From: a virus
Direction: 5' to 3' (one strand)
IMG/VR virus record: IMGVR_UViG_3300037329_000068
Location: 1 to 63,999 of that record
Length of the DNA stretch: 63,999 nt
Positions within the stretch are counted from its first letter, which is position 1. The number at the start of each line of letters is the position of its first letter. Below, piece by piece: positions 1 through 63,999 of the stretch. The translations under genes were made by a program, and so were the position numbers. Under the pieces are notes generated by a model. That model was not told where the DNA came from, searched no databases, and saw nothing but the letters and a program-made list of their open reading frames with translations.

Positions 1-803
1 GAGTCGTTTTTGTTAAAAAACGATGTTATTATTGTGTCAAAAGAACCATCTACGTCAGCCACCCTAACAATTTCATTAATGTTCATCCCATCAATAAGAA
101 TTCTTTGGCCGATTTGGTGGCCACTTCCTGAATCTGTGATGTCAACATTGTTGACAACAGGAATGAGCCATTCACTAGCACCAAGTTCTGTCTCAATCGG
201 GAACCCATCTTTAAACTCCCCACTGATCCCTGAGATGGTTAATTCAGTTACCACGTATCGACCTACATATCTTGTTTTAACACTCTGTACAGAAGCTGTG
301 GCAACCTCCACGATGTCTTGATAGATAGGGCGTGTCTGAGTTATTAACTGAAACTGAAACTGCTCAAAATTATTAGTATTGAACGTTACGTAAATTAAAG
401 ATTCACCAGAGTTCCATTCACCGTCACTGGTTTTTAGAATATTATCTTTTGGTACATAGATTTCTGTATTTTGCTCATTGAATAATGTTTTAAACAAAAA
501 CTTATAAGACTCGTGAGAACCACGAGCCAAGTTAAAATATTTCGACCACTTGATAAACAATTCTTTATCCAGCAACACATTATCAGGAACATCACTAAGA
601 TATTCGTTTTTCATGTGTTCTACATAAGAATCCAATGTTTTTTCAAAAGACATATAATCAAGGTGATCCCGAATACTTGCATAGGGATTTCCATCTTGTG
701 ACAACCACTCATAATACGCACTAATAAAGTCTAAGAATCTTGGATAGCTCTCAACGATATGGTTGGGTATTTGTGATAAAATGTTATCTTTTATACTAGG
801 CAT
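1..803 (-). CDS. Baseplate/virion structural protein, partial (C-terminus outside window)
   Basis: The frame opens with ATG at 803 and stays open to the left window edge (267 codons), so the C-terminus is missing. The N-terminal half resembles a family seen next to gp6 in T4-like cyanophages: a YYEWL stretch, then an acidic helix, then an ARGSHES/KFLFK stretch. The function is not known; a baseplate or short-fibre role is inferred. It is the most distal gene of the leftward late operon, starting 4 bases after the gp6 stop. The family resemblance is from memory and moderately certain. Confidence 0.75.
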   Translation of the reverse strand, partial: MPSIKDNILSQIPNHIVESYPRFLDFISAYYEWLSQDGNPYASIRDHLDYMSFEKTLDSYVEHMKNEYLSDVPDNVLLDKELFIKWSKYFNLARGSHESYKFLFKTLFNEQNTEIYVPKDNILKTSDGEWNSGESLIYVTFNTNNFEQFQFQLITQTRPIYQDIVEVATASVQSVKTRYVGRYVVTELTISGISGEFKDGFPIETELGASEWLIPVVNNVDITDSGSGHQIGQRILIDGMNINEIVRVADVDGSFDTIITSFFNKND

Positions 804-806
804 AAA

Positions 807-2528
807 TTAAATTCTTCTTGTGGCGATTTGAATTAATTCGATATCTGTTTGGTCAATACTAATAATCTGACTCTGATTGACGTAAAAATTGTCTTGTAAT
901 GGACGCACAAAAACTCTGAGAGTTAAGCTTCCATCAATTATATTCAAAGCAAATTTAACTTCGCCTGTTTCGTAATCAATTGTACCTATGTTAGAAACTC
1001 TGGTTATAGATGAACTATCTACATAAGACAAAAATACATTACCCAACAGATCATCATACACTTTTGTTTCTGTTGAATTGTTAGCTACAGAAAATCCATC
1101 AATAGTCAGTGAACCAGCCTCGATTTCATTTTTAAACTCTACTGAATACAAAGGATTTTCAAAGTTTAAAACATCAACATCTTTGTAAACCAGTTTAGTA
1201 ATATCCACACTCGTAACGCCAGAAACCATTTTAATTCTTGAAATTAATTCAGATGGATTTAGGAACAAACCAAAATCGGATATTTCTTCATTGTATTGTG
1301 CAACCACATCACTAATAGCAGATACAAGACCAGAAAAACTCAAGTTAGTGCGTCTGTTATCATACGAAAAAATAATGCTTAAATTAGCTTTGAAAACAAC
1401 AGGGTCAACAATAGTAGGTGTTACAGAACCAACATTCTTTGTTGAAAGAAAAGAAACCATTTGTTGCTTAACGGATGATGTGATTTGACCGCTATCACTC
1501 AAGATAGAAATAAAAACAGTTCCATAAGCTGGTGGAATGTTTGTTTCTCCACCCCACGCAATAGCAGACTTAATAAAAGAAAATCTTGTTTTTAAAATAG
1601 GAATATAATCTGTATCTGTTAATGCCCTATCCTGTGCCTGATATATTTTTGGCGCTTGAAAACGAATGGTATCAATATCTTCTCTTTCTGATCCACCATA
1701 TGCAGCCGTTGTTACTGTGGGTACGATGTTGCTGTATCCAGATATTGTTGATGCTGGAACCAAGTTAGTTAGTCCATTTGCATTATCTTGTTCGGTTGCA
1801 ATATAGGTTATGTTAACGATATCACCATCAGAAGGTTCAAGACCTAGAATATTTTTACCAAACTCAATGACAGGTTGTGTGTACTGGTTTTCCCCCAAAA
1901 AGTAAACTAATGATGTATTACTAAATTCATCAATGCTTGTAGCCTTTATGTAAGGCGTAGAGTTAATATTGATCAACATTGTTGATGTGTCAGCATTTGT
2001 ATTAGAAATATTAATAGGCTCACTAGCATAGGTGTATCGTTCTGTAATACGCTGTCCTTGGTATAAGTCTACGTCAAATGCTTTGTAAGACTGAGAAATA
2101 TTTGAATATGAAAGAACATAAGATGCATTATTAATGAATGTAAATGAAACGTTGTCACTTGATGCAATAAATTGTGTCCCTGCATCCATGACAATAGAAG
2201 TAGGAATGTTGGTTGTTTCTACAGGAATAACCTCTATGTCACAAATAAGTCGTGAAGCTGTTGTTGATTTTGGAACATACGATAATTTTTGTGCGTGTGA
2301 TACAACGTTTCTTCGAATTTGAGCCGTGTCTAAAAAAGACTCGTTTGCAATCATATTCGCTTGATATGAAGTAATGTTTGTATTATAGACTAAAAGATCA
2401 ACAATAGTGTTGATAGCCGAACCTTCATAATCAATGTCTGAGAACTCAGGCTTTTCTTGAACAAACCTAATAAGACTTTGCTTTAAGTCTTCGGTGTCCA
2501 AAGATGTAACATTAAGTTGGTTAGCCAT
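807..2528 (-). CDS. 6: Baseplate wedge subunit gp6-like
   Basis: 573 residues. The start reads MANQLNVTSLDTEDLKQSL and is followed by the SDIDYEGSAINTIVDLL and YNTNITSYQANM blocks typical of the gp6/J-type wedge family. In T4, gp6 forms the wedge core and dimerises around the hub. The length is near T4 gp6 (660), slightly short. It follows the gp25-like gene, as in many T4 relatives. A TATAAATA box on the minus strand at 2577-2584 lies 49 bases upstream and may add late transcripts. Confidence 0.93.
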   Translation of the reverse strand: MANQLNVTSLDTEDLKQSLIRFVQEKPEFSDIDYEGSAINTIVDLLVYNTNITSYQANMIANESFLDTAQIRRNVVSHAQKLSYVPKSTTASRLICDIEVIPVETTNIPTSIVMDAGTQFIASSDNVSFTFINNASYVLSYSNISQSYKAFDVDLYQGQRITERYTYASEPINISNTNADTSTMLININSTPYIKATSIDEFSNTSLVYFLGENQYTQPVIEFGKNILGLEPSDGDIVNITYIATEQDNANGLTNLVPASTISGYSNIVPTVTTAAYGGSEREDIDTIRFQAPKIYQAQDRALTDTDYIPILKTRFSFIKSAIAWGGETNIPPAYGTVFISILSDSGQITSSVKQQMVSFLSTKNVGSVTPTIVDPVVFKANLSIIFSYDNRRTNLSFSGLVSAISDVVAQYNEEISDFGLFLNPSELISRIKMVSGVTSVDITKLVYKDVDVLNFENPLYSVEFKNEIEAGSLTIDGFSVANNSTETKVYDDLLGNVFLSYVDSSSITRVSNIGTIDYETGEVKFALNIIDGSLTLRVFVRPLQDNFYVNQSQIISIDQTDIELIQIATRRI

Positions 2529-2541
2529 GATATACCTTTTT

Positions 2542-2925
2542 TTAAAAATTAATGCTTAATTGTTGTTCTTCTAATGTATTTATAACAGAATAAAAAATAT
2601 TTATGGTGATTGTATTGGGTGTGTTGTTCGGAGTGAAAACTTCAACCTCAATAATATCAACTTGTGGTTCAAAGTTTTCAATAGATCGAATAACATTCTG
2701 ACGCATACCCTGCAAAAATACATCACCTACATTATTTTCAAACAAAGAAGATTTTACGTTCGTTCCATACTCTACAAAATAGCCACGTTCGTAAAAATTA
2801 GTGAGTACAATGTTTCGAAGTGACTGATTGATTGCAGCTACACCAGATTTAGTTGCAAGATCACCAGTTAATGGATGAACAGTAAAAGAAAGGTCTATGT
2901 CTTTTCGTGAGTTTTTAAAAATCAT
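2542..2925 (-). CDS. 25: Baseplate wedge subunit gp25-like
   Basis: 127 residues from ATG 2925. An in-frame upstream extension to 2979 overlaps the PAAR gene, and an AGGA motif sits just before 2925, so 2925 is chosen. The protein carries the gp25/lysozyme-like wedge signature: a DIDLSF start, HPLTGDLATKSG, then a middle INQSLRNIVLTNFYERGYFV and a C-terminal segment ending in NTLEEQQLSINF. gp25 is the sheath-initiating wedge protein shared with type VI secretion (TssE). Confidence 0.92.
   Translation of the reverse strand: MIFKNSRKDIDLSFTVHPLTGDLATKSGVAAINQSLRNIVLTNFYERGYFVEYGTNVKSSLFENNVGDVFLQGMRQNVIRSIENFEPQVDIIEVEVFTPNNTPNTITINIFYSVINTLEEQQLSINF
2577..2584 (-). promoter_or_regulatory. Late promoter box TATAAATA
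   Basis: Exact T4 late-promoter octamer on the minus strand, inside the gp25-like gene and 49 bases before the gp6 start. It could supply extra gp6 transcripts. Confidence 0.55.
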
Positions 2926-2930
2926 TATTA

Positions 2931-3221
2931 TTATCCTGAAAAAACATTTTGTGAACCTTCTGCCACCACTGAACCACATCCGATGGAATCACCGATTCTG
3001 CCCATGGCTTTACCATTTACAAAAACAGATGAAGAACCACTTGACAATGATGAAACATGACATTCACCTTTTGGCGAACAATGCCCACTGTAAGAATCAC
3101 CAAACCTTTGCACACCGATCCCATTTACAAAAACATCAGAACTCGCCTGTGCGTTTGGTCTAGGTGGAAAACTTTGATGACCAGAACACAAGCCACCGAA
3201 TAATGCTACAGGTTGTGTCAT
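2931..3221 (-). CDS. PAAR-domain spike tip protein
   Basis: 96 residues with two PAAR-type half-repeats: DVFVNGIGVQRFGDSYSGHC and SVFVNGKAMGRIGDSIGCG. His and Cys residues are placed to bind the metal at the cone tip. It corresponds in role to T4 gp5.4, capping the central spike. It overlaps the upstream gene by ATGA at 3218-3221 and lies between the hub-lysozyme and gp25 genes, as expected for a spike component. Confidence 0.93.
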   Translation of the reverse strand: MTQPVALFGGLCSGHQSFPPRPNAQASSDVFVNGIGVQRFGDSYSGHCSPKGECHVSSLSSGSSSVFVNGKAMGRIGDSIGCGSVVAEGSQNVFSG

Positions 3222-3724
3222 TGTATCTCGCTTGCTAGTTTTTTGATTGCAATGTTAGCTGAATCCCATCTGATCGTAACTTCTAGTGTAAAAGTTCTCT
3301 CAACTAAAAGATTATCGTCTTCGGCATCATTAGAAAAGACTCTCCACATATAGTATTTATACTCTTCGCTGCTAGGTATTAACTTATGAACTTTAGCACC
3401 AAAAGGAATATCAGATATATTATCAACAGTTCTTGATTCGCCATCAACAGAATAAGCCATGTCTATAAAGTCAGCTTGTGCGTTAACATCACCCGATATA
3501 TTGATTTCTGTTCCAGTATCATAAACAGAAACCGTTTCTGGAAGCTCTTCAAGCCTTTGTTCTTCATTTATAACTGGTTCATAGAAAACAACTAATTTGG
3601 TTCTAGTTTCCAATTCTGTAATAGGATCAATTTCAATACGCTCTACAAAGATTGTGAATGAAATAGAATCACCAGAACCAATTGTTCCAATTTGTGCTAT
3701 GTGTGACCACTCATATTCAAACAT
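3218..3724 (-). CDS. Putative virion/baseplate protein of unknown function
   Basis: 168 residues, acidic and beta-rich, with no family I can name. It starts within the stop region of the gp5-like gene (8-base overlap) and overlaps the PAAR start, so it is translationally coupled inside the spike cassette. A spike- or hub-associated role is inferred from position only. It contains an internal minus-strand TATAAATA at 3354-3361. Confidence 0.8.
   Translation of the reverse strand: MFEYEWSHIAQIGTIGSGDSISFTIFVERIEIDPITELETRTKLVVFYEPVINEEQRLEELPETVSVYDTGTEINISGDVNAQADFIDMAYSVDGESRTVDNISDIPFGAKVHKLIPSSEEYKYYMWRVFSNDAEDDNLLVERTFTLEVTIRWDSANIAIKKLASEIQ
3354..3361 (-). promoter_or_regulatory. Possible internal late promoter TATAAATA
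   Basis: Exact octamer on the minus strand, 133 bases upstream of the PAAR start and inside a coding region. It could be chance in AT-rich DNA. Confidence 0.35.
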
Positions 3725-5240
3725 AATAGATTTTCAATCCCTGTTCATATTTGCCATTAATCATAGTTAATGCTGATCCTCTTTGTGTTTGTGATGATCC
3801 ATTATATGCAATATGCAACCAAATTCCATTTCCGTGTTCAATTATAATTTGATCTGGACTTAGATTATCAACAATCCATTCAGCAACCTCTAAGGTTTTT
3901 TCAAAACTCCACGAATCTTGTTGAATGTCTACGGCTTGACCAAGTTCATGTTGTGATCGACCTGAACCAATTCTAAATCCGCTGTTTATTTGGAAACTAC
4001 CAAATTCATCAAACACTGGTTGTAAAATGTTATTAGCCAGTGCTTCTAGATTACACACTATTTCTTGCTTGGTAAGACCAGCTTGATCACGTATAGTGTG
4101 AGAAAATATTGCATCACTTGATAACTGAGCAATACTAAACTCTGTACCTTCTAATTTTTGTGATGATGTACCAGAACTGATATCTGTAGAGCATAACAAA
4201 ATCTCTACAGTTTTTTGTTGCCCTTGTGCTACGCCTTCTTTTTTAACTGCTCCATCAAATGAAGAAGGTGTGGTGTCTTCTGGGAAATTTGCTGGTGTTG
4301 AACCAATTTCTGCTGGTTCGTCTAATGCCGCAAACCTACCCGCTTTCTTTATAACAGCGCCTGCTGATTCTAAACTGTACTCGGTTGGCAAAATAATAGG
4401 AATAGAGCCGTTTGCGCTTGCTATTCCACTGTTGAAATCTATTGTGGAAGCATCCAAACCAATTCCACCACCTGCAAGACTTGTAAGGGATTTACCAATG
4501 CTTTGTTTTAAGTCGCCAAGAACTACTTCTGTTTTGTTTCCATCCACTTGAATATTGTGATCACCAGAAATATGTTGATTGAGATTTCCACTCACACTCA
4601 TGTTGATATCACCATCTACGTAGAGAAAATTATCCCCTGCTGTGATGCTGTAGTTATCTTTTACGATCCTGACCACTTGTGAGCCATCTGGATGCAGTTC
4701 ATAGAAAGAACCTGACCGATGGTATACATGTAACCGTTCTGCGCCCTCAGTATCGTCACACTCAGTCACATGACCACTGTTGGATTGAGTTACCTTGTTA
4801 TTAGGATAAGTTGTGTTGTAAGGTGTTTGTGGTTCTGTCCATGACCCACCACCAACAATTCCAACATCTTTTATTGTGTTGTCTTGCTTTTCTTTAATAA
4901 TGGTCTGATCAATGTCTTCATTTCTGGCAAGCTTATTGATGTCATTCACACCATCAGGCATACCGTTCAAGGAACCAATAATCATTCCGTTTTGTAATGT
5001 CTGATCAATAAAATAACCAAACACCATCGAACCCATATTGTATTTTGGATTCGTACCAACCCCTTCTTGTGATTCAGAATTATTAACGACACACATAAAC
5101 CATTTCAATTGTGCTGTGGGTAGCTCAGACTTGTTCTCAGAGTGATAACTGACAACCCTGACCCGAACCCTACCTAATTTTTCTGGGTCTTTCACGTCTT
5201 CTACAAAGCCCCAGAATGGAATAAACGGCGTTCCTATCAT
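3717..5240 (-). CDS. 5: Baseplate hub/spike protein gp5-like with C-terminal M15-type peptidase
   Basis: 507 residues. Residues about 8-95 form the gp5 OB-fold (WGFVEDVKDPEKLGRVRVRV). Residues about 195-245 carry short VxGxxx repeats (VDGDINMSVSGN, VDGNKTEVVLG) like the gp5 beta-helix. The T4 phage-lysozyme domain is not seen. Residues about 365-505 instead resemble a VanY/M15 D-Ala-D-Ala carboxypeptidase, with SQHELGQAVD giving H431 and D438 and a WLHIA motif giving H476 as zinc ligands. The inferred job is puncturing the envelope and cutting peptidoglycan cross-links during injection. Confidence 0.9.
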   Translation of the reverse strand: MIGTPFIPFWGFVEDVKDPEKLGRVRVRVVSYHSENKSELPTAQLKWFMCVVNNSESQEGVGTNPKYNMGSMVFGYFIDQTLQNGMIIGSLNGMPDGVNDINKLARNEDIDQTIIKEKQDNTIKDVGIVGGGSWTEPQTPYNTTYPNNKVTQSNSGHVTECDDTEGAERLHVYHRSGSFYELHPDGSQVVRIVKDNYSITAGDNFLYVDGDINMSVSGNLNQHISGDHNIQVDGNKTEVVLGDLKQSIGKSLTSLAGGGIGLDASTIDFNSGIASANGSIPIILPTEYSLESAGAVIKKAGRFAALDEPAEIGSTPANFPEDTTPSSFDGAVKKEGVAQGQQKTVEILLCSTDISSGTSSQKLEGTEFSIAQLSSDAIFSHTIRDQAGLTKQEIVCNLEALANNILQPVFDEFGSFQINSGFRIGSGRSQHELGQAVDIQQDSWSFEKTLEVAEWIVDNLSPDQIIIEHGNGIWLHIAYNGSSQTQRGSALTMINGKYEQGLKIYYV

Positions 5241-6436
5241 TTACCAACCTCAAATGCGTCTTTAACTAATTTCATAGTTTGTGTATATTGAGTTCTTTTT
5301 AATGTGTGTTTTATTTCAGCTACAAGAAATTTACCAGAAAATGGGTCTGGGATTTTTCCTTTGTTGGCATCTTTACCCCATACTGGCAAATTACACAGAA
5401 TAATACTTCCACACACATTGTGTGTATCACCAAACACGGTTATTCTTGCCGCATATCTTTGTGTGTTTAAAATTGTATTGATGTTTTTTAACCTAAAATT
5501 CTGAAAAGGTTTTTGAAAGTCATCAACATAAGTATATAGCTTGTCAGTATTTCTATTATTTACAAGCTCGTTATTAAGATTTGCACTTTTTGCTAAAGAA
5601 TTTTTTTTATCAAACTCACTTACATTGTCGTATTTGCTTTTGTAAAATCTTTTTTCGAGCAAATTTAAATTTGTGCTACTTGAACCCAGCACACCGTCAT
5701 CTATTTGTTGCATAAAATCAGGAACATCAATAACAGAATAATCTTGAATAGACGAAAATGATTCTTCTTCTTTTTTTAAAACGTTGTCATAAATGTTGGC
5801 TGTCTTATATTTGTATTGTGCTAATGGTTCTTGTTTGTACAAGTATTCAATAGGAAAATAACAAAACTGTTGATTATTTTCAAAGTAAAGGTAACCAGAT
5901 TCATTATTGACCGACATAGAACGGCGGGACAAATTAGCAATAACCTGAATTGGATTTTGATTAGCTCCCACAAAATGATTAATTTCTTTTGTTTCTATAC
6001 TTAACAGCTTTTTAGTTGAAATTTTTTCATGAAGAAGTTTTACAATATTCGAACAAACATCATTATATGATTTAGTAACTCGTGTTCTTGAATTGTTAAT
6101 AATTTCATCAGAGCAAAAATTTAAAAGTAACCCCGATGTGTGTTCGTTGATTCGCGCTGGTGGTGAACACTTATAAACAATTCCACTAACCGAAATTTCT
6201 TTTTTGGTTCCTGCTGTTTCAAATACAATTTCAACACGCTCTCCATTTCCTAAAAAGTTTTCATTGTAAAGTGAATTTGTATCCATAATTGTAATGTTTC
6301 CAGACATACCAACGCTGAACATTGATTCGTAGATAGAAACATCCATGAACAAAGGAATTAAGTTATAAGCAACTCCATCATCAAATTGCAGTTCTAGCTT
6401 TTTAAGAATATAGGAGCCATTCTGTGTGTACTTCAT
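5237..6436 (-). CDS. 27: Baseplate central hub subunit gp27-like
   Basis: 399 residues, close to T4 gp27 (391). The N-terminus (KKLELQFDDGVAYNLIPLF, then MSGNITIMDTNSL) matches hub beta-barrel domain starts in T4-like phages. It precedes and overlaps the gp5-like gene by 4 bases, fitting the gp27-gp5 trimer complex. The assignment rests on context and weak motif similarity. Confidence 0.82.
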   Translation of the reverse strand: MKYTQNGSYILKKLELQFDDGVAYNLIPLFMDVSIYESMFSVGMSGNITIMDTNSLYNENFLGNGERVEIVFETAGTKKEISVSGIVYKCSPPARINEHTSGLLLNFCSDEIINNSRTRVTKSYNDVCSNIVKLLHEKISTKKLLSIETKEINHFVGANQNPIQVIANLSRRSMSVNNESGYLYFENNQQFCYFPIEYLYKQEPLAQYKYKTANIYDNVLKKEEESFSSIQDYSVIDVPDFMQQIDDGVLGSSSTNLNLLEKRFYKSKYDNVSEFDKKNSLAKSANLNNELVNNRNTDKLYTYVDDFQKPFQNFRLKNINTILNTQRYAARITVFGDTHNVCGSIILCNLPVWGKDANKGKIPDPFSGKFLVAEIKHTLKRTQYTQTMKLVKDAFEVGK

Positions 6437-6933
6437 AGGCGTTCAGCTTCCTCATCATGCATATTGACATAATCACCAATGTAATCTGTTCGGATTAAAC
6501 GTATACTTCTTTTTTCATCGTTCACTTCCGTTTCATGATCATAGTTGTTAACATCAAGTCTGTCGTAAGCAGGATGATCAACCCCAACAAAATTTCCTGT
6601 CTGAATACTCACGCTGTGATGTCTTGCATAAGGATCATCATATGTCTTCAAAACATACTGAACAAGAGCTTCTTGTTCCAGTGGCCATTCACTGTAATAA
6701 TCCACGACTTCATTAAAGTGAAGAATAACCCAAGCCATCTCCGCGTCGTCATAAAGCTTATCCGCTATTATAACAGGAGTGTCTCCTTCTTTTACATCAT
6801 ACTCAATGTAAAAACTAGGATTTTTAAATATAGAATTTATGTAAAAAGATCGTTTTGCAACGTCAACTACTGTATAAGAATTACCCGCCATTAAATAATT
6901 TGATATAATTGGAAATTTTTTAAAATAAGACAT
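6433..6933 (-). CDS. 53: Baseplate wedge subunit gp53-like
   Basis: 166 residues. The start (MSYFKKFPIISNYLMAGNS) and the VKEGDTPVIIADKLYDDAEM and WVILHFNEVVDYYSEWPL segments match the gp53 wedge family, which contains a LysM-like fold. gp53 locks neighbouring wedges around the hub. It is coupled to the gp27-like gene by a 4-base overlap. Confidence 0.92.
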   Translation of the reverse strand: MSYFKKFPIISNYLMAGNSYTVVDVAKRSFYINSIFKNPSFYIEYDVKEGDTPVIIADKLYDDAEMAWVILHFNEVVDYYSEWPLEQEALVQYVLKTYDDPYARHHSVSIQTGNFVGVDHPAYDRLDVNNYDHETEVNDEKRSIRLIRTDYIGDYVNMHDEEAERL

Positions 6934-7866
6934 TTAAAATCCTTCTGTATGGCGTTCTTTGTGCAACGTTTCCAACTCAAAAAATTCTAGCGTAAGTTCT
7001 GTGAAAAATGGTGAACCATCTGTGTAAGTTGAAAAGTTGTTGTCACCACCATAAGTCACGTTCATATTTGTTAATGCACAGGTAGAGACTTTAAAAAGAA
7101 ATTCATTTTCTGTTCCTTTGTTTAAAAAAGAAATATCAAACTCAGAAGGGAATAACATATAATTATTAACGTTTCCGTACTTTATTTCTGGTGCGCGATG
7201 GAATTTCAACAAATCAATAATATCTTTTATTATTTTCTGTTCTTCTTTTGATTTCGGAATAAACTTAAACGTAAAACTAAACGATCTATTCTGGACGCCG
7301 TTAAAAACAACTTCTGTATAGGGGTTAGAAATACTTCGAGTAAATGCTTGCTTTGCGTCTTTTGTGTTAATTCCTGTTAGTGTTTGTGTCGCACCCGCAA
7401 GTGTGTTTAATAGAGCATCTGGTGCAAGCGTCTTTGCAGCTTCCCACATTGATTTCCATGACTGTGTTCCAGATAGGTCGCCTATGCTAGTAGCTGCATC
7501 AAAAACGCTGCCAACACTCTCTAGATTGGTTGTATTCCAATCTGCACCATATGCTGTCTGCACATTGTTAGGAATATACAAAGCAATGCTTTTATCAATT
7601 CGTCTTGTTGTTCCCGTCATTTTGCGCGCAAGACTTCCTGATGTTGATTGTTGGTAAACAGGAAGATCATCATCAACAATTTTATATTTTTTACCAACGT
7701 ATTTAGAGCCTTCAACTACGTTGATATTTATAAACATAATATTTCTTGTACCGTTTATATCAATATCTTGTGGAAACGAGAGAACTTTATAAGCACCTCG
7801 CTTGTTTCTATTTTCATTATCTAAGCTATTGTCTAGCTTTTTAAACATGCTTGATGATATACTCAT
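6934..7866 (-). CDS. 48: Baseplate tail-tube cap protein gp48-like
   Basis: 310 residues. The C-terminal segment (LTNMNVTYGGDNNFSTY, then FFTELTLEFFELETL) is the tube-like fold motif shared by gp48, gp54 and tail tubes. The length and the cluster position next to gp53 favour gp48. gp48 sits on the hub and nucleates the tube together with gp54. A second tube-like protein in the window (54463-55416) is the better gp54 candidate. Confidence 0.82.
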   Translation of the reverse strand: MSISSSMFKKLDNSLDNENRNKRGAYKVLSFPQDIDINGTRNIMFININVVEGSKYVGKKYKIVDDDLPVYQQSTSGSLARKMTGTTRRIDKSIALYIPNNVQTAYGADWNTTNLESVGSVFDAATSIGDLSGTQSWKSMWEAAKTLAPDALLNTLAGATQTLTGINTKDAKQAFTRSISNPYTEVVFNGVQNRSFSFTFKFIPKSKEEQKIIKDIIDLLKFHRAPEIKYGNVNNYMLFPSEFDISFLNKGTENEFLFKVSTCALTNMNVTYGGDNNFSTYTDGSPFFTELTLEFFELETLHKERHTEGF

Positions 7867-8330
7867 GGCTGGATTTCAACCTCCGTCATAATTTTAAATA
7901 CCCAACCTTTATTTTTACAATAGGCTGTTGCTGCTTTCCATTTTGCTTTGTTAACGTGATAAGTAATGACTTCGTTCAAGTATCGTTCTTTTTTCTTTCC
8001 TTTTGCTTTTGGTAATTGTGTTTCTCGTAGAGGCTTAATTTCTATAAGAGTAATAACACGTTCACCATTATTGTCAGCCACTACAAAAACATCTGGATAA
8101 TATCGGTGGATTCTGTTAGTTTTGGGGGAAACGTAAGGAATTTCTATAATTTCCGCACCCCATGCTACCACTTTTGGATTGAGGTCAAATTTTTTGAATA
8201 CTTTTTTTTCCCAGCCGCTGCGAAAAACACATTTTCTAGGATCACCTAAATATTTATCAGGGTTTTGTATGTTGTAAATCCCTTGGTGATATCTACCGCG
8301 TTTGTTTGGTGGAGCTACGTTTTCTGCCAT
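7863..8330 (-). CDS. 4: Head completion nuclease-fold protein gp4-like
   Basis: 155 residues, matching T4 gp4/50 in length. It has a TnsA/PD-(D/E)XK pattern: E in FRSGWEKKVFKKF, D in YYPDVFVV, and EIK in TLIEIKPL. The T4 homologue is needed to finish heads before tail joining, and its motif implies nuclease chemistry. It is the first gene of the leftward late operon, 31 bases from a TATAAATA box. Confidence 0.9.
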   Translation of the reverse strand: MAENVAPPNKRGRYHQGIYNIQNPDKYLGDPRKCVFRSGWEKKVFKKFDLNPKVVAWGAEIIEIPYVSPKTNRIHRYYPDVFVVADNNGERVITLIEIKPLRETQLPKAKGKKKERYLNEVITYHVNKAKWKAATAYCKNKGWVFKIMTEVEIQP

Positions 8331-8360
8331 GATGATTCCTAGCTATTTTGATCACATGAC

Positions 8361-8368
8361 TATTTATA
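8361..8368 (-). promoter_or_regulatory. Late promoter TATAAATA for baseplate operon
   Basis: Exact octamer read leftward as ATAAATAGT-type late promoter. The expected start is about 6 bases downstream, giving a short leader before the gp4-like ATG at 8330. It probably drives the whole 8330-1 operon. Confidence 0.85.
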
Positions 8369-8510
8369 ACGTGGTTGTTGACAGGAATTTTTTGGTGTGT
8401 TAAATTAAAAAGCTTAACAGAAAAATAAGTAGTTATAGAGATTTCCTATCGACTACTGTTTTATGATAGAAAAGTTCAATCAAAAAAGGATGAGGTTTTA
8501 GTTTTTGCGT

Positions 8511-8518
8511 TATAAATA
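8511..8518 (+). promoter_or_regulatory. Late promoter TATAAATA, rightward
   Basis: Exact octamer followed by GA, pointing away from the baseplate operon into a region without a convincing gene. It is the main reason to suspect a late non-coding RNA downstream. Confidence 0.75.
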
Positions 8519-8523
8519 GAACT

Positions 8524-8912
8524 CGTAAAGGTAGAATTAAGTGGGCGGGCCACTATAAAATATGTTGATCTGTGCAACGCCTCAAATAGCAGCAGCGATT
8601 AGAGAAAAACAAGCCCTAATGGTGGGGGTAGGTGGTTTAGAGGATTTTCAGTCTTAGCAGCGAAAATTTCAGATCACCCGAAACGGGGTTTAGAATGGTG
8701 TAGTTGTAGTTCATGGTCGTTAGCCGACCTACCGAGGTCTGGGTGTTCCTTTTAAAATCATCCCCCGATAAGTTGTTTTCTTGAAAAATCTAAACCAACG
8801 GAAGTATGTGTTACTGATTGAATTAATGATCCTTTGAAAATGCAATTTGATGACGAAATTGTGTTCTCTCTAAAACGGATCAAGGCGGGCAAAGCCCTAA
8901 CCTCTTTTATAC
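8524..8912 (+). ncRNA. Candidate late non-coding RNA
   Basis: No ORF longer than about 36 codons follows the late box at 8511. The first 240 bases are richer in G+C than the surroundings and hold clear small hairpins: AGTGG/CCACT at 8540-8554, CCCG-AAA-CGGG at 8677-8687 and GGTCG/CGACC at 8715-8729. A GGGC-AAA-GCCC hairpin flanked by AGG/CCT and followed by CTTTT at 8883-8908 could end the transcript. A 36-codon ORF at 8840-8950 spans that hairpin and has no clear ribosome binding site. The boundaries and existence of the RNA are inferred. Confidence 0.4.
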
Positions 8913-8953
8913 CATTAACCCATCAAGAGATAATAATGCCTAGAATTTAGTGC

Positions 8954-9000
8954 TTGCAATCCTTCCCAACTTCCTTTACACTGGCTGTAGAAATTGAGAA
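8954..9000 (+). promoter_or_regulatory. Early promoter, family 2
   Basis: TTGCAA, 17-base spacer, TACACT at 8977-8982, followed by the conserved start GGCTGTAGAAATTGAGAAA shared by the family. It drives the genes from 9027. Confidence 0.85.
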
Positions 9001-9026
9001 ATACCTACCCAAAAGGAACTGCATTT

Positions 9027-9251
9027 ATGAACACCTACACCACAAACCTAATCAAAGAAGCCGCAAAGAATGCATTTACCTGTCCTGAAGTTGGTGACAA
9101 CCTTTATATGCTGGTGGTTGATATGGGTATGAATGATTTCATGGTTATTGACTATAACAACAACCTTGACGCATTGATCTCAACAGTTGCAGAAATTTAT
9201 GATCCTGCGTATATTGTTGATCGCAGACTTAACGTTACTGAATTCTCATGA
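9027..9251 (+). CDS. Small early protein, unknown
   Basis: 74 residues from ATG 9027, preceded by AAAAGGAA. An upstream in-frame start at 8994 lies in the promoter leader and is rejected. No domain is recognised; it is acidic and globular-looking. It is the first gene of an early cluster and overlaps the next gene by ATGA. Confidence 0.75.
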   Translation: MNTYTTNLIKEAAKNAFTCPEVGDNLYMLVVDMGMNDFMVIDYNNNLDALISTVAEIYDPAYIVDRRLNVTEFS

Positions 9252-9436
9252 GATACGTAATCCACATCTTTTGGTCAGACAATTCAATTCCTGAACGTCA
9301 TTGCTCTACAGGGATTGAAGAGGTGGCGCACTGGACAGCCAAGGTCATTAGTATGACAGAACAGGTCAAGGTCAGTGTGTTTGATATTGAAACCAGCGAA
9401 AGAATCTTTTACGATAAGCTTCCAATGCCAAAATAG
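9248..9436 (+). CDS. Small early protein, unknown
   Basis: 62 residues beginning MRYVIHIFWSDNS. The ATG overlaps the previous TGA, so it is translationally coupled. No recognised family. Confidence 0.7.
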   Translation: MRYVIHIFWSDNSIPERHCSTGIEEVAHWTAKVISMTEQVKVSVFDIETSERIFYDKLPMPK

Positions 9437-9448
9437 GAAATAACTATC

Positions 9449-9667
9449 ATGCAACCAATTTACATAGCATTTACCGAAAGATTTGAAGCCATAGATAGCT
9501 GGATTTTAGACGACTCTTTAACAAGCAAAAAAGAGCCGTTTTGGGTAGCTTACCAAAATAAACGACGCACAATGAAACACAACAACAAGAAAATTCAGAT
9601 GTCAAGTAAAGAAAAGGTAGAAAAAAGAAAGCAAAAGAAGGCTGCAAGAAAGAAAAATAGGGCTTGA
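9449..9667 (+). CDS. Small early protein with very basic C-terminus
   Basis: 72 residues. The last 25 residues are almost all Lys, Arg and Gln (KEKVEKRKQKKAARKK), suggesting nucleic-acid or ribosome binding; this is inference from charge. The stop lies inside the -35 region of the next promoter. Confidence 0.65.
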   Translation: MQPIYIAFTERFEAIDSWILDDSLTSKKEPFWVAYQNKRRTMKHNNKKIQMSSKEKVEKRKQKKAARKKNRA

Positions 9668-9710
9668 CCCAAGATACACAATGCCTTATACTGGCTGTAG
9701 AAATTGAGAA
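9664..9710 (+). promoter_or_regulatory. Early promoter, family 2
   Basis: TTGACC, 17-base spacer, TATACT at 9687-9692, then the conserved GGCTGTAGAAATTGAGAAA leader start. Confidence 0.9.
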
Positions 9711-9730
9711 ATATCTACCGGAGATTACAT

Positions 9731-10063
9731 ATGACACACATGGCAGTAGCGAAAACGATTATTGAGCAGTTTGGTGGTGGTCGCAGCACGTACATGATCG
9801 GTGCCAAGAACATTGTAACTCACAAAGAGAAATGTGGCGGTGTTTCTATGAAGCACATGAAAACCACCATCAATTCCAAACCCGCCAACTATTTCAAAGT
9901 TCTTCTGAACGAAAACGACCTTTATGATCTTGAGTTTGGCTGGATTCGTGGACACACCTACACAGTCCGAGAAACCTTCACCAACGTCTTTGCAGAAGAC
10001 CTTAAAGAACTCTTCGAAGACACTACTAAACTTTACCTGACCATGGGAGAAGTGAGAGTATGA
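9731..10063 (+). CDS. Conserved-looking early phage protein, unknown
   Basis: 110 residues from ATG 9731 (GGAGATTACAT before it). It starts MTHMAVAKTIIEQFGG and includes a Gly-rich GGGRSTYMIGAKN block that looks like a small folded domain. Function unknown. It is first behind a strong early promoter, a typical place for host-takeover proteins. Confidence 0.75.
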   Translation: MTHMAVAKTIIEQFGGGRSTYMIGAKNIVTHKEKCGGVSMKHMKTTINSKPANYFKVLLNENDLYDLEFGWIRGHTYTVRETFTNVFAEDLKELFEDTTKLYLTMGEVRV

Positions 10064-10242
10064 AGATAAAGATTGATGACAAGTGGTACAGCCCAGAAGA
10101 AAATAAAATGGCCGTAGTGTTTGAGGACTGGGAACTTGAACAAATAAAAACTATGACACCAGAAACTCATCCAAACAATCGAATAATTTCTGGTGTTTTT
10201 GACGATGCTGAACATTGTAAAATTTGGGCAGGTAAGGTATGA
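10060..10242 (+). CDS. Small early protein, unknown
   Basis: 60 residues, starting ATGA-coupled to the gene before. No recognised motif. Confidence 0.65.
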   Translation: MKIKIDDKWYSPEENKMAVVFEDWELEQIKTMTPETHPNNRIISGVFDDAEHCKIWAGKV

Positions 10243-10481
10243 GCGATTTTGAAAATTCAGTAAGAAGGTTGTACTGGCTTGACGGATTGGGACAAGAAGG
10301 AAAAGATTGTTTGTCAGACGTTTTGTATGAATTTTTAGAGTTCCCACCAACAGACACACAAATTGAAAAGGCATTTTTCTTGATACCTTTTGACGACATT
10401 TGTGACGCTATGAAATATGGAATGTCTGACACAGAAGTTAGAGACAGTATTTACAGACATTTCGAAAAGAATCCGTTGTAA
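10239..10481 (+). CDS. Small acidic early protein, unknown
   Basis: 80 residues, ATGA-coupled to the upstream gene, mostly helical in appearance (SVRRLYWLDGL, DDICDAMKYGM). No recognised family. Confidence 0.7.
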   Translation: MSDFENSVRRLYWLDGLGQEGKDCLSDVLYEFLEFPPTDTQIEKAFFLIPFDDICDAMKYGMSDTEVRDSIYRHFEKNPL

Positions 10482-10519
10482 TTTAGACCTCAGTATGAGA
10501 TAATAGCTTTGTACTGAGG
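10476..10519 (+). promoter_or_regulatory. Early promoter with dyad, family 1
   Basis: TTGTAA, 17 bases, GATAAT at 10499-10504 with an upstream TG. Inverted repeat CCTCAGTA (10488-10495) and TACTGAGG (10512-10519), 16 bases apart, encloses the -10 box. Confidence 0.85.
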
Positions 10520-10547
10520 AAATACCAAAGCAACTAGGAGATTTATT

Positions 10548-10724
10548 ATGGATATCAGAGAACTAGCAACAATCGAAAACGCAAAAGAATATGAACTGGA
10601 TAGCGAAAAGTTTGTATTTTGTATTGACTTAATGGGTATTAGCGCACATGCAAGTGATTCCGAAATCTCCGTTAACGAACTTGAAGATATGTTTGAAGAG
10701 ATTTTGAAAAATAATCTCTTGTAA
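10548..10724 (+). CDS. Small acidic early protein, unknown
   Basis: 58 residues starting MDIRELATIENAKEYELD, directly behind a family 1 promoter and a CTAGGAGAT ribosome site. Very acidic (pI clearly low). No recognised family. Confidence 0.75.
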   Translation: MDIRELATIENAKEYELDSEKFVFCIDLMGISAHASDSEISVNELEDMFEEILKNNLL

Positions 10725-10762
10725 TTAAGACTTCAGTATGAGAAGATATTCTTGTACTGAGA
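10719..10762 (+). promoter_or_regulatory. Early promoter with dyad, family 1
   Basis: TTGTAA overlapping the preceding stop codon, 17 bases, GAAGAT at 10742-10747. Dyad arms CTTCAGTA and TACTGAGA are near-perfect. Confidence 0.8.
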
Positions 10763-10797
10763 GATTGACCAATCAATTCGAATTAGGAAACTATATT

Positions 10798-11010
10798 ATG
10801 AGCAACGTAACTTATATTGATCGCGAATTTTCAGCCCGTTTTGATGAAGAAGTCGCGCCAATGATTCTTGAAACTTATGATGCAGATGATAGTATCGCAT
10901 TTAATGAGTCTTTCAATGACTGGACTGATAGCCTGTGTAAAGATGGTGATATCAGCCAAGACGTTAGAAACAACGTCTGTTATGTTGGCAAATACTCAGG
11001 AGAAGAATAA
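10798..11010 (+). CDS. Small acidic early protein, unknown
   Basis: 70 residues from ATG 10798, preceded by ATTAGGAAAC. The longer frame from 10738 lies in the promoter. Acidic, no recognised domain. Its stop overlaps the next start as TAATG. Confidence 0.75.
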   Translation: MSNVTYIDREFSARFDEEVAPMILETYDADDSIAFNESFNDWTDSLCKDGDISQDVRNNVCYVGKYSGEE

Positions 11011-11228
11011 TGAAGGTATCACAACGCAGAAATAAAGTCACCCAATCTATTGAACAGCTATGGGAATCAATTGCAAATCTATCTTCTCATGTTGATGATG
11101 ATAATTATAAATGTGATGAATACCCAAAAACAGTAAGAGAACGCCAATTGCTCAGTATAAAAATTATTATTTCAGAAATTGAAAAAACTATAGAATACCA
11201 AGAAACTTTTGGAGAAACCAATGATTAA
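11010..11228 (+). CDS. Small helical early protein, unknown
   Basis: 72 residues, TAATG-coupled to the previous gene. Predicted mostly helical (IEQLWESIANLSSHV). Its middle resembles the 92-residue protein at 23749-24027 (RIWESINELETKL), possibly distant paralogues. Confidence 0.7.
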   Translation: MKVSQRRNKVTQSIEQLWESIANLSSHVDDDNYKCDEYPKTVRERQLLSIKIIISEIEKTIEYQETFGETND

Positions 11229-11352
11229 AGCAATTTACAAATTTTTTTCCGGTAATCTTGAAATTGATATTGATGCCGTTTATTCTGTAGCAGAACTATT
11301 AGGACCAACAGAGGATTTTGACGGGCTTGTTAGCTCACTTGAAGACATGTAA
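11221..11352 (+). CDS. Very small early protein, unknown
   Basis: 43 residues starting MIKAIYKFFSGNLEIDID. A GGAGA site lies at the right distance and the gene overlaps the upstream stop by 8 bases. Ends just before the tRNA gene. No known family. Confidence 0.6.
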   Translation: MIKAIYKFFSGNLEIDIDAVYSVAELLGPTEDFDGLVSSLEDM

Positions 11353-11366
11353 AGTAAAAAGAAATC

Positions 11367-11443
11367 GGGCCTATACCATAGCGGTCTAATGGAGCGTACT
11401 CATAATGCGTTATACTCGTGTTCGAATCACGGTAGGCCCACCA
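11367..11443 (+). tRNA. tRNA with CAU anticodon (Met elongator or Ile2)
   Basis: 77 bases with encoded CCA. Acceptor GGGCCTA pairs TAGGCCC, D-stem CCAT/ATGG, anticodon loop CTCATAA giving CAU, T-loop TTCGAAT. A G1-C72 pair rules out an initiator tRNA. Whether it is elongator Met or lysidine-modified Ile2 (reading AUA) cannot be decided by eye. Confidence 0.93.
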
Positions 11444-11463
11444 TTAAACTCAGGAGAATTAGA

Positions 11464-11676
11464 ATGAACAAAGAAAATGCCCTCATAGTGATTATTTTTT
11501 TGGTTGCTCTTACCATTGTTATTATAGGAGTTTTCGCACCAAAAGAAACTCAAAAAAGTCAAGAAATGAATGTGACTATACAGTATTGTGAGATGTGGTC
11601 AATCTGGCATGACTCAGATGGAGAATACGGTTGGCCAGATAAGAACAATTCATATGACAAGTGGTGTGTAAAATGA
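11464..11676 (+). CDS. Small membrane-anchored protein
   Basis: 70 residues from ATG 11464 after TCAGGAGAAT. One N-terminal transmembrane helix (about residues 6-24, ALIVIIFLVALTIVIIGVF) followed by a soluble Trp-rich tail, so the tail is likely periplasmic. No family recognised. Confidence 0.75.
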   Translation: MNKENALIVIIFLVALTIVIIGVFAPKETQKSQEMNVTIQYCEMWSIWHDSDGEYGWPDKNNSYDKWCVK

Positions 11677-11885
11677 TGATTGATATAGAACATAAACCAG
11701 AAAATAAGTCTAGATTTAGAGCAGGGGATTTATTAGGTTATGAGGGTAGCCCCACTAGATTTATGGTAGTTGGGGAAGATGACCTATATGTACATACCTT
11801 TGTATTAGGTACAGGGCAGTATTGGGGTATATTCAAACTTCGAGAAGATAACCTTCGATGCGTTATTAATTTTGATTGGGTGTGA
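11673..11885 (+). CDS. Small early protein, unknown
   Basis: 70 residues from the ATG overlapping the previous stop (ATGA). Beta-rich appearance (RFMVVGEDDLYVHTFVLG). The preceding sequence TGGTGTGTAAAATGA is repeated at the start of the gene at 11944. Confidence 0.7.
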   Translation: MMIDIEHKPENKSRFRAGDLLGYEGSPTRFMVVGEDDLYVHTFVLGTGQYWGIFKLREDNLRCVINFDWV

Positions 11886-11943
11886 GTAACAATAGACCCC
11901 ATTAATTCTTATATTTTTTAAAAATTTAAAATTGGTGTGTAAA

Positions 11944-12165
11944 ATGACTGATAGAATTATAGGTGGTTTAGTAGGTTTTTTATTTGGTTGTCTTTCGTTG
12001 GTATTTGGTGAAGCTTTTACAAACAGAAATTATGAAGAAAGCTCTAAAAAACTCAAAAATATAAACGATTACTGCGTGTCTGTAGATAGCAAAGCTAAAG
12101 AATTTGATAGTATAAAAGTATTTTGTGAAAATGGTGCAATGTTCACTATAGAAAATAGACAATGA
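11944..12165 (+). CDS. Small exported or membrane protein
   Basis: 73 residues from ATG 11944. Residues about 5-24 (IIGGLVGFLFGCLSLVFGE) form a hydrophobic signal-anchor. No lipobox is clear. The start is preceded by the same 15-base sequence found before 11673, suggesting a local duplication or recombination junction. Confidence 0.65.
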   Translation: MTDRIIGGLVGFLFGCLSLVFGEAFTNRNYEESSKKLKNINDYCVSVDSKAKEFDSIKVFCENGAMFTIENRQ

Positions 12166-12353
12166 AAGCATTAACTCTAATTATCTTTACGATATTTTTT
12201 GCTTTTGTCGGTGTTAGTATCACTGACTATTTTCTTGAATTTGAAAAGAACACAAACAGTGCTTACTTTTTCATATATGGCTTTGCATTATCTACAATTA
12301 TAGATAATATTGTAAGAAAACTCTTTTTTAGCGGACAAATATTTATTAAATAA
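12162..12353 (+). CDS. Small integral membrane protein
   Basis: 63 residues with two hydrophobic segments (about 3-22 and 34-52). ATGA-coupled to the preceding membrane protein, so the two may act together. Function unknown; superinfection or membrane roles are only possibilities. Confidence 0.65.
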   Translation: MKALTLIIFTIFFAFVGVSITDYFLEFEKNTNSAYFFIYGFALSTIIDNIVRKLFFSGQIFIK

Positions 12354-12371
12354 TCAGCGAGGTAAAAATGA

Positions 12372-12971
12372 ATGGATAAAACACTGGGTAATAGTGACGT
12401 AAACGGAGCAAGAAAAAATGTAAAGGATATCGTTGTTTTTGGCAACGGTGATCTATTTCGGCTTATTTGCAAAGCATCGAGTGAAAAAGAAGGCTGGATG
12501 AAATCAACGAAAGCGATGGATGTTGGTTCTGGTGTGGTTGTTCAAGTCACAACACAACAACGTGCTCCAGATGGGTCTTACGGAGTTGCAGAGGCACTAA
12601 CATATTGTCCTGATTGTCAAGTGACAGAAGGAGAAGATGGGAATCTATTTATTGAACAAAAAGATTATTTTGCAAACGTTCCTACGAGGACAGAAACAAA
12701 TCCAATAGAAAATATAACTTTGTATAAAAATATGAAAGAAAAAAGCCCAATATCTCTGACTTTTTATAGAGACTATAATACAACCGAGGGGCTTTTTAAG
12801 GACAAAGCCGGAACTATACCAGTTACAAAAGACGGGGATGTGGTTAAATTAATAATGGACCAGTCGGGTAATGGAAACCATTGGATCAGCAACGGCTTAG
12901 TTTACAGGCATGATGGTATTAGGGGTTTTTTGGAAACAGACCCCGATAGTGATTCTAAAAAAAGGTATTAA
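12372..12971 (+). CDS. Conserved phage protein with LamG-like C-terminal segment
   Basis: 199 residues. The N-terminal 75 residues (DIVVFGNGDLFRLICKASS, EGWMKSTKAM, VVVQVTTQQ) form a domain I recognise as common in phage genomes but unnamed. The C-terminus has a tail-fibre style repeat unit, LFKDKAGTIPVTKDGD followed by DQSGNGNHW, which normally introduces a LamG/concanavalin-like fold. The protein ends soon after, so the lectin domain looks truncated. A degenerate copy of this unit follows at 12975. Confidence 0.75.
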   Translation: MDKTLGNSDVNGARKNVKDIVVFGNGDLFRLICKASSEKEGWMKSTKAMDVGSGVVVQVTTQQRAPDGSYGVAEALTYCPDCQVTEGEDGNLFIEQKDYFANVPTRTETNPIENITLYKNMKEKSPISLTFYRDYNTTEGLFKDKAGTIPVTKDGDVVKLIMDQSGNGNHWISNGLVYRHDGIRGFLETDPDSDSKKRY

Positions 12972-12974
12972 AAT

Positions 12975-13160
12975 ATGCAAGAAAGAATGTTTAAAGACTT
13001 AGCTGGCACAATACCAGCTAAGTTGGGGGACAAAGTAGCGTTACTAAAAAATCCAACAATGGATCAAGTTATTATTTGGTCACTAGAGGCACACAGTATA
13101 GAATTGAAGATGAGACTGCTTAATAATCTTGTATTGGGCTTAAAAAATAACCCCAACTAA
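12975..13160 (+). pseudogene. Degenerate duplicate of the LamG-leader unit
   Basis: The frame begins MQERMFKDLAGTIPAKLGD, echoing LFKDKAGTIPVTKDGD of the gene before. Around 13058 the similarity moves to another frame, which reads NGSSYYLVTRG and stops at about 13123. This suggests a frameshifted leftover of a duplicated tail-fibre segment. A short functional product cannot be excluded. Confidence 0.5.
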
Positions 13161-13171
13161 ACGCATAGGGT

Positions 13172-13210
13172 AAAAAAAAGCCTCTTAGAAACACTCTAAG
13201 AGGCTTTTTT
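13172..13210. terminator. Rho-independent terminator, usable in both directions
   Basis: Stem GCCTCTTAGA/TCTAAGAGGC with a short loop, flanked by an A-run on the left and six T on the right. It closes the block started upstream. Confidence 0.93.
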
Positions 13211-13228
13211 AATCAATAAAGAAATATC

Positions 13229-13257
13229 TTGACAGAAAAATTTTCATCATGTAAGCT
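13229..13257 (+). promoter_or_regulatory. Possible early promoter
   Basis: Consensus TTGACA followed after 17 bases by TAAGCT, a weak -10. It follows a terminator and precedes the gene at 13284. Confidence 0.55.
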
Positions 13258-13283
13258 AGGTTGACCTAAAAAAAGGAATACAG

Positions 13284-13559
13284 ATGATATATAAAAGATT
13301 TTCAATTCAACCGATTACGATGAATATTTCCGATCCAGTCAATATCAACTTGAACTTGAAATGGTCGTGGTCGATGAGTGCAAAAGGATTTGGTGAGTAT
13401 AGTCAATTTATTTCACAATCTGTGTATTACAAACTAAAAAAATTATCGCATTCATTCTGTATTGAAGATGAGTATGAAAAGAAATACCTGTTGGTTGTGA
13501 AAAAGATTGATACAGAGTTTGTTATTTCAATCACTCCAATGATTGAAGAAATTAAATAA
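13284..13559 (+). CDS. Small early protein, unknown
   Basis: 91 residues starting MIYKRFSIQPITMNISD; alternating hydrophobic pattern suggests beta strands. No family recognised. The stop overlaps the next start (TAATG). Confidence 0.75.
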   Translation: MIYKRFSIQPITMNISDPVNINLNLKWSWSMSAKGFGEYSQFISQSVYYKLKKLSHSFCIEDEYEKKYLLVVKKIDTEFVISITPMIEEIK

Positions 13560-13894
13560 TGTCTTTATTTGAAAATACTTGTAAAGTAGTGAACAGATCA
13601 AAAGACAGATATGATGTCTATATTGGAAGACCGAGCATTTTTCAAAATCCTTATTTTATTGGAAGGGATGGAACCAGAGAAGAGGTTATCGAAAAGTTCA
13701 AATATTATTTCATTGAAAAGATAAAAACTGATAATAACTTTAAATCTAAAGTTGACGGACTTAAAGGCAAAGTTCTTGGTTGTCATTGTAAGCCAAAGTT
13801 TTGTCACGGTGATATCATAAAGAGTTATATAGAAGGGAAAATCATATTATGTTACAAAAATACACACCGCAAGCAATTAAACGATCTAGATTGA
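13559..13894 (+). CDS. DUF4326 family protein
   Basis: 111 residues. The signature RYDVYIGRPSIFQNPYFIG, then GTREEVIEKFKYYF and LKGKVLGCHCKPKFCHGD is the DUF4326 pattern, with a Cys/His cluster (CHCKPKFCHGD) likely binding metal. The biochemical role of the family is unknown. TAATG-coupled to the preceding gene. Confidence 0.9.
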   Translation: MSLFENTCKVVNRSKDRYDVYIGRPSIFQNPYFIGRDGTREEVIEKFKYYFIEKIKTDNNFKSKVDGLKGKVLGCHCKPKFCHGDIIKSYIEGKIILCYKNTHRKQLNDLD

Positions 13895-14073
13895 TTACTC
13901 TCTTTGGTCATGATACGCTTAACTGGTCAAAAAAAGAAAAAACTATTCGAGTTAGACTTTTGCACGAAGAATGTCAGGTTACGTGGTCGCCAAATACATT
14001 TTTTGTATTGCTTGAATCAAAGACCAAGGCTCAAAATTTTCATGGGTATATCTTGAGAGTGATTATGAACTAG
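13849..14073 (+). CDS. Small basic early protein, unknown
   Basis: 74 residues beginning MLQKYTPQAIKRSRLITLFG, overlapping the DUF4326 gene by 46 bases. Basic N-terminus and a beta-rich remainder. No recognised family; the long overlap makes it less certain. Confidence 0.55.
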   Translation: MLQKYTPQAIKRSRLITLFGHDTLNWSKKEKTIRVRLLHEECQVTWSPNTFFVLLESKTKAQNFHGYILRVIMN

Positions 14074-14109
14074 CTACCTGTGGGTTTTACACCAACAACA
14101 TGAAAGGTT

Positions 14110-14223
14110 GTGGCTAGGTTGTTTGAAAAGTATGGTGCTATGTTTGACACAATCCAGACTTATGATCAGTACATAGAAATAAAAAGACTATCTAATCAAA
14201 TTATGAGGTTTGAAGATGTTTAA
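14110..14223 (+). CDS. Possible very small protein with GTG start
   Basis: 37 codons from GTG 14110, preceded by GAAAGG. It reads VARLFEKYGAMFDTIQTYD and overlaps the next gene's start by 8 bases, an arrangement used elsewhere here. No homology recognised. Confidence 0.35.
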   Translation: MARLFEKYGAMFDTIQTYDQYIEIKRLSNQIMRFEDV

Positions 14224-14383
14224 AAAATATTATTACGCGGATTTATACAGAGTAATTGATGATAAAGTTACATTATCGGGATCAAGAATTGTATCTGTCT
14301 GGTTTTTTCAAACACCTGTTTATGCCTACAATCAACTATGTAGTACGGGGGGAATCCCACATAACATGAAGAGGATTCGATAA
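14216..14383 (+). CDS. Small early protein, unknown
   Basis: 55 residues beginning MFKKYYYADLYRVIDDKV. TAATG overlap with the next gene supports translation. Beta-rich, compact; no family recognised. Confidence 0.65.
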   Translation: MFKKYYYADLYRVIDDKVTLSGSRIVSVWFFQTPVYAYNQLCSTGGIPHNMKRIR

Positions 14384-14589
14384 TGCAAGTTAATCTTGAA
14401 AAAATTGAAGTGATGAACCTTACACCAGAAAGTATTATCGTGTATCGGTGTTCCGAACCTATCAATAGGGTGCAGATTGAAAGACTAAACGAAAGTCTGC
14501 GCGCAATTTTCCCAAAAAACACTGTTTTGATTATGGACAAAAATAGTAAATTAAGTATCATTGAAGAAGAAAAACACACATACACTTAG
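14383..14589 (+). CDS. Small early protein, unknown
   Basis: 68 residues, TAATG-coupled to the gene before. It reads like a small alpha/beta domain (NLTPESIIVYRCSEP, IERLNESLRAIFPKN). No named family. Confidence 0.7.
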   Translation: MQVNLEKIEVMNLTPESIIVYRCSEPINRVQIERLNESLRAIFPKNTVLIMDKNSKLSIIEEEKHTYT

Positions 14590-14619
14590 GTTTATGTTGT
14601 GAAATTGAAATACTAAAAA

Positions 14620-14724
14620 ATGATTGATTATCTACAATCTAGATACTTTGAAATAGAAAGGTACAATGGCGTCTACATTTCTGATGACGTTGCTTGTCTT
14701 ACGTTATGGAACTTATCGGGGTAG
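14620..14724 (+). CDS. Possible very small early protein
   Basis: 34 residues starting MIDYLQSRYFEIERYNG, ending just before the leader of the next gene. Ribosome site is weak, so it may not be expressed. Confidence 0.4.
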   Translation: MIDYLQSRYFEIERYNGVYISDDVACLTLWNLSG

Positions 14725-14753
14725 ATGGAAAAAATCATAAGGAAAAATTTTAG

Positions 14754-14960
14754 ATGAGCAAAGGCAACAAACCAACACTAGAAATTATCCGAAACATGAC
14801 AGATCAAGAGCTACAATATACAATGAACTCATGGTATGATGAAAAAGTAGCACTGATAGCCGAATATGGAAAAATGTGTAGAGTTACTGGTGATGTCGGG
14901 CGTGAAATAGCAGAAAGAAAATGCGTGAAAGAGATTGACGGATACGTAAGAATAGATTAG
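14754..14960 (+). CDS. Small early protein, unknown
   Basis: 68 residues preceded by ATAAGGAAAAATTTTAG. Helical and charged (MTDQELQYTMNSWYDEKVAL). No family recognised. Confidence 0.7.
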   Translation: MSKGNKPTLEIIRNMTDQELQYTMNSWYDEKVALIAEYGKMCRVTGDVGREIAERKCVKEIDGYVRID

Positions 14961-15009
14961 GATTACCTTGAAATAAATAAAACCCTGAAATTGAAAAGGA
15001 AATTAAATT

Positions 15010-15288
15010 ATGTTTTGTTCAAATTGTTCTAAAGAAATCAGTGAATCTACAAAAGTGTGTCCACACTGTGGTCATCCTGTGAAGGGTCAATCTGGTCTGA
15101 AAAGTAAAGTAGCTTTCGTTCTCTTGGCTTTGTTTTTAGGTGGGCTGGGAGTTCATCGAATGTATATTGGTGATGTAGGGCTTGGTATCGTCTATCTTTT
15201 GTTTTGTTGGACTGGTATCCCTATTGTTGTAGCAGTGATTGAAGCACTGGTTATTGGGCTTCGAAGCAACGATCCTCGATTCGAATAA
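15010..15288 (+). CDS. Zinc-ribbon TM2 domain membrane protein
   Basis: 92 residues. An N-terminal zinc ribbon uses C3, C6, C17 and C20 (MFCSNC and VCPHCG). A TM2 domain follows: helix 1 VAFVLLALFLGGLGVHRMYIG, the GLGIVYLLFC helix, and a short C-tail. TM2 proteins are small membrane proteins of uncertain role, sometimes in envelope sensing. Looks like a captured cellular gene. Confidence 0.93.
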   Translation: MFCSNCSKEISESTKVCPHCGHPVKGQSGLKSKVAFVLLALFLGGLGVHRMYIGDVGLGIVYLLFCWTGIPIVVAVIEALVIGLRSNDPRFE

Positions 15289-15293
15289 AAAAT

Positions 15294-15311
15294 GGGACTC
15301 AGTAGAGTCCC
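15294..15311. terminator. Hairpin after TM2 gene
   Basis: GGGACTC-AGTA-GAGTCCC stem-loop. On the plus strand it is followed by A, not T, so it would only be a canonical terminator for leftward transcription (T-run on that side). Confidence 0.55.
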
Positions 15312-15364
15312 AAAAAGCGAAATAATCAAAACCCTTCATCATCAAAAAACTAAAAGAACTTTTT

Positions 15365-16351
15365 ATGGAACAGGAACTTTTTAGCTTTGGCTCTGTTGAG
15401 TCTCTTCACAATAAAGTAAAGGTAGCCCATCGTTACCCAGAACCAGAACGGATGTTTTTTGCCAAGCCTAAGCTTCACGGAACAAACGCAAGCATTGTTT
15501 TCAAAGCTCGTGGAATAGTCTACGCACAATCCCGTAAGAATGTCTTGACGCTCGAAAACGACAATGCTGGATTTGCTCGTTGGGTTTCTGAACTAAATTT
15601 TAAAGATTTTGTTTTTGACGGTATGACATGGATTCTTTACGGTGAATGGGCTGGCCAAGGCATTGGGAAAAATGATGCAGTGACTAAAATCGGAAAGAAA
15701 GCATTTTTCCCAATTTGCCTCCGTCGCATCTATAGTGATGATAGACTTGATCGTATAGATCATGAAGAGTATCTTATTAAATCTGGTCTTGAGAATATGG
15801 GAATTGTTGATCACCCAGACATCTACATCATCCCGAAAATCGGAGAAATTAGCATTTGTCTTAACGGAAACTTTGTTCACCTAGCAAAAGTAGAAACCTA
15901 TGTAAACACAATGGTAGAAAATTTTGAAACGGTTGATCCTTACATTCAAAAACAATTTGGGGTTGAAGCCGCTGGCGAAGGTGTGGTATTCTACCCAGAC
16001 ACCCATGATTGGGAAACATATAAGAATTTAATGTTCAAGGCTAAGACAGAAGCACATAGGGTGAACAAGTCAAATTCTGCGGCAAGTGCGAAAGTTGAAG
16101 TAAGTCATTACGTAGTAGAATTTGCAGAGAAGTTTGCAACAATTCAGCGATTTGAACAAGCGATGACAGAAATAAACACTGGATTTGATATGAAATCTAT
16201 GGGACAATTCTTGAAGTGGGTTAATACTGATATTTTAAAAGAAAGCAAAGATGAGATCGAAGAATCCGAACTTAACTGGAAAGAGTGTGCTAAAGAAATT
16301 ACAAACGTGAGCCGTGGTTGGTTCATGAACAACGCAAAGAGGATTACATAA
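15365..16351 (+). CDS. RNA ligase, Rnl2 family
   Basis: 328 residues, like T4 Rnl2 (334). Motif I is KLHGTN with adenylated lysine K36, aligned with K35 of T4 Rnl2. Motif III-like WILYGEW and motif IV GEGVVFYP, then the KNLMFKAKT segment with motif V lysines, are present. It seals 3'-OH/5'-PO4 nicks in duplex RNA, for example in cleaved tRNA. No polynucleotide kinase is seen nearby. Confidence 0.94.
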   Translation: MEQELFSFGSVESLHNKVKVAHRYPEPERMFFAKPKLHGTNASIVFKARGIVYAQSRKNVLTLENDNAGFARWVSELNFKDFVFDGMTWILYGEWAGQGIGKNDAVTKIGKKAFFPICLRRIYSDDRLDRIDHEEYLIKSGLENMGIVDHPDIYIIPKIGEISICLNGNFVHLAKVETYVNTMVENFETVDPYIQKQFGVEAAGEGVVFYPDTHDWETYKNLMFKAKTEAHRVNKSNSAASAKVEVSHYVVEFAEKFATIQRFEQAMTEINTGFDMKSMGQFLKWVNTDILKESKDEIEESELNWKECAKEITNVSRGWFMNNAKRIT

Positions 16352-16352
16352 T

Positions 16353-16841
16353 ATGAACTTCAAAGATTTAAAAGTTGGTGCAATAGTTAAAGTATCATCA
16401 ACGTGTGGTGTTGAGGGATGCACAGGTACAATCCAGAGATACAATTCTAGTTCTGATGTGTATGTTTTGCTTGATAACTTGCCATTTTATTATAATGGTC
16501 ATAATCCAGTTCGGCTATCATCAAAATCTCTTGAACTTCTTGTAGAAAAGGAAACTTCAAAAAGTGAATCAACATCTGATGCTTTGCGGATTGGTGTATT
16601 CTACGCCGTAGACTTTGCTGATGATTTTGAAAGCGATGGCTACTTTTCTACCACTGAAGGGGTGTTAATTGTCAGGGCTAAAAGCAAAGAAGCCTGTATG
16701 AAAATCTTAGCTGATTTAATTGCAGAGGGCGATGCCAATGATGAAGAATATGATAGCCTTGTATTTGACAATCAAAAATACAGAATTAAAACACAATTTT
16801 GTGTGGTGATTGACGATGAGTTATTTAAAGGAAAAGGATAA
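16353..16841 (+). CDS. Early protein, unknown
   Basis: 162 residues, starting 2 bases after the RNA ligase stop. The first 60 residues look like a small beta-barrel (DLKVGAIVKVSS, DVYVLLDNLPF) with two Cys in CGVEGC. The second half is alpha/beta. Co-transcribed with the ligase; function unknown. Confidence 0.78.
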   Translation: MNFKDLKVGAIVKVSSTCGVEGCTGTIQRYNSSSDVYVLLDNLPFYYNGHNPVRLSSKSLELLVEKETSKSESTSDALRIGVFYAVDFADDFESDGYFSTTEGVLIVRAKSKEACMKILADLIAEGDANDEEYDSLVFDNQKYRIKTQFCVVIDDELFKGKG

Positions 16842-16847
16842 CCAAAA

Positions 16848-17141
16848 ATGATAGTATTTCAATCAGAGTACGCAAAAGAGTTGAAGATTAACTACAAAAA
16901 TGGGAAGTCGTTTAAAGCGTTTGACACCGTTCTGGTTGAGGTTTTGAAAAGCGGGAGCAACGGTCATAACATTAGCTATATGCGCCGTACAAGTTCTTCT
17001 ATACTCTCTGGTGATGGGGTTATGTATACTTATCTACAACACGTTCAAACTAATACAGATGACGTGGTTTCTGTTGAGTTGAGAGATACAATCGTTAATG
17101 GAATGAAGCTTGATTTTGTGAAGAAATTCTTTATCCGATAA
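16848..17141 (+). CDS. Early protein, unknown
   Basis: 97 residues, 6 bases after the previous stop. Beta-rich (FDTVLVEVLKSG), no recognised family. Confidence 0.75.
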   Translation: MIVFQSEYAKELKINYKNGKSFKAFDTVLVEVLKSGSNGHNISYMRRTSSSILSGDGVMYTYLQHVQTNTDDVVSVELRDTIVNGMKLDFVKKFFIR

Positions 17142-17144
17142 AGC

Positions 17145-17188
17145 TTGACGCGGTATCCTCAGTATGAGAAGATAATCTTGTACTGAGG
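17145..17188 (+). promoter_or_regulatory. Early promoter with dyad, family 1 (archetype)
   Basis: TTGACG, 17 bases, GAAGAT at 17168-17173, TG at the extended position. Perfect arms CCTCAGTA (17157-17164) and TACTGAGG (17181-17188). Confidence 0.92.
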
Positions 17189-17214
17189 AATTACCATTTT
17201 CTAGGAGACTGATT

Positions 17215-17436
17215 ATGAAGTTTATTGAGAGTCATACTACTATCAGTAATACAGTTATTGAATTGTATAGCACTGGTAAAGGATTCAAGACAGTAACTCA
17301 TCATCCAGCAACCAAAAATTCAGAAGCCGAAACTAAAATCAAAACCCACAGAACAGAAAGCGCAGCATCTTCAAAAATTAATAAAAGTCGCAAAGTTATA
17401 CGGGAATTGGAAGAGAAGTTGGCAAGAATAAAATAG
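17215..17436 (+). CDS. Small basic early protein, unknown
   Basis: 73 residues behind a family 1 promoter and CTAGGAGACT. The C-terminal half is a Lys/Arg/Glu-rich helix (KSRKVIRELEEKLARIK), coiled-coil-like. No family recognised. Confidence 0.72.
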   Translation: MKFIESHTTISNTVIELYSTGKGFKTVTHHPATKNSEAETKIKTHRTESAASSKINKSRKVIRELEEKLARIK

Positions 17437-17439
17437 TTC

Positions 17440-17490
17440 TTGTATGTTTTCTCTCGATATGAGAAGATGGTATTGTAGTGAGGGGGGAAA
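17440..17490 (+). promoter_or_regulatory. Early promoter, family 1 variant
   Basis: TTGTAT, 17 bases, GAAGAT at 17463-17468. The right dyad arm reads TAGTGAGG; the left arm is degenerate. Confidence 0.7.
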
Positions 17491-17526
17491 GGGATGACCC
17501 TTTCCAAAGAAATCTAGGAGATTAAA

Positions 17527-18015
17527 ATGAACGCAACAAAACACATTATGGAAAAGCTAGACGAAGTTTTTGCTCCAATGGATGCAATAGTTGTCGAAGC
17601 CGCGAAGAAGTGGGGTGTTGAAAGATTCGAAGCTGTCAAAGCTTTTATTTGCACTAAAGAGTATAAGCAAATAACTAACACCACTGCAAAATACGATAAG
17701 CTGCACGAAATTGCTGGTGGAAAGACTTGGTACAACATATTCAACGGTCGTAACAAAATCCTAATCGAAGAATTCATGGTAAAGAATTGTGAAATGGTCG
17801 TTAAAAAGCGTAATGTCAGCATCGCCAAGAAATTAGAAAAAGCGGGTGTGGCTGAAGTTCTTGGAGAAACTTTGTACGATACTAAAGACGGGTTCAACGG
17901 GTTCTTTAAAGTCGTTACCGACAAAGGAATCAAGAACGTGAATGTTGAAACAATCATGGCTGGTGGATACAACATTCAATGCTTACACCTGAGAGTTCTT
18001 GTAAAAGTCAAATAA
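17527..18015 (+). CDS. Early protein, unknown
   Basis: 162 residues behind a family 1 promoter and CTAGGAGATTAAA. Mostly helical with many lysines. No recognised domain. Confidence 0.8.
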   Translation: MNATKHIMEKLDEVFAPMDAIVVEAAKKWGVERFEAVKAFICTKEYKQITNTTAKYDKLHEIAGGKTWYNIFNGRNKILIEEFMVKNCEMVVKKRNVSIAKKLEKAGVAEVLGETLYDTKDGFNGFFKVVTDKGIKNVNVETIMAGGYNIQCLHLRVLVKVK

Positions 18016-18019
18016 TCCC

Positions 18020-18063
18020 TTGCAATATCAAACTCAATATGAGAAGATACTCTTGTACTGAGG
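18020..18063 (+). promoter_or_regulatory. Early promoter with dyad, family 1
   Basis: TTGCAA, 17 bases, GAAGAT at 18043-18048; right arm TACTGAGG, left arm ACTCAATA. Confidence 0.82.
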
Positions 18064-18089
18064 GAATACCGAACCAATTAGGAGATTAC

Positions 18090-18266
18090 ATGATGATAAG
18101 CCGAAGCGTAAAAGAAATCACCGCCGTAGCAGCACAGGAAGTAGCAAAATTTATTGGGGTAACAGCCGAAGTTGCCATGACAAATCACTCCGATTTAGTT
18201 TTCAAAACAACTTGTGCAATCATGGCTGGAATCGAAGCAGATAAAGCAAAAGGAGTATCATCATGA
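18090..18266 (+). CDS. Small early protein, unknown
   Basis: 58 residues from ATG 18090 after TTAGGAGATTAC. The longer frame from 17979 crosses the promoter and is rejected. Helical and Ala-rich (ITAVAAQEVAKFIGV). Confidence 0.72.
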   Translation: MMISRSVKEITAVAAQEVAKFIGVTAEVAMTNHSDLVFKTTCAIMAGIEADKAKGVSS

Positions 18267-18433
18267 ACAACATTAACAAAACTCTACGCGAAATGTTCCT
18301 TGACTATTTCAACAACTACATTACTGTTGCAAAGTTTGCGGAACACAATGAAATCAGCACAAAACAAGCCAGTGCTTTGATTGAGATAGGAAGGGAACTT
18401 CACGAAGAATACGTTGAATTGATGAAGAAATAG
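18263..18433 (+). CDS. Small early protein, helix-turn-helix-like
   Basis: 56 residues, ATGA-coupled. The middle (YITVAKFAEHNEISTKQASAL) has the spacing of a helix-turn-helix, so DNA binding is possible but unproven. Followed directly by a terminator. Confidence 0.65.
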   Translation: MNNINKTLREMFLDYFNNYITVAKFAEHNEISTKQASALIEIGRELHEEYVELMKK

Positions 18434-18437
18434 TAAT

Positions 18438-18467
18438 TGAAAAAGCCTCAATCGAGGCTTTTTCTTT
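18438..18467 (+). terminator. Rho-independent terminator
   Basis: AAAAAGCCTC-AATC-GAGGCTTTTTC hairpin with T-run. Confidence 0.9.
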
Positions 18468-18489
18468 AAATCAAAAAAGGAAAATACGA

Positions 18490-18771
18490 ATGATTTACAT
18501 TAGTCCAGACTTTCGATTTAATACAGATCAGTACGGACACACTTTAGAATCTCGATCTGATGGCAAGGTCAAGGCTACAGGTGAACACAAAGACAATTGG
18601 GTAGTAACATATCACCCGACATACAAACAGATTGCCAAAAAGATTCTAGAAACATCTCTTAATAAAGAAACAGTAGAAGATCAATGTTCAGAACTGTTTG
18701 ATATTCAAGAAAGACTAGAGCGCCTTTCTTCATTGTTGGGTGACAAAATCAAAAAAGTGGCGGAATCGTAA
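18490..18771 (+). CDS. Early protein, unknown
   Basis: 93 residues starting MIYISPDFRFNTDQYGH; contains WVVTYHPTYKQIAKKIL and a C-terminal coiled-coil-like helix. Resembles small phage proteins of unknown function. Stop overlaps the next start (TAATG). Confidence 0.75.
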   Translation: MIYISPDFRFNTDQYGHTLESRSDGKVKATGEHKDNWVVTYHPTYKQIAKKILETSLNKETVEDQCSELFDIQERLERLSSLLGDKIKKVAES

Positions 18772-19130
18772 TGGACGCCTATACTATTAATGGCATTAAA
18801 GAACTAACTAAGACGTTAAAAGGAAAAACTCAAGACAACCCAAATTTTCGTTTTGAAGATAGTCTCGGAATTGTTCTCATGAATCTTGTAGCGCGTAAAT
18901 TGGCTGGCAACTACGGAATTCATTATCTAGATGCAGTCCGTATAGCAACTTCGATGAATGTTGATACAGAGATTCTTGTGGAAGAAGATGATTCTATACA
19001 AGTCATTGATGATCTTGCAGGGCTTTTTGCAAAGTTTATTGTAGAAACATCTATATCTATGTTTGACGACAAAACCCTAGATGCTCAAGTTATGCAAAAT
19101 TTTGCATCAAAAATGACTTTTAAGGTCTAA
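18771..19130 (+). CDS. Early protein, unknown
   Basis: 119 residues, TAATG-coupled. Helical throughout, acidic. No recognised family. Confidence 0.75.
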   Translation: MDAYTINGIKELTKTLKGKTQDNPNFRFEDSLGIVLMNLVARKLAGNYGIHYLDAVRIATSMNVDTEILVEEDDSIQVIDDLAGLFAKFIVETSISMFDDKTLDAQVMQNFASKMTFKV

Positions 19131-19136
19131 TTCATT

Positions 19137-19679
19137 ATGTCTACTAAAGTTGAACCCCATCAATATACAGAAGCAGAAATTCAACAAGTGTTGTCTGACG
19201 AATACTGTATTAATAAGCGTCATGAACTGAGTGTTCCCAATATCACAACGGTTCATGGCTTTTGGGAATCTGACTTGCTTTCTATGACAAAATCATACAT
19301 GCTTCACGAATTCGAAATCAAGACAACACGAAGTGACTGGTTGAAAGAAAAGAAAGCTATTGAGGGGTTGTCTCAGTCTCATTGCAAGGCAAGGCGCTGT
19401 GACGCCCTGTGTAAGCAGCTTAATGAAGATACTGACTTGGGTATAGCCCCCAACTACTTTTGGTTGTGTGGGCCTTCTAACGTCTTCTTAGAGGAAGAAA
19501 TTCCAGACTATGCGGGGTTTATCGAAATCTATGAATTTAGAAAAAACTATAGAATCCGTGTAATTAAAAACGCTCCAAAATTGCATAAAGGCAAAGCTTC
19601 TGATAAGATAATTTTTTCAATGATGCGTAGCCTGAACTTTAAATTCTGGAACTCAAAAAGGAAATGGTATAATGTTTAG
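19137..19679 (+). CDS. Predicted PD-(D/E)XK-like nuclease
   Basis: 180 residues. The core pattern of a phage nuclease-like family is present: INKRHELSVPNITT, then D in ESDLLSMTKS, and the E-x-K in HEFEIKTTRSDW, followed by PNYFWLCGP, IPDYAGFIEI and IKNAPKLHK. Such proteins are listed as MmcB/VRR-type predicted endonucleases. Substrate unknown; DNA repair or processing is inferred. Confidence 0.78.
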   Translation: MSTKVEPHQYTEAEIQQVLSDEYCINKRHELSVPNITTVHGFWESDLLSMTKSYMLHEFEIKTTRSDWLKEKKAIEGLSQSHCKARRCDALCKQLNEDTDLGIAPNYFWLCGPSNVFLEEEIPDYAGFIEIYEFRKNYRIRVIKNAPKLHKGKASDKIIFSMMRSLNFKFWNSKRKWYNV

Positions 19680-19755
19680 TTTAGCGATTGGTTCTCGGCC
19701 CTATTTTAATTCTTTTTTCTATTGGTATTGTTGTTAAGAAAGGAAACCTTATAGT

Positions 19756-19986
19756 ATGAGCAATTATTTTACAGCAAGAAAAGCACAACGAGATTGTGTG
19801 TGTAGAGGGTGTGATAAAAGAATGAAAAAGAACGTTGATGATGTCATACACACATACAGTAGCAGAAACCGAGGACAGCATATTTTATTCTGTTTCGATT
19901 GTGGAAAGCTAATAGGTAATATGCACTTAGATTACCTTAACAATGGATGTCAAGAAATTACAGTGAATACAGATAGAACAGAATAA
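19756..19986 (+). CDS. Small zinc-finger-like protein
   Basis: 76 residues with paired cysteines CVCRGC near residue 14 and CFDCGK near residue 47, plausible for a treble-clef or ribbon zinc site. Function unknown. Confidence 0.78.
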   Translation: MSNYFTARKAQRDCVCRGCDKRMKKNVDDVIHTYSSRNRGQHILFCFDCGKLIGNMHLDYLNNGCQEITVNTDRTE

Positions 19987-20032
19987 TCTACGAAATGTGG
20001 AGTATTTTCAACAAAACCAAAAGGATAAGCTT

Positions 20033-20323
20033 ATGAGTTTTGAATTTGATCAAGTCGCAGAATTTAAAGTCGGTGAAACATACTGGGAAAACTCTCAAGG
20101 TGGGTGTTATCAGTTTGAAGTAATGAGTCTGGTTGAGATTAACGAAACTGGACATGAAGGCGCAAAGACGATAAACTTTCAAGGGGTGGGTGTGAAGACA
20201 GGCGAGACTATTAACTTTTTTTTGAATAGTAATTTTATGCACTATGGGCCTAAAATTTCCAACCACCAACAATATTTCTCGCCACAAGAACTTCGTGGAA
20301 TCATGGGAAAAATGGATGACTAG
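20033..20323 (+). CDS. Early protein, unknown
   Basis: 96 residues from ATG 20033 (AAAGGATAAGCTT before it). Beta-rich (CYQFEVMSLVEINETGH). No recognised family. Confidence 0.75.
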   Translation: MSFEFDQVAEFKVGETYWENSQGGCYQFEVMSLVEINETGHEGAKTINFQGVGVKTGETINFFLNSNFMHYGPKISNHQQYFSPQELRGIMGKMDD

Positions 20324-20326
20324 AAT

Positions 20327-20373
20327 TTGACACCAGATCACTAAGCCTGTATACTGATTGTAGAAATTGAAAA
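20327..20373 (+). promoter_or_regulatory. Early promoter, family 2
   Basis: TTGACA, 17 bases, TATACT at 20350-20355, then GATTGTAGAAATTGAAAAA, the conserved leader start. Confidence 0.9.
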
Positions 20374-20387
20374 AACTTGGAGTCGGT

Positions 20388-20567
20388 ATGTTCAATGATC
20401 TGGTTGTTACTAAGTATCGAAACGGATTGGTAACGTGTGAGTACGTGCCATTTCCTGATACAAGAAATACCTACACACTCACAGTCATCTTTAACGACAA
20501 ACGAGTAACCACTATTCTTGAAAGTAAGGTTTACAATCGCAAAGAAGACGTGGTAAGGTATATTTAA
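20388..20567 (+). CDS. Small early protein, unknown
   Basis: 59 residues from ATG 20388 after CTTGGAGTC. Beta-rich, no family recognised. First gene behind a family 2 promoter. Confidence 0.72.
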   Translation: MFNDLVVTKYRNGLVTCEYVPFPDTRNTYTLTVIFNDKRVTTILESKVYNRKEDVVRYI

Positions 20568-20590
20568 AGTTGTTTAATTGGGGGTTAGAC

Positions 20591-20785
20591 ATGTTAGTTA
20601 AGATTACGGAAACCGTTTACTGGGGCAGTAAAGAAGTTATTGGAAAAGTAGTTAGTGCAACAGCTAAAAAAGATGGAGGTTTTTTTATTTCAACAGAAGA
20701 GTTGGTTCGAGTAGGCGCACGAGAGGGTTGCTTTTCGAAGGGACGGAGTTACTACTTTCTTGAAAGCAAAGTTGAAATTGTTTGA
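20591..20785 (+). CDS. Small early protein, unknown
   Basis: 64 residues from ATG 20591, preceded by GGGGGTTAGAC. A TTG at 20570 would add 7 residues but lacks a good site. Small beta-barrel appearance (VIGKVVSATAKKDGG). Confidence 0.7.
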   Translation: MLVKITETVYWGSKEVIGKVVSATAKKDGGFFISTEELVRVGAREGCFSKGRSYYFLESKVEIV

Positions 20786-20819
20786 TGAACTCCAACATAC
20801 TTTGAAATAGGATAAAATT

Positions 20820-21065
20820 ATGAAGATTGACAAGCTAATTAGTGATATTTTAGTTGGAAAAACATTGATTTCTGTACAATATAACGATTACGATGATGTT
20901 GAATATTATAAGTCTATCGGTGTCACACCAGCTATTCTTCCATCAAAAATTAAAAGTGTTTCTGTTCGTGGTAATCGTTATACAGACGTTATAGTAAAAA
21001 TAATTTTAGAAAACGAAACAGTAGTAGAGGCGTATACCGACGAAGAACTAACATTTAAGGAATAA
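20820..21065 (+). CDS. Small early protein, unknown
   Basis: 81 residues, preceded by AATAGGATAAAATT. Starts MKIDKLISDILVGKTLISV. No recognised family. Confidence 0.75.
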   Translation: MKIDKLISDILVGKTLISVQYNDYDDVEYYKSIGVTPAILPSKIKSVSVRGNRYTDVIVKIILENETVVEAYTDEELTFKE

Positions 21066-21068
21066 GCT

Positions 21069-21254
21069 ATGCTTTGGAAAAAAACTATCGGTGGTATGGC
21101 TTTGTATCTTAATAACAATCTGATCGGTTGGGTCACTTCAACCATTAATGGAAAATACTTTTACGGATTCAATGAGCAATCTTCTCTAAAAAAAGAATTA
21201 GCTAAAACAAAACACGAAGCTATGTTGATATTAATGAAAGCCGTAGGAGAGTAA
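21069..21254 (+). CDS. Small early protein, unknown
   Basis: 61 residues, 3 bases after the preceding stop, with AAGGAATAAGCT as ribosome site. No family recognised. Confidence 0.68.
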   Translation: MLWKKTIGGMALYLNNNLIGWVTSTINGKYFYGFNEQSSLKKELAKTKHEAMLILMKAVGE

Positions 21255-21257
21255 ATC

Positions 21258-21449
21258 ATGGAACTTAGGTGGGCTGTTTTTATACCAGATGCAAATAAAA
21301 TTAAAGCTTACATGGAAACAATGGGTTGTGGCTTGACACAAGCAAAACATGATTTAAAAACTAACCAACCAGTTCTTGAATTTTATGATGATGACGACAA
21401 AGAGTGGTGTGAATTACCTACTCACTTTCTAAAAAATAAAAGATATTAA
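21258..21449 (+). CDS. Small early protein, unknown
   Basis: 63 residues, 3 bases after the preceding stop. Contains MGCGLTQAKHDLKTNQPV, helix-like, and an acidic C-terminal half. No recognised family. Confidence 0.7.
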   Translation: MELRWAVFIPDANKIKAYMETMGCGLTQAKHDLKTNQPVLEFYDDDDKEWCELPTHFLKNKRY

Positions 21450-21451
21450 AA

Positions 21452-21631
21452 ATGGAAAATATAAAAGGGTTTTTTGCAGTATTATTTTCTGTATTTTTCG
21501 TGGTTACTTTTTTGGCGTTTATTTCTGATCTTCTATACATTAAGACTCAAAAAAATCCGGCGTCGTGGTTTTTGTTTTTCTCTTGTGTGTTAATTTTGAC
21601 TGGAAGTGGTGTGTATTATTTGTGGACTTAA
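21452..21631 (+). CDS. Small two-helix membrane protein
   Basis: 59 residues. Two hydrophobic helices: about 6-27 (GFFAVLFSVFFVVTFLAFI) and about 38-57 (SWFLFFSCVLILTGSGVYY). Starts 2 bases after the preceding stop. Function unknown. Confidence 0.68.
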   Translation: MENIKGFFAVLFSVFFVVTFLAFISDLLYIKTQKNPASWFLFFSCVLILTGSGVYYLWT

Positions 21632-21658
21632 TATACAATATAAAAAGGATATTGAAAA

Positions 21659-22219
21659 ATGATAGAAATTCAATTATACAGAGATGGCGGAACACTAAGT
21701 ATTTCGCACTCAGGGGTTGCGTTTTGTATTGATAAGAGAATCGCAACAGTAACGAAATACCAACTATATCTTGGACACCCAAGCCACAACAGACCCGTAA
21801 CCGAAGAAAGTGATTTTAATAAATTCTCAACAATGTTAGCTAAGGCAATAGCAGAAGACCAAATTACAAACGAACAACGTTACATGATAGAAAGGGCTGT
21901 TGAAATGTATGATGAGTACAAAAAGAAATCAGAAATAAATGAAATTTACGAAAAGTTTTACAACGGAGATTCTTTTACAGATGAAGAAGTTGATCAGGGG
22001 ATTTCTTTTTTTACAGACATTACAAAAATGCTTGATTGTCTAGGAAAAGAATTTAGGTTACAAGGAAACGAAACTCGACGGATTAGGGACTCTCTTATTT
22101 CTTACAGGGAAGCAAGAGAAAGATCAAGATTTAGGGCGGGGGAGTTACTAAATTCGATGAGCATTAACAAAAAGAAATCTTCTAAAATTTGTGATGAGGA
22201 TATTGACGAAATTGATTAA
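21659..22219 (+). CDS. Early protein, unknown, two-part
   Basis: 186 residues after AAAAGGATATTGAAA. The first 50 residues are beta-rich; the rest is helical and charged, with FTDEEVDQGISFFTDITKML and a basic RRIRDSLISYREARERSR stretch. No named family; it may be a fusion of two small phage domains. Confidence 0.75.
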   Translation: MIEIQLYRDGGTLSISHSGVAFCIDKRIATVTKYQLYLGHPSHNRPVTEESDFNKFSTMLAKAIAEDQITNEQRYMIERAVEMYDEYKKKSEINEIYEKFYNGDSFTDEEVDQGISFFTDITKMLDCLGKEFRLQGNETRRIRDSLISYREARERSRFRAGELLNSMSINKKKSSKICDEDIDEID

Positions 22220-22535
22220 ATTTAACTGGCCTGAACTAAAGACAATCAAAGCAAATGAAGTTGCTAATGATTTAAAACTGTTGTGTCGTTTTCTGGATTC
22301 CAATACACCAATATCTACAGAAGAAAAGATAGATAGATTCAACAAAATTCTTAAAGACGCAAACAACAGAACTTTTTACGATGGAAAGTTAACAAATGGA
22401 GAAAGGCGTGAAGAGTTTAAAAATCTTACTTCAACCGTTAACAGCATATTTATGTACTTTCACAGTTCAGAAATGCACTATAAAGTCGAACCAAAAGTAT
22501 TCAAAGACAACATCGAATTCTTTAGTCACAGGTAA
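22194..22535 (+). CDS. Early protein, unknown
   Basis: 113 residues from ATG 22194; GTG 22191 and TTG 22203 are alternatives. Helical. Overlaps the previous gene by 26 bases. No recognised family. Confidence 0.68.
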   Translation: MRILTKLIKFNWPELKTIKANEVANDLKLLCRFLDSNTPISTEEKIDRFNKILKDANNRTFYDGKLTNGERREEFKNLTSTVNSIFMYFHSSEMHYKVEPKVFKDNIEFFSHR

Positions 22536-22539
22536 TATT

Positions 22540-22863
22540 ATGAACGACCACTTTACCAATCAACAGTTATACGTGTTGAATAAAAAGACAAACAAAGTAG
22601 TCTTAGTTGCTTGTGACCCTGTTTTTATTTTCAATGGAGAACCTAATTATTGCTACACTAGGGCGCTTTATATAAACACAGATGCCACATCAATAAATTT
22701 GATATTTAAAGAAGCATTTTCTGAAATAGTCAAGACTCTTGATAAAGAAATCGGTGATGTTATTTTTGTATTGAGTCATTCAGCTTGTCGTGTTAATAAT
22801 GAGTTAGGACGTGTGATTTACAAAATACGATACGCAGTAGCAAAAGGAAATTTTTATGAGTGA
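22540..22863 (+). CDS. Early protein, unknown
   Basis: 107 residues from ATG 22540 (AGGTAATATT before it); the longer frame to 22396 overlaps the previous gene. Alpha/beta, with three Cys. Overlaps the next gene by 8 bases. Confidence 0.72.
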   Translation: MNDHFTNQQLYVLNKKTNKVVLVACDPVFIFNGEPNYCYTRALYINTDATSINLIFKEAFSEIVKTLDKEIGDVIFVLSHSACRVNNELGRVIYKIRYAVAKGNFYE

Positions 22864-23287
22864 ACTATTAAAGCAGATTAAACTAGATCAGGTAGCGGCT
22901 AGGAAACTCTCTGACACCATCACAGCAGGCATTTTGACTACACTGTTGGGGGAAGCCTCACCCAGTGGAAAGGCTACCACTACAGACGATAAGGTGAGGG
23001 CTGTGATCACAAAGTTTGTGAAGAACTTGAATGAGACGGTTTCTCTAATGAAAAACCAAGATAATATTGATATTGCTATTTTAGAGCTTTCTATATTGAA
23101 ATCATACCTACTCGCTCAGATTGAGGGGAGTTCTCTAGAAAATTTAATTTATTACTTCATCATTTCAGATGGGTGTGATAGTCTGGGTAAAGTAATGAAA
23201 GCATTGAACGACACATACAGTGGGCAGTTTGATGGAAAAGAAGCGTCTAAAATTGCTAAAGCTCATTTTGGAGTTGTGAGAATATGA
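22856..23287 (+). CDS. GatB/YqeY-like domain protein
   Basis: 143 residues. The sequence follows YqeY order: an N-terminal ARKLSDTITAGILTTLLGEA helix pair, TTDDKVRAVITKFVKNLNE, a central helix, and a C-terminal LGKVMKALNDTYSGQFDGKE block. YqeY resembles the tail domain of the GatB amidotransferase that grips tRNA. Its cellular role is unclear; tRNA binding is inferred. Confidence 0.82.
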   Translation: MSELLKQIKLDQVAARKLSDTITAGILTTLLGEASPSGKATTTDDKVRAVITKFVKNLNETVSLMKNQDNIDIAILELSILKSYLLAQIEGSSLENLIYYFIISDGCDSLGKVMKALNDTYSGQFDGKEASKIAKAHFGVVRI

Positions 23288-23481
23288 AATTAACAAAGAT
23301 AAAAGTTACAATAAACGAAGAAACATTTGAACCAATGATTCATTACGAGCTTGTTCTTCCAATAGAAATCGTTTCCGATGGAGAAACAATTTTTGGTAGA
23401 GAAGAATTAATTCAAGTTCTGGGAACAGAGTTGTATAATCAACTAAAAGAGGTTCATAAAAAAAATGACCATGAAAAATAA
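23284..23481 (+). CDS. Small early protein, unknown
   Basis: 65 residues, ATGA-coupled to the YqeY-like gene. No recognised family. Confidence 0.68.
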   Translation: MKLTKIKVTINEETFEPMIHYELVLPIEIVSDGETIFGREELIQVLGTELYNQLKEVHKKNDHEK

Positions 23482-23692
23482 AGCGTTTATGATTGAAATT
23501 ATTGAAGAGTGTCATGAGTGTAGAACAATACTCAGGAACTGGGTAGAAATTGACGGTTATACAGAAATTGTTTACCAAGAATGGTGTACGAATATTGGAC
23601 AATGGGAAGATAAAGACATCTTACCTGCTTTTTCAAAAGAACAGTTGCAATGTCTGTCAGATTCAATTAAGATAGTTGTAGATAACTTTTAA
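23465..23692 (+). CDS. Small early protein, unknown
   Basis: 75 residues (an ATG at 23471 is an alternative). Contains a CHEC pair near residue 16 and further Cys in EWC and QCL. Overlaps the previous gene by 17 bases. Confidence 0.65.
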   Translation: MTMKNKAFMIEIIEECHECRTILRNWVEIDGYTEIVYQEWCTNIGQWEDKDILPAFSKEQLQCLSDSIKIVVDNF

Positions 23693-23748
23693 AACGCATT
23701 CATTCTGATTGGTTATAGAATATTCAGTAAAACTAATAGGTAATAAAT

Positions 23749-24027
23749 ATGAAACATGGAAACACATCTAATCCTGTAAAGGCACAAGAAACCGAGTTGG
23801 GATTAGTATCTGATAAATTAGAGTCACACCCCAGTTCCATAAAGGCAATTTCTTTTCGAATTCAAATTATCTTGGATCGGTTGACTTATCCTAGTGATGA
23901 AACATGCACCGAAGATGAGTGTCCTCCTAGTGGAACTATCGAACGCCTAAATTACACAAACAATAGAATCTGGGAATCAATTAATGAACTAGAGACTAAA
24001 CTGAAACGGCTAGAAGAACTGGTGTAA
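23749..24027 (+). CDS. Early protein, unknown
   Basis: 92 residues after ATAGGTAATAAAT. The C-terminal helix (NNRIWESINELETKLKRLEEL) is coiled-coil-like and recalls the protein at 11010-11228. Confidence 0.72.
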   Translation: MKHGNTSNPVKAQETELGLVSDKLESHPSSIKAISFRIQIILDRLTYPSDETCTEDECPPSGTIERLNYTNNRIWESINELETKLKRLEELV

Positions 24028-24037
24028 ATAATTAAAA

Positions 24038-24060
24038 ACCCCATTCTTTTTGAGTGGGGT
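24038..24060 (+). terminator. Hairpin after early gene, weak terminator
   Basis: ACCCCATT/AGTGGGGT stem-loop without a good T-run on the plus strand. Confidence 0.4.
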
Positions 24061-24063
24061 CTG

Positions 24064-24275
24064 AAAAGGATTGTGAAGCGAAACAGATCGAACCCGAGGT
24101 TGTACAGCTAGAGGTGTAGAGAAGAAAGTAGGTTGCACAGACTAGAAAACTGATCGGATGAACCCGTAGTAACTTTGGTGTCTATATGCCCGTCCTATTC
24201 TACGCTCTCTCCCCGAGCAATCGGATATGTAAAAGGTCAGATGTCACTGGTGTCAAAACCAGTATCTTTTTCAGA
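24064..24275 (+). ncRNA. Candidate structured RNA
   Basis: About 210 bases without an ORF on the plus strand and with higher G+C than its neighbours. Visible elements are a GGTGTAGA (24109-) to TCTACGCT helix, TAGG/CCTA inside it, and a CCGA-GCAA-TCGG hairpin with a GNRA-type loop near 24211. The last part, CACTGGT-GTCAAA-ACCAGT followed by ATCTTTTT, looks like a terminator. No tRNA cloverleaf could be drawn. Confidence 0.4.
24245..24275 (+). terminator. Rho-independent terminator
   Basis: Stem ACTGGT/ACCAGT with a six-base loop, then ATCTTTTT. Confidence 0.65.
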
Positions 24276-24323
24276 TAAGATGTGGTAGTATAGTTTTTTG
24301 AATAATTAATTAAGGAATTTATT

Positions 24324-24584
24324 ATGATGTTTGTTATTGAAGATAAAGGAAACGGTTCATTCAAGCTAACTATCACACAAGATAATGTAGTTAGGATTAA
24401 ATTACAAACCAACCTTAATAAAAAGATAAAAGATGATATGATTGAAAAAATCAAAAACATTGCCATTGCATTAATTGATGATGGTGTAAATACACAAACG
24501 ATTAGAGGTCAGTTTAAATATGGGGCTATATTTTTGAATCTATACACTGACAGCAAAAAGTTTGTTACAAAAATTACCCTTTAA
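24324..24584 (+). CDS. Early protein, unknown
   Basis: 86 residues after TTAAGGAATTTATT. Alternating beta/alpha pattern, many lysines. No recognised family. Confidence 0.72.
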   Translation: MMFVIEDKGNGSFKLTITQDNVVRIKLQTNLNKKIKDDMIEKIKNIAIALIDDGVNTQTIRGQFKYGAIFLNLYTDSKKFVTKITL

Positions 24585-24589
24585 GTGCT

Positions 24590-24597
24590 TATAAATA
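24590..24597 (+). promoter_or_regulatory. Late promoter TATAAATA
   Basis: Exact octamer 6 bases after a stop codon and 19 bases before ATG 24616. Transcription would also run into the structured region and tRNA-Pro downstream. Confidence 0.8.
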
Positions 24598-24615
24598 AGT
24601 TACAGGGAATATTAT

Positions 24616-24849
24616 ATGGCTGCTAGTAATTTTGAAATTTTCAGAAATCCTGACTGGCTAGTTGAAAGTGAACCATGCCACTTGGTTACATTTGTAAAAA
24701 ATAATAAGACGTATCTGTGTGGATGGAATATAGAATTTAATCTACCAATAGTAAAACACAGTAAAAGCGTAAGAAAGCTGGCAGGAGAAAGGGGTTATAA
24801 ATTAACAACGTGGGTAAAAATTCCTGATTGGATAATGAAGATACGTTGA
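24616..24849 (+). CDS. Small late protein, unknown
   Basis: 77 residues directly behind a late promoter, with CAGGGAATATT as ribosome site. Basic; Trp-rich. Late expression suggests a virion or packaging-related role, but no family is recognised. Confidence 0.72.
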   Translation: MAASNFEIFRNPDWLVESEPCHLVTFVKNNKTYLCGWNIEFNLPIVKHSKSVRKLAGERGYKLTTWVKIPDWIMKIR

Positions 24850-24859
24850 GGAGGGTGAC

Positions 24860-25130
24860 TGTTGTAAAGTTGCATGATGCATTAGAATCATATGGATTGA
24901 TACACAAAATACAGTTTAAATGCGCCGTAGTGGAGAGCAGCCGATTTTTAAATAGAATATGTTGGGGGTGACACCTTGACAGCTTAGAAAAGATGTTCTC
25001 GCTCAGGATAATGGCGAAAACTCTTCCGGCAAATTTTGTTCAACAATAGCAACATAACGCGGTGAAAGACCAAACGCTTGTAGTAGGTGGTCAAAGGCGG
25101 TGTTGTGGCGGGACAACTTTTCTAAGCATA
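24860..25130 (+). ncRNA. Candidate structured RNA upstream of tRNA-Pro
   Basis: No ORF is supported between 24850 and the tRNA. GCTTAGAAAAG (24982-24992) is the exact complement of CTTTTCTAAGC (25117-25127). After one A.A mismatch the helix continues TGTTC/GGACA, giving about 16 pairs that close a domain of about 145 bases ending 10 bases before tRNA-Pro. Inner sequence is G+C-richer than the genome. It may be co-transcribed with the tRNA from the late promoter at 24590. The 5' boundary is a guess. Confidence 0.55.
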
Positions 25131-25137
25131 GGAGATT

Positions 25138-25215
25138 CGGGAATTAGCTCAGTCTGGTTAGAGCACTTCGTTTGGGGCGTAGTTGTCGCAGGTTCGAATC
25201 CTGCATTCCCGACCA
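25138..25215 (+). tRNA. tRNA-Pro (UGG)
   Basis: 78 bases with encoded CCA. Acceptor CGGGAAT/ATTCCCG, D-stem GCTC/GAGC, anticodon loop TTTGGGG giving UGG, T-arm GCAGG-TTCGAAT-CCTGC. The anticodon stem CTTCG/CGTAG has one T.T mismatch. Confidence 0.94.
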
Positions 25216-25236
25216 ATTTTTAATTTTTCATGGTTA

Positions 25237-25265
25237 TTGCATAACTCAAAAAATCCTGCTATCAT
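25237..25265 (+). promoter_or_regulatory. Early promoter
   Basis: TTGCAT, 17 bases, TATCAT, shortly after the tRNA. Serves the gene at 25312. Confidence 0.65.
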
Positions 25266-25311
25266 TCAGTTATTGAGAGATAGCAACCACAAACCATTGA
25301 GTGATAAAATT

Positions 25312-25512
25312 ATGATGGATACATTGTACGATCTGACTCGTAAAGTTAATGCACTGGATTCTAGCCAACACTACTGTGTAGGTGAGTCCGAGGGTGGTGG
25401 GTTTGACCTAACAGTAGACTTTGGAGAAGGTGATGAACTTTATGAAATTCGTGCGGGGTCTTTTTACAGTGTTAGGGATCATCTAATCGAGTGTTTAGAT
25501 TGGCAAAGTTGA
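25312..25512 (+). CDS. Small early protein, unknown
   Basis: 66 residues from ATG 25312 (or 25315). The longer frame from 25183 runs through the tRNA and is rejected. Acidic, with GGGFDLTVDFGEGDE. No recognised family. Confidence 0.65.
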   Translation: MMDTLYDLTRKVNALDSSQHYCVGESEGGGFDLTVDFGEGDELYEIRAGSFYSVRDHLIECLDWQS

Positions 25513-25559
25513 GTTTAATCCCTTCGGGGTAAAGTTTATGCGGAATTAAAGGAACTACA

Positions 25560-25712
25560 ATGTATCAGATTGAGAATTTTCATTTCTACGATAAACAAAA
25601 GTTAAACCCAGACGATCAAGTATTAACTTGGGTTGCAGATGTTGGTTATCAGTTCATGCTTTACAAGAAAATGAACACACAATTAATCATTGGCTGGTTT
25701 TCTCCAAAATAA
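25560..25712 (+). CDS. Small protein, unknown
   Basis: 50 residues after AAAGGAACTACA, starting MYQIENFHFYDKQKLN. No family recognised. A CCC-TTCG-GGG hairpin lies just upstream at about 25520-25530. Confidence 0.6.
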   Translation: MYQIENFHFYDKQKLNPDDQVLTWVADVGYQFMLYKKMNTQLIIGWFSPK

Positions 25713-25735
25713 ACTTTATATAGCTGAGAGGATTA

Positions 25736-26242
25736 ATGAAAACTATCCTAAAAACATTAAAAGTCAGAGTTAAAGATAATCGAAAGAATATCCTTAACCG
25801 CATGGCTTTTGAAATAAATCAGGTCTGGAATGCCGCTAATCAAGAAACCGCAGAAAATAGTTGGTTGCCTATTCCAGAAGCTGGTTGGGTTAGGAATAAT
25901 ATCTCTGCCTTTGATTTGCAAAAGCAACTGAAATCCATTAAAAAAGAAAGAGATTTCATTGTAGGTGCTGTTTCAAACATTAATTTTATTTCTATAGTTT
26001 CAACAGCGGCTACAGTGAGATTTCTTAAATTCTATGATCAAGATACAGTACCCAATGTGGGTACAGATATACCCACACATACATTTGCTATTTCTGTAGG
26101 GTCTAATCCTCTTCAAGCTCCACCATTGGGATTTAACTTTACTACGGGTTTTGCATATGCAATTATGCTAGGGGCAGAAGATGATAATTCAACACCATTT
26201 GCCGCGAATAACGAAGTTTTTATCATGATGGAATACACATAA
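25736..26242 (+). CDS. Fusion of TnpB N-terminal segment to virion-like domain
   Basis: 168 residues after GAGAGGATTA. Residues 1-75 match the N-terminus of IS605-type TnpB/OrfB: KTLKVRVKD, MAFEINQVWNAANQ, and SAFDLQKQLKSIKKERDF. After IVGA the similarity ends, and residues about 77-168 (VSNINFISIVSTAATVRFLK, YDQDTVPNVGT, VFIMMEYT) resemble small phage decoration or structural domains. No RuvC residues are present, so it cannot cut DNA. The fusion is seen directly; its function is unknown. Confidence 0.75.
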   Translation: MKTILKTLKVRVKDNRKNILNRMAFEINQVWNAANQETAENSWLPIPEAGWVRNNISAFDLQKQLKSIKKERDFIVGAVSNINFISIVSTAATVRFLKFYDQDTVPNVGTDIPTHTFAISVGSNPLQAPPLGFNFTTGFAYAIMLGAEDDNSTPFAANNEVFIMMEYT

Positions 26243-26265
26243 TTTTAAAAATATCTTTATGGAGA

Positions 26266-26293
26266 AAAAGGGCTTGCAAAAGCCCTTTTTTAT
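26266..26293 (+). terminator. Rho-independent terminator
   Basis: AAAAAGGGCTT-GCA-AAAGCCCTTTTTT hairpin with T-run. Confidence 0.92.
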
Positions 26294-26330
26294 TGGTAAG
26301 ATTATTTTGTCGAATTAGGAGAAAGAAAAA

Positions 26331-26654
26331 ATGAAAAAAAGATTTGATCTAGTCACTGTCCATTATGCAGCTATCACTATTGCCCCTAAAAATTTAACAA
26401 ACCCTAACAACCTTGATCTTTGTGATGAGATTAATAAAAAGGTTGATGATATTTTGTTCGTCTACACAGAAGCTGCCCCTACCAACTACAAAAAACCAAC
26501 TATGCGTTGTGTTGAAGTTGACGATGAGTTTTGTTGTGACTTACTGACAGAGGTTGGACTGAGAGGGTCAAACCGTGAGTGTGTGAGAGCCGCTGCTGTC
26601 GCAATTGTAAATTGGGTTGACAACCATAAAGATTTATATATAATTGAATCTTAA
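26331..26654 (+). CDS. Early protein, unknown
   Basis: 107 residues after TTAGGAGAAAGAAAA. Cys-rich (FCCDLL, RECVRAAA). No recognised family. Confidence 0.75.
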   Translation: MKKRFDLVTVHYAAITIAPKNLTNPNNLDLCDEINKKVDDILFVYTEAAPTNYKKPTMRCVEVDDEFCCDLLTEVGLRGSNRECVRAAAVAIVNWVDNHKDLYIIES

Positions 26655-26683
26655 TCAAAATTGATAGAAAAGGACATCAAAAT

Positions 26684-27064
26684 ATGTTAAATAGCGAAAT
26701 AGAATTTAAAGAAAATGGAGAATTTATTGAAATGTGGTGGGAACAAGATGCCCCTCCATTTGATGATCGACTAATGGGCTGCATACGAAAAGGTGACGAT
26801 GGGTATAGGTTTCACCCCGCTAGAAAAGCGGTGCTAACAGTTAAACATCTAAGGTTTTTAATAAAAAAATGCAGCGGATTAAATTATAAAGAATTTATAA
26901 CAGATAGTAGAGCAGATTTCGAAAAGTTTTGGCGGGCCGAGATGAACATTAAGGCTATGCCGCTGACCAGAAAAAGATTCCCTATGACTGCTTACTGCGA
27001 CCAACCCTATTGCTGCCAAGAAACCGACCGTAGCTGGATTTCATGGCAAGCATCCCGGAAATAA
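26684..27064 (+). CDS. Early protein, unknown
   Basis: 126 residues. The C-terminus carries AYCDQPYCCQETDRSW, a possible metal site. No recognised family. Confidence 0.7.
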   Translation: MLNSEIEFKENGEFIEMWWEQDAPPFDDRLMGCIRKGDDGYRFHPARKAVLTVKHLRFLIKKCSGLNYKEFITDSRADFEKFWRAEMNIKAMPLTRKRFPMTAYCDQPYCCQETDRSWISWQASRK

Positions 27065-27110
27065 ATATTTTCTATAAGTGACAAAGAAAGCGATTGTCTT
27101 TGAATTTTTA

Positions 27111-27131
27111 TAATCAACATTGATGAGAGAA
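27111..27131 (+). repeat. 21-base direct repeat, copy 1 (leader)
   Basis: Identical to 27308-27328, each just upstream of a small cysteine-containing gene. The core ATCAA-CA-TTGAT is palindromic. Confidence 0.85.
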
Positions 27132-27142
27132 CGGCAATAATA

Positions 27143-27310
27143 ATGAACAAAGATTTAATTTGGTTAGTAGAGAACGAACGAGAGTGGTTTGATTGTGGAC
27201 ATGCCGGTGCTAAGTTACGAGTTGACCCGTACCTTATCGAAATTGAGCAAATAACAATCTACAGACTGTTGTGTGACAAATGTTACGACACTGTTGCAGA
27301 AGAGATTTAA
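27143..27310 (+). CDS. Small protein with Cys/His pairs
   Basis: 55 residues after GAGAGAACGGCAATAATA. CGH near residue 18 and CDKC near residue 45 could form a zinc site. Ends in copy 2 of the repeated leader. Confidence 0.65.
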   Translation: MNKDLIWLVENEREWFDCGHAGAKLRVDPYLIEIEQITIYRLLCDKCYDTVAEEI

Positions 27311-27328
27311 TCAACATTGATGAGAGAA
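27308..27328 (+). repeat. 21-base direct repeat, copy 2 (leader)
   Basis: Exact second copy; begins in the stop codon of the preceding gene and supplies the GAGAGAA before the next start. Confidence 0.85.
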
Positions 27329-27332
27329 ATTT

Positions 27333-27539
27333 ATGACTGAACTACGAAAAGATAAAGGTGTTAAAGGTGGAAGCTGCAACGTAACAGCGTGTCAGGCTCC
27401 TGAGTCGGCTTTTTACTTTAACAAGTCCACTGAGGCATACTACTGTCAAAGCTGCGCTAGAGAAATTAACTGGCCGGGAGGAAGGGCTAACGTAATGGAA
27501 CTTTATGGTGTAGAGTACCTTTGCGAACGAGAGGACTAG
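27333..27539 (+). CDS. Small zinc-ribbon protein
   Basis: 68 residues with CNVTAC and YYCQSCARE, a C-x4-C/C-x2-C arrangement. Resembles small zinc-ribbon proteins common in large phages. Function unknown. Confidence 0.75.
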   Translation: MTELRKDKGVKGGSCNVTACQAPESAFYFNKSTEAYYCQSCAREINWPGGRANVMELYGVEYLCERED

Positions 27540-27543
27540 GACT

Positions 27544-27984
27544 ATGAAAGAAGATTTTGTAAGTAAAAGTTTGAATAAAGAATGTTTAGAATTGCTAAGG
27601 GATTTAGCAAACGAATTAGAATGTGGTATTGGGAAAATGTGGTTTGAGCATGATTTGTCATTAATTAGCGAAGTCAGAGAACTAATTAAAAAATTAGAAA
27701 CGGCAACATCTCATTTGAATTTACTTAAATGTTTTTGTGGAAACACACCAGATGTTGATTCATATGAGCCATGTGATGATTATCCGGGGAGTCTTTACGA
27801 AAATTGGGATAGTAATGTAAGATGCGGTTATTGTCGAGCTAGTAGTGAAGAACTACCGAAACGATATTCAACAAAAGAAGAATCTGAGGCCAACGCAATA
27901 CTTTTATGGAATAAATTTATAACTAAAAATAACAGTCCATCACTTCCCGAAATTAGTTTGCGAACGAGAGGATCAAAATTATGA
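27544..27984 (+). CDS. Lar-like zinc-ribbon protein
   Basis: 146 residues. The C-terminal half has CFCGN, VRCGYCRASS, then a helix with EEANAILLWN-type spacing (EAN..LLWNKF), the pattern of the restriction-alleviation (Lar) family. The N-terminal 55 residues are helical. An anti-restriction role is a family-based guess. Confidence 0.68.
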   Translation: MKEDFVSKSLNKECLELLRDLANELECGIGKMWFEHDLSLISEVRELIKKLETATSHLNLLKCFCGNTPDVDSYEPCDDYPGSLYENWDSNVRCGYCRASSEELPKRYSTKEESEANAILLWNKFITKNNSPSLPEISLRTRGSKL

Positions 27985-28061
27985 AAAAGGAAAGCAATCC
28001 TAGACCACCACCGGGAGTAAAAAGACCAGCACCACCACCGGGACCACCAAAAAAGAAATAG
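27981..28061 (+). CDS. Tiny proline-rich peptide
   Basis: 26 residues (RPPPGVKRPAPPPGPPKKK), ATGA-coupled to the preceding gene with GAGAGGATCAAAATT as ribosome site. Nearly half proline with lysine ends, like SH3-ligand or antimicrobial peptides. No known family. Confidence 0.5.
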   Translation: MKKESNPRPPPGVKRPAPPPGPPKKK

Positions 28062-28070
28062 GCATTGGTC

Positions 28071-28114
28071 TTGCAATTGAATCCTTAGTATGAGAAGATA
28101 CCCTTGTACTGAGG
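28071..28114 (+). promoter_or_regulatory. Early promoter with dyad, family 1
   Basis: TTGCAA, 17 bases, GAAGAT at 28094-28099; arms CCTTAGTA and TACTGAGG, 16 apart. Confidence 0.88.
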
Positions 28115-28139
28115 AAATAACTAATTAGGAGATTAGATC

Positions 28140-28598
28140 ATGGTTAACACCAAGATGCTTGCAGAAAAACTTGCTTCTGACATCGAAGTTGTTTTGAAAA
28201 AAAACTTTCCCAACGGGTACATTCGTGCTTTCTATTCAAACAACCTTGCTCCTGTCGTTTTTGTTAGCTTCGGTCTGATCAAAGACATCAACGATGTGAC
28301 CAACAAGATTCGTCACAACGATCCGCTGATTCACTCTTTTTGTGTTCACATCAACGGCGAAGACAGCTACGAAGCAAGCTCTTCTATTAGTGGTCTTAGC
28401 GTCAACCCAGAGACTGGTTCTTATATGGCAATGGGTAGTGTCAAAACCCCATTCCGCAAGACTACGGGCGACTCTAAGAAGGTTTTAAAAGCATTCACAC
28501 GGTTCGCTGCTCGTGTTGCCAAGATCGTTGAAGATAACAAAGCTAATATCTACGGCTTGGAAAGAATTGACCCAAAATATTTAAAGGTTGTACTATGA
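28140..28598 (+). CDS. Early protein, unknown
   Basis: 152 residues behind a family 1 promoter and TTAGGAGATTAG. More G+C-rich and more optimal codons than its neighbours, suggesting high expression. No recognised domain. Downstream, 28599-28842 holds only a 12-codon ORF at 28596 and the next promoter. Confidence 0.8.
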   Translation: MVNTKMLAEKLASDIEVVLKKNFPNGYIRAFYSNNLAPVVFVSFGLIKDINDVTNKIRHNDPLIHSFCVHINGEDSYEASSSISGLSVNPETGSYMAMGSVKTPFRKTTGDSKKVLKAFTRFAARVAKIVEDNKANIYGLERIDPKYLKVVL

Positions 28599-28776
28599 TT
28601 CCAATTTACAAAGCGGGTATTCGCCAAATTTAGGATAAAAATAGTAAAAACAAAATATGGGGATGTATATTATAATTAAATTAGCTGTGATAATAAAATT
28701 CTTGAAAACTTAACAGGTAACGATATTTTAATGTTCAAATCAATTTTCAAAAAGGAAGTTTAAATAAAAATAATCA

Positions 28777-28820
28777 TTGACCAACACCCCTCAGTATGAG
28801 AAGATAGTTTTGTACTGAGG
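28777..28820 (+). promoter_or_regulatory. Early promoter with dyad, family 1
   Basis: TTGACC, 17 bases, GAAGAT at 28800-28805; perfect arms CCTCAGTA and TACTGAGG, 16 apart. Confidence 0.9.
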
Positions 28821-28842
28821 AACTGACCAATTAGGAGAATTT

Positions 28843-29064
28843 ATGAAAAAAGATAACAACCAGAAAAACCAAATGTTTTTAGATCTAATTTCTTCAACCG
28901 CCAAAAATCTTATTCTCGACAACATCGCTAACCACTACGGAATCACTAGAAAAGAAGCACTTGACGAAGTTGTTGATGGTGAAGCAGAACAATTGCTAGA
29001 GTACATGACCGGAGTAGAGCGTAACGCGGCTCTGGTTCTAATGAAAAAATATGGGTACGCATAA
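28843..29064 (+). CDS. Small early protein, unknown
   Basis: 73 residues behind a family 1 promoter. Helical (SSTAKNLILDNIANHYGITRK). No recognised family. Confidence 0.75.
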   Translation: MKKDNNQKNQMFLDLISSTAKNLILDNIANHYGITRKEALDEVVDGEAEQLLEYMTGVERNAALVLMKKYGYA

Positions 29065-29065
29065 A

Positions 29066-29314
29066 ATGGTCAAGTTTCTAAGATGTGTAAAAAGAGATTT
29101 AAACCGAGATGGGCCTAACTCAAAAATGTTCCTTGAAGGCGGTTTGTATAGGATAATTCAAGATACCGAATACAGCTTTCAAATTGTTGACGAGCTAAAT
29201 CGAATTCGGGTTGTTGGAAAAGACTTTATGAAATTTTCTATTCATGGCGGTGACGTTAGGAATTACAACCCAACCGGTTACGCATATTTTGAAGAAATCT
29301 TTACAAATTGGTAG
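29066..29314 (+). CDS. Small early protein, unknown
   Basis: 82 residues from ATG 29066; an upstream ATG at 29051 overlaps the preceding gene. Beta-rich (GGLYRIIQDTEYSFQIVDEL). No recognised family. Confidence 0.7.
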   Translation: MVKFLRCVKRDLNRDGPNSKMFLEGGLYRIIQDTEYSFQIVDELNRIRVVGKDFMKFSIHGGDVRNYNPTGYAYFEEIFTNW

Positions 29315-29340
29315 ACACACCCCAGCAGTTATGAGATAAT
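29312..29340 (+). promoter_or_regulatory. Early promoter, family 1 variant
   Basis: TAGACA, 17 bases, GATAAT with upstream TATGA; dyad is degenerate. Confidence 0.65.
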
Positions 29341-29396
29341 ACTTGTGTTGAGTAAGGGGGACTTCCCCAAAATTGAAAACCAAAAGGTAATATATT

Positions 29397-29537
29397 ATGA
29401 AAATGTTCTTTGACGCACGTTCCGCAGCCCGTAACTTCAACAAAGCTTCTGTTAACGCTATCAAAGTTGTTGACAACAAAGCAAACCCAAGTGTAAAAGG
29501 CAGCCGCTGGGCTGTATCGTACAACCGCAAAGCGTAA
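29397..29537 (+). CDS. Small basic early protein
   Basis: 46 residues (MKMFFDARSAARNFNKAS start, RWAVSYNRKA end), codon use like highly expressed genes. Basic. I believe similar short proteins occur in other large phages but cannot name the family. Confidence 0.7.
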   Translation: MKMFFDARSAARNFNKASVNAIKVVDNKANPSVKGSRWAVSYNRKA

Positions 29538-29560
29538 CACCTAAATAGTAAGCATACACT

Positions 29561-29588
29561 GAAAAGGCCATTCATTTGGCCTTTTTTC
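29561..29588 (+). terminator. Rho-independent terminator
   Basis: AAAAGGCCA-TTCAT-TTGGCCTTTTTT hairpin with T-run. Confidence 0.92.
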
Positions 29589-29608
29589 TTATTAGGAATA
29601 AAAAATTC

Positions 29609-30199
29609 ATGACAATAAGCGAAGATTTAGCAGCAAGGTTGGCTAAGTACAATAAACCAAGCAAGAAAACATATATTAATAAAACGGGCTACTGGATTTC
29701 TCCAAAAGGAAAGATTACAGATACCGACAGCAAAAATCATATTGATCAAATTATATCTTCACCCAGCACTTTTAATATAACCGCAGAATACATAAAATCT
29801 GAACATAAAAAATATGGAGAGAGTATTGGGCAGGAAGGGGATGCTCGTGATAATATCATGACAAAAGTTTTGCAGGATGGTTGGATTCGTGTTAGGGCTC
29901 GTAGAAACTTTATTTCTGTTCAGGTATGGGAATTTTCACGCACCACAACTAAGAATTTAGAAGCCTTTGCTGTACAGGGGTTGGAGTCCGGCTTTTCCGG
30001 TGAGTTTATACAGCCTAATGAGATGTTTAAAGTGTCTTCACTAAGTAACGGTAGGGCAAGGCAGGTTGAGGTTGAAAGCCTCGCTAAAGGTGGTTTGGTT
30101 GAGTCCTGTGAGTTCGATGTATACTCAGGGTTCCTGATTCAAGAGTCTATGCCCACATTTAAACAATTTATAAATAGAAAGATAAAAGAACTAAAATAA
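29609..30199 (+). CDS. Phage protein of unknown function
   Basis: 196 residues from ATG 29609; the ORF extends upstream through the terminator, which is rejected. Contains TGYWISPKGKI and WIRVRARRNFISVQVWEF. It carries a late promoter box for the next gene near its end. Confidence 0.75.
   Translation: MTISEDLAARLAKYNKPSKKTYINKTGYWISPKGKITDTDSKNHIDQIISSPSTFNITAEYIKSEHKKYGESIGQEGDARDNIMTKVLQDGWIRVRARRNFISVQVWEFSRTTTKNLEAFAVQGLESGFSGEFIQPNEMFKVSSLSNGRARQVEVESLAKGGLVESCEFDVYSGFLIQESMPTFKQFINRKIKELK
30169..30176 (+). promoter_or_regulatory. Late promoter TATAAATA
   Basis: Exact octamer followed by GAAAG, inside the end of the preceding gene and 38 bases before ATG 30215. Confidence 0.75.
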
Positions 30200-30214
30200 A
30201 CGGGGCGATGTACT

Positions 30215-31054
30215 ATGAAAAAATTTACTGAATTCACTAATGATCTAATTAGTGAAAAGCTAATTACTTTCGGTGGAAAGGCGTATCCAAATTTTGGACA
30301 GATTGTTATTTTGGCAGGCGGAGCAGGCTCGGGCAAGGGATTCGTACTTGATATGCTTTTGGGTATTGATGGAACTGTTCTGGATGTTGACGCACTCAAA
30401 AAATTGGTAATGGGTTCTGATAAAATGTCAAAACGCATCAAAGACGAGACTGGACAAGATATAAAAAACTTCGACTTGCGAAAGTCAGAAAATGTTTCTA
30501 AGCTTCATGAACTTTTGTCTGATGTCTATGGTATTACCAAATCAAATGAGCGTAGAATTTTTGCAGGTGCTCTTGCTGCCCCCGCTGACCGAAAACCAAA
30601 CATTATTTTTGACGTAACACTAAAAGATATGAGCAAACTTGAAAAGCTTACACGCAATGCTATTGAACTTGGTTATCAAAGAGAAAATATTCACCTCGTG
30701 TGGGTAATTAATGACGTTGCCATTGCTACCGAACAAAATGCTGGTCGTTCTAGAGTGGTTCCAGAAGAAATTCTTTTTGCTACTCACGAGGGCGCAAGTT
30801 TAACAATGCGAAAATTGGTTGATACAGATATCAAAATCTCTAGATATCTTGATGGTGATATCTGGTTTTCGTTCAACAAGGTTGGTGTGGACACAGAACT
30901 TTCAAAATCTGATTTTGGTGGGTCTTATATTTCAGATGCTAACTACATTCAAATTAAGAAGCAAGGTAAGAAACCAATGGATTTGCTAGACATTGGAGAG
31001 CGACTTCTTCTTAAAATTAAATTCTATACTCCACCATCAAAGACTTGGCAGTAA
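30215..31054 (+). CDS. Zeta-toxin-like P-loop kinase, late expressed
   Basis: 279 residues. Walker A is GGAGSGKG (35-42), with LDVDALKKL and NIIFDVTLKD strands matching zeta/AAA_33-type kinases. The first 14 residues, MKKFTEFTNDLISE, resemble a T4 capsid-targeting peptide with a gp21-type cleavage site (ISE). Together with its late promoter, this suggests the kinase may be packaged in the head and injected. The substrate is unknown. Confidence 0.85.
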   Translation: MKKFTEFTNDLISEKLITFGGKAYPNFGQIVILAGGAGSGKGFVLDMLLGIDGTVLDVDALKKLVMGSDKMSKRIKDETGQDIKNFDLRKSENVSKLHELLSDVYGITKSNERRIFAGALAAPADRKPNIIFDVTLKDMSKLEKLTRNAIELGYQRENIHLVWVINDVAIATEQNAGRSRVVPEEILFATHEGASLTMRKLVDTDIKISRYLDGDIWFSFNKVGVDTELSKSDFGGSYISDANYIQIKKQGKKPMDLLDIGERLLLKIKFYTPPSKTWQ

Positions 31055-31058
31055 TCAG

Positions 31059-31088
31059 TTGACAAATAGCACCTTCGGGTGCTAAACT
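31059..31088 (+). promoter_or_regulatory. Promoter with hairpin in spacer
   Basis: TTGACA at 31059-31064 and TAAACT at 31083-31088 (18-base spacer). AGCACC-TTCG-GGTGCT at 31069-31084 fills the spacer. Confidence 0.6.
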
Positions 31089-31127
31089 CTTTATCTACTG
31101 AGAGATTACCAAATAGAGGATTTAGTT

Positions 31128-31610
31128 TTGAAAATTTACTTTGATATGGATGGAGTTATCGCTGATTGGGAGGCAGGATTTAATGCGACTTTTCCAATTT
31201 CTTACGATGTTTTTAACGCATTGCCTCGTGATCGTTATGACGCATACAAAAACCTGATCCAAAACACCCCAAAATTTTTCTACGACTTACCCGCTTTTGC
31301 TAAAACTGTTTCTATTTTAAAAAAGTTGATTGCTGATGGTTATGATGTTGAAATTATGACTAGCGCAGGAACCAACAACACCGCCAAAATTGTGAAACAA
31401 AAAAGGGATTGGTTGAAGAAAAACGGAATCAACGCTCCTTTTAATTACACCACCAGCAGCAAAGAAAAAGCAAAGTTTGCAAATGCAAACACTGTGTTAA
31501 TTGATGACCGAGAAAAAAGCACTAAGCCATTTAAAGCAGCCGGTGGTAATGTTATTCTCCACACCGACGGAAAGACTGACCTGATGAAAGAACTGAAAAA
31601 ATACTTGTAA
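31128..31610 (+). CDS. 5'(3')-deoxyribonucleotidase-like HAD phosphatase
   Basis: 160 residues from TTG 31128; the KIYFDMDGV strand requires this start and GAGGATTTAG precedes it. HAD motifs: DMDGV (D6, D8), TSAG, a later Lys, and LIDDRE. The NT5C-type family dephosphorylates deoxynucleoside monophosphates, here presumably tuning dNTP pools. Similar genes occur in many T4-like phages. Confidence 0.88.
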   Translation: MKIYFDMDGVIADWEAGFNATFPISYDVFNALPRDRYDAYKNLIQNTPKFFYDLPAFAKTVSILKKLIADGYDVEIMTSAGTNNTAKIVKQKRDWLKKNGINAPFNYTTSSKEKAKFANANTVLIDDREKSTKPFKAAGGNVILHTDGKTDLMKELKKYL

Positions 31611-31615
31611 TCTAC

Positions 31616-31644
31616 TTGACTTGAGGGGTCGTTCCCCTTACCAT
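31616..31644 (+). promoter_or_regulatory. Promoter with palindromic spacer before rIIA
   Basis: TTGACT, 17 bases, TACCAT. The spacer is GAGGGG-TCGTT-CCCCTT-like, a hairpin as in the promoter at 31059. Confidence 0.55.
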
Positions 31645-31682
31645 TCACTTGAACCAAACTTAATAAATGGGTAATTTAAATA

Positions 31683-34142
31683 ATGAAACCACTTCATTCC
31701 AATAATAAATTGGTGTCTAGTGTCAACAACACGACATCTTTCAAAATGGAAACCTCGGCGGAAACCTTCGAGATTTTCACCAGCAACATTTACGAACACA
31801 AAGCAAGAGCCATTATCCGTGAGCTTTCATGCAATGCTCATGATTCTCATGTTGACGCGGGAAAACGGGACACCCCATTTCGTATTCATTTCCCTACTGT
31901 GTTCGAGCCATGGTTTGAGGTAGAAGATTTTGGTGTGGGTTTGGATGACTATGACATTCGTGGTGAAGAAAAAGTTCTTTACGATGCTGACAGGAATGAA
32001 GTTTCTCGTTATATGGAAGGTGGTATTTACACCACATACTTTGCATCATCCAAACGTGAATCCAACGAGTCTATAGGGCATCTGGGGCTGGGTTCTAAAT
32101 CACCCATGGCTTACACCAAGTCTATGACAGTTGTGGCTAGGAAAGACGGTGTAGAGCGTCACTACGTGTGTTTCATCGGTGAGGGTGGACAACCACAAAC
32201 CACGTTCAACAGCGAACATGAAACAGAGAAAGCCAACGGTGTGAGTGTTCGATTCTCTGTGCCAAGTGACGATTTTGAAGAATTCCGCAGAGAAGCACAA
32301 TTTGTTCTTTCACTGCTTCGTGTGAAGCCAGAAAGCAACATCACCATCGAACCATTTCTCTCAGAACAAGAATGTTCTGAATTGCGTGATGAAGGTACGC
32401 TGATCATTAAAAACACACATCCGTTTGTTCAACATGAAACAGCGGCTGTGTATGCTAACATGGGTGGTGTCGTCTATCCTGTTCGCAATATTGATTTCTA
32501 CTTTTTAGGAAAAACTGTTCTCGTTAATGAAGATGCCTATAACACTGGTGAAGAAGATACACCCATCTATCACACCTTTGATAAGGCTACTGTTTCTTTT
32601 ATTAAAAACGTGACAGAACGTAGTAGTCGTTGCATCATTGTTAATTTTGCTATTGGTGATCTTTCTTTTATGCCTTCTCGTGAGGGTCTATCTCAGGACA
32701 CCACAACAAAACTCAATCTGTACAAAACATTGGTTGGTTCTTTTCATACAAAAGTTGTTGAGCTTAATTCAAAGATAGAAGCATGTAGATCACCACTGGA
32801 AGCAGTCAATAAATTTGGTGAATTTTCATCACCGACTGATATGTTTGCAATGGAGTACAAATACAAAGGCCAGTCCATTTCACAAATCGCGTACAACAAA
32901 GCTTTCAGAGATATTCGTGATCTATTAGATCATGAAGAAGCAGATAAGATTATTTTTCATTACAAAGATTACGTTGGTCGAAACAAATTCACAAGATCAG
33001 CAAATCATACGTGTGTGCGTAGAGAACATTTGTTTAGAAAAACCATATATGACCTTTATGAAATAATGAAAGAAAAAAATCAAGCTTCATTTGATTGCTT
33101 TTACTGCAATGATAAGGGCGATTATAAAAATCTTTCAAAAGCGATTCGATTCTACATCAACCAGAAAGAGGTTAATGGCGAACGTGTTATGTTCTTTTGT
33201 ACTCCTGTAGAATCAGAAGTGTTTAAAAAAGTTCGCGACGTTCTTTACGGCAATGTTCGATATCGCCATATCTCTGAACTTGTTGAAGAAGTCAAGGTTA
33301 TTGAACCAACATTTTTTGATAAAAAAGCTCGGGTTGTATCTGGTGGTAGAAAAGTTTCAAAGAAGAATGAAACAAAGTCAAAACTGATTAGGTGGGATAA
33401 TAAAAAGGACTCTTATATTTCTACCGACAAACAGGTTCTTGTTAAGCTAGATAAGCTGAACCATACCAATTGTGCGTGGGTTGATTATTCTCATAAGGGA
33501 TCAACAAGCAGCGAATACTATTCCATTGAAGTAGGTGGGTCTGTAAAAACGATATCACGATTAAGGCTTGAAAGTATATTAGAAGATTTTAATATCAAGG
33601 TTGTCTTGATTGCCAATAAGAAGAATGATGCTAAAATTGCCCGTTCTGGACTGTCTCACATCAGTGACATGATCAAGTCAGTCTTTGACGCACACTATGA
33701 CACCATCTTGAAAAACCGTGTGTATGAAAATCTACACACACTGTACAAGATTGATGAGAAAGATATTTTTAATAGATTTATTAGGTCTGAATATGGTACA
33801 GAAAAAAAGATTCTCAGTTACCTTTACAAAAGTGACACAGAATACTCTCAACCGATGATTGATTTTGTGATTGACAAAGTAAAAAGGTTTAAGATTGCTA
33901 ATGAATATGAAGAAAATTTCTTTGATAGTCTTTCAAGTTTTGTTAATGCGAAAGAGGTAGATAAGCTGGTAATTGCTAATAGATCGTTTCATGATGATAT
34001 TATTGATGAAATGGAACATATTACAAATTCCATAAAAAGTAGATATCCGCTTCTTTTTGGTGTTGACGAAGACGAATCTCTTGTGTTAGAATATGTCGAG
34101 ATGATCAACGAAAGAAGCAACAAACAAATTAAAGTAGCATAA
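31683..34142 (+). CDS. rIIA: RIIA protector protein
   Basis: 819 residues (T4 RIIA 725). GHKL-ATPase core: RELSCNAHDSH N-box, VEDFGVGLDD G1-box, and GLGSKSPMAYT G2-box, matching T4 RIIA (GLGSKSPFSYT). In T4, rIIA/rIIB protect against RexAB exclusion and affect lysis timing. Followed by rIIB as in T4. Confidence 0.96.
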   Translation: MKPLHSNNKLVSSVNNTTSFKMETSAETFEIFTSNIYEHKARAIIRELSCNAHDSHVDAGKRDTPFRIHFPTVFEPWFEVEDFGVGLDDYDIRGEEKVLYDADRNEVSRYMEGGIYTTYFASSKRESNESIGHLGLGSKSPMAYTKSMTVVARKDGVERHYVCFIGEGGQPQTTFNSEHETEKANGVSVRFSVPSDDFEEFRREAQFVLSLLRVKPESNITIEPFLSEQECSELRDEGTLIIKNTHPFVQHETAAVYANMGGVVYPVRNIDFYFLGKTVLVNEDAYNTGEEDTPIYHTFDKATVSFIKNVTERSSRCIIVNFAIGDLSFMPSREGLSQDTTTKLNLYKTLVGSFHTKVVELNSKIEACRSPLEAVNKFGEFSSPTDMFAMEYKYKGQSISQIAYNKAFRDIRDLLDHEEADKIIFHYKDYVGRNKFTRSANHTCVRREHLFRKTIYDLYEIMKEKNQASFDCFYCNDKGDYKNLSKAIRFYINQKEVNGERVMFFCTPVESEVFKKVRDVLYGNVRYRHISELVEEVKVIEPTFFDKKARVVSGGRKVSKKNETKSKLIRWDNKKDSYISTDKQVLVKLDKLNHTNCAWVDYSHKGSTSSEYYSIEVGGSVKTISRLRLESILEDFNIKVVLIANKKNDAKIARSGLSHISDMIKSVFDAHYDTILKNRVYENLHTLYKIDEKDIFNRFIRSEYGTEKKILSYLYKSDTEYSQPMIDFVIDKVKRFKIANEYEENFFDSLSSFVNAKEVDKLVIANRSFHDDIIDEMEHITNSIKSRYPLLFGVDEDESLVLEYVEMINERSNKQIKVA

Positions 34143-34154
34143 AGGGAAATTAAT

Positions 34155-35210
34155 ATGATGGTACTATTAACACAAGAAGATAGGTTTGAAATTTTTAAGA
34201 CATTCCTTATTAACGGCAACAAAACAAAAACAGCAGAAATGTATTGTGTTAGCGCGAGAACGATTGGTCGTATTGTAAAAGAATATGAAAGCAAAGGCGC
34301 AGATGAAGAATTGCCAACAGTTGTTTTAACTGAGATTGAAAAACTAGGGGCTGAACTTGATAAAGACCTTTCAGATGCTATGGAAAAAGCGATTATTGAA
34401 GAGCTATCAAATCCTGATGCTTCTGATGAAAGTGGTTCTCTCATTGATAATTTTGATTGGAACCTGATTGCAACAGCAAAGTCAATTACGGTTACAAAAA
34501 CCAATAAAGAAAGCTCAGAAACTGACTCGGTAGAACTTGCCAAAGGTAGTGATAATTTTCGGGAAGCATGGGCTATCATTCGTAAAACTGATATGTCTGA
34601 CGAAGACGAGGTTTCTATTGCTTCTGATGAAATCTTTACAATGGCTGATCCAAAGTCTGCTATTGAAAAGTTTAGCCAGGGAAAATTGACGGTTAACGTG
34701 AAAGAAGAGTGTGTTTACTATGACGGAAACCCTATTGATAACAGTCTGACAAGTCGTGTTATTAGCATGGTTACAATGAATGGTATTGAAGGCACACAAA
34801 GTTTGATTAATTTCTTAGAAAAGTTGATGGAAAACCCAAGCTTTCGTGCTGTGAATGAGTTGTATGGATTCTTGCAACATAATGACATTGAAATCAACAA
34901 CGAAGGCAATTTCTACGCATGGAAACGAGTTAACTCAGATTTCACAGATTGTTATTCAGGAACTATGGATAATAGCGTTGGCTCGGAAGTAGAAATGCCT
35001 CGCAATATGGTTAATGAAAATCCTAATGAAACATGCAGTCGTGGGCTTCACGTCGCAGCCAAAAGCTACCTATCAAGTTTTTCCGGTGACGTTGTGATCA
35101 AGTGTGAAGTCAATCCAAAAGACGTGGTAGCAGTTCCTATAGACTATGGAAATGCAAAAATGCGAACTTGTAGGTACAAAGTTGTTGAGGATGTGACCAA
35201 CAAGTTTTGA
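34155..35210 (+). CDS. rIIB: RIIB protector protein
   Basis: 351 residues (T4 312). C-terminal half has the RIIB hallmark: YYDGNPID, NPSFRAVNELYGFL, FYAWKRVNSDFTDC, SGTMDNSVGS, and CSRGLHVAAKSYL. The N-terminus has a helix-turn-helix-like TAEMYCVSARTIGRIVKEYE that is an addition relative to what I recall for T4. ATG 34155 or 34158 may be used. Confidence 0.96.
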   Translation: MMVLLTQEDRFEIFKTFLINGNKTKTAEMYCVSARTIGRIVKEYESKGADEELPTVVLTEIEKLGAELDKDLSDAMEKAIIEELSNPDASDESGSLIDNFDWNLIATAKSITVTKTNKESSETDSVELAKGSDNFREAWAIIRKTDMSDEDEVSIASDEIFTMADPKSAIEKFSQGKLTVNVKEECVYYDGNPIDNSLTSRVISMVTMNGIEGTQSLINFLEKLMENPSFRAVNELYGFLQHNDIEINNEGNFYAWKRVNSDFTDCYSGTMDNSVGSEVEMPRNMVNENPNETCSRGLHVAAKSYLSSFSGDVVIKCEVNPKDVVAVPIDYGNAKMRTCRYKVVEDVTNKF

Positions 35211-35220
35211 TAAATTTGGG

Positions 35221-35239
35221 CGGGGGGTAAAACCCCCCG
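35221..35239 (+). terminator. Hairpin after rIIB
   Basis: CGGGGGG-TAAAA-CCCCCCG; strong stem but no T-run, so possibly a partial terminator or mRNA stabiliser. The next gene starts 16 bases later. Confidence 0.55.
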
Positions 35240-35254
35240 AACAGGAGAAGCGAA

Positions 35255-35443
35255 ATGATTTACTACACAGATGATGGTGTTTTTAGAAATATCAGAACAT
35301 TCCACTTTACACCAACGATATCTTTTATTGAGAATCCAGAAGGGTCTGGAAAGATAAAACAAAAGAGATGGTTGAGGCTTTCTATCATTAAGCAGAAAAT
35401 GATTAATGGAATATGGGTGACAATGGAATTTTTAGACAAATAG
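35255..35443 (+). CDS. Small early protein, unknown
   Basis: 62 residues after ACAGGAGAAGCGAA. Basic, beta-rich. No family recognised. Confidence 0.68.
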   Translation: MIYYTDDGVFRNIRTFHFTPTISFIENPEGSGKIKQKRWLRLSIIKQKMINGIWVTMEFLDK

Positions 35444-35446
35444 CTA

Positions 35447-35490
35447 TTGCATCTAATCACTCGCTATGGGATAATATCCTTGTAGTGAGG
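35447..35490 (+). promoter_or_regulatory. Early promoter, family 1
   Basis: TTGCAT, 17 bases, GATAAT at 35470-35475; right arm TAGTGAGG. Confidence 0.82.
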
Positions 35491-35514
35491 GATTATTCAA
35501 TTAGGAGATTTGAA

Positions 35515-35757
35515 ATGAAACGCAAAAACTTTGAAATTATCAAGAATGGTGTTTATCTTGAAACTAAACACGCATGGAACTCTTCCATACGCGCTATAGA
35601 AGCCGATGTTAACAAGGTAGCACACGAAGAAGATACTGTGTATAACTTAGTTGATGCAGAATCTATTAAAGAAGGTTTCTACATGGTTTCTGGTTATCGT
35701 ATATGGGTTTCTGTTGCGGGAAACACTTTTAAGTATGAAATAAACTTGCTGGGTTAA
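35515..35757 (+). CDS. Small early protein, unknown
   Basis: 80 residues from ATG 35515 behind TTAGGAGATTTGAA. The frame extends upstream to 35413 across the promoter, which is rejected. No recognised family. Confidence 0.72.
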   Translation: MKRKNFEIIKNGVYLETKHAWNSSIRAIEADVNKVAHEEDTVYNLVDAESIKEGFYMVSGYRIWVSVAGNTFKYEINLLG

Positions 35758-35768
35758 AAGACATTTTT

Positions 35769-36095
35769 ATGAAAATTATAACTAACCATCAATATCGTTA
35801 TTTTTTGTACGGATACGAAGTACCAGAGAAAATCAGAAAATGTGAATTTGATTATATGGATGATGAAACATTTTCAGAAGAAAGCTTTATTCTATACAAA
35901 GACGAATACCTTTCTATGAGTAATTTTATCAGAATCGTTGGACCAACGGAAAATTGTAGATTTGCTTATATTGACTATTCTGGCGATTTAAACGGTTGGA
36001 ATGGAATACTAACAGAAACTGGTTTTTCTGGGTTGTTGATAAAAGTTGGTGATCACGGAGACACATACAAGATTGGTCGGTACTGTAGCTTGTAA
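35769..36095 (+). CDS. Early protein, unknown
   Basis: 108 residues, 11 bases after the preceding stop. Acidic, aromatic-rich. No recognised family. Confidence 0.72.
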   Translation: MKIITNHQYRYFLYGYEVPEKIRKCEFDYMDDETFSEESFILYKDEYLSMSNFIRIVGPTENCRFAYIDYSGDLNGWNGILTETGFSGLLIKVGDHGDTYKIGRYCSL

Positions 36096-36133
36096 TTCAG
36101 TCTTCGGTATGAGATAATGGTTTTGTACTGAGG
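36090..36133 (+). promoter_or_regulatory. Early promoter with dyad, family 1
   Basis: TTGTAA, 17 bases, GATAAT at 36113-36118; arms CTTCGGTA and TACTGAGG, 16 apart. Confidence 0.85.
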
Positions 36134-36156
36134 AACTGACCAATTAGGAATCTAAT

Positions 36157-36417
36157 ATGAAAGAATACAGTGAAGCAAAGTTTTTTGAATTGTCTGAGCT
36201 ACTTTACAACAATGACCCTGCGGGGACTTGCTGTTTAGAAAACGAAATGACTGATGAGTATGATGCGGAAGCATACAGAATTCTTTTGTTAAATGATTGT
36301 GACTTTAAAGATAGCAAATCTGTTCTAAATGTCTTTGATGAAATGTTTGATGACAATTACGATAAAGAAGTCATCAATAAAATCTTCCCTACAATCAAAC
36401 GCATAATGATGTCATAA
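36157..36417 (+). CDS. Small acidic early protein, unknown
   Basis: 86 residues behind a family 1 promoter. Contains NNDPAGTCCLENEMTDEYD, a motif I recall from several phage small-protein families of unknown function. Confidence 0.75.
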   Translation: MKEYSEAKFFELSELLYNNDPAGTCCLENEMTDEYDAEAYRILLLNDCDFKDSKSVLNVFDEMFDDNYDKEVINKIFPTIKRIMMS

Positions 36418-36422
36418 AATAA

Positions 36423-36430
36423 TATAAATA
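36423..36430 (+). promoter_or_regulatory. Late promoter TATAAATA
   Basis: Exact octamer followed by GAGA. The transcript would begin near 36436, at the base of a leader hairpin. Confidence 0.85.
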
Positions 36431-36431
36431 G

Positions 36432-36480
36432 AGATAATAACCCATAAAGGGTAATATGTTACCCATAAAAGGTATTATCT
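36432..36480 (+). promoter_or_regulatory. Structured late leader
   Basis: Outer arms AGATAATA and TATTATCT enclose a perfect GGGTAA-TATG-TTACCC hairpin, in the 5' leader of the late gene at 36485, which has no clear Shine-Dalgarno next to its ATG. Confidence 0.6.
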
Positions 36481-36484
36481 CCAA

Positions 36485-36958
36485 ATGAAAACAATTAAAG
36501 ACATCCTTATAGAATCCCGACAAATGGATCGTTTCTCATCTGCAAAACAGAAGGGAAAACGATCTAAATCAGAAGAGCAAGAAGTAGCAAAAGATTCAAA
36601 CATCTTCTTTAAATACCCCTACAAAGGATGGAAGTTTGAATCCACTATTCATGCCGCCGCACAAGAATATGATCGCCGCCCCGATATGAAAGAAGATGAT
36701 TGGAAAGACTTCCACAACAGGGTCTTTGACAAGTTGGAAAAAATGAAACCCATTAGTGGAGCTTTTGTTTTCTTTTCAAAAAAGTATCAACAATCATACA
36801 TAGCCGCAGTTAGTTTTGAAGCCAAATCTGTTCGCATTATAACCGTCTTGCCCAAAGGAAAATCTGATCCCAGACAATCCGATCCTTCAAAACCACCTAC
36901 AATTCGTATGATTATTGAAGGTCAAGAATACGATCTTGAATTAATTGAATGTTCATAA
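36485..36958 (+). CDS. Late protein with capsid-targeting-like N-terminus
   Basis: 157 residues. N-terminus MKTIKDILIESRQ resembles T4 capsid-targeting peptides (MKTYQEFIAE-type) with a possible LIE cleavage. The rest is basic (KQKGKRSKSEE) then alpha/beta. Late promoter and leader hairpin upstream. Candidate internal head protein; function unknown. Confidence 0.72.
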   Translation: MKTIKDILIESRQMDRFSSAKQKGKRSKSEEQEVAKDSNIFFKYPYKGWKFESTIHAAAQEYDRRPDMKEDDWKDFHNRVFDKLEKMKPISGAFVFFSKKYQQSYIAAVSFEAKSVRIITVLPKGKSDPRQSDPSKPPTIRMIIEGQEYDLELIECS

Positions 36959-36978
36959 GCATTCTAAATACAACCGAG

Positions 36979-36986
36979 TATAAATA
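36979..36986 (+). promoter_or_regulatory. Late promoter TATAAATA
   Basis: Exact octamer, 24 bases before ATG 37010. Confidence 0.8.
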
Positions 36987-37009
36987 TATAATGTATAGGA
37001 AATAAAAAT

Positions 37010-37288
37010 ATGAGAAAATTACCAATTTGGGCTAAAAAGCCCAAAAGCAAAAAGAAAGTTATTGCAACACACAAAGGTTGGGTAGTTGAAGATACTGGCG
37101 AAGTATTGAAATGTCTTAAAGGGCTTGATGAAAGGCTAAAAGCTTTATTTGAAGAAATTGCAGAGCTTTCTATTTCAATAGAAAAAAATAAAATAGCAAA
37201 ATTTGAAAGTCAAGAAGTTAGTGAGTTACCAAAACCAAAGACACCTGTTCGGAGAGGCAGACCTAAGAAAAATGCAACTAAACGATAA
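37010..37288 (+). CDS. Late basic protein with AT-hook-like tail
   Basis: 92 residues. N-terminus is Lys-rich (KKPKSKKKVIATHKGWVVE), centre is a coiled-coil-like helix, and the C-terminus RRGRPKK matches the AT-hook core. DNA binding in the head or replisome is inferred. Late promoter upstream. Confidence 0.75.
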   Translation: MRKLPIWAKKPKSKKKVIATHKGWVVEDTGEVLKCLKGLDERLKALFEEIAELSISIEKNKIAKFESQEVSELPKPKTPVRRGRPKKNATKR

Positions 37289-37628
37289 AACTTTTAAATT
37301 GTTTGCTATGAAAGCATATGATAATCCATACTGCATTAGTGAACAAGAATTTGAAGAAGACTTGAAAAAAATTCGAACGATCAAAAAGATGATTTCAAAT
37401 GAAGCATCTGATGAGAGTTCGAATATTCGTCTGTTGGTCAATTACTTTATTTCATTTTACAATGTATTTGAACACAAATCTGCGACAAAGATTCTTTTTC
37501 ATAAGTTGCAACCACACCACAAACCTTATGCTAACTCAATATTGGCTTACCTTTCGCTCCCCGTTGGTGATGGGGGCGTAGTTGAAAGCTTTTATAATCA
37601 AATAGAAAAACAATACATCGGAGTATAA
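37272..37628 (+). CDS. Conserved T4-like phage protein, unknown
   Basis: 118 residues from ATG 37272, overlapping the preceding gene by 17 bases. The pattern FAMKAYDNPYCISEQEFEED then IKKMI and ISFYNVFEH recalls a conserved hypothetical family of T4-like cyanophages. Function unknown. Confidence 0.78.
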   Translation: MQLNDKTFKLFAMKAYDNPYCISEQEFEEDLKKIRTIKKMISNEASDESSNIRLLVNYFISFYNVFEHKSATKILFHKLQPHHKPYANSILAYLSLPVGDGGVVESFYNQIEKQYIGV

Positions 37629-37630
37629 GA

Positions 37631-37795
37631 ATGAAAAATTTTAGAGATTTTGTGAAAGAGAAAAAAGATGCTGATGATCCTTGCTGGAAAAATTACAGGC
37701 AATTTGGGACCAAGAACAAAAATGGAAAAGAAGTACCAAATTGTGTTCCCGAGTCTGATGAAAGTGAAGAAGACGAAGACGAAGACGAGGAATAG
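37631..37795 (+). CDS. Small late protein with CTS-like start
   Basis: 54 residues. Start MKNFRDFVKEKKD resembles a capsid-targeting peptide. The middle DPCWKNYRQFGTKNKNGKEV and PNCVPES is a short domain seen at the ends of many phage structural proteins. Ends in an acidic run. Below usual gene-calling size, but the motif makes it convincing. Confidence 0.75.
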   Translation: MKNFRDFVKEKKDADDPCWKNYRQFGTKNKNGKEVPNCVPESDESEEDEDEDEE

Positions 37796-37805
37796 GAAAT
37801 AAATC

Positions 37806-38135
37806 ATGCAATCTTTTAAAGAATATTTGTTGGGTGGAGAAGAGACTGTTTTTTATGTTCTTGAATCAGACGCTCCCACGAACACCACAGCGGGTGTTGC
37901 AAATCCTGATGCACAACCCCTCACTAAAAGTTCTTTTGCTGGTTATCCATGCTTAGACGTTGACTCAGACACTTATGTGAAGTGTAGTCGCGGCAAAGGG
38001 AAACAACCATACGCTCGTTGGAAGAATTATGTAGGTGATAAAGATTTAGAAGAATTTATTAAGAAGAATTTTAATAAAGAAAAAAAGCTTCTCATAAAAA
38101 ATCGCGATACAGGTTCAATGACGTTTATAAAATAA
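37806..38135 (+). CDS. Late protein, unknown
   Basis: 109 residues. Start MQSFKEYLLGGEE is again CTS-like. The C-terminal part GYPCLDVDSDTYVKCSRGK and FIKKN is a small domain I recall from T4-like virion-associated proteins. Co-transcribed with the genes from 36979. Confidence 0.75.
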   Translation: MQSFKEYLLGGEETVFYVLESDAPTNTTAGVANPDAQPLTKSSFAGYPCLDVDSDTYVKCSRGKGKQPYARWKNYVGDKDLEEFIKKNFNKEKKLLIKNRDTGSMTFIK

Positions 38136-38148
38136 GGAACTGGATATA

Positions 38149-38565
38149 ATGTTTGCACTCATCAAAGCAATTCCACTGATGATGAAGTCTGCAAAGTTTT
38201 GGATAATCGCGGCCCTTGTATCAAGTTTAGTATCTGGTGTCGTATGGGTGGCATACGACTATAGGAAGACGTTACAAGAGCTTGCGATTTCAGAACAACG
38301 TGTTGACAATTTACAAAGTCAGTTATCAGTTGTTAATGAAAGAATTAAAAAAGAACGCGACAGAACACAAAGTCTTCGAAGTGATAATTCAAAAATAACC
38401 TCTCAATACTTATCTAAGATTCGAGAACTTCAAGAACTAAAAGAAAACTATCAGATGCTAAAGGACAAACCCAACGAGGCCGCATTAAAAATCGAATCAT
38501 CGTTTAACACGTTTATGAATGACATGTCATGCATTACAGGCGAAACTTCTCAATGTCCAAAATAA
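38149..38565 (+). CDS. Rz-like inner-membrane spanin
   Basis: 138 residues. One N-terminal transmembrane helix (about 17-35, FWIIAALVSSLVSGVVWVA) followed by a long periplasmic coiled coil (EQRVDNLQSQLSVVNERIK). Its end overlaps the lipoprotein gene below, the classic spanin arrangement. With the o-spanin it fuses inner and outer membranes at lysis. Confidence 0.88.
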   Translation: MFALIKAIPLMMKSAKFWIIAALVSSLVSGVVWVAYDYRKTLQELAISEQRVDNLQSQLSVVNERIKKERDRTQSLRSDNSKITSQYLSKIRELQELKENYQMLKDKPNEAALKIESSFNTFMNDMSCITGETSQCPK

Positions 38566-38906
38566 TTCTATCAGTTATATTTTGTGTTGTTCTTTCGGGT
38601 TGTGCGTCAACACCAGCAGACATCTCATTCAACGAAACATTTTCTCACCCAGAGCTACCGAATCCTGTGCAGCCGTATAATTTTGACTTTTACGTGGTGA
38701 CAGAAGACAATGTAGAAGAATTTATTAATCAGCCAAAAGTTTTTGTTGCTATTGAGTATCAACAAACTCTACAATTCAGACAATTTCTTGAAGATATGAA
38801 ACGATTTATGCTTGAAGCCAATGGTGTGATCTGCTACTATAGGGAGAACTTGAAAGAGCAATTTTGCAAAAACCAACAAAGGTACTTGAATCGTGAAAAA
38901 GATTAA
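38553..38906 (+). CDS. Rz1-like outer-membrane spanin lipoprotein
   Basis: 117 residues from ATG 38553. Signal peptide MSKIILSVIFCVVLSGC with lipobox LSGC (C17 lipidated), then Pro-rich LPNPVQPYN. Overlaps the i-spanin by 13 bases in another frame. Confidence 0.88.
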   Translation: MSKIILSVIFCVVLSGCASTPADISFNETFSHPELPNPVQPYNFDFYVVTEDNVEEFINQPKVFVAIEYQQTLQFRQFLEDMKRFMLEANGVICYYRENLKEQFCKNQQRYLNREKD

Positions 38907-38916
38907 TAAAAATTTT

Positions 38917-38924
38917 TATAAATA
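38917..38924 (+). promoter_or_regulatory. Late promoter TATAAATA
   Basis: Exact octamer followed by GG, 34 bases before ATG 38958. Confidence 0.85.
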
Positions 38925-38957
38925 GGACACACTCCGAAAAACTAAGGATAACGAAGC

Positions 38958-39389
38958 ATGACTTACGTTGATAAAGGACTAACTCTACCGGAAGTATTTA
39001 AAAGAGTTGCAGAAAAAGAAACAATTGAAGAAAAAGCAAAACTGTTGAAATTGTACGAAACAAAAAGCTTGCGTTGGTTTATTGACTCGTTGTATAATCG
39101 TGACTTATCTGATATTGCAATTCCACAATACAAAGTTTCTGTTAATCCATCTGGTATTGCTTTCATGAACATCAACAATTCTATTAGCAGAATTGAAGCA
39201 GCCATCAGTAATAAAGACAAACCACAAATTTTAAATCGTAATTTGACATTGGTTCTAGAGGGAGTCACTTCTGATGAAGCGATTCTTATTGAAAAAATAT
39301 TAAAAGGCGAACGCAGAATTAATGGCGTATCGAAAACGGTTTTTAAGAAGGCATACCCTGAATTTTTTCGTACTGAGGAAGAGGTTTAA
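38958..39389 (+). CDS. Late protein, DUF6433-like
   Basis: 143 residues. Pattern LTLPEVFKRVAEKETIEEKA, KLYETKSLRWFI, GERRINGVSKTVFKKAYP follows a conserved T4-like phage family I associate with DUF6433. Role unknown; late promoter suggests assembly or packaging. Confidence 0.78.
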   Translation: MTYVDKGLTLPEVFKRVAEKETIEEKAKLLKLYETKSLRWFIDSLYNRDLSDIAIPQYKVSVNPSGIAFMNINNSISRIEAAISNKDKPQILNRNLTLVLEGVTSDEAILIEKILKGERRINGVSKTVFKKAYPEFFRTEEEV

Positions 39390-39427
39390 TAATTTAAAGC
39401 GGGCTTGGAAAAAGAAATTTAATTAAA

Positions 39428-39457
39428 ACAAACCCCATTCATCCGTTTGGGGTTTTC
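39428..39457 (+). terminator. Rho-independent terminator
   Basis: AAACCCC/GGGGTTTT stem with an ATTCATCCGTT loop, ending TTTTC. Lies 20 bases before the arfA-like start. Confidence 0.85.
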
Positions 39458-39475
39458 AAAATAGAGACTATTAAA

Positions 39476-39658
39476 ATGTCGTTTCAACATGATAAAGGAA
39501 AAATAAAACACAATGCGTTGGCAGCATTGGTAACATCTAATGCTTTTTTACCAAAGAAAGAAAAAATCAAAAAAGGCAAAGGATCATACAACCGAAACAA
39601 TAAGCACAAATCAGACTACTCACATAATCGCATTTTCAAAATGTTATTTTGTAAGTAG
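39476..39658 (+). CDS. arfA: ArfA-like alternative ribosome-rescue factor
   Basis: 60 residues. It matches E. coli ArfA through HDKGKIKHNALAAL, then the key KKGKGSYNRNNKH block that in ArfA fills the empty mRNA channel and recruits RF2. The C-terminal 15 residues are encoded by a long hairpin whose right arm contains the TAG stop, mirroring the host gene where RNase III cleavage gives a nonstop mRNA. Predicted role: rescuing stalled ribosomes when trans-translation is overwhelmed. Confidence 0.9.
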   Translation: MSFQHDKGKIKHNALAALVTSNAFLPKKEKIKKGKGSYNRNNKHKSDYSHNRIFKMLFCK

Positions 39659-39668
39659 TCTTTTTTTT
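39613..39668 (+). terminator. Terminator hairpin overlapping arfA stop codon
   Basis: AGACTACT (39613-39620) pairs AGTAGTCT (39654-39661); the inner part continues with ACATAAT/ATTTTGT-type pairs and CATTTT/AAAATG, giving about 24 pairs, followed by T8. The stop TAG at 39656-39658 lies in the right arm. Confidence 0.9.
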
Positions 39669-39695
39669 ATTGTAGGACTACACAAAGAGAATCAT

Positions 39696-40214
39696 ATGGA
39701 AACCATAAGCAAAAAACCAGTAAGAATAGTGTTTCTTGACATATCAGGCGTTTTAGCCACACACAGAGTTGAATTTTCAAGACTTGAAAGAGGGTGTTTT
39801 GGAGACTTTGACCCCGTTATAGTAAAGTTCTTAGAGTCTGTGTGTAGCAAGTATTTGTGTTATATTGTTATCACTTCAAGAAAAAGAAAGTTATTTAATG
39901 ATGTTGAATTTTTTAAATCAAAGATGATAAAATGGGGAGGCGGAGACTTGATAGATTTTTTGTTTCCTGATGATGATCTTTGGAGGACAACAGAAGAAAG
40001 CTTTAACAATAAGTCATTAGAAATTAATAATTGGATTAAAAAATTTAAAGAAAAATACAAACATAAATTTTATATTGACAATTATGCTATAATAGACGAT
40101 GATTCTTTGGGTTCTGAATTACACGACGATCATTTTGTTCTTGTCAAAAATAAACAGAATGGAATGGGTTGTGAAGAATATAGAAAATTAATTAAAATAC
40201 TCAACAACGGATAA
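39696..40214 (+). CDS. HAD-superfamily protein, HAD-SAK-like
   Basis: 172 residues from ATG 39696; the ORF reaches back through the terminator, which is rejected. HAD strand IVFLDISGVL has D15 but Ser17 where D is usual. Later motifs VITSRKR, and DDDS near 140, fit the HAD domain of RNA-repair proteins. RNA 5' or 3' end processing is possible, but the D-to-S change may weaken or alter activity. Confidence 0.75.
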   Translation: METISKKPVRIVFLDISGVLATHRVEFSRLERGCFGDFDPVIVKFLESVCSKYLCYIVITSRKRKLFNDVEFFKSKMIKWGGGDLIDFLFPDDDLWRTTEESFNNKSLEINNWIKKFKEKYKHKFYIDNYAIIDDDSLGSELHDDHFVLVKNKQNGMGCEEYRKLIKILNNG

Positions 40215-40221
40215 TTTAGTT

Positions 40222-40479
40222 ATGGCAATAGTAAGAAACATAGTATGCGACGTATGTAAAAAATCAATTATTGATGGTGATTTAGAATCAATTTCAGTTT
40301 TTGGTAACATCAGCTCTGTGAATATTGATAAAATAGATGGTATTGGTGGTGGTCTTTTTGGTGATGGAGAATGGATTAAGACTATTCAAAAAGATGGACC
40401 CATAGAGTTACACGATGTACCACTAACACACGTTCATTTAGAATGTCTGAGAAATTACATGAAACCAACCAAACGATAA
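40222..40479 (+). CDS. Small zinc-binding-like protein
   Basis: 85 residues with CDVCKK near residue 9 and HVHLEC near residue 72, plausible zinc ligands. Gly-rich centre. No recognised family. Confidence 0.72.
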   Translation: MAIVRNIVCDVCKKSIIDGDLESISVFGNISSVNIDKIDGIGGGLFGDGEWIKTIQKDGPIELHDVPLTHVHLECLRNYMKPTKR

Positions 40480-40482
40480 TTG

Positions 40483-40528
40483 TTGACACAACCCCTTGTC
40501 GTCTGTAGAGTGGGTACTCTGATGAGGG
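40483..40528 (+). promoter_or_regulatory. Early promoter, divergent form
   Basis: TTGACA, 17 bases, TAGAGT at 40506-40511; AGAGT-GGGT-ACTCT palindrome covers the -10 and start. Confidence 0.75.
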
Positions 40529-40547
40529 AAATTAGGAGATTGAAGAA

Positions 40548-40802
40548 ATGGCTAACATGAAAACAGTTAACAAAGGAATCAAAGAATCATTTGGTTGTGA
40601 TCTTGGAATAAAAGCTATTCGTGGTGATGGATACGTCTATTTTTATGTAAAGAATCCATTATTATGTGGATTTGATAAGGTAGAATCAATAATGACACAC
40701 CCCGTAAACACCACCACCGAAGATGTCACTCGTATGTGTGTTGAAAATATAAAGGATTATATGTTAATTCTTGTCGATGAAATTTGTGGGAAATCCTTAT
40801 GA
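40548..40802 (+). CDS. Small early protein, unknown
   Basis: 84 residues after TTAGGAGATTGAAGAA. Alpha/beta; no recognised family. ATGA overlap with the next gene. Confidence 0.72.
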   Translation: MANMKTVNKGIKESFGCDLGIKAIRGDGYVYFYVKNPLLCGFDKVESIMTHPVNTTTEDVTRMCVENIKDYMLILVDEICGKSL

Positions 40803-40957
40803 ACTACGAAGAATTCAAATTAAAGTACACAAATTTTCTTGTTCAAATGATGAGATATGAGCCTGACCAAGCTGGTTCAAACATCTATGCAGAGAATCTT
40901 GGTGCGCTTTGTGATGAGTATCCAGAATTTGAAAAGAAATTAGACGAAGAGGGTTGA
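40799..40957 (+). CDS. Small acidic early protein, unknown
   Basis: 52 residues, ATGA-coupled, starting MNYEEFKLKYTNFLVQ. Its stop overlaps the -35 of the next promoter. Confidence 0.65.
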   Translation: MNYEEFKLKYTNFLVQMMRYEPDQAGSNIYAENLGALCDEYPEFEKKLDEEG

Positions 40958-41000
40958 CGCCAGAAACCCACTCCTTTATACTGGTTGTAGAAATTGAGAA
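40954..41000 (+). promoter_or_regulatory. Early promoter, family 2
   Basis: TTGACG, 17 bases, TATACT at 40977-40982, then GGTTGTAGAAATTGAGAAA. Confidence 0.92.
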
Positions 41001-41020
41001 ATACCTACCGGAGATTAGAC

Positions 41021-41389
41021 ATGGACAAGATTCAATTCGCAGTTATTGAAGCAAAAGTTTGTAACGCAGTTCTGGCTTACGAAGAAAACTTTGCATTTCG
41101 TAACGCAGGTCGCTTAGATTTCGGGACTTGTGGTTCTGCCATTGTTCTACTAGGATTTGGCCGCAAGCGCAAGATCAAGCAAGAATTTCTCGATGCAGGA
41201 TTCATCAAAGAAAACAATACTTGGGACAGCTACGGAAAGAAAGAATATGTGTTTCAGCTACAACAACCAACCGTAGGAACTCAGTACATTGGTTTCTATG
41301 AAGACCGGGTTCGCACCGCTGTTAATGTTCTTCGTGAAGAGCTTGATGGAACTGGGGTTGATGTTAATATGCACACTTGGGTAGATTAA
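41021..41389 (+). CDS. Early protein, unknown
   Basis: 122 residues from ATG 41021 after CCGGAGATTAGAC. Contains GTCGSAIVLLGFGRKRKIKQE, a small alpha/beta domain. Codons look highly expressed. No recognised family. Confidence 0.78.
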   Translation: MDKIQFAVIEAKVCNAVLAYEENFAFRNAGRLDFGTCGSAIVLLGFGRKRKIKQEFLDAGFIKENNTWDSYGKKEYVFQLQQPTVGTQYIGFYEDRVRTAVNVLREELDGTGVDVNMHTWVD

Positions 41390-41393
41390 TTCA

Positions 41394-41421
41394 AAGGGGA
41401 CTTGCAAAAGTCCCCTTTTTT
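41394..41421 (+). terminator. Rho-independent terminator with promoter -35 in its loop
   Basis: AAAGGGGACTT-GCA-AAAGTCCCCTTTTTT. The loop region contains TTGCAA, the -35 of the promoter that follows. Confidence 0.92.
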
Positions 41422-41431
41422 CGTGTATACT
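41402..41431 (+). promoter_or_regulatory. Early promoter, family 2, fused to terminator
   Basis: TTGCAA at 41402-41407, 18-base spacer including the T-run, TATACT at 41426-41431, then a divergent ATTGAGAAAAC leader. Confidence 0.82.
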
Positions 41432-41464
41432 GTATGTATTGATTGAGAAAACTTAGGAGATTTT

Positions 41465-42118
41465 ATGTTAAGTTCATTGCTTATGAATAGTTTGTCTGCC
41501 AAAGAAGCCAAGATTATCCGCGCTGTTTATAGTGTTGGCAAAGACGCTGTTGATAAAAATGTCAACGATTATCTTGTTGACAAATCACGAGTTGAAGTTA
41601 GAAATTATTATGAATTTTCCATTGAGTCTCATGAAGAAGTGTGTAAAGTTTTTAAAACTAGAAAATTTGTGTATGGATACTGCGACTATAACAAATACAA
41701 AATTGTTCTTCATATTGATCACGTTCTGCACTCAACAATAGAAGACATTGTAGATACAATATTGCATGAATGTGCTCACGCAGTTTCTCACCACGTTTAT
41801 AATGAGAGAGGACATGGTAAGTATTTTCGTAAAGTATCTCGTATGTTCGGTAGTGTGCCTAGAGCAACATCAAAAGCATCTAATCCAAGCATTGCAGCAA
41901 AACACACAAAAAAAGAAAAATATAAAATAATCTTTCTAGACGACAAAAATTTAAGAGTCACTTCTGTTCATGAATGCTCACGGAGACTAAAAAATCTTAG
42001 TCGGCGGGGAATGAAGAATAGAAGCGAAACTGTCGGTAAGCTTTGGATGACCAAGATGGAAGACTATAACCAATTTGGTCTAGACTTTCAAAAACTTGCA
42101 GAAGTGGCTTTCCGATAA
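41465..42118 (+). CDS. SprT-like zinc metalloprotease
   Basis: 217 residues. HECAH at 101-105 and ERGHGKYF with H117 as third ligand give the SprT/minigluzincin active site; the N-terminal helices match the family. The C-terminal 70 residues are basic. Similar phage proteases have no known substrate; the eukaryotic relative SPRTN removes DNA-protein crosslinks. Confidence 0.88.
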   Translation: MLSSLLMNSLSAKEAKIIRAVYSVGKDAVDKNVNDYLVDKSRVEVRNYYEFSIESHEEVCKVFKTRKFVYGYCDYNKYKIVLHIDHVLHSTIEDIVDTILHECAHAVSHHVYNERGHGKYFRKVSRMFGSVPRATSKASNPSIAAKHTKKEKYKIIFLDDKNLRVTSVHECSRRLKNLSRRGMKNRSETVGKLWMTKMEDYNQFGLDFQKLAEVAFR

Positions 42119-42122
42119 AAGC

Positions 42123-42166
42123 TTGACACAAATCTCTTGGTATGAAATAATACATCTGTACTGAGG
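42123..42166 (+). promoter_or_regulatory. Early promoter with dyad, family 1
   Basis: TTGACA, 17 bases, AATAAT at 42146-42151; arms TCTTGGTA and TACTGAGG, 16 apart. Confidence 0.88.
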
Positions 42167-42194
42167 GATTGACCAATTACTAGGAGACTTACTT

Positions 42195-42446
42195 ATGAGA
42201 CTTTTTGACTACAACGAGAAAACCAACACCTTTTTAATTTTTTACCCCCGCATAACTATTTCCACAAAACTAGAGGCCACGTTCGACGGTGGTAAGGCTG
42301 TTGTTTTCAAAGACCCATATGACATGAAAGAATTCGTGGATTACCTTGAAGATAATTCAGTTGATGTTTCTGAGCTAGTCGCGTATTCTTTTGGAGGATG
42401 TGAAGAGACTGCTTTCATGCTGAACGACTTGCTTAAATTGAAATAG
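42195..42446 (+). CDS. Small early protein, unknown
   Basis: 83 residues behind a family 1 promoter and CTAGGAGACTTACTT. No recognised family. Confidence 0.75.
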   Translation: MRLFDYNEKTNTFLIFYPRITISTKLEATFDGGKAVVFKDPYDMKEFVDYLEDNSVDVSELVAYSFGGCEETAFMLNDLLKLK

Positions 42447-42449
42447 ATA

Positions 42450-42493
42450 TTGACACCAGAACCTCAGTGTGAGAAGATGATCTTGTACTGAGG
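42450..42493 (+). promoter_or_regulatory. Early promoter with dyad, family 1
   Basis: TTGACA, 17 bases, GAAGAT at 42473-42478; arms CCTCAGTG and TACTGAGG, 16 apart. Confidence 0.92.
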
Positions 42494-42521
42494 AACTATC
42501 AAAGCAATTAGGAGATTAGAC

Positions 42522-42794
42522 ATGACAAACTTAACAAGAATGGAAAAATTGGTTTTGACAGCAATCGACAATTCAGATTTTGGTTATAGTCTACAAGATG
42601 CGGTTTGGACTTTTAGTTTAGAGGGTTGTGTTCCAAAGGCATCACTTGGTGGTGTGGTTTCAAGCCTATCAAAAAAAGGATTAATTCTGTCTTTAGACAT
42701 TTACGGCGAAGATGAAGCCACTGTGGAAATGACCAAAACCGGCGTAGATATTTATATTTCTGAAGTAAATGCTACGCCCGAAAAGCCAATGTAA
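42522..42794 (+). CDS. Winged-helix-like small protein
   Basis: 90 residues. MTNLTRMEKLVLTAID, then VPKASLGGVVSSLSKKGLIL and a beta hairpin fit a winged helix-turn-helix, so it may bind DNA. It could be a regulator of the early promoters, but nothing in the sequence proves it. Confidence 0.75.
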   Translation: MTNLTRMEKLVLTAIDNSDFGYSLQDAVWTFSLEGCVPKASLGGVVSSLSKKGLILSLDIYGEDEATVEMTKTGVDIYISEVNATPEKPM

Positions 42795-42802
42795 AATATC
42801 TC

Positions 42803-42847
42803 TTGACCCAGAGCCCCTCGGTATGAGAAGATGGTCTTGTACTGAGG
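42803..42847 (+). promoter_or_regulatory. Early promoter with dyad, family 1
   Basis: TTGACC, 18 bases, GAAGAT at 42827-42832; arms CCTCGGTA and TACTGAGG, 16 apart. Confidence 0.88.
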
Positions 42848-42876
42848 GAATACCAGATCAACTAGGAGATTTAATT

Positions 42877-43053
42877 ATGACAAACTTTGATCAAGAAATT
42901 CAAATGGCAAAAGACAGTGCAAAAAGTGCAGCAATTCTTGAACAGTACACAGCTTCTGAACTATACGAAATTGTCTCTAAAATATGGCAGGCAAGAAAAG
43001 ATGGAAATAAAGATTTAGTCAAGCAATTAAAAGAAGAGTATATTAATCTTTAG
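42877..43053 (+). CDS. Small early protein, unknown
   Basis: 58 residues from ATG 42877 after CTAGGAGATTTAATT. Helical. The longer frame from 42769 crosses the promoter and is rejected. Confidence 0.72.
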   Translation: MTNFDQEIQMAKDSAKSAAILEQYTASELYEIVSKIWQARKDGNKDLVKQLKEEYINL

Positions 43054-43076
43054 TCTTGACTAGGAGTATTCATGAA

Positions 43077-43108
43077 ACGATTGTATTTTCCAGCAATCGT
43101 TCTTTTTT
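43077..43108 (+). terminator. Rho-independent terminator
   Basis: AACGATTG/CAATCGTT stem, ten-base loop, then CTTTTTT. Confidence 0.9.
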
Positions 43109-43135
43109 AAATAAAGATAAAAGAGAAATACAAAA

Positions 43136-43411
43136 ATGTATGAAACTGAAGATAGTTATAGTAAAGCAACAACACAATTTAATAAAAAATTTGGCAGCGA
43201 CTGGCAGCGACACATTCACCCCCAAGACCGAGATGAAATGTGTGCTTACTTGATTCGTATGTTTGCTGATTCATCTTGGCCTGTTTTCAGTGTTTGGAAT
43301 TCAATTACTAATCGCCCGACTGGTATTGACAGAATAAAAGATTCAGTAAAAATCTTAGTAAAAAGTCAGTCGGGCAGAAACTACGTAATAGAATGTCGCA
43401 CAAAGGATTAG
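43136..43411 (+). CDS. Early protein, unknown
   Basis: 91 residues starting MYETEDSYSKATTQFNKKFG. Mixed alpha/beta. No recognised family. Precedes the nucleotidyltransferase gene by 5 bases. Confidence 0.7.
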   Translation: MYETEDSYSKATTQFNKKFGSDWQRHIHPQDRDEMCAYLIRMFADSSWPVFSVWNSITNRPTGIDRIKDSVKILVKSQSGRNYVIECRTKD

Positions 43412-43416
43412 TTTTT

Positions 43417-44370
43417 ATGGAAAACATTAAATACGGGCGTAAGAAAAACGGTATCAAAGCCCAGTTAGTAAAAAAAGTTAACGAGTGGCTAGATACTATT
43501 GATGACCCAGTAGTTCAAAATCTGGCATCTTTAAACACTATTGTAACAGGCGGTTCAATTGCTTCTATGTTGCTTGGTGAAGAAGTAAATGACTACGATG
43601 TTTACTTTCGTGATAAAGTAACCACGCTGGCAGTTGCTAATTACTATGTTGACAAGTTCAATAAAGCTCAGTCTTTAAAAGTTGGTGACTCGGTAAATTC
43701 GTGCTCTCCCGAAGTTAAAGAAGATATCCTTGAAAACGCAAAAGGCGAGGAAGAAGAACGAGTTATTATCTGGATGCAGTCATCAGGAGTTGCTGGTGAA
43801 AATCAAGAGAAATATGAATACTTTGAAGGGCAACCACCAGAAGAAACACAAAAGTTTGCAGAATCTCTTTCTAAAGATGTTTCAGACAGTGATTTAAAAC
43901 CAAGTCATCGTCCCGTATTTTTGTCAGCAAATGCAATCACACTCTCTGACAAATTTCAGCTTGTGATTCGGTTCTACGGTGAGCCTTCTCAGATACACGA
44001 CAACTACGACTTCGTTCATGCTATGAACTACTATGACCATGGGACAAAAGCTCTTGTATTAAAGCCAGAGGCTCTAGAATGCCTGCTTAGTCGAACGTTG
44101 GTCTATGCTGGTTCCCTATACCCCATTGCGTCTGTGTTTAGAACCAAAAAGTTTATCGAACGGGGTTGGAGAATCGCAGCCGGTCAGCAGTTGAAAATAA
44201 TGTGGCAGATTTCTGAATTGAATTTAAAAGATTTAAATGTTCTAAAAGAACAGTTGACTGGGGTTGACATAGCTTATATGCATCAATTGGTTCAGGCACT
44301 AAGTGACGTAGAACCGGAAAAAATTAATTCTACATATGTTGCAGAAATAATTGATCAAATCTTTGATTAA
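43417..44370 (+). CDS. Nucleotidyltransferase-fold protein
   Basis: 317 residues from ATG 43417. The motif TIVTGGSIASMLLGEEVNDYD contains GGS (45-47) and D59-x-D61, the pol-beta nucleotidyltransferase signature hG[GS]...DxD. A long insertion follows, and later VIRFYG may carry a third-strand residue. Target unknown: RNA tailing, nucleotide transfer to protein, or antitoxin-like roles are all possible. Confidence 0.8.
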   Translation: MENIKYGRKKNGIKAQLVKKVNEWLDTIDDPVVQNLASLNTIVTGGSIASMLLGEEVNDYDVYFRDKVTTLAVANYYVDKFNKAQSLKVGDSVNSCSPEVKEDILENAKGEEEERVIIWMQSSGVAGENQEKYEYFEGQPPEETQKFAESLSKDVSDSDLKPSHRPVFLSANAITLSDKFQLVIRFYGEPSQIHDNYDFVHAMNYYDHGTKALVLKPEALECLLSRTLVYAGSLYPIASVFRTKKFIERGWRIAAGQQLKIMWQISELNLKDLNVLKEQLTGVDIAYMHQLVQALSDVEPEKINSTYVAEIIDQIFD

Positions 44371-44387
44371 TTATTCTATGATATCGT

Positions 44388-44900
44388 TTACTCTGTATCA
44401 TTAAAATTACCATGCAGTCTAACAATTGTATTAAAGTGTTCCTTGGTGATGAAGTTCTTTTGATTTTCATTTTGCAACTTCATCATCTGCTTTTCAAGCT
44501 CATGACTCTTTTCACGAGTTATATCAATTTTCCTCTCTAACTCACTAATTAGATTTTTAATTACACTTATTTCGTTAAATATAAAATCTCTAAGCTCTTT
44601 ATTCTTTGCATCAATAGAGGAATAAATTTCTCCTATTCTTTTATCAAAGTGGGCTCGAAAATCTTTCAAATCTTCTCTTGCTTCTAGTGATGTTTTTTCC
44701 TGCGTAGTAACAATAGACACCACCATTTCTTTTGTTGACTCTTTTAAAGCAGCAACCATTTTTTCCGCAGACTCTTGTGTTTTACTTGACTGTGTGCGAG
44801 AATACCATATAGCAGGAGCTACAAGGGTGGCACACATTCCAAATATAATTGAAACAATTTGCCATAGCTCTAATTGTTCTGCGATCATAGGATTGCTCAC
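44388..44900 (-). CDS. Late membrane-anchored coiled-coil protein
   Basis: 170 residues from GTG 44900 (ATG 44888 is an alternative). One transmembrane helix at about 13-33 (WQIVSIIFGMCATLVAPAIW), then a long charged coiled coil (DAKNKELRDFIF, ELERKIDITREKSHELEKQ). It is alone on the minus strand between rightward early genes, with its own late promoter. A lysis or membrane-tether role is a guess. Confidence 0.78.
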   Translation of the reverse strand: MSNPMIAEQLELWQIVSIIFGMCATLVAPAIWYSRTQSSKTQESAEKMVAALKESTKEMVVSIVTTQEKTSLEAREDLKDFRAHFDKRIGEIYSSIDAKNKELRDFIFNEISVIKNLISELERKIDITREKSHELEKQMMKLQNENQKNFITKEHFNTIVRLHGNFNDTE

Positions 44901-44930
44901 TGTCTTTTATTGTGTTAGAATTTATACTAC

Positions 44931-44938
44931 TATTTATA
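44931..44938 (-). promoter_or_regulatory. Late promoter TATAAATA, leftward
   Basis: Exact octamer read leftward as TATAAATAGTAG, 31 bases before the start of the 44388-44900 gene. Confidence 0.85.
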
Positions 44939-44962
44939 CATAATTAGGAAACGAACCACATT

Positions 44963-45985
44963 ATGTTTCAAACAAAGCTCTATGTTGACGAAGCTTGGAT
45001 GAAAGGCTTGAGCTTAGGACTTCTTCGTTTTAGAAAAGTCAAGCCTAATGTTTACGTATGCCGTTGTCCGTTTTGTGGTGACTCAAAAAAAAGCACGACA
45101 ACCACTCGATTCTTTTTTTACGTTAGAAAAGGATCACTGAATGTTCAGTGTAAAAACTGCAACTACTCCCGATCATTCTATAACTTTGTCTTTGACTACT
45201 CACCGCAAAGATTTGAAGAATACAAAAAAGAAACCCTGCTTCATAGCTTTACAACGAAAAAGAAAAAAAACCCCGTTGAAAAGCCAATAAATAAGCTTAT
45301 CAACAAAAAAGAAGAAAAGTTGCTAACTTGCTTGAATAACACGATTAATTGTGCTACCTTGCCTGACAATCACCCAGCTATAACCTATTTATGTGGAAGA
45401 GGATTTAAAAAAGCTCAGATTGAAAGGCTCTTGTACACAGACGATTTTAAATCTGTTTGTATGCAGTTGAGCAAAAGTTCGTCTAAGAATTTGCTTGAAA
45501 ATGAACCAAGGATTGTGATACCTTTTTATGACGAGTCTGGTAATATAAAATTGATTCAAGGCAGAGCTTTAAAGAATTCTAAGATGAAATATATAACCAT
45601 CAAAACACATGACGAAGTGACAAAAATATACGGGCTGGAAAATTTAGACAAGACCAAAACAACTTATTGCGTTGAGGGACCACTTGACTCTTTGTTCGTA
45701 GAAAACTGTGTTGCAACGTGCGATGCTAACTTAACGAGATCGGATGCAAATGTTTTAATCTTTGACAACGAATCAAGGAATGAGCAAATTGTAAAGCTCA
45801 TTGAAAGCGCAATAGATCAAGGGCGATCCGTAGTTATATGGCCGAATTCAACAGACAAAAAACAAGATATAAATGATATGATACAGTCTGGAATTTCACA
45901 AAAACTACTCATGGGAGTCATACGCAAAAGAACATTTAAAGGTTTGATGGCGAGATTAGAATTCAACAAATGGAAAAAGGTTTAA
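44963..45985 (+). CDS. 61: DNA primase, gp61-like
   Basis: 340 residues (T4 gp61 342). Zinc site CRCPFCGD (C35, C38) with VQCKNC (C63, C66); a TOPRIM-like CVEGPLDSLF near 230 and later NVLIFDNE and DINDM. It makes RNA primers with the DnaB-like helicase. Followed closely by the A1-like gene. Confidence 0.92.
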   Translation: MFQTKLYVDEAWMKGLSLGLLRFRKVKPNVYVCRCPFCGDSKKSTTTTRFFFYVRKGSLNVQCKNCNYSRSFYNFVFDYSPQRFEEYKKETLLHSFTTKKKKNPVEKPINKLINKKEEKLLTCLNNTINCATLPDNHPAITYLCGRGFKKAQIERLLYTDDFKSVCMQLSKSSSKNLLENEPRIVIPFYDESGNIKLIQGRALKNSKMKYITIKTHDEVTKIYGLENLDKTKTTYCVEGPLDSLFVENCVATCDANLTRSDANVLIFDNESRNEQIVKLIESAIDQGRSVVIWPNSTDKKQDINDMIQSGISQKLLMGVIRKRTFKGLMARLEFNKWKKV

Positions 45986-45986
45986 A

Positions 45987-47612
45987 ATGGCAGCATTACT
46001 AGAAGATGATAATGTCAAGTTAGAAATTTTAAGGTATAAACACGATAATCTTTCAACGAGGCAAATTAGTCAACTAACAGGAATTGCAAGATCAACACTC
46101 AATGACTTCGTTTTGAAGAAGACATACACTAAATGGTGGGAAAAATACAGCCAAAAACCTGTAGCATCTGGTAAGTTGTCGGCACTGCACGAGGACATTG
46201 AAGTTTTGGGAGAAGGCGTTTATATCGCTATTTCTGCTCAGAACAACACGTTTGTACATAACAAGTTTATGGACAGTCTTGAGGGGTTGGCGTTACAAAG
46301 AAATGCTAGAATTTTATGTGGGACATTTACATACAACACATCAGGATTTCAGAACCTTCAAAAAGGAACTGACTCAGAAGAGGTGTGGTATGATCCTCGG
46401 ATTAAGAAGTACATCCTAGACAAGCCTGTGATGCTCTCTGACGACCTTATGTGGTGTGGGGAACTCAACATACTACCTACAGCCGCAAACCCTCTTAGCG
46501 GGCTTCACAGTTACACTAGATCAGCCTCTGCTATTGTGCCTCATGCTAAATTGCAGCTTGAATCAATTCCAACCCACAAATCGCTTCCTGTAAAGATTAT
46601 GTATACAACAGGTGCGGTGACAAAAAGAAATTATATTCAAAAGAAAGCTGGACAAAAAGCAGAATTTCATCATGCTTTTAGTGCACTTTTAATTGAAGTT
46701 GATAGTGAAGGTACGCACTTTGTTCGCCAGTTAAATGCAGAAACAAGTACAGGATGTTTTTATGATCTAGACAGGTATTATACACCCAATGGCGGTTTGT
46801 ATATTTCTGATTATGTAGAAGCTATTAATTGGGGTGATCTTCACTCTGAAAAGAAAGATGTTGAAGTGTATGATCTGGCGTTTGGTAGAAATCCAAACAG
46901 CATGATAGATACACTACGCCCGAAGGTTCAGTTTGCAAACGATCTTGCAGATTTTACCTCTAGGAATCACCACAGCATCGGCGATCCGTATTTCAGGTTT
47001 AAGACGCATGTTCATGGAAATGACTCAGTGAGGAATGATATTTTTGCCGTTATTTCAACACTTGAATCTATGGAAAGGTGTTTTTGTCAAACTGTTGTGG
47101 TCGAATCAAATCATGATTTAGCACTTGAGCGATGGTTGAAGAATGCTGATTACAAAATTGATCCAGAAAACGCTATCTTCTTCCTTGAATGCCAGCTAAA
47201 GAAATATAAGACAATTGAAGAAGGGGACTTTGGGTTTTCTGTCTTTGAGTGGGCTGTCAAAAACAATTCAAAAGAATTAGACCACGTTAGGTTTTTGAAA
47301 ACAGATGAGTCTTTCCGTATCTGTGACGAAGATGGAAATGGCATTGAATGCGGTCAACACGGCCACAACGGGGCCAATGGTAGTAGAGGCGGGGTAGCCG
47401 TATTTCAAAGGTTAGGAAGTCGTCACAACGTAGGACACACCCATACAGCGACAATTAAGGATGGTGTGTATTACGCTGGTGTAATGGCTAATCTAGATAT
47501 GGGATATAACATAGGTGGTTCAAGTTGGTCACAAAGCTGTATTATAACGTACCCAAATAGCAAGAGAACAATCATTACAATTAAAGACGGCAAATGGAGA
47601 GGTAATGTATGA
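45987..47612 (+). CDS. T5 A1-like metallophosphoesterase with N-terminal HTH
   Basis: 541 residues. Helix-turn-helix at 22-42 (LSTRQISQLTGIARSTLND). Phosphoesterase motifs: GDLH 283-286, SNHD 374-377, HGHNG near 458, and GHTH 483-486. The order matches T5 A1 (pre-early DNA-transfer/degradation protein) and its homologues in other large phages. Likely acts on DNA during host takeover or replication; substrate unproven. Confidence 0.85.
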   Translation: MAALLEDDNVKLEILRYKHDNLSTRQISQLTGIARSTLNDFVLKKTYTKWWEKYSQKPVASGKLSALHEDIEVLGEGVYIAISAQNNTFVHNKFMDSLEGLALQRNARILCGTFTYNTSGFQNLQKGTDSEEVWYDPRIKKYILDKPVMLSDDLMWCGELNILPTAANPLSGLHSYTRSASAIVPHAKLQLESIPTHKSLPVKIMYTTGAVTKRNYIQKKAGQKAEFHHAFSALLIEVDSEGTHFVRQLNAETSTGCFYDLDRYYTPNGGLYISDYVEAINWGDLHSEKKDVEVYDLAFGRNPNSMIDTLRPKVQFANDLADFTSRNHHSIGDPYFRFKTHVHGNDSVRNDIFAVISTLESMERCFCQTVVVESNHDLALERWLKNADYKIDPENAIFFLECQLKKYKTIEEGDFGFSVFEWAVKNNSKELDHVRFLKTDESFRICDEDGNGIECGQHGHNGANGSRGGVAVFQRLGSRHNVGHTHTATIKDGVYYAGVMANLDMGYNIGGSSWSQSCIITYPNSKRTIITIKDGKWRGNV

Positions 47613-48217
47613 GAAAGTTAGAATCGGTTATGATTAACGGTGGAGTAAATCCAGTTGAACAAAGAGCTTACCCAATATCTTCAATGTACAACTTTTATAT
47701 CTATGGAGAAATTGTCTCTGATATCGGATCATACGTTGATATGATCACAGTAATGGATACGGCAGAAGAAAATGATGTAATTAATCTTTACATTAACACT
47801 GGCGGAGGCTCACTTGAATCTACTATCTCAATCGTCCACGCAATGATTCGGTCAAAAGCACAAATTGTATGTCATGCAGATGGACAAATTGCTAGTGCAG
47901 GAACACTGATTTTCTTTGCAGGAAGTTCTTTTGTGGTTTATCCTTTTGCTCACGCTATGTTTCATGATGGCTCTACTATTATTGGTGGAAAGTTTTCTGA
48001 AAATTTGAAAGCGGCGGAAGCAACAAGTGCATTGATAAAGAAAATTTGTATGGAGCTTTATCGTCCATACTTTACCAAAAAAGAAGTTAAAGATATTCTA
48101 AATGGTAAAGATATGTACTTGACATCGGATGAATTAAACGACCGACTTATTGCAGGGGTAGAAATTAGTAAAAAAGAAGCGGAAGAACTGAAAGGACTAG
48201 AGGAACTTATTTCTTAA
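47609..48217 (+). CDS. ClpP-like serine protease
   Basis: 202 residues, ATGA-coupled to the A1-like gene. ClpP fold signatures: NLYINTGGGSLESTISI, GQIASAGT with nucleophile S96, and HAMFHDG with H119; the acid is probably D near 160. In other phages such enzymes are head-maturation proteases, but here no capsid genes are nearby, so a host-directed role is possible. Confidence 0.88.
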   Translation: MRKLESVMINGGVNPVEQRAYPISSMYNFYIYGEIVSDIGSYVDMITVMDTAEENDVINLYINTGGGSLESTISIVHAMIRSKAQIVCHADGQIASAGTLIFFAGSSFVVYPFAHAMFHDGSTIIGGKFSENLKAAEATSALIKKICMELYRPYFTKKEVKDILNGKDMYLTSDELNDRLIAGVEISKKEAEELKGLEELIS

Positions 48218-48234
48218 TAAATAATTTTGCGTTG

Positions 48235-48276
48235 GTCTGTATGTATTATAAATTCAAATCTATAATACATACAGAC
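48235..48276. repeat. Perfect 16-base inverted repeat
   Basis: GTCTGTATGTATTATA (48235-48250), loop AATTCAAATC, TATAATACATACAGAC (48261-48276). No T-run follows on either side, so not a standard terminator. Confidence 0.9.
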
Positions 48277-48328
48277 ACTAAAATGTAAAAAACTCCAGAA
48301 TATAACATAAAGAAAGGAAAATAATTAA

Positions 48329-48607
48329 GTGAAAGTAACTTTTATTACTGTTGATAGTATTGAATACGTTGCTCAGTACGACAAAGAAAATGTATTCTTT
48401 TCAACAAAAGGAAATGACACAACACGGAAAATGGTTGTTGTTGAAATCTCTTACGGTGAAATTAAATCGGTGCGTGTCATGAAGTCTGGTGTAGTTGAGA
48501 ATCTTAAAATATTGCCAGAGATTCAATTTAATAAATCGCCACACGACATCGTTCGTCATTACGCACCTATTATGCAAAAAGTATTATTTGATTCAAAAGT
48601 TGCTTAA
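48329..48607 (+). CDS. Small protein, unknown, GTG start
   Basis: 92 residues from GTG 48329, preceded by AAAGGAAAATAATTAA. Begins MKVTFITVDSIEYVAQYDK. Beta-rich N-terminus. Follows the long hairpin at 48235. No recognised family. Confidence 0.75.
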   Translation: MKVTFITVDSIEYVAQYDKENVFFSTKGNDTTRKMVVVEISYGEIKSVRVMKSGVVENLKILPEIQFNKSPHDIVRHYAPIMQKVLFDSKVA

Positions 48608-48664
48608 ATAGTTATATATAGTGTAGAGGCTAAGTTAAAGTCGATAATCTCAGGAATATAATCA

Positions 48665-48928
48665 ATGCCAACTTACATTTACAAGTGCAAAACGTGTCAG
48701 ATTACAAAAGAAGAAACACTTCCTATGGAAGCCAGAAATAAGCCATGCGAAGTTCCTTGCAAGTCTTGTGGTTCTTTTTCTTTGTATATACAAATTCAAC
48801 CGACAAAGATGAGTTATCAAGGAACAATGAAAACCACACTTAATTTTAACGACCGGCTAAAAGATATTAGCAAGACTTTACCGGAAGGTAGTGTAGCACA
48901 AAGAAATATTACAGATCAGATTCGTTAA
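48665..48928 (+). CDS. FmdB-like zinc-ribbon protein
   Basis: 87 residues. MPTYIYKCKTCQITKE and PCKSCGSF give the C-x2-C/C-x2-C zinc ribbon of the FmdB/regulatory family. Function unknown. Confidence 0.85.
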   Translation: MPTYIYKCKTCQITKEETLPMEARNKPCEVPCKSCGSFSLYIQIQPTKMSYQGTMKTTLNFNDRLKDISKTLPEGSVAQRNITDQIR

Positions 48929-48932
48929 CGGC

Positions 48933-48940
48933 ATAAATAG
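48933..48940 (+). promoter_or_regulatory. Probable late promoter CATAAATA
   Basis: One-base variant of the octamer followed by GAATTG; transcript would start near 48946 and meet the terminator at 49008-49050. Confidence 0.65.
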
Positions 48941-48967
48941 AATTGAACTCTATGGTGGGAACAATAA

Positions 48968-49000
48968 TGAAAAATAACTGGTTTCAAGACGCTCTCTAAA
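48968..49000 (+). CDS. Possible 10-residue leader peptide
   Basis: ATG to TAA reads MKNNWFQDAL after GGTGGGAACAATA, a good ribosome site. It lies between a late promoter and a terminator, so it may be the only product of a 100-base transcript or just an accident in a small RNA. Confidence 0.35.
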
Positions 49001-49007
49001 TTTTCCA

Positions 49008-49050
49008 AAAGCCCATTCCGCTTACCAAAGTGGTCTGAGCTTTTTTTTTG
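49008..49050 (+). terminator. Rho-independent terminator
   Basis: Outer AAAAGC/GCTTTT stem and inner CCGCTT-ACCA-AAGTGG hairpin, followed by nine T. Confidence 0.85.
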
Positions 49051-49097
49051 TTATGACTCAGCATTAAAAATTATTTAAACAATAAGGTGCTAAAGCA

Positions 49098-49844
49098 ATG
49101 AGCAAAAAGCCAAGTAGATTAAAAGTTGTAGAAGGTAGTTCCCCAGAAGCACATAAGACCTACGCTGGTAAAAAGTTAACACAGCATGATCTTGCAGCAT
49201 TCCCCGATAATCCAACCTATCCGCAACAGCAATACATGGATAGCCATTTCAGAGATACAGAAATTATTCTGCAATTGGGAAGTGCTGGCACTGGAAAGTC
49301 TTTTACAGCCATGTATTGTGCATTAGCAGACGTTTTTAATAGTGCAACGCCTTACGACAAAATTGCGATTTTCCGAAGCGCCGTTCAGGGCAGGGATATT
49401 GGGTTTTTGCCCGGTGATCAAGCTGAAAAAGATCAGGCGTATGAAGCTCCATACAAAGCACTGTGTGATGAGGCTATGAAATTCAAAACCAATAACTATG
49501 ATAACTTAAAAGCTTCTGGTTACATTGATTTTCATAACACATCGTTCTTGCGAGGAACTACGTTTAACGATACAATTCTACTTGTTGATGAGTGTCAGTC
49601 TATGACTTATCTTGAATTGTCAACACTGATTACTCGTGTCGGTATCCGTTCAAAGATTATTTTTTGTGGCGACACAAAACAAAATGACCTACATAAAAAA
49701 ACTGACGTATCTGGACTGGAACAGTTTTTGAAAGTTATTGATAAAATGCCGTCATCCTGTATTGACATTGTGCGATATACTCCAAAGGATATTGTACGAT
49801 CTGGAATCTGCAAAGCGTTCTTGTTAGCCGAAGAAGAAGTTTAA
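49098..49844 (+). CDS. phoH: PhoH-like ATPase
   Basis: 248 residues. Walker A GSAGTGKS (61-68), Walker B ILLVDECQ, and the IFCGDTKQND sensor match PhoH. Phage PhoH genes are common in marine phages; the role is uncertain (RNA or phosphate stress). It is followed by a 13-base inverted repeat. Confidence 0.95.
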   Translation: MSKKPSRLKVVEGSSPEAHKTYAGKKLTQHDLAAFPDNPTYPQQQYMDSHFRDTEIILQLGSAGTGKSFTAMYCALADVFNSATPYDKIAIFRSAVQGRDIGFLPGDQAEKDQAYEAPYKALCDEAMKFKTNNYDNLKASGYIDFHNTSFLRGTTFNDTILLVDECQSMTYLELSTLITRVGIRSKIIFCGDTKQNDLHKKTDVSGLEQFLKVIDKMPSSCIDIVRYTPKDIVRSGICKAFLLAEEEV

Positions 49845-49852
49845 CCCCTCAC

Positions 49853-49891
49853 GATACGCACTTTTTGGAAATACTCTGAAAAGTGCGTATC
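49853..49891. repeat. 13-base perfect inverted repeat after phoH
   Basis: GATACGCACTTTT (49853-49865) and AAAAGTGCGTATC (49879-49891) with a 13-base loop; no T-run follows. Confidence 0.88.
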
Positions 49892-49923
49892 AATGTACAT
49901 TCCGCACAAATATGTTATTCTTG

Positions 49924-49953
49924 TTGCACATCCTTTTTAAATTGTGGTAGAAT
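49924..49953 (+). promoter_or_regulatory. Promoter before DNA ligase
   Basis: TTGCAC, 18 bases, TAGAAT, with TG near the extended -10. Gives the ligase its own start. Confidence 0.65.
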
Positions 49954-49985
49954 ATACTTTGTATTCACACTGGAAAGGAAACGCA

Positions 49986-51440
49986 ATGACAATTTATCAA
50001 ATTATTAAAAAACTGCAAGTTACACCCAAGCGAACTGAAAAAGTCGCCATACTCGAAGACTTAAAAACCTACCATGATGAAGAAAGCCTTACAGATGGCT
50101 GCAATTCAAAAGAATCAATAGAAGAAACTTTGTTCAAGCGTGTTGCTTGGTTGACTTATTCTCCATCAATTACATTTGGAGTTAAAGATGTTGACCTACC
50201 AAATAAACCTGTAATCATAGATACTCTTTTTGAAGATAAACCAAAGACCAATAGCTTATCTAAAGCTCTTGATGTTTTAGATTTTCAAATTGCTAAGCGT
50301 ATCTTTACTGGCAATGCAGCGCATAAAATTATACAAGAAACATTTAATGGGTTGTCTGATGATGATGCTTATGTCTTTAAATGTGTGTTAAATCGTGATC
50401 TTAAATGTGGTGCGTCTGCAAAGACAATTAATAAGGTCTGGTCTGATCTGATCTATGTACATCCCTATATGCGGGCATCTTCTTTTAGCGAAAAAAACTT
50501 GAAGAATATTAGATTCCCTTGTATTTCACAAACTAAAGAAGACGGGGAATACGAAGACATTATCATCTATCCAAAATCTAAACAATTTGAAGCTCGTTCA
50601 CGCAATGGTGCTATCAATAATCACCACTTTTCAGATAATCTACAATCAAATTTTCTTAATTTAGACTTGCCTTATAGATGTGTTCTCATGGGAGAAATTC
50701 TTGTCTATGAAACATCAGCGCGTCAAAAGTTAATGCCTCGTCAAAAAGGAAATGGGTATTTGAATTCTAGCTTAGTTGACCCTGAAAGGTTGCTTCACGT
50801 ACTATGGGATGTGGTTCCATACAAAGACTTTAAAGAAGGTATTTGCAACACCCCTTACGTCGATAGGTTTAATAGGCTAAAAGCTATTGTAGATGATCTG
50901 AGAGAGCACACAGACCAAGTTAGACTCATCGACTCCCGTATTGTGAACACTGTTAATGAAGTTATCGAACATTTCATGGAAAACATTAAAGATGGTCTTG
51001 AAGGTACAGTTATTAAGAATCAATCTATGTTGTGGAAAGACGGTGAATCAAAAAATCAGGTAAAGATCAAAACAGAATTTACCTGTGATCTTATCATTAC
51101 AGGATTCAACCAAGGAAAAACGTTAGGTGAATGGGATGAAGTTCTCGGTTCCTTGATTTGTGAAAGTCTAGATAGTAGGCTCGTAGTTAATGTAGGTACT
51201 GGACTAACTGACGAACTCAGAAAGTCAATCTGGGAAAATCAAGAACTTTATCTAAGAAAAATTTGTGAAATTAAATCTAACGACATCATTGCAAGTGAAA
51301 CAAGACCCGATACAATGAGCTTGTTTTTACCGCGTTTGGTTAAGTTCAGAAATGACAAGACTAAAGCAGATGGTTATGATAGAGTCGTTGAACAGAAAAA
51401 TGCTTTTGTTCACACATTAGAAGTCATTAACGAGGATTGA
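49986..51440 (+). CDS. 30: ATP-dependent DNA ligase, gp30-like
   Basis: 484 residues (T4 487) from ATG 49986, preceded by GGAAACGCA. Motif I KEDG with adenylated K184, then FEARSRNG, LEGTVIKN and KNQVKIKTEF for motifs III-V. Seals nicks in replication and recombination. Confidence 0.95.
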   Translation: MTIYQIIKKLQVTPKRTEKVAILEDLKTYHDEESLTDGCNSKESIEETLFKRVAWLTYSPSITFGVKDVDLPNKPVIIDTLFEDKPKTNSLSKALDVLDFQIAKRIFTGNAAHKIIQETFNGLSDDDAYVFKCVLNRDLKCGASAKTINKVWSDLIYVHPYMRASSFSEKNLKNIRFPCISQTKEDGEYEDIIIYPKSKQFEARSRNGAINNHHFSDNLQSNFLNLDLPYRCVLMGEILVYETSARQKLMPRQKGNGYLNSSLVDPERLLHVLWDVVPYKDFKEGICNTPYVDRFNRLKAIVDDLREHTDQVRLIDSRIVNTVNEVIEHFMENIKDGLEGTVIKNQSMLWKDGESKNQVKIKTEFTCDLIITGFNQGKTLGEWDEVLGSLICESLDSRLVVNVGTGLTDELRKSIWENQELYLRKICEIKSNDIIASETRPDTMSLFLPRLVKFRNDKTKADGYDRVVEQKNAFVHTLEVINED

Positions 51441-51444
51441 AATT

Positions 51445-51651
51445 ATGTCAAAATGCTCAGTTGTATTTGAAGATGTAGAAGATGATCAAGTGGGTATGAA
51501 TATTAATATACCAAGTCTTGAAAACACAGATGATTACACTGGGTCTGTGCACCTAACACTTCTTTTAGAATTTATTGTTAAAAGTAAGTATCATATTCAG
51601 TTTGAGGATGAATTCTTTAATCATGAAATGAAAGATCAGAAGGGGCGCTAA
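51445..51651 (+). CDS. Small acidic protein, unknown
   Basis: 68 residues, 4 bases after the ligase stop. Acidic; no family recognised. Converges on the tape-measure gene. Confidence 0.68.
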   Translation: MSKCSVVFEDVEDDQVGMNINIPSLENTDDYTGSVHLTLLLEFIVKSKYHIQFEDEFFNHEMKDQKGR

Positions 51652-51662
51652 CCCCCTCTTTT
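51641..51662. terminator. Possible terminator between convergent genes
   Basis: AGGGG/CCCCCT stem around the end of the 51651 gene, followed by CTTTT. Confidence 0.5.
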
Positions 51663-51666
51663 CACT

Positions 51667-53544
51667 CTAGTGATTGTACGCCCTTGAGTAATCTGCGTAG
51701 CTTTTGTTGCGGAAATTTGAATCTGGGTTAGCTGTATTACCACCACCGCCTTCTACTATTGTGTTGTTAACATTTGTATTAGAAGGCGCATTTACAATAG
51801 CCGCAGATGATTGTTTTTGTTGATTTTGTTTTGTAGAATTCATTCCTTTATTTGTCATGCTAAAAGTTTCCGAAGTCTTGGCACTTCCTGAATCACCAAA
51901 TCCAAATCTTCTATCAAATTCAGCTTGTAAATATTTATCAGATGTATCTTTTACTCCACTTATTTGATCCATGCTTCTCTTTGCAATTTCTTGAGAACCA
52001 ATAAATCCTTTTTCTTTATCATCTTCAAACCCAAGGAATGATTTAAAGTCTGAAAATGTAGGAATGTTCTCTTTCACAAAGTTTATAGATGAATCAAATA
52101 TATCCTTAAAAAAATTAGAGACTGTTGATATTAAGTTATCTATCCCCTCTTTAACTTTTTTTTCAATATCCTCTATAGTTAGTTCATCAACTCCGAACAA
52201 TCCCGTCACTACATTAAATAAAGCTAAAGGAATACTAAGAACACTTTTTGCAATTCCTTTTACACCATCCAACAAAGATTGCTCTTGGTCTGGACCGAAT
52301 CCAAACAAGGATAATATATCATTAAATACACCTTTGTAAAAATCAAAAATTTCTTTTATGCTATTAGAAATTATTTGTTTCGAATTCTCTGGCATAAAGT
52401 TAGTATCTATACCAAAAAATCCCAACACTGTAGACACAATGGAATTAATCATACGCAAGAACCCATCGACAACAGAACCCACACCCGCAGCAATTCTGTC
52501 GCTTATTGTTACTTCGTCTTCTCCAATTCCCAAAATCTCACCAGCGTTAAAAAACCCTTCAATAAATTCATATATTGCGTATATCACAGCAGGGATTATG
52601 GCGACCTTAGCAGCTAGTCCAGCGATACTGGTACTAGCGGCAAGGATAGGACCAAAAAAGCTTGCTATGCCCGTCACAGCCGCCATAATAGCACCACCTA
52701 CACCACCACCAAGAATGCTGTTTAAAAGTGAGTCGTCTTGTGGGTTTCCTGTAGGCGAAGGCCCGCTACCGTTTTCATCAACAGCATCTCTTCGTCTTTG
52801 TTCTTCTATGCTATCAAATTCATTTTGTTCTCTTAGAAGTCTTTGCTCTTCTTTAACTTCTTCCTCGACCCTAACAAGGTCAGATAATTTGTTGTTTGTT
52901 TCTGTAGTTCCATCACCCCAAATAGAATTAAGAGTAACAAGCTGATCAAGTATACTTTCTAAATACTTTTCGCTTTCACTAATAACACCAGAGCCACCAC
53001 CACCAGAAGACGTTTCATCTTCATCGTTGAGGATATCATCCGCTGTAACTTCCCCATCTCTTGCTGATTGTGATCTTTGTAATTTTCTTGACTTTCTATT
53101 ACTTGCTCCCTCTCCAACAGTTTGTAATAATCTGGCACTATAACCCAACACAGGGTTAGCGGTCATAATAGCAGAAGTTATATTGTCAAAGCTTGGAAGA
53201 ATGTTTGCTAGACCACCACCACCAGAGGCACCTCTACTTCCAGCCTCAACTGCTTTTTTTAAATCATCGCTTAAATTTGTCAGCTTTCTAACCAGATTTT
53301 TTTTGGTTTTTTCACTAACAGAAATGACCTGATTTATTAAATCTTTAACAGTCTGATTAAGTTCTTCAATACTTCTTAACATTAATTTTGGTTTGTTAGC
53401 TGCCTGAGCAACAATAGCAGCCTCAACCATTTTTTTAACGATGGCTTTAACATCTTCATCGGAATCCGCAGCCCGCAAATCCATTGATCTTTTCATCTGA
53501 CTTCTTTGAGAAAGTGCTTTTATCATACTGTCTGCGGATGCCAT
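51667..53544 (-). CDS. Tail length tape-measure protein
   Basis: 625 residues, close to T4 gp29 (590). Helical N-terminus, Gly-rich linkers, hydrophobic helical core with repeats of the IPAVIYAIYEFIEGF type and long amphipathic helices, and a Gln/Asn/Gly C-terminus. Position just after chaperone and frameshift ORFs is the tape-measure position. Length would give a tail near T4's. Confidence 0.82.
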   Translation of the reverse strand: MASADSMIKALSQRSQMKRSMDLRAADSDEDVKAIVKKMVEAAIVAQAANKPKLMLRSIEELNQTVKDLINQVISVSEKTKKNLVRKLTNLSDDLKKAVEAGSRGASGGGGLANILPSFDNITSAIMTANPVLGYSARLLQTVGEGASNRKSRKLQRSQSARDGEVTADDILNDEDETSSGGGGSGVISESEKYLESILDQLVTLNSIWGDGTTETNNKLSDLVRVEEEVKEEQRLLREQNEFDSIEEQRRRDAVDENGSGPSPTGNPQDDSLLNSILGGGVGGAIMAAVTGIASFFGPILAASTSIAGLAAKVAIIPAVIYAIYEFIEGFFNAGEILGIGEDEVTISDRIAAGVGSVVDGFLRMINSIVSTVLGFFGIDTNFMPENSKQIISNSIKEIFDFYKGVFNDILSLFGFGPDQEQSLLDGVKGIAKSVLSIPLALFNVVTGLFGVDELTIEDIEKKVKEGIDNLISTVSNFFKDIFDSSINFVKENIPTFSDFKSFLGFEDDKEKGFIGSQEIAKRSMDQISGVKDTSDKYLQAEFDRRFGFGDSGSAKTSETFSMTNKGMNSTKQNQQKQSSAAIVNAPSNTNVNNTIVEGGGGNTANPDSNFRNKSYADYSRAYNH

Positions 53545-53545
53545 T

Positions 53546-53731
53546 TTAACCTGCCTCTATTTCTTTTATTAGATTTTGTGCCATTGAAAGATAAATTTCT
53601 CTTTCATAAGGTAACATGTTTTCAAGATCATCAAGCGTGAAATTGTTAGAAACTTTGAAGTTGTGGTTTGGATGAAATAATATACTAAAGTTGTTTGTAT
53701 AATAACTTTCAACTGACTCATGACAAACCAT
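53546..53731 (-). CDS. Tail-assembly chaperone second ORF (frameshift extension)
   Basis: 61 residues from ATG 53731, which overlaps the previous stop (TAATG). Ends FTLDDLENMLPYEREIYLSM, a motif seen in small hub or chaperone proteins of T4-like phages. A T-run upstream (53737-53743) would allow -1 frameshifting that fuses this frame in place to the 241-residue protein as ...DFYLMVCHES. It may be made both ways. Confidence 0.78.
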   Translation of the reverse strand: MVCHESVESYYTNNFSILFHPNHNFKVSNNFTLDDLENMLPYEREIYLSMAQNLIKEIEAG

Positions 53732-54456
53732 TAGATAAAAAAATCATTAATGCCTTTAAAAGTAATAGTCTCTTTTTTATTGTCTAACTTAGGAAGAACC
53801 ACATCTACTTTGTATTCTATGCGGGGAATGCTTGCAAAGAATTTGTTTATCGCTTTCATATTTAGCATATCAATGTCATCAACAAAACTAATCATTTCTT
53901 CGTCACTAATGTCTTCTCTGTTGTATACATTTTCTGCATCAAAGACACACACAATACACTTTGAAATAAGCTCAATGTCGTCTTTTGTGTCTTTCATTTC
54001 CCGAATAATTTTTAAGGTTGGGTGCCTAAGTTTAACACCAAGCTGTGATTCTTTATCAATGACAATTCTATCATCTACTTTTTCTTCAACTACAACCTTG
54101 ATATCATCAATGTTTATTTCAACATTAATAAAATCTGTTTTCTCAAGACCTTTTTCATCAACATACTTATAACTAAATCTTGGTTTAATAATCTCACCAA
54201 CAGACTTAGAACGAATTCTAAGGAAAATATCTTCCATGTCAAATGAACTAAGATTATCAATGTCGATATCATCAAGAATACAATTATGCAAAATTTGCAT
54301 CACAGCTTCAATTATTCTGCTTGTATTTTTTTCTTCTTGTTTGGCTAGTAGAAGAATTTTTTGTTCGGCATTTGTAAATGGACGATAAGAAACTTTTTTA
54401 TTCAAACCTACCAAATAGTGTGTGTACTTCGGGTGTTTAATTTTAGGCAATGCCAT
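53731..54456 (-). CDS. 26: Hub/tail-assembly chaperone, gp26-like
   Basis: 241 residues. MALPKIKHPKYTHYLVGLNK, then YRPFTNAEQKILLLA and FDMEDIFLRIRSKSVGEI match gp26-type hub proteins of T4-like phages. Its position between tube initiator and tape measure is that of gpG-like chaperones. The last codons GAT TTT TTT ATC TAA include the slippery T TTT TTT. Confidence 0.85.
   Translation of the reverse strand: MALPKIKHPKYTHYLVGLNKKVSYRPFTNAEQKILLLAKQEEKNTSRIIEAVMQILHNCILDDIDIDNLSSFDMEDIFLRIRSKSVGEIIKPRFSYKYVDEKGLEKTDFINVEINIDDIKVVVEEKVDDRIVIDKESQLGVKLRHPTLKIIREMKDTKDDIELISKCIVCVFDAENVYNREDISDEEMISFVDDIDMLNMKAINKFFASIPRIEYKVDVVLPKLDNKKETITFKGINDFFI
53737..53743 (-). promoter_or_regulatory. Slippery heptamer T TTT TTT, candidate -1 frameshift site
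   Basis: Read on the minus strand in frame T TTT TTT, two codons before the gp26-like stop. A -1 shift there enters the 61-residue frame without any stop. Confidence 0.7.
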
Positions 54457-54462
54457 TTTACT

Positions 54463-55416
54463 TTATCCTAATTTGCTGAGTGTTCCGTCAATCAAGCCAA
54501 TTAACTGAGACTTCTGATCGTTGCTAATTACGTTGCTTAGATCGAGATTGGCTTTGATTCCATTTAAAAGTGATGCTGATTTGTTCGTAGATTGACCTGT
54601 TGTGTTTTTAACAACATCATCAATCTGATTGTATATATTCACAGCTTCGCCTTCCAAACTAGCACCACCTAAAAACTGAGTCTCTACAAAGTCTATACCA
54701 CGCTGTACCGCTGGATTAGAAAGTATGGGGGTAGTGAATGGCCCCAAAGGCGTTTGTGCTAGTGAGCCCACACCAGACGGTTGTGTGGTTGTGTCGGTTG
54801 TCCATCTTCTATAAGCAAAAGTAACACTGATTTTGTGATATTCGTCATTGCTTTCATTTGAAAGCTGCATAGTGCTTATGTCAATTGGAAATGCGTCTTT
54901 AATAATTACTTTATGGGTTACTTGGTCAAGCTCATTTAGTTGTTGGATTTCAATACTAGGCGAGACATAAGTATTAAAATAAGAAATTTCGTGTGTATCG
55001 GGATTAATAATTATATTCATCCATTTATCAATAATGTTTTTTTCTAAAAAATCTCTTGACACAACGAATGTAAATTCAACAGGGGTATAAGTAATATCAT
55101 GAGCAGCACTGAAATAATCAGAATTGTATTTAGTTTCTGATACAGCCAAAGCCTTTGATGGAAATTGTGCTGATTCACACATTATATCCAACCCACGAAC
55201 AATCTCTGTACCCGAACCCAGATAACTTTTAATTAAATTAATACCAACAGAACCGATTAGAGGCTGAAGAAAACTCCCAAATTCATCTTCATCAGATTTT
55301 TTCTCATTCAAAATTGCCTGTAGTATCTCTGGCAGGCTTATGATAACATTGAACCTGTTGGTTCTGGCTAAACCATGTTTTGTTATGTGCTTTATTGATT
55401 CGTTTAACGAAGCCAT
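54463..55416 (-). CDS. 54: Tail tube initiator gp54-like
   Basis: 317 residues (T4 gp54 320). N-terminus ARTNRFNVIISLPEI and centre CESAQFPSKALAVSETKYN, then ISVTFAYRRW near 210, show the gp19/gp54 tube fold. The size excludes the 163-residue tube itself. In T4, gp54 primes tube polymerisation on the baseplate. Confidence 0.82.
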   Translation of the reverse strand: MASLNESIKHITKHGLARTNRFNVIISLPEILQAILNEKKSDEDEFGSFLQPLIGSVGINLIKSYLGSGTEIVRGLDIMCESAQFPSKALAVSETKYNSDYFSAAHDITYTPVEFTFVVSRDFLEKNIIDKWMNIIINPDTHEISYFNTYVSPSIEIQQLNELDQVTHKVIIKDAFPIDISTMQLSNESNDEYHKISVTFAYRRWTTDTTTQPSGVGSLAQTPLGPFTTPILSNPAVQRGIDFVETQFLGGASLEGEAVNIYNQIDDVVKNTTGQSTNKSASLLNGIKANLDLSNVISNDQKSQLIGLIDGTLSKLG

Positions 55417-55427
55417 ATTTTAATAAC

Positions 55428-55435
55428 CATAAATA
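55428..55435 (+). promoter_or_regulatory. Probable late promoter CATAAATA
   Basis: One-base variant followed by GATA, 46 bases before ATG 55481; divergent and overlapping with the leftward late promoter. Confidence 0.65.
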
Positions 55436-55454
55436 GATAATTAGACTATACTGT

Positions 55455-55462
55455 TATTTATA
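55455..55462 (-). promoter_or_regulatory. Late promoter TATAAATA for tail operon
   Basis: Exact octamer read leftward, 39 bases before the gp54-like start at 55416. Confidence 0.85.
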
Positions 55463-55480
55463 ACGCAACACAGGACTGTC

Positions 55481-56119
55481 ATGGCAGAAAATGCAGAATA
55501 TAAAAATACAACAGGCACCGAACTAAAATTATTACAAGTTCTTGAAAAATCTTTCTTTGAAAGCCAAGGCCCGAAGTCTAAAAGAAACATTAAAAAAAGC
55601 ATGGACTGGTTCAGAAAAAGAATCGCAAGAAATTTTAGTAATGTGCAAACATCCAGAATGTTTCGTGATCAAAAATTATTTACGGATAGATTGACATTAG
55701 GAAAAATGCATTTTTTTGAATATTCAGCTTTAAATAGAGACACATTACCGGTGTGGGATAGATACCCTCTTATAATTCCATTCAGAGCGTATAAAACAAA
55801 AAGTGGTTCCGAGAATTTTGTTGGAATTAATTTTCACTATCTGAGTCCTATTTTAAGAATGGCGGCTTTTCGTGCGCTTTTGCGCTTTAAAAGTAGAGAT
55901 AGATTTGTTAAGTCAACAAAGCTTAACATTTCATGGAAAATTATATCAACACTTGCACAAAGCAAATATTTTAAACACGCTGTTAAAGAATACAGAATGG
56001 ATCAAGTTAGATCAAAGTTTGTAGAAATACCATCACAATCTTGGGAAATGTGTCTGTTTCTTCCGCTTGCTAGATGGCAGAAAGGCTCAAAATCAGAAGC
56101 ATGGAAAATGCAAAAGTAG
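55481..56119 (+). CDS. 2: DNA end protector gp2-like
   Basis: 212 residues. The pattern SMDWFRKRIARNF, DTLPVWDRYPLIIPF, GINFHYLSPILRM and VEIPSQSWEMCLFLP follows the gp2 family as annotated in T4-like cyanophages. In T4, gp2 caps DNA ends in the head and blocks RecBCD on injection. The protein is basic, as expected. Late promoter upstream, strong terminator after. Confidence 0.8.
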   Translation: MAENAEYKNTTGTELKLLQVLEKSFFESQGPKSKRNIKKSMDWFRKRIARNFSNVQTSRMFRDQKLFTDRLTLGKMHFFEYSALNRDTLPVWDRYPLIIPFRAYKTKSGSENFVGINFHYLSPILRMAAFRALLRFKSRDRFVKSTKLNISWKIISTLAQSKYFKHAVKEYRMDQVRSKFVEIPSQSWEMCLFLPLARWQKGSKSEAWKMQK

Positions 56120-56130
56120 AAAAGAAAGAG

Positions 56131-56162
56131 AAAAAAAGGAACCAGTTGGTTCCTTTTTTTTT
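56131..56162. terminator. Bidirectional terminator between convergent genes
   Basis: AAAAAAAGGAACC-AGTT-GGTTCCTTTTTTTTT; A-run on one side and T-run on the other. Confidence 0.95.
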
Positions 56163-56164
56163 CG

Positions 56165-56677
56165 TTAGAATAATGTATTATCTTTTTCTACAACCTTCTT
56201 AGGTCTTCCACGTTTTTTCTTGACAGCAGATACTTTTTCTTTCTCTACCACTTTTTTCTTTTTAGGATTTGAAATAGATTTATCCATGATGGCTTTTTCT
56301 TTTTTCTCTTTCAGTCTTTGTTTTATCTTAACATCAGCGTAATCAGGCGATTCAGTTTCATCGGGTATATCTTCGTTCATCACAGGAAATCGAGCTAGGT
56401 ACTCTTTCATAAAGTCTGGTGTTATCTTATCAAGGTACTCGTTAGCCCTTTCTACAACACGATCAACATCAGAATCCAACATGTTTAAAGGAAGACCAAA
56501 CGCACTCAATTCCCGACCTGTTTTGTACTCACACAACATGTAACAACTCATTAGCGGATTATAAGATCGAGTCACACAGAATGTATAATTATGGCGTTTG
56601 ATTACCATAATTATATCCGTTTCTTTGTAGGAAGAATTTTTTGGATTTTTAGTGTCTATTGCGGAAACTACTTTCAT
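56165..56677 (-). CDS. Protein with C-terminal AT-hook
   Basis: 170 residues. N-terminal 100 residues are alpha/beta (IIMVIKRHNYTFCVTRSYN). The C-terminal 60 are Lys-rich with KKKRGRPKKV, an AT-hook core. DNA binding is inferred. Function unknown. ATGA overlap with the gene before it. Confidence 0.8.
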   Translation of the reverse strand: MKVVSAIDTKNPKNSSYKETDIIMVIKRHNYTFCVTRSYNPLMSCYMLCEYKTGRELSAFGLPLNMLDSDVDRVVERANEYLDKITPDFMKEYLARFPVMNEDIPDETESPDYADVKIKQRLKEKKEKAIMDKSISNPKKKKVVEKEKVSAVKKKRGRPKKVVEKDNTLF

Positions 56678-56931
56678 AGATAAACCTTTATAATGCCCTT
56701 ATTAATCACTCTTACAATAGAACTAATTTCTTCCTTACAGCTTAACTTTTCCCAGAATGACAATTTATAATACCGAACTAAGAGTTTGTCAAAATGATCA
56801 TATGATCCCTCTTTGCCACCTAAACAAGAAAAGCAGATACCACTTCCATGTAGAACATCAGCATTTTTTACTTTTTCTTTAGTAACGGGGCATCTGTATT
56901 CTATTTTGTGATAATAATCTTTAATATTCAT
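56674..56931 (-). CDS. Small Cys-containing protein, unknown
   Basis: 85 residues. CPVTKEKV near residue 14 and ICFSCLGG near residue 33 may form a zinc site. No recognised family. Confidence 0.72.
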   Translation of the reverse strand: MNIKDYYHKIEYRCPVTKEKVKNADVLHGSGICFSCLGGKEGSYDHFDKLLVRYYKLSFWEKLSCKEEISSIVRVINKGIIKVYL

Positions 56932-56943
56932 ACTTTTCCTTTC

Positions 56944-57399
56944 CTATTGTAGAAGAAGACCATCACCAGCGGCAGTAACAGCAAGCTCGATAGCCACAAC
57001 CTTTGCTCGCTTGAGTGTGTCCACGTACTGATCTAGGTCTTCTTCCCCGCATGGCCCATATTTAACAAAGGCTTTGTACCCACTATTTTCTTTAACAACT
57101 CCTATGTGGTTGTGTGCAGGATTGAAATCACTGTGAAATTCATCAACATACCATTCAGACCGAGATTCTTCTTTTTCCCAAGTTGCTTGTGTGTACAAGA
57201 ACCGACAAACTTCTGCGACACCTTTTTTTGAAATTACCTCGCCGTTATCAATTTTTTCACTTTCATCATATTCACTTTCAAGTTCTTCTCTTACGAATTC
57301 CACGGCGCATTCTGAAATTGCAAAAGCTAAGGCGTTGTCTGTGTGTTCTGCTTCACGAATCATTTCTTCATAAGTCAGATTTGTATATAGAAAGTTCAT
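56944..57399 (-). CDS. Early protein, unknown
   Basis: 151 residues, very acidic, helical N-terminus. Upstream GGAGATTATATT is a ribosome site. No recognised family. Confidence 0.75.
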   Translation of the reverse strand: MNFLYTNLTYEEMIREAEHTDNALAFAISECAVEFVREELESEYDESEKIDNGEVISKKGVAEVCRFLYTQATWEKEESRSEWYVDEFHSDFNPAHNHIGVVKENSGYKAFVKYGPCGEEDLDQYVDTLKRAKVVAIELAVTAAGDGLLLQ

Positions 57400-57415
57400 A
57401 ATATAATCTCCGAAT

Positions 57416-57640
57416 TTATTTGTACATGATTACTAGATCACCAAAGTATTCATCAAATACTTTAATTAGGTTATCGTAATCACCACTCATCATTTTTTCA
57501 CGAATCGGTTCATAGTCGTATTCAAGGTCTTTGGCAAGACGTTTCCCATAACCAAGTAACACAAAAGCGTTACCATCTGAACCAGTTAAGTCAATTTCAA
57601 TTTTACGATAAGGCATTTCTTCGCGGCTAATAATTGTCAT
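57416..57640 (-). CDS. Small early protein, unknown
   Basis: 74 residues. YRKIEIDLTGSDGNAFVLLG and ALAK-like YGKRLAKDLEYD segments are typical of a small phage family of unknown role. First behind a family 1 promoter. Confidence 0.75.
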   Translation of the reverse strand: MTIISREEMPYRKIEIDLTGSDGNAFVLLGYGKRLAKDLEYDYEPIREKMMSGDYDNLIKVFDEYFGDLVIMYK

Positions 57641-57665
57641 ATTTAATATCCTATAAACTAAAAAA

Positions 57666-57709
57666 CCCCACTACAAGAATATCTTCTCATAATGAGGATT
57701 TTTAGTCAA
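57666..57709 (-). promoter_or_regulatory. Early promoter with dyad, family 1, leftward
   Basis: TTGACT, 17 bases, GAAGAT (57681-57686 on plus as ATCTTC); arms CCTCATTA and TAGTGGGG, 16 apart. Confidence 0.85.
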
Positions 57710-57739
57710 GTAAAAGTCTTGAAATGCTAGTTATTTTTC

Positions 57740-58627
57740 TTAACCAACACTTAGAGGTGCTTTAATAACTCCACTATGGGTATAATTTTTTAGGCATTCC
57801 TTAAAATCTAATGCTGTCAATTCCAATGTACTCTCTAGTGTCTCCGTTCCTTTTGGTAGTTCAATGGTTGGTCCTGTGTGAGTTTGATTGTTAATAAATT
57901 GAAAGATTGAATCTATGTGGTTTTGATACACATGCACGTCGCCCAAGTCACACGACAGAGTTCCGACTTCATACCCTGTCCACTTTGCCAGAAGATGAGT
58001 TAATAAAGCGTATGATGCAATATTAAAGGGTAGCCCTAAAAACGAATCAACAGACCGTTGCCAAAATTTTAAATTAAGCTTTCCCGTTTCTTGATTGACA
58101 TAACACTGAAATCCAAGATGACAAGGTTTCAAAGCCATCAAACCGTTTTCAATTTCGTATGGATTCCATGCCATGACAATATGATCGCGTCGATCAGGTT
58201 CGCTTTTTAATCTATCAATCAAGTTTTTAATTTGATCAACCGGTTTTGTCGGTGTGTTCATATTGTAATCGGAGCCGTAGCTTCTCCATTGATGAGAATA
58301 TAGATTCCCTAGAACAATATTTCCTTTACCACCCCATCGCTCGGCGTCATCTGTCCAAATAGTCCACTTGTCTGAATTTTGATCGTTGAACGTATAATGC
58401 TTTAGAACTTCAAGAGATGTCGAACCCGATAGAAAGTAAAGAAGCTCACCAAAACAAGAGTTCATAGCAAATTTTTTATTGGTGACAGCCGGAAATTCTT
58501 TTGAAAGATCAAATTCTAGCCTCTTATCCCATACACTAATTACGTTGCCTGTTCTAGTGCTTTTGCTTTCTCCCTCTTCAATAATGTGAAGATACATATC
58601 TTTTAATTTTTCGTCTACTAGACTCAT
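57740..58627 (-). CDS. thyA: Thymidylate synthase (ThyA type)
   Basis: 295 residues. Catalytic Cys169 in LKPCHLGFQCY; RSVDSFLGLPFNIASYALL folate/dUMP block; DLGDVHVYQNH dUMP-binding near 220. The FN pair indicates dUMP rather than dCMP use. Supplies dTMP for phage DNA. Preceded by a glutaredoxin and MazG-like gene in the same operon. Confidence 0.97.
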   Translation of the reverse strand: MSLVDEKLKDMYLHIIEEGESKSTRTGNVISVWDKRLEFDLSKEFPAVTNKKFAMNSCFGELLYFLSGSTSLEVLKHYTFNDQNSDKWTIWTDDAERWGGKGNIVLGNLYSHQWRSYGSDYNMNTPTKPVDQIKNLIDRLKSEPDRRDHIVMAWNPYEIENGLMALKPCHLGFQCYVNQETGKLNLKFWQRSVDSFLGLPFNIASYALLTHLLAKWTGYEVGTLSCDLGDVHVYQNHIDSIFQFINNQTHTGPTIELPKGTETLESTLELTALDFKECLKNYTHSGVIKAPLSVG

Positions 58628-59106
58628 ACTTTATTTTCCTCAATTTCTTTTTCTTGTACCATTCCCATCAAATCGAGAAGATCAACTTCTTGCACTTTAA
58701 CACGCTCATGATCGTTTACAAATTTTCCAACATCTCGTATTGATCCTGTGTGAAACAACTCACCGGTTTTTATTTGACCATAGATATATTGAGCAACATT
58801 AGACCCGTCTTTTATGTCCTGATGAACTACAGAATTAAATTTACAACCAAGCTTGCCAAACAAATCAATAATGAATTTGTTTTCAAGTTGAGAATATCCT
58901 CTTCTAATAGCAATAACATTACTAACAAAAACTTCCGGTAGTTGATTTTCTTCATCTGTTGTAATTATCATTAAGTTTTTATTAAGATTAATATAACTAC
59001 CATTTAAAGAAACCATCAGTGAATCACTATCACGTATTTTGTATTCGATGGTTCCGCTACCATTTATACACTCTTCTGCTTCAATAGGCAATAGGTAAGT
59101 TTTCAT
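58624..59106 (-). CDS. Early protein, unknown
   Basis: 160 residues. N-terminal half beta-rich; C-terminal half helical and acidic (VQEVDLLDLMGMVQEKE). Overlaps thyA by ATGA. No recognised family. Confidence 0.78.
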   Translation of the reverse strand: MKTYLLPIEAEECINGSGTIEYKIRDSDSLMVSLNGSYINLNKNLMIITTDEENQLPEVFVSNVIAIRRGYSQLENKFIIDLFGKLGCKFNSVVHQDIKDGSNVAQYIYGQIKTGELFHTGSIRDVGKFVNDHERVKVQEVDLLDLMGMVQEKEIEENKV

Positions 59107-59113
59107 GTTTTTC

Positions 59114-59359
59114 TCACATAGTCATGTTTTTAATTTTAGTCTGTAGTTGATAAAACCCACCAACGTACTCAGTGAACCCGTCACTGGACATAAAAATTTG
59201 TGGCACAGTCTTTACAGGAGAACCCACCATTTCGGTAAGTTGTTCTACTGTGACTTCTACATTAACTGTTTTGTAGCTGTAAGGCAAGCCTTTATCTTCA
59301 CAAAGTTTTTTTGCTTTTGTACAGAATGAGCAGTTTGGAGTTCCGTAAATAATTACCAT
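59114..59359 (-). CDS. Glutaredoxin
   Basis: 81 residues. VIIYGTPNCSFCTKAKK with the CSFC active site, TVPQIF cis-proline, and GGFYQL. Similar in role to T4 NrdC, reducing ribonucleotide reductase. No reductase gene lies in this window. Confidence 0.93.
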   Translation of the reverse strand: MVIIYGTPNCSFCTKAKKLCEDKGLPYSYKTVNVEVTVEQLTEMVGSPVKTVPQIFMSSDGFTEYVGGFYQLQTKIKNMTM

Positions 59360-59371
59360 TTTTTTTTTCCT

Positions 59372-59605
59372 TTACCAGTAGTTAGTATCCGTTATATCTT
59401 TAATGCTCCCACAACCCACACATTCAACAAGAACATTTATCCCTATACCACTACTACAAGAAAACAAAAATGTATAATTGGCATTACACTTTGAATGCCT
59501 GTTCTGGAACTTATCAGAATCCATTTTTTCTCTTGGTGACAGGTAGAATGTGTTATTGACAAGTATCTTATCAGGTAATGATCTTAGATTCCAATTTTTC
59601 GTCAT
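59372..59605 (-). CDS. Small Cys-rich protein, unknown
   Basis: 77 residues. Cys at HSKCNAN, FSCSS and VECVGCGS give a possible zinc ribbon. Overlaps the MazG-like gene by 35 bases. Confidence 0.68.
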   Translation of the reverse strand: MTKNWNLRSLPDKILVNNTFYLSPREKMDSDKFQNRHSKCNANYTFLFSCSSGIGINVLVECVGCGSIKDITDTNYW

Positions 59606-60137
59606 TTCGATTAATCCTTTTCTCTAGAAGGTTCCTTTCAGCTTTTACATCGCGAAAGATAGCCTTGTCATCTTCAAACTTGTGAGGAAACCGCTTGTAC
59701 AATTTATCAATGTTAATTGCAGCGGCTTGTTCGAAGTCTGTGTTAAGTGTGCGTAGCAACATAGCCTGATACCAGAGGCTGTCCCCGGTTTCTTCTACTA
59801 GGTTGACCACATCCACCTCTTCACCAGAAAGACGCTTATACAGGGCTTCCAGTAGCTCCACAGCCTCAGTAGCGATTCCTACCACAGCATGAACAATATC
59901 AGCGTCGTATTTTGGCAGCACAAGTTTTCCTTCTGAAATTTCGTTGATTGGATCAATCCAAGAAAAAGGTTTTTTGTAATAGACATGCTTTTTCAAATCA
60001 TCTAGTGGACTACCGGCTGCGATTACTTGTGAAATTGTGAATCGAAGAGCCTCCAAAACAGAATCATTGATTTCAAGACCTTCTTCTAATTTTGGTGCTG
60101 TGCGTTCTGATTCTTTCAAATACGTTTTCATATCCAT
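59571..60137 (-). CDS. MazG-like nucleotide pyrophosphohydrolase
   Basis: 188 residues (ATG 60131 is an alternative). Central IATEAVELLEAL, then NLVEETGDSLWYQAMLL, giving the E-x3-E ... E-x2-D metal site of MazG/dUTPase-like NTP pyrophosphohydrolases. Likely trims dNTPs or lowers ppGpp, as proposed for marine phage MazG; the substrate is not shown. Confidence 0.85.
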   Translation of the reverse strand: MDMKTYLKESERTAPKLEEGLEINDSVLEALRFTISQVIAAGSPLDDLKKHVYYKKPFSWIDPINEISEGKLVLPKYDADIVHAVVGIATEAVELLEALYKRLSGEEVDVVNLVEETGDSLWYQAMLLRTLNTDFEQAAAINIDKLYKRFPHKFEDDKAIFRDVKAERNLLEKRINRNDEKLESKIIT

Positions 60138-60148
60138 TCTAATCTTTC

Positions 60149-60442
60149 CTATTTTAGTTTGTTTAAAAGTTCTTCTACATTCAAATTTATCATGATTTTG
60201 TTTGCCGCAAATTGTGATTCTGTAATGTCTGGATCACAAGGACTCTCATTAATATAATCCATAGCCGCAGTCAGTGCAACTCTAAGATTCTCTGCATTCT
60301 CCATTAGTGTAGCTACCTTGTCAATTACTGATTGAGGTTGGCGACTATTTTTTCCATAACCAGCCTGAATGTTAAAAGACCATTTGTTAGTATCGTTTTC
60401 ATCAAGTTCGTAAATTGTATCTAATTCGCGCTTAATATTCAT
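60149..60442 (-). CDS. Small helical protein, unknown
   Basis: 97 residues. C-terminal two-thirds helical (VIDKVATLMENAENLRVAL). No recognised family. Overlaps the upstream gene by ATGA. Confidence 0.72.
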   Translation of the reverse strand: MNIKRELDTIYELDENDTNKWSFNIQAGYGKNSRQPQSVIDKVATLMENAENLRVALTAAMDYINESPCDPDITESQFAANKIMINLNVEELLNKLK

Positions 60443-60651
60443 ACATTATCCTCAATTAAATATTCTATTTGTGATTCATCATCAATAAGAAGAAAAGACC
60501 CTTGCTCATAAAGTGTATTTGAAATGTGTTTTGTATCACATCTTGAAAATGATGCAGAATGAAACCAGAGAAATTCTTCAAAGTCCTCGAAATACGCTAC
60601 ATAGAAAGTTTCTGATTGATCAACTCTTCGTTGTGTGAATTTAACAGTCAT
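60439..60651 (-). CDS. Small acidic protein, unknown
   Basis: 70 residues. Aromatic, acidic, DNA-mimic-like composition (YFEDFEEFLWFH). No recognised family. Coupled at both ends by 4-base overlaps. Confidence 0.7.
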   Translation of the reverse strand: MTVKFTQRRVDQSETFYVAYFEDFEEFLWFHSASFSRCDTKHISNTLYEQGSFLLIDDESQIEYLIEDNV

Positions 60652-60920
60652 ACGTGATTACCTCTTTCAACCAACTTTAAAGAGCTTACTGGCAGTATAT
60701 CATAAACTCGAACAACAGAACATTTAATTTCTACTTCAACAAGCTCATAATCAGGAAAGGTTTTTATATAACTATAAATGTCATAAAGATTGTCTATGTT
60801 CCATTGCGTAGCTTTCCATGGGTATTGCTCATTACTTGGGTATCCACCACTTGTTGGATCGACCCTTGCGTAACATGGTGCAATTTTTGAGCGCAACACA
60901 AACAAACTTTTATTTTTCAT
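60648..60920 (-). CDS. Small early protein, unknown
   Basis: 90 residues. Beta-rich N-terminus with APCYARVDPTSGGYP. No recognised family. 4-base overlap on both sides. Confidence 0.72.
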   Translation of the reverse strand: MKNKSLFVLRSKIAPCYARVDPTSGGYPSNEQYPWKATQWNIDNLYDIYSYIKTFPDYELVEVEIKCSVVRVYDILPVSSLKLVERGNHV

Positions 60921-61114
60921 TTTAGCCTCATTAAATTACAGAATTCAAAATTTTCGTCGTTCGGGCATTCATAACAAATAAGCTTTGTTCTCAAATTGTT
61001 GGTGGTAATATATTCGTAATCAGAATCATATTCGAATGTGTCCTTGTGCATTTTCTCATCCCAAGAATTTGAGAATTCTCCTGTGTCCAGATTCAACCAA
61101 ACGTATTTTTTCAT
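60917..61114 (-). CDS. Small acidic Cys-containing protein, unknown
   Basis: 65 residues, starting MKKYVWLNLDTGEFSNSWD; ends with ICYECPND and EFCNLM. No recognised family. Confidence 0.72.
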   Translation of the reverse strand: MKKYVWLNLDTGEFSNSWDEKMHKDTFEYDSDYEYITTNNLRTKLICYECPNDENFEFCNLMRLK

Positions 61115-61116
61115 CT

Positions 61117-61611
61117 TTACACGTTCCCGTTTTGAAATTTCTGATCAATCTTGGTCAGTTCGTAAATAGCTTCTTCAAGACCCAGATTCACAAACCCGTT
61201 TGCATTTTCGTACCGAATGAACACACGCTTGATAGAAGCAGATTTTAGAAAGGCGACAAGCGAGGGGATGAAATCGTAATTGCGTGATTCGTTTCGCAGT
61301 GCGTCATATTTCTTAGAGACTTTGCGAAGCAGTTTTAAAGCTCTTTCGGCTTTGCGTAGCTCAAAATTACTCATTCCATCCAAGACTGGTTCAAACCCGT
61401 AAGGCTTTCTGAAATTATCACCAGTTGCGTTGTATTGAGCGTTAAAGACAACAGAACCAGAAATAGAGTCAAAGCTACTGGTATAAGGAAGATTACCAGA
61501 ATTAACACTTTCGAGGTCTTCCTTTGAAGACATATCAATTCTGGTATTGATGTGGTTGTAGGTGTGAGCAGAATTAACAAAGATAACGGCGTAGTTCATT
61601 TCAGCGTTCAT
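61117..61611 (-). CDS. Early protein, unknown
   Basis: 164 residues from ATG 61611 after AAAGGAACTACATT; the longer frame to 61650 lies in the leader. Helical RKAERALKLLRKVSKKYDAL and a beta-rich C-terminus IKRVFIRYENA. No named family. Confidence 0.75.
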   Translation of the reverse strand: MNAEMNYAVIFVNSAHTYNHINTRIDMSSKEDLESVNSGNLPYTSSFDSISGSVVFNAQYNATGDNFRKPYGFEPVLDGMSNFELRKAERALKLLRKVSKKYDALRNESRNYDFIPSLVAFLKSASIKRVFIRYENANGFVNLGLEEAIYELTKIDQKFQNGNV

Positions 61612-61654
61612 AATGTAGTTCCTTTCGTTCAATTGGAAATCAGTCAACACAAAT

Positions 61655-61683
61655 AGTATATCAAAAGGTGTGGTCTGCGTCTA
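61655..61683 (-). promoter_or_regulatory. Early promoter, leftward
   Basis: TAGACG, 17 bases, TATACT. Lacks the family 2 leader. Confidence 0.65.
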
Positions 61684-61687
61684 CATC

Positions 61688-61999
61688 TCAGTCAAGTTTA
61701 TTTTCGCCGTACATCTCAACACCAATAGATTCCAAATAGTCCATCAGCTTAATTTCTTGATCCTCAAGAACTTCAATTGTTAGATTCTTGATCTCGTTGG
61801 TAACATACACACCAGATAGATACAATTCATTAGGAACAACACCAAATCCCTGATCAGATGTAATTTTGTTGCCCATATTGAATATATGATTGGTGGAATC
61901 TTGTTCGATTCTTAAATTTCGCATTTGTTTAAGTTGGTAGCGAGTATTTTGAAGAATTCTTATTACTTTTGTTGCATTGTCTATGTCAGAAATTTTCAT
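61688..61999 (-). CDS. Early protein, unknown
   Basis: 103 residues. Helical N-terminus, beta-rich centre (GVVPNELYLSGVYV). Starts in the TAATG overlap with the upstream gene. No recognised family. Confidence 0.75.
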   Translation of the reverse strand: MKISDIDNATKVIRILQNTRYQLKQMRNLRIEQDSTNHIFNMGNKITSDQGFGVVPNELYLSGVYVTNEIKNLTIEVLEDQEIKLMDYLESIGVEMYGENKLD

Positions 62000-62319
62000 T
62001 ATATTGTATCCATCTTTTTAAGTGCGTTTAGAACTCTTTTGCTGCATCCTGATTTCTTCATCTCAAAAACACCAGACTCAATAGCTGCTAGGGCTCCTAC
62101 ACCACCACCATCAGTACCCCAAATACTACCAGCACTTGTTGTGGGTATCAAGCCTAAAATGCCGTAGTACTCGCTGTCTGCTATTACAAAGGATTCTGTT
62201 GTTTTATCAAAGCTTTTGCGGATGACAAGAATGGTTGCTCTGGCTTCATATGTCCAGCCAAGATCATAGCAGGTTAATTTAATTTTTAGAGCAATTTCTT
62301 TTGGGCTAAGTTTCTTCAT
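61999..62319 (-). CDS. Early protein, unknown
   Basis: 106 residues. Gly-rich GSIWGTDGGGVGALAAI loop with a basic N-terminal half. First behind the family 1 promoter at 62344-62388. No recognised family. Confidence 0.75.
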   Translation of the reverse strand: MKKLSPKEIALKIKLTCYDLGWTYEARATILVIRKSFDKTTESFVIADSEYYGILGLIPTTSAGSIWGTDGGGVGALAAIESGVFEMKKSGCSKRVLNALKKMDTI

Positions 62320-62343
62320 TATTTAATCTCCTAATTTGTTTCA

Positions 62344-62388
62344 CTCTCACTACACAAACAGTATGACCATAGTGAGAGCTTATTGCAA
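62344..62388 (-). promoter_or_regulatory. Early promoter with dyad, family 1, leftward
   Basis: TTGCAA, 17 bases, CATACT; perfect 9-base arms CTCTCACTA and TAGTGAGAG, 17 apart. Confidence 0.85.
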
Positions 62389-62392
62389 GATA

Positions 62393-62551
62393 TTATTGAG
62401 TCTTTATGGGAAGAATGTTGGTATTCCCTATTAATGTAGGCAGTGAAAGCTTAATCCATTTTTTGCTAGTCCATAAATAAACACCACCATCAGACTCTTT
62501 AAAGTAAAACTCGCTCAGTGATCCTTTATGTGTCGCATCTACAGGTTTCAT
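62393..62551 (-). CDS. Small early protein, unknown
   Basis: 52 residues starting MKPVDATHKGSLSEFYFKES, behind a family 2 promoter with TTAGGAGATTGATT. Contains GGVYLWTSKKWIKLS, resembling a short beta motif of phage structural proteins. No named family. Confidence 0.68.
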   Translation of the reverse strand: MKPVDATHKGSLSEFYFKESDGGVYLWTSKKWIKLSLPTLIGNTNILPIKTQ

Positions 62552-62569
62552 AATCAATCTCCTAAGTTT

Positions 62570-62616
62570 TTCTCAATTTCTACAATCAGTATAAAGCAAG
62601 CGCGCCCCTGCGTCAA
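62570..62616 (-). promoter_or_regulatory. Early promoter, family 2, leftward
   Basis: TTGACG, 17 bases, TATACT (plus 62588-62593), then GATTGTAGAAATTGAGAAA. Confidence 0.92.
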
Positions 62617-62619
62617 CAA

Positions 62620-62877
62620 CTAATATTGCTTTTTCATTAATTCGTTTTCGTCATATCCAAACAGTTTTGGTTTGCTTGGGCCTCTTGCTTTACCAAAGTA
62701 AGATGCACTCACACAAATAGGCTCAGGGGCGTATATAACGACAAATGCAGGCCCAAACAAGTCACCCTCTGCTTCCAACTTAGCGATAAGGGGCAATAGT
62801 TTCAAGTCAACGTCTGCAAACCTTTGAACGGTTTTTAATTGCTCGAAGCAGATGGTTAGTTTCTGTGAAGCTTTCAT
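62620..62877 (-). CDS. Small early protein, unknown
   Basis: 85 residues starting MKASQKLTICFEQLKTVQRF. Alpha/beta; no recognised family. 4-base overlap with the upstream gene. Its stop lies next to the family 2 promoter. Confidence 0.72.
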   Translation of the reverse strand: MKASQKLTICFEQLKTVQRFADVDLKLLPLIAKLEAEGDLFGPAFVVIYAPEPICVSASYFGKARGPSKPKLFGYDENELMKKQY

Positions 62878-63089
62878 ACATCATCCTCTTCGTCAAGAAA
62901 TTTATCAAGCTTGCGATTGATTGCTGCAATTTTATTTTTAGAGGCAAATGTGAGGTAGGTTCTTTCGCCAGAATTCCAAGCTTTGATTCCACCAAGAGAG
63001 TTTATTGGGTCATCTTTAATCGAATCAATTGCGTCAAAACACTCACAAGATGATTTTAAGTCAGCGATTTTAATTTTTGATTCTTTCAT
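62874..63089 (-). CDS. Small early protein, unknown
   Basis: 71 residues from ATG 63089 after AGGATATTGAAA. The longer frame to 63224 overlaps another gene. Acidic C-terminus. No recognised family. Confidence 0.7.
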   Translation of the reverse strand: MKESKIKIADLKSSCECFDAIDSIKDDPINSLGGIKAWNSGERTYLTFASKNKIAAINRKLDKFLDEEDDV

Positions 63090-63099
63090 TTTCAATATC

Positions 63100-63240
63100 C
63101 TATTTTGGCAAGTCACACATAAATGAAGCCAGTAGAAAATTACCATCTTCGAGAACAACTCGAATAAAACGACTGTCTTTAGACATTGCAGGAAGACTTG
63201 ATTTGTGAATCCAAACTCTTTCAATTTTAAATGTTATCAT
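63100..63240 (-). CDS. Small early protein, unknown
   Basis: 46 residues starting MITFKIERVWIHKSSLP, behind TAGGAGATTGAAC and a family 1 promoter. No recognised family. Confidence 0.7.
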   Translation of the reverse strand: MITFKIERVWIHKSSLPAMSKDSRFIRVVLEDGNFLLASFMCDLPK

Positions 63241-63264
63241 GTTCAATCTCCTAATTGATCAATC

Positions 63265-63308
63265 CCTCAGTACAAATATATTATCTCACACTAAGGTTTA
63301 TATTGCAA
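63265..63308 (-). promoter_or_regulatory. Early promoter with dyad, family 1, leftward
   Basis: TTGCAA, 17 bases, GATAAT; arms CCTTAGTG and TACTGAGG, 16 apart. Confidence 0.9.
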
Positions 63309-63313
63309 TGGGT

Positions 63314-63577
63314 TTAGCTCATTAAAGTGTTGCGATGTATTCCACCCAACTTGCCAATGTAAACTTCTCCCATTGGAAACTCGTAATCGCTACCTTCTAT
63401 TTTCCGTACAAATATTGCAGCAATACCGCCTTTAGCCTCTTCACGATTAACTGTCATGAAAATGTCGCACTTTTCACTGTTAACCCAGAACCCCACCGAT
63501 GTTAAACAAGCGCGACCAAGCGATTCTCGTTGAATGTCTGTAGGTTCTACATTGTATTTTTTGGTGAAAGAGGCCAT
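63314..63577 (-). CDS. Small early protein, unknown
   Basis: 87 residues after AAAGGAAAAGCAAA. Beta-rich (KCDIFMTVNREEAKGGIA). No recognised family. Confidence 0.72.
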   Translation of the reverse strand: MASFTKKYNVEPTDIQRESLGRACLTSVGFWVNSEKCDIFMTVNREEAKGGIAAIFVRKIEGSDYEFPMGEVYIGKLGGIHRNTLMS

Positions 63578-63617
63578 TTTGCTTTTCCTTTTTTGGTGGT
63601 TTCCTTAACTTGAAATC

Positions 63618-63646
63618 ATTATCTCATAACGAGAAGTGAATTGCAA
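63618..63646 (-). promoter_or_regulatory. Early promoter, family 1 variant, leftward
   Basis: TTGCAA, 17 bases, GATAAT with upstream TATGA; the dyad is degenerate. Confidence 0.8.
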
Positions 63647-63650
63647 TATG

Positions 63651-63896
63651 TTATGTTTTCTTTTCAACAAAAATCTTTGGGATTCCAGCACGATCATAGT
63701 TGATTTCTGCAATCAACTCACCGCCGTAGCTGTAGTGAACAAAAAGCTCTGTGCTAATAACTTTACGGAAGACGTTTTTTGTGGTGGGTTTGTCGGCTAA
63801 TGCTTCCATGGTGATGAAGCTTTCTTTGATAGAAGAATCTACATGGACTTCAACAGTGTCATCTTTCTTTACCACGACAACAGCAACGTATGACAT
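63651..63896 (-). CDS. Small early protein, unknown
   Basis: 81 residues behind a family 2 promoter and AGGAGATTAAATT. Starts MSYVAVVVVKKDDTVEVHVD; beta-rich. No recognised family. Confidence 0.75.
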   Translation of the reverse strand: MSYVAVVVVKKDDTVEVHVDSSIKESFITMEALADKPTTKNVFRKVISTELFVHYSYGGELIAEINYDRAGIPKIFVEKKT

Positions 63897-63913
63897 AATT
63901 TAATCTCCTGTTT

Positions 63914-63960
63914 TTCTCAATTTCTACAGTCAGTATAAACGAAAAAAGGGACACTCGCAA
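63914..63960 (-). promoter_or_regulatory. Early promoter, family 2, fused to terminator
   Basis: TTGCGA (plus 63955-63960), 17 bases, TATACT (plus 63932-63937), then GACTGTAGAAATTGAGAAA. Confidence 0.9.
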
Positions 63961-63971
63961 GAGCATCCCTT
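63942..63971 (-). terminator. Rho-independent terminator with promoter -35 in its loop, leftward
   Basis: AAGGGA/TCCCTT outer stem with inner GCTC/GAGT pairs and TTGC loop, then six T. It ends a gene outside the window. Confidence 0.85.
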
Positions 63972-63999
63972 CATTTTCCTAACTATTTTTAGGAAAATG
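63972..63999. repeat. Inverted repeat at right edge
   Basis: CATTTTCCTAA and TTAGGAAAATG, 11-base perfect arms with a 6-base loop, ending exactly at the window edge. Confidence 0.75.

What the first reader, a model, noticed from the sequence alone, without database searches (positions are those of the whole stretch)
39476..39668. Phage-encoded ArfA with its stop codon buried in a long terminator hairpin
The 60-residue protein carries the ArfA core (IKHNALAAL and KKGKGSYNRNNKH). The last 15 codons and the TAG stop lie in a hairpin of about 24 pairs with T8 after it. In E. coli arfA, a comparable hairpin is cut by RNase III so the mRNA has no stop and the product is only made when tmRNA fails. 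The phage keeps both protein and control logic, implying it needs ribosome rescue when it degrades or truncates mRNAs. I do not know of a described phage case.
Basis: partly seen in the sequence, partly recalled or inferred. Interest (0 to 1): 0.9.

Follow-up and report, generated by a model that had tools for sequence, protein, structure and literature searches.

The report
Phage ArfA gene ending in hairpin
A T4-related phage carries its own copy of the bacterial emergency factor ArfA, which frees ribosomes stuck on broken messages, and the gene still ends in the stem-loop that in bacteria keeps ArfA off unless the main rescue system (tmRNA) fails; phage ArfA genes turn out to be widespread, but only a minority keep this switch.

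Summary
Window 39476-39658 (+) encodes a 60-aa protein matching Pfam ArfA at 65.9 bits (cut-off 25.5). Its last ~14 codons and TAG stop lie in a regular stem-loop (39613-39661; 20 pairs in 23 stem positions, not 24) followed by T8. Nothing that regular arose in four random 64-kb sequences, and a sibling phage (L002) keeps the stem although its stop lies in the loop. The stem starts at codon 46, matching the last residue E. coli ArfA needs, so cleavage inside it should leave an active protein without a stop codon. Morganellaceae and Pseudoalteromonas arfA genes have the same layout.

Two corrections. Phage ArfA is not undescribed: RXM g10 and pelagiphage HTVC027P gp30 are published, and J2-1 is annotated. 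And it is common: I collected 98 distinct ArfA-like proteins from phage records and viral contigs (36 scanned, all match Pfam ArfA). In the window's pf16-related group, arfA follows a phrog_461 gene in all seven lineages seen. Most phage copies lack the stem-loop; 13 of 98 pass a strict hairpin test (0.3 expected).

Best reading: host-type non-stop arfA, kept silent by tmRNA and released when trans-translation is overloaded. Cleavage, tagging and rescue activity are untested.

The parts
39476..39658 (+). arfA ORF, 60 aa, stop TAG
   Evidence: Pfam PF03889 65.9 bits; PDB ArfA chains E about 1e-8; sibling L002 96% identical over residues 1-53
39482..39610 (+). ArfA core (profile match, model positions 2-44), codons 3-45
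   Evidence: all 11 columns invariant in a phage + bacterial alignment are present: G8 N13 A17 F24 K32 K33 G34 K35 G36 Y38 R40
39613..39661 (+). stem-loop spanning the last ~14 codons and the stop codon; 20 pairs, three 1x1 mismatches, triloop
39656..39658 (+). TAG stop codon, in the 3' arm of the stem
39661..39668 (+). T8 tract directly after the stem (intrinsic-terminator-like)
   Evidence: its first T is the outermost base of the stem
38958..39389 (+). phrog_461 gene (unknown function), conserved directly upstream of arfA in pf16-related phages
   Evidence: synteny
38917..38924 (+). TATAAATA, T4-type late-promoter-like box upstream of phrog_461-arfA (putative)
   Evidence: 13 in window, 6.0 expected; not tested
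39430..39455 (+). short inverted repeat AAACCCC...GGGGTTT between phrog_461 and arfA, kept in L002
39696..40214 (+). next gene, HAD domain of RNA-repair type (PF18143 HAD_SAK_2); begins 37 nt after the arfA stop
   Evidence: present after arfA in L002 (71%) and a weak match after arfA in L113

Best explanation
This is a phage-borne alternative ribosome-rescue factor A with the host-type non-stop control. Shown: the protein is an ArfA, and a long regular stem-loop with a T8 tail begins where the essential ArfA core ends and contains the stop codon. Inferred: host RNase III cuts the stem (or a 3' exonuclease enters it), removing the stop codon; ribosomes then stall at the end of the arfA message. 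While host tmRNA-SmpB has spare capacity, the nascent ArfA is tagged and degraded. When infection or a host nuclease makes more truncated mRNAs than trans-translation can clear, truncated ArfA of about 46-52 residues escapes, recruits host RF2 to release stalled ribosomes, including those on its own mRNA, and so amplifies itself. The phage would thus carry its own emergency reserve of ribosome rescue, used on demand.
For: ArfA profile match far over cut-off. Residues reported to act with RF2 and in the mRNA tunnel are present: Ala18, Leu19, Phe25 and the basic 31-48 region (PMC5378476, PMC3989581) correspond to A17, L18, F24 and KIKKGKGSYNRNNKHK here. E. coli ArfA works when cut after Asn47 but not much shorter (PMC5378476); the phage stem starts in codon 46, the equivalent position (alignment). 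The same layout is seen in bacteria: Morganellaceae with 23-33 pairs and the stop in the 3' arm before a T-rich tail; Pseudoalteromonas and Paraglaciecola, the closest proteins, with 16-21 pairs and the stop mid-hairpin; 57 of 80 bacterial arfA loci pass a strict hairpin test, 0.0 expected from shuffles. The sibling L002 differs at 27% of 3'-arm positions yet folds better (-20.3), with the stop in the loop and a 54-aa ORF: the stem is kept while the tail peptide is not. Other phages keep it too: 13 of 98 distinct phage ArfA ORFs pass the same test against 0.3 expected, including contig L098 (281 kb, with a tail sheath gene; 23 pairs) and L203 (239 kb). In E. coli this kind of stem is cut by RNase III and also terminates transcription (PMC3989581).
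Against: No transcript, cleavage or protein data. The T8 tail means the stem could be a plain terminator; the terminated mRNA would still contain the stop codon. Most phage ArfAs, including pf16 and four other lineages with the same upstream gene, have an ordinary stop and no stem, so the switch is not needed by phages in general. The tail RIFKMLFCK is only mildly hydrophobic, unlike the unstable E. coli tail. Only one sibling sequence is available for covariation.
Confidence: 0.62

Rival explanations
1. The protein is a working ArfA, but the stem-loop is simply the gene's intrinsic terminator, squeezed into the reading frame because only 37 nt separate arfA from the next gene. ArfA is made constitutively as a 60-aa protein with a normal stop.
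For: T8 follows directly; phage genomes are compact; most phage ArfAs do have an ordinary stop; 8 of 133 window gene ends have some stop-spanning fold of similar energy.
Against: The clear terminators of this genome have 8-14 bp GC-rich stems and lie after their stop codons; this one is AU-rich, 20 pairs long, and starts exactly at the end of the functional core. The sibling keeps stop-in-stem with a different stop position. Related bacterial genes with the same layout are known non-stop genes.
Confidence: 0.25
2. The protein has been repurposed: it uses the ArfA fold to act on RF2 or the ribosome for another end, such as blocking host ArfA/tmRNA access, shifting termination, or freeing ribosomes from host mRNAs so that they load phage mRNA.
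For: The short phage forms L004, L005 and L240 keep the KKGKGSYxR tunnel motif with a changed N-terminus, and some are fused to another domain (L125, L128, L150), so phages do remodel ArfA.
Against: In the window protein all invariant columns, including the RF2-binding part, are kept and it scores as an ordinary ArfA.
Confidence: 0.08
3. A recently captured host gene, or host contamination, carried without function.
For: The best bacterial match is 64% identical, and the hairpin resembles that of Pseudoalteromonas.
Against: It sits between phage genes; arfA follows phrog_461 in seven phage lineages; core DNA is 93% conserved between siblings whereas the next gene is 74%, with silent changes predominating.
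Confidence: 0.03

Closest known systems
E. coli ArfA (YhdL) and its RNase III-cleaved non-stop mRNA (PMC3989581, PMC8012679)
   Same: ArfA core, length class, stem-loop at the 3' end of the ORF starting after the minimal functional core; cutting it removes the stop codon
   Different: Phage-encoded; shorter ORF (60 against 72 aa); stop codon inside the stem rather than beyond it; T8 tail; cleavage not tested
Morganellaceae and Pseudoalteromonas arfA (L032-L085, L010, L011, L022)
   Same: Stop codon inside a 16-33 pair stem followed by a T-rich tail
   Different: Chromosomal; 40-64% protein identity; stems usually longer
Bacillus BrfA
   Same: RF2-recruiting rescue factor made from a gene with a terminator before its stop codon, controlled by trans-translation (PMC8012679)
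   Different: Distant or different protein; Firmicutes; terminator ends before the stop
Phage ArfAs already reported: RXM g10 (PMC8953757), HTVC027P gp30 (PMC12753301), J2-1 (GenBank)
   Same: ArfA family genes in phages
   Different: HTVC027P and J2-1 have no stem over the stop; RXM has an 11-bp stem inside the ORF that was not noted. All three are more distant from E. coli ArfA by Pfam score
Pseudomonas phage pf16 ArfA (unannotated, minus strand about 131775-131920)
   Same: Same upstream phrog_461 gene; same phage group by baseplate protein (41.7%)
   Different: Ordinary TGA stop, no stem; also encodes SspB, the adaptor for SsrA-tagged proteins

Membership tests
ArfA (PF03889) | Profile match over the curated cut-off | tested here: met
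   65.9 bits against 25.5
ArfA (PF03889) | Conserved N-terminal RF2-contact residues (E. coli A18, L19, F25) | tested here: met
   A17, L18, F24 present; Leu24 of E. coli is Ala23 here
ArfA (PF03889) | Basic C-terminal mRNA-tunnel segment KKGKGSYxR..KH | tested here: met
   KKGKGSYNRNNKH
ArfA (PF03889) | RF2-dependent peptide release on non-stop ribosomes; complements arfA ssrA loss | not testable with these tools
   bench assays needed
Non-stop arfA (RNase III or terminator controlled) | Stem-loop that starts after the functional core and before the stop codon | tested here: met
   39613-39661, starts in codon 46
Non-stop arfA (RNase III or terminator controlled) | Stem conserved in relatives though the tail peptide is not | tested here: met
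   L002, one distinct sibling only
Non-stop arfA (RNase III or terminator controlled) | Transcript cut or ended before the stop codon in cells | not testable with these tools
   needs 3' RACE with and without RNase III
Non-stop arfA (RNase III or terminator controlled) | Product tagged by tmRNA and raised in ssrA mutants | not testable with these tools
   needs tagging assay
Plain intrinsic terminator | Short GC-rich stem after the stop codon, then T tract | tested here: not met
   T tract yes; stem AU-rich, 20 pairs, covers the stop

The most novel reading that the evidence does not exclude
Several unrelated phages have kept, or re-evolved, an ArfA gene whose own message is a sensor of tmRNA capacity, so the phage switches on a private ribosome-rescue factor exactly when host trans-translation is overwhelmed, for example when host defence nucleases cut mRNA; other phages have removed the sensor and make ArfA constitutively. 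Phage ArfA would then be a general counter to translation-stalling defences.
Probability: 0.3. Interest if true: 0.78.

Novelty: new member of a known kind. Interest (0 to 1): 0.56.

Why it matters
Ribosome rescue is essential in bacteria, yet a phage-owned rescue factor has only been mentioned in passing. The survey shows ArfA is a recurrent phage gene, captured at least three times in the gammaproteobacterial type, and splits phages into those with and without the non-stop switch. That gives a natural comparison for an open question: do phages overload trans-translation, and does rescue capacity limit infection, especially against mRNA-cutting defences? pf16, a cultured phage with an unannotated arfA plus SspB, is a direct test bed.

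Tried and rejected
INPHARED tblastn with the window protein itself gave nothing; a Providencia ArfA query found the phage homologues. PHROGs and NCBIfam have no matching model. Folding wide 170-nt regions gave uninformative large folds; replaced by local single-hairpin and ungapped inverted-repeat tests. Folding energy alone as proof of a special hairpin was rejected after the gene-end control. A phage tmRNA partner: none over the Rfam cut-off in 20 phage records; the sub-threshold hits are short, tRNA-sized stretches. SspB in the window: not found, only in pf16. L097 is probably a Neisseria chromosomal arfA in a prophage-flanking contig and was not counted as phage evidence; several short alphaproteobacterial-type contigs (L183, L186, L190, L192, L204, L205) lack hallmark genes in the two families searched and may be host. 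ArfA tree: only 44 columns, weakly resolved, used only for the count of origins. The two primary papers on non-stop arfA (PMC3436202, PMC3103599) are not held; reviews were used. No structure prediction was run, as ArfA is largely disordered off the ribosome (own knowledge).

Full report
What is there. The ORF at 39476-39658 encodes MSFQHDKGKIKHNALAALVTSNAFLPKKEKIKKGKGSYNRNNKHKSDYSHNRIFKMLFCK. It matches Pfam ArfA over residues 3-45 at 65.9 bits, cut-off 25.5, and E. coli ArfA in ribosome structures at about 1e-8. Every column invariant in an alignment of 2 phage and 12 bacterial ArfAs is kept.

The host record is a phage: a 63,999-base virus record with spanins directly upstream (phrog_739, phrog_812), RIIA/RIIB, a T4-type baseplate wedge, hub lysozyme, tail tube and DNA end protector. 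By its baseplate protein the nearest sequenced phage is Pseudomonas phage pf16 at 41.7%, described as a peripheral T4-like group (PMC5587285). The closest bacterial ArfAs are from Pseudoalteromonas, Alishewanella, Paraglaciecola and Shewanella, which hints at, but does not prove, an Alteromonadales host.

The hairpin. 39613-39661 forms 20 canonical pairs over 23 stem positions with three 1x1 mismatches and a triloop, followed by T8; z -5.4, 0 of 200 shuffles as low. It starts in codon 46, equivalent to E. coli Asn47, the point up to which E. coli ArfA can be cut and still work (PMC5378476). The stop codon lies in the 3' arm. As an inverted repeat it is matched or beaten by only four others in 64 kb, none holding a gene's stop codon, and by none in four random 64-kb sequences. 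A fair caution: 8 of 133 gene ends have some irregular stop-spanning fold of -14 or lower.

Conservation. L002 and L003 (IMG/VR contigs of 73 and 28 kb) carry the same locus. L002: arfA core 93% identical in DNA, hairpin region 80%, 3' arm 73%, next gene 74%. The L002 stem has 20 pairs at -20.3 kcal/mol, and its TAA is in the loop, giving a 54-aa protein. So the stem persists while stop position and tail peptide change. This is what selection on the stem predicts, but it rests on one distinct sibling.

Bacterial comparison. In 80 bacterial loci, 57 pass a strict test (inverted repeat starting after the core, before or over the stop, strong or T-tailed), 0.0 expected from shuffles. Morganellaceae have 23-33 pairs with TAG or TAA in the 3' arm before a T-rich tail, the same plan as the window; Pseudoalteromonas and Paraglaciecola have 16-21 pairs with the stop mid-hairpin. 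In E. coli such a stem is cut by RNase III and also causes premature termination, giving a non-stop mRNA whose product is tagged by tmRNA and appears only when trans-translation is limiting (PMC3989581, PMC8012679).

Phage survey. Five completed IMG/VR scans and several INPHARED searches gave 98 distinct ArfA-like proteins. Of 36 tested, all match PF03889 at E 0.01 or better. They include cultured phages: pf16, Salmonella phage Arash (annotated as ribosomal protein L2), J2-1, RXM, HTVC027P, Cr30, CRP-212 and XM05. Thirteen of 98 pass the strict hairpin test against 0.3 expected. L002 misses it by one base of window, and L096 (a perfect terminator whose T tract runs into the TAA) misses on the T count. 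The firmest independent cases are the window with L002, L096, L098 (281-kb contig with a sheath gene, 23 pairs) and L203 (239 kb). Arash-type, pf16-type and most alphaproteobacterial-type phage ArfAs have ordinary stops.

Evolution. The phrog_461 gene lies directly upstream of arfA in the window/L002, pf16, L095, L096, L099, L113 and L269, at 29-47% protein identity to the window across lineages: seven lineages, so arfA is an old fixture of the pf16-related group. Within it only the window/L002 line and L096 have 3' structures over the stop. A 44-column tree puts L098 with Pseudoalteromonas and the Arash type with Enterobacterales, both well supported, and needs several origins.

Mechanism. 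Most likely the phage gene behaves as the host gene does: RNase III (or termination plus exonucleases) removes the stop codon, tmRNA keeps ArfA low, and overload of trans-translation releases active truncated ArfA, which recruits RF2. Shown here: protein identity, hairpin, position relative to the functional core, conservation, parallels. Inferred: cleavage, tagging, induction, benefit. In T4-infected E. coli tmRNA stays abundant while host mRNAs and tRNAs are degraded (PMC9697503), so a rescue demand during infection of T4-like phages is plausible. The neighbourhood fits an RNA-damage theme: a HAD domain of RNA-repair type follows arfA, and an RNA ligase is at 15365-16351; this is circumstantial.

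Novelty. Phage ArfA itself is on record (RXM, HTVC027P, J2-1). I found no text describing the non-stop hairpin arrangement in a phage, within the open-access library searched. I therefore call it a new member of a known kind, with the retained switch and the conserved phrog_461-arfA pair as the new points.

Noticed in passing
window 10737, 17163, 17458, 18038, 28089, 28795, 36108, 42468, 42822 (+) and 57672 (-): A repeated hairpin motif TATGAGAAGATNNTCTTGTA, ten copies with up to 3 mismatches (0.09 expected), flanked at 17156-17189 and 42815-42848 by complementary arms. Nearly absent from related phages (one copy in L003's contig). Function unknown.
   Followed up: partly
window 48235-48276 and 49853-49891: Two near-perfect inverted repeats (19 and 17 stem positions) without T tails, just after the ClpP-like and PhoH genes.
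   Followed up: no
L125, L126, L128, L129, L150-L155, L260, L264-L266: ArfA core fused to a second domain (..NKAGNYTKPxxRKRLF..GGAPGQWSARKAQM..KxGGGYK) in environmental phage contigs; a rescue-factor fusion not seen in bacteria here.
   Followed up: no
Pseudomonas phage pf16 NC_041881, about 131775-131920 (-): Unannotated arfA: a different ORF is annotated on the opposite strand. The phage also encodes SspB (PF04386, 2e-35), the adaptor for SsrA-tagged proteins, and a ClpP-like protease.
   Followed up: partly
Salmonella phage Arash OQ632216, 57934-58158 (-): Gene annotated as ribosomal protein L2 is an ArfA (68 bits).
   Followed up: yes
Caulobacter phage Cr30 NC_025422, about 11140-11285 (-): Unannotated ArfA-like ORF between annotated genes (26.9 bits, just over cut-off), although C. 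crescentus is reported to lack ArfA (PMC11633108).
   Followed up: partly
window 15365-16351, 30215-31054, 47609-48217: RNA ligase (PF09414), zeta-toxin-like kinase (PF06414) and ClpP-like protease (PF00574).
   Followed up: no
L004, L005, L240, L247: Short proteins with the KKGKGSYxR tunnel motif but a changed N-terminus; possible ArfA variants that may not use RF2 in the usual way.
   Followed up: no
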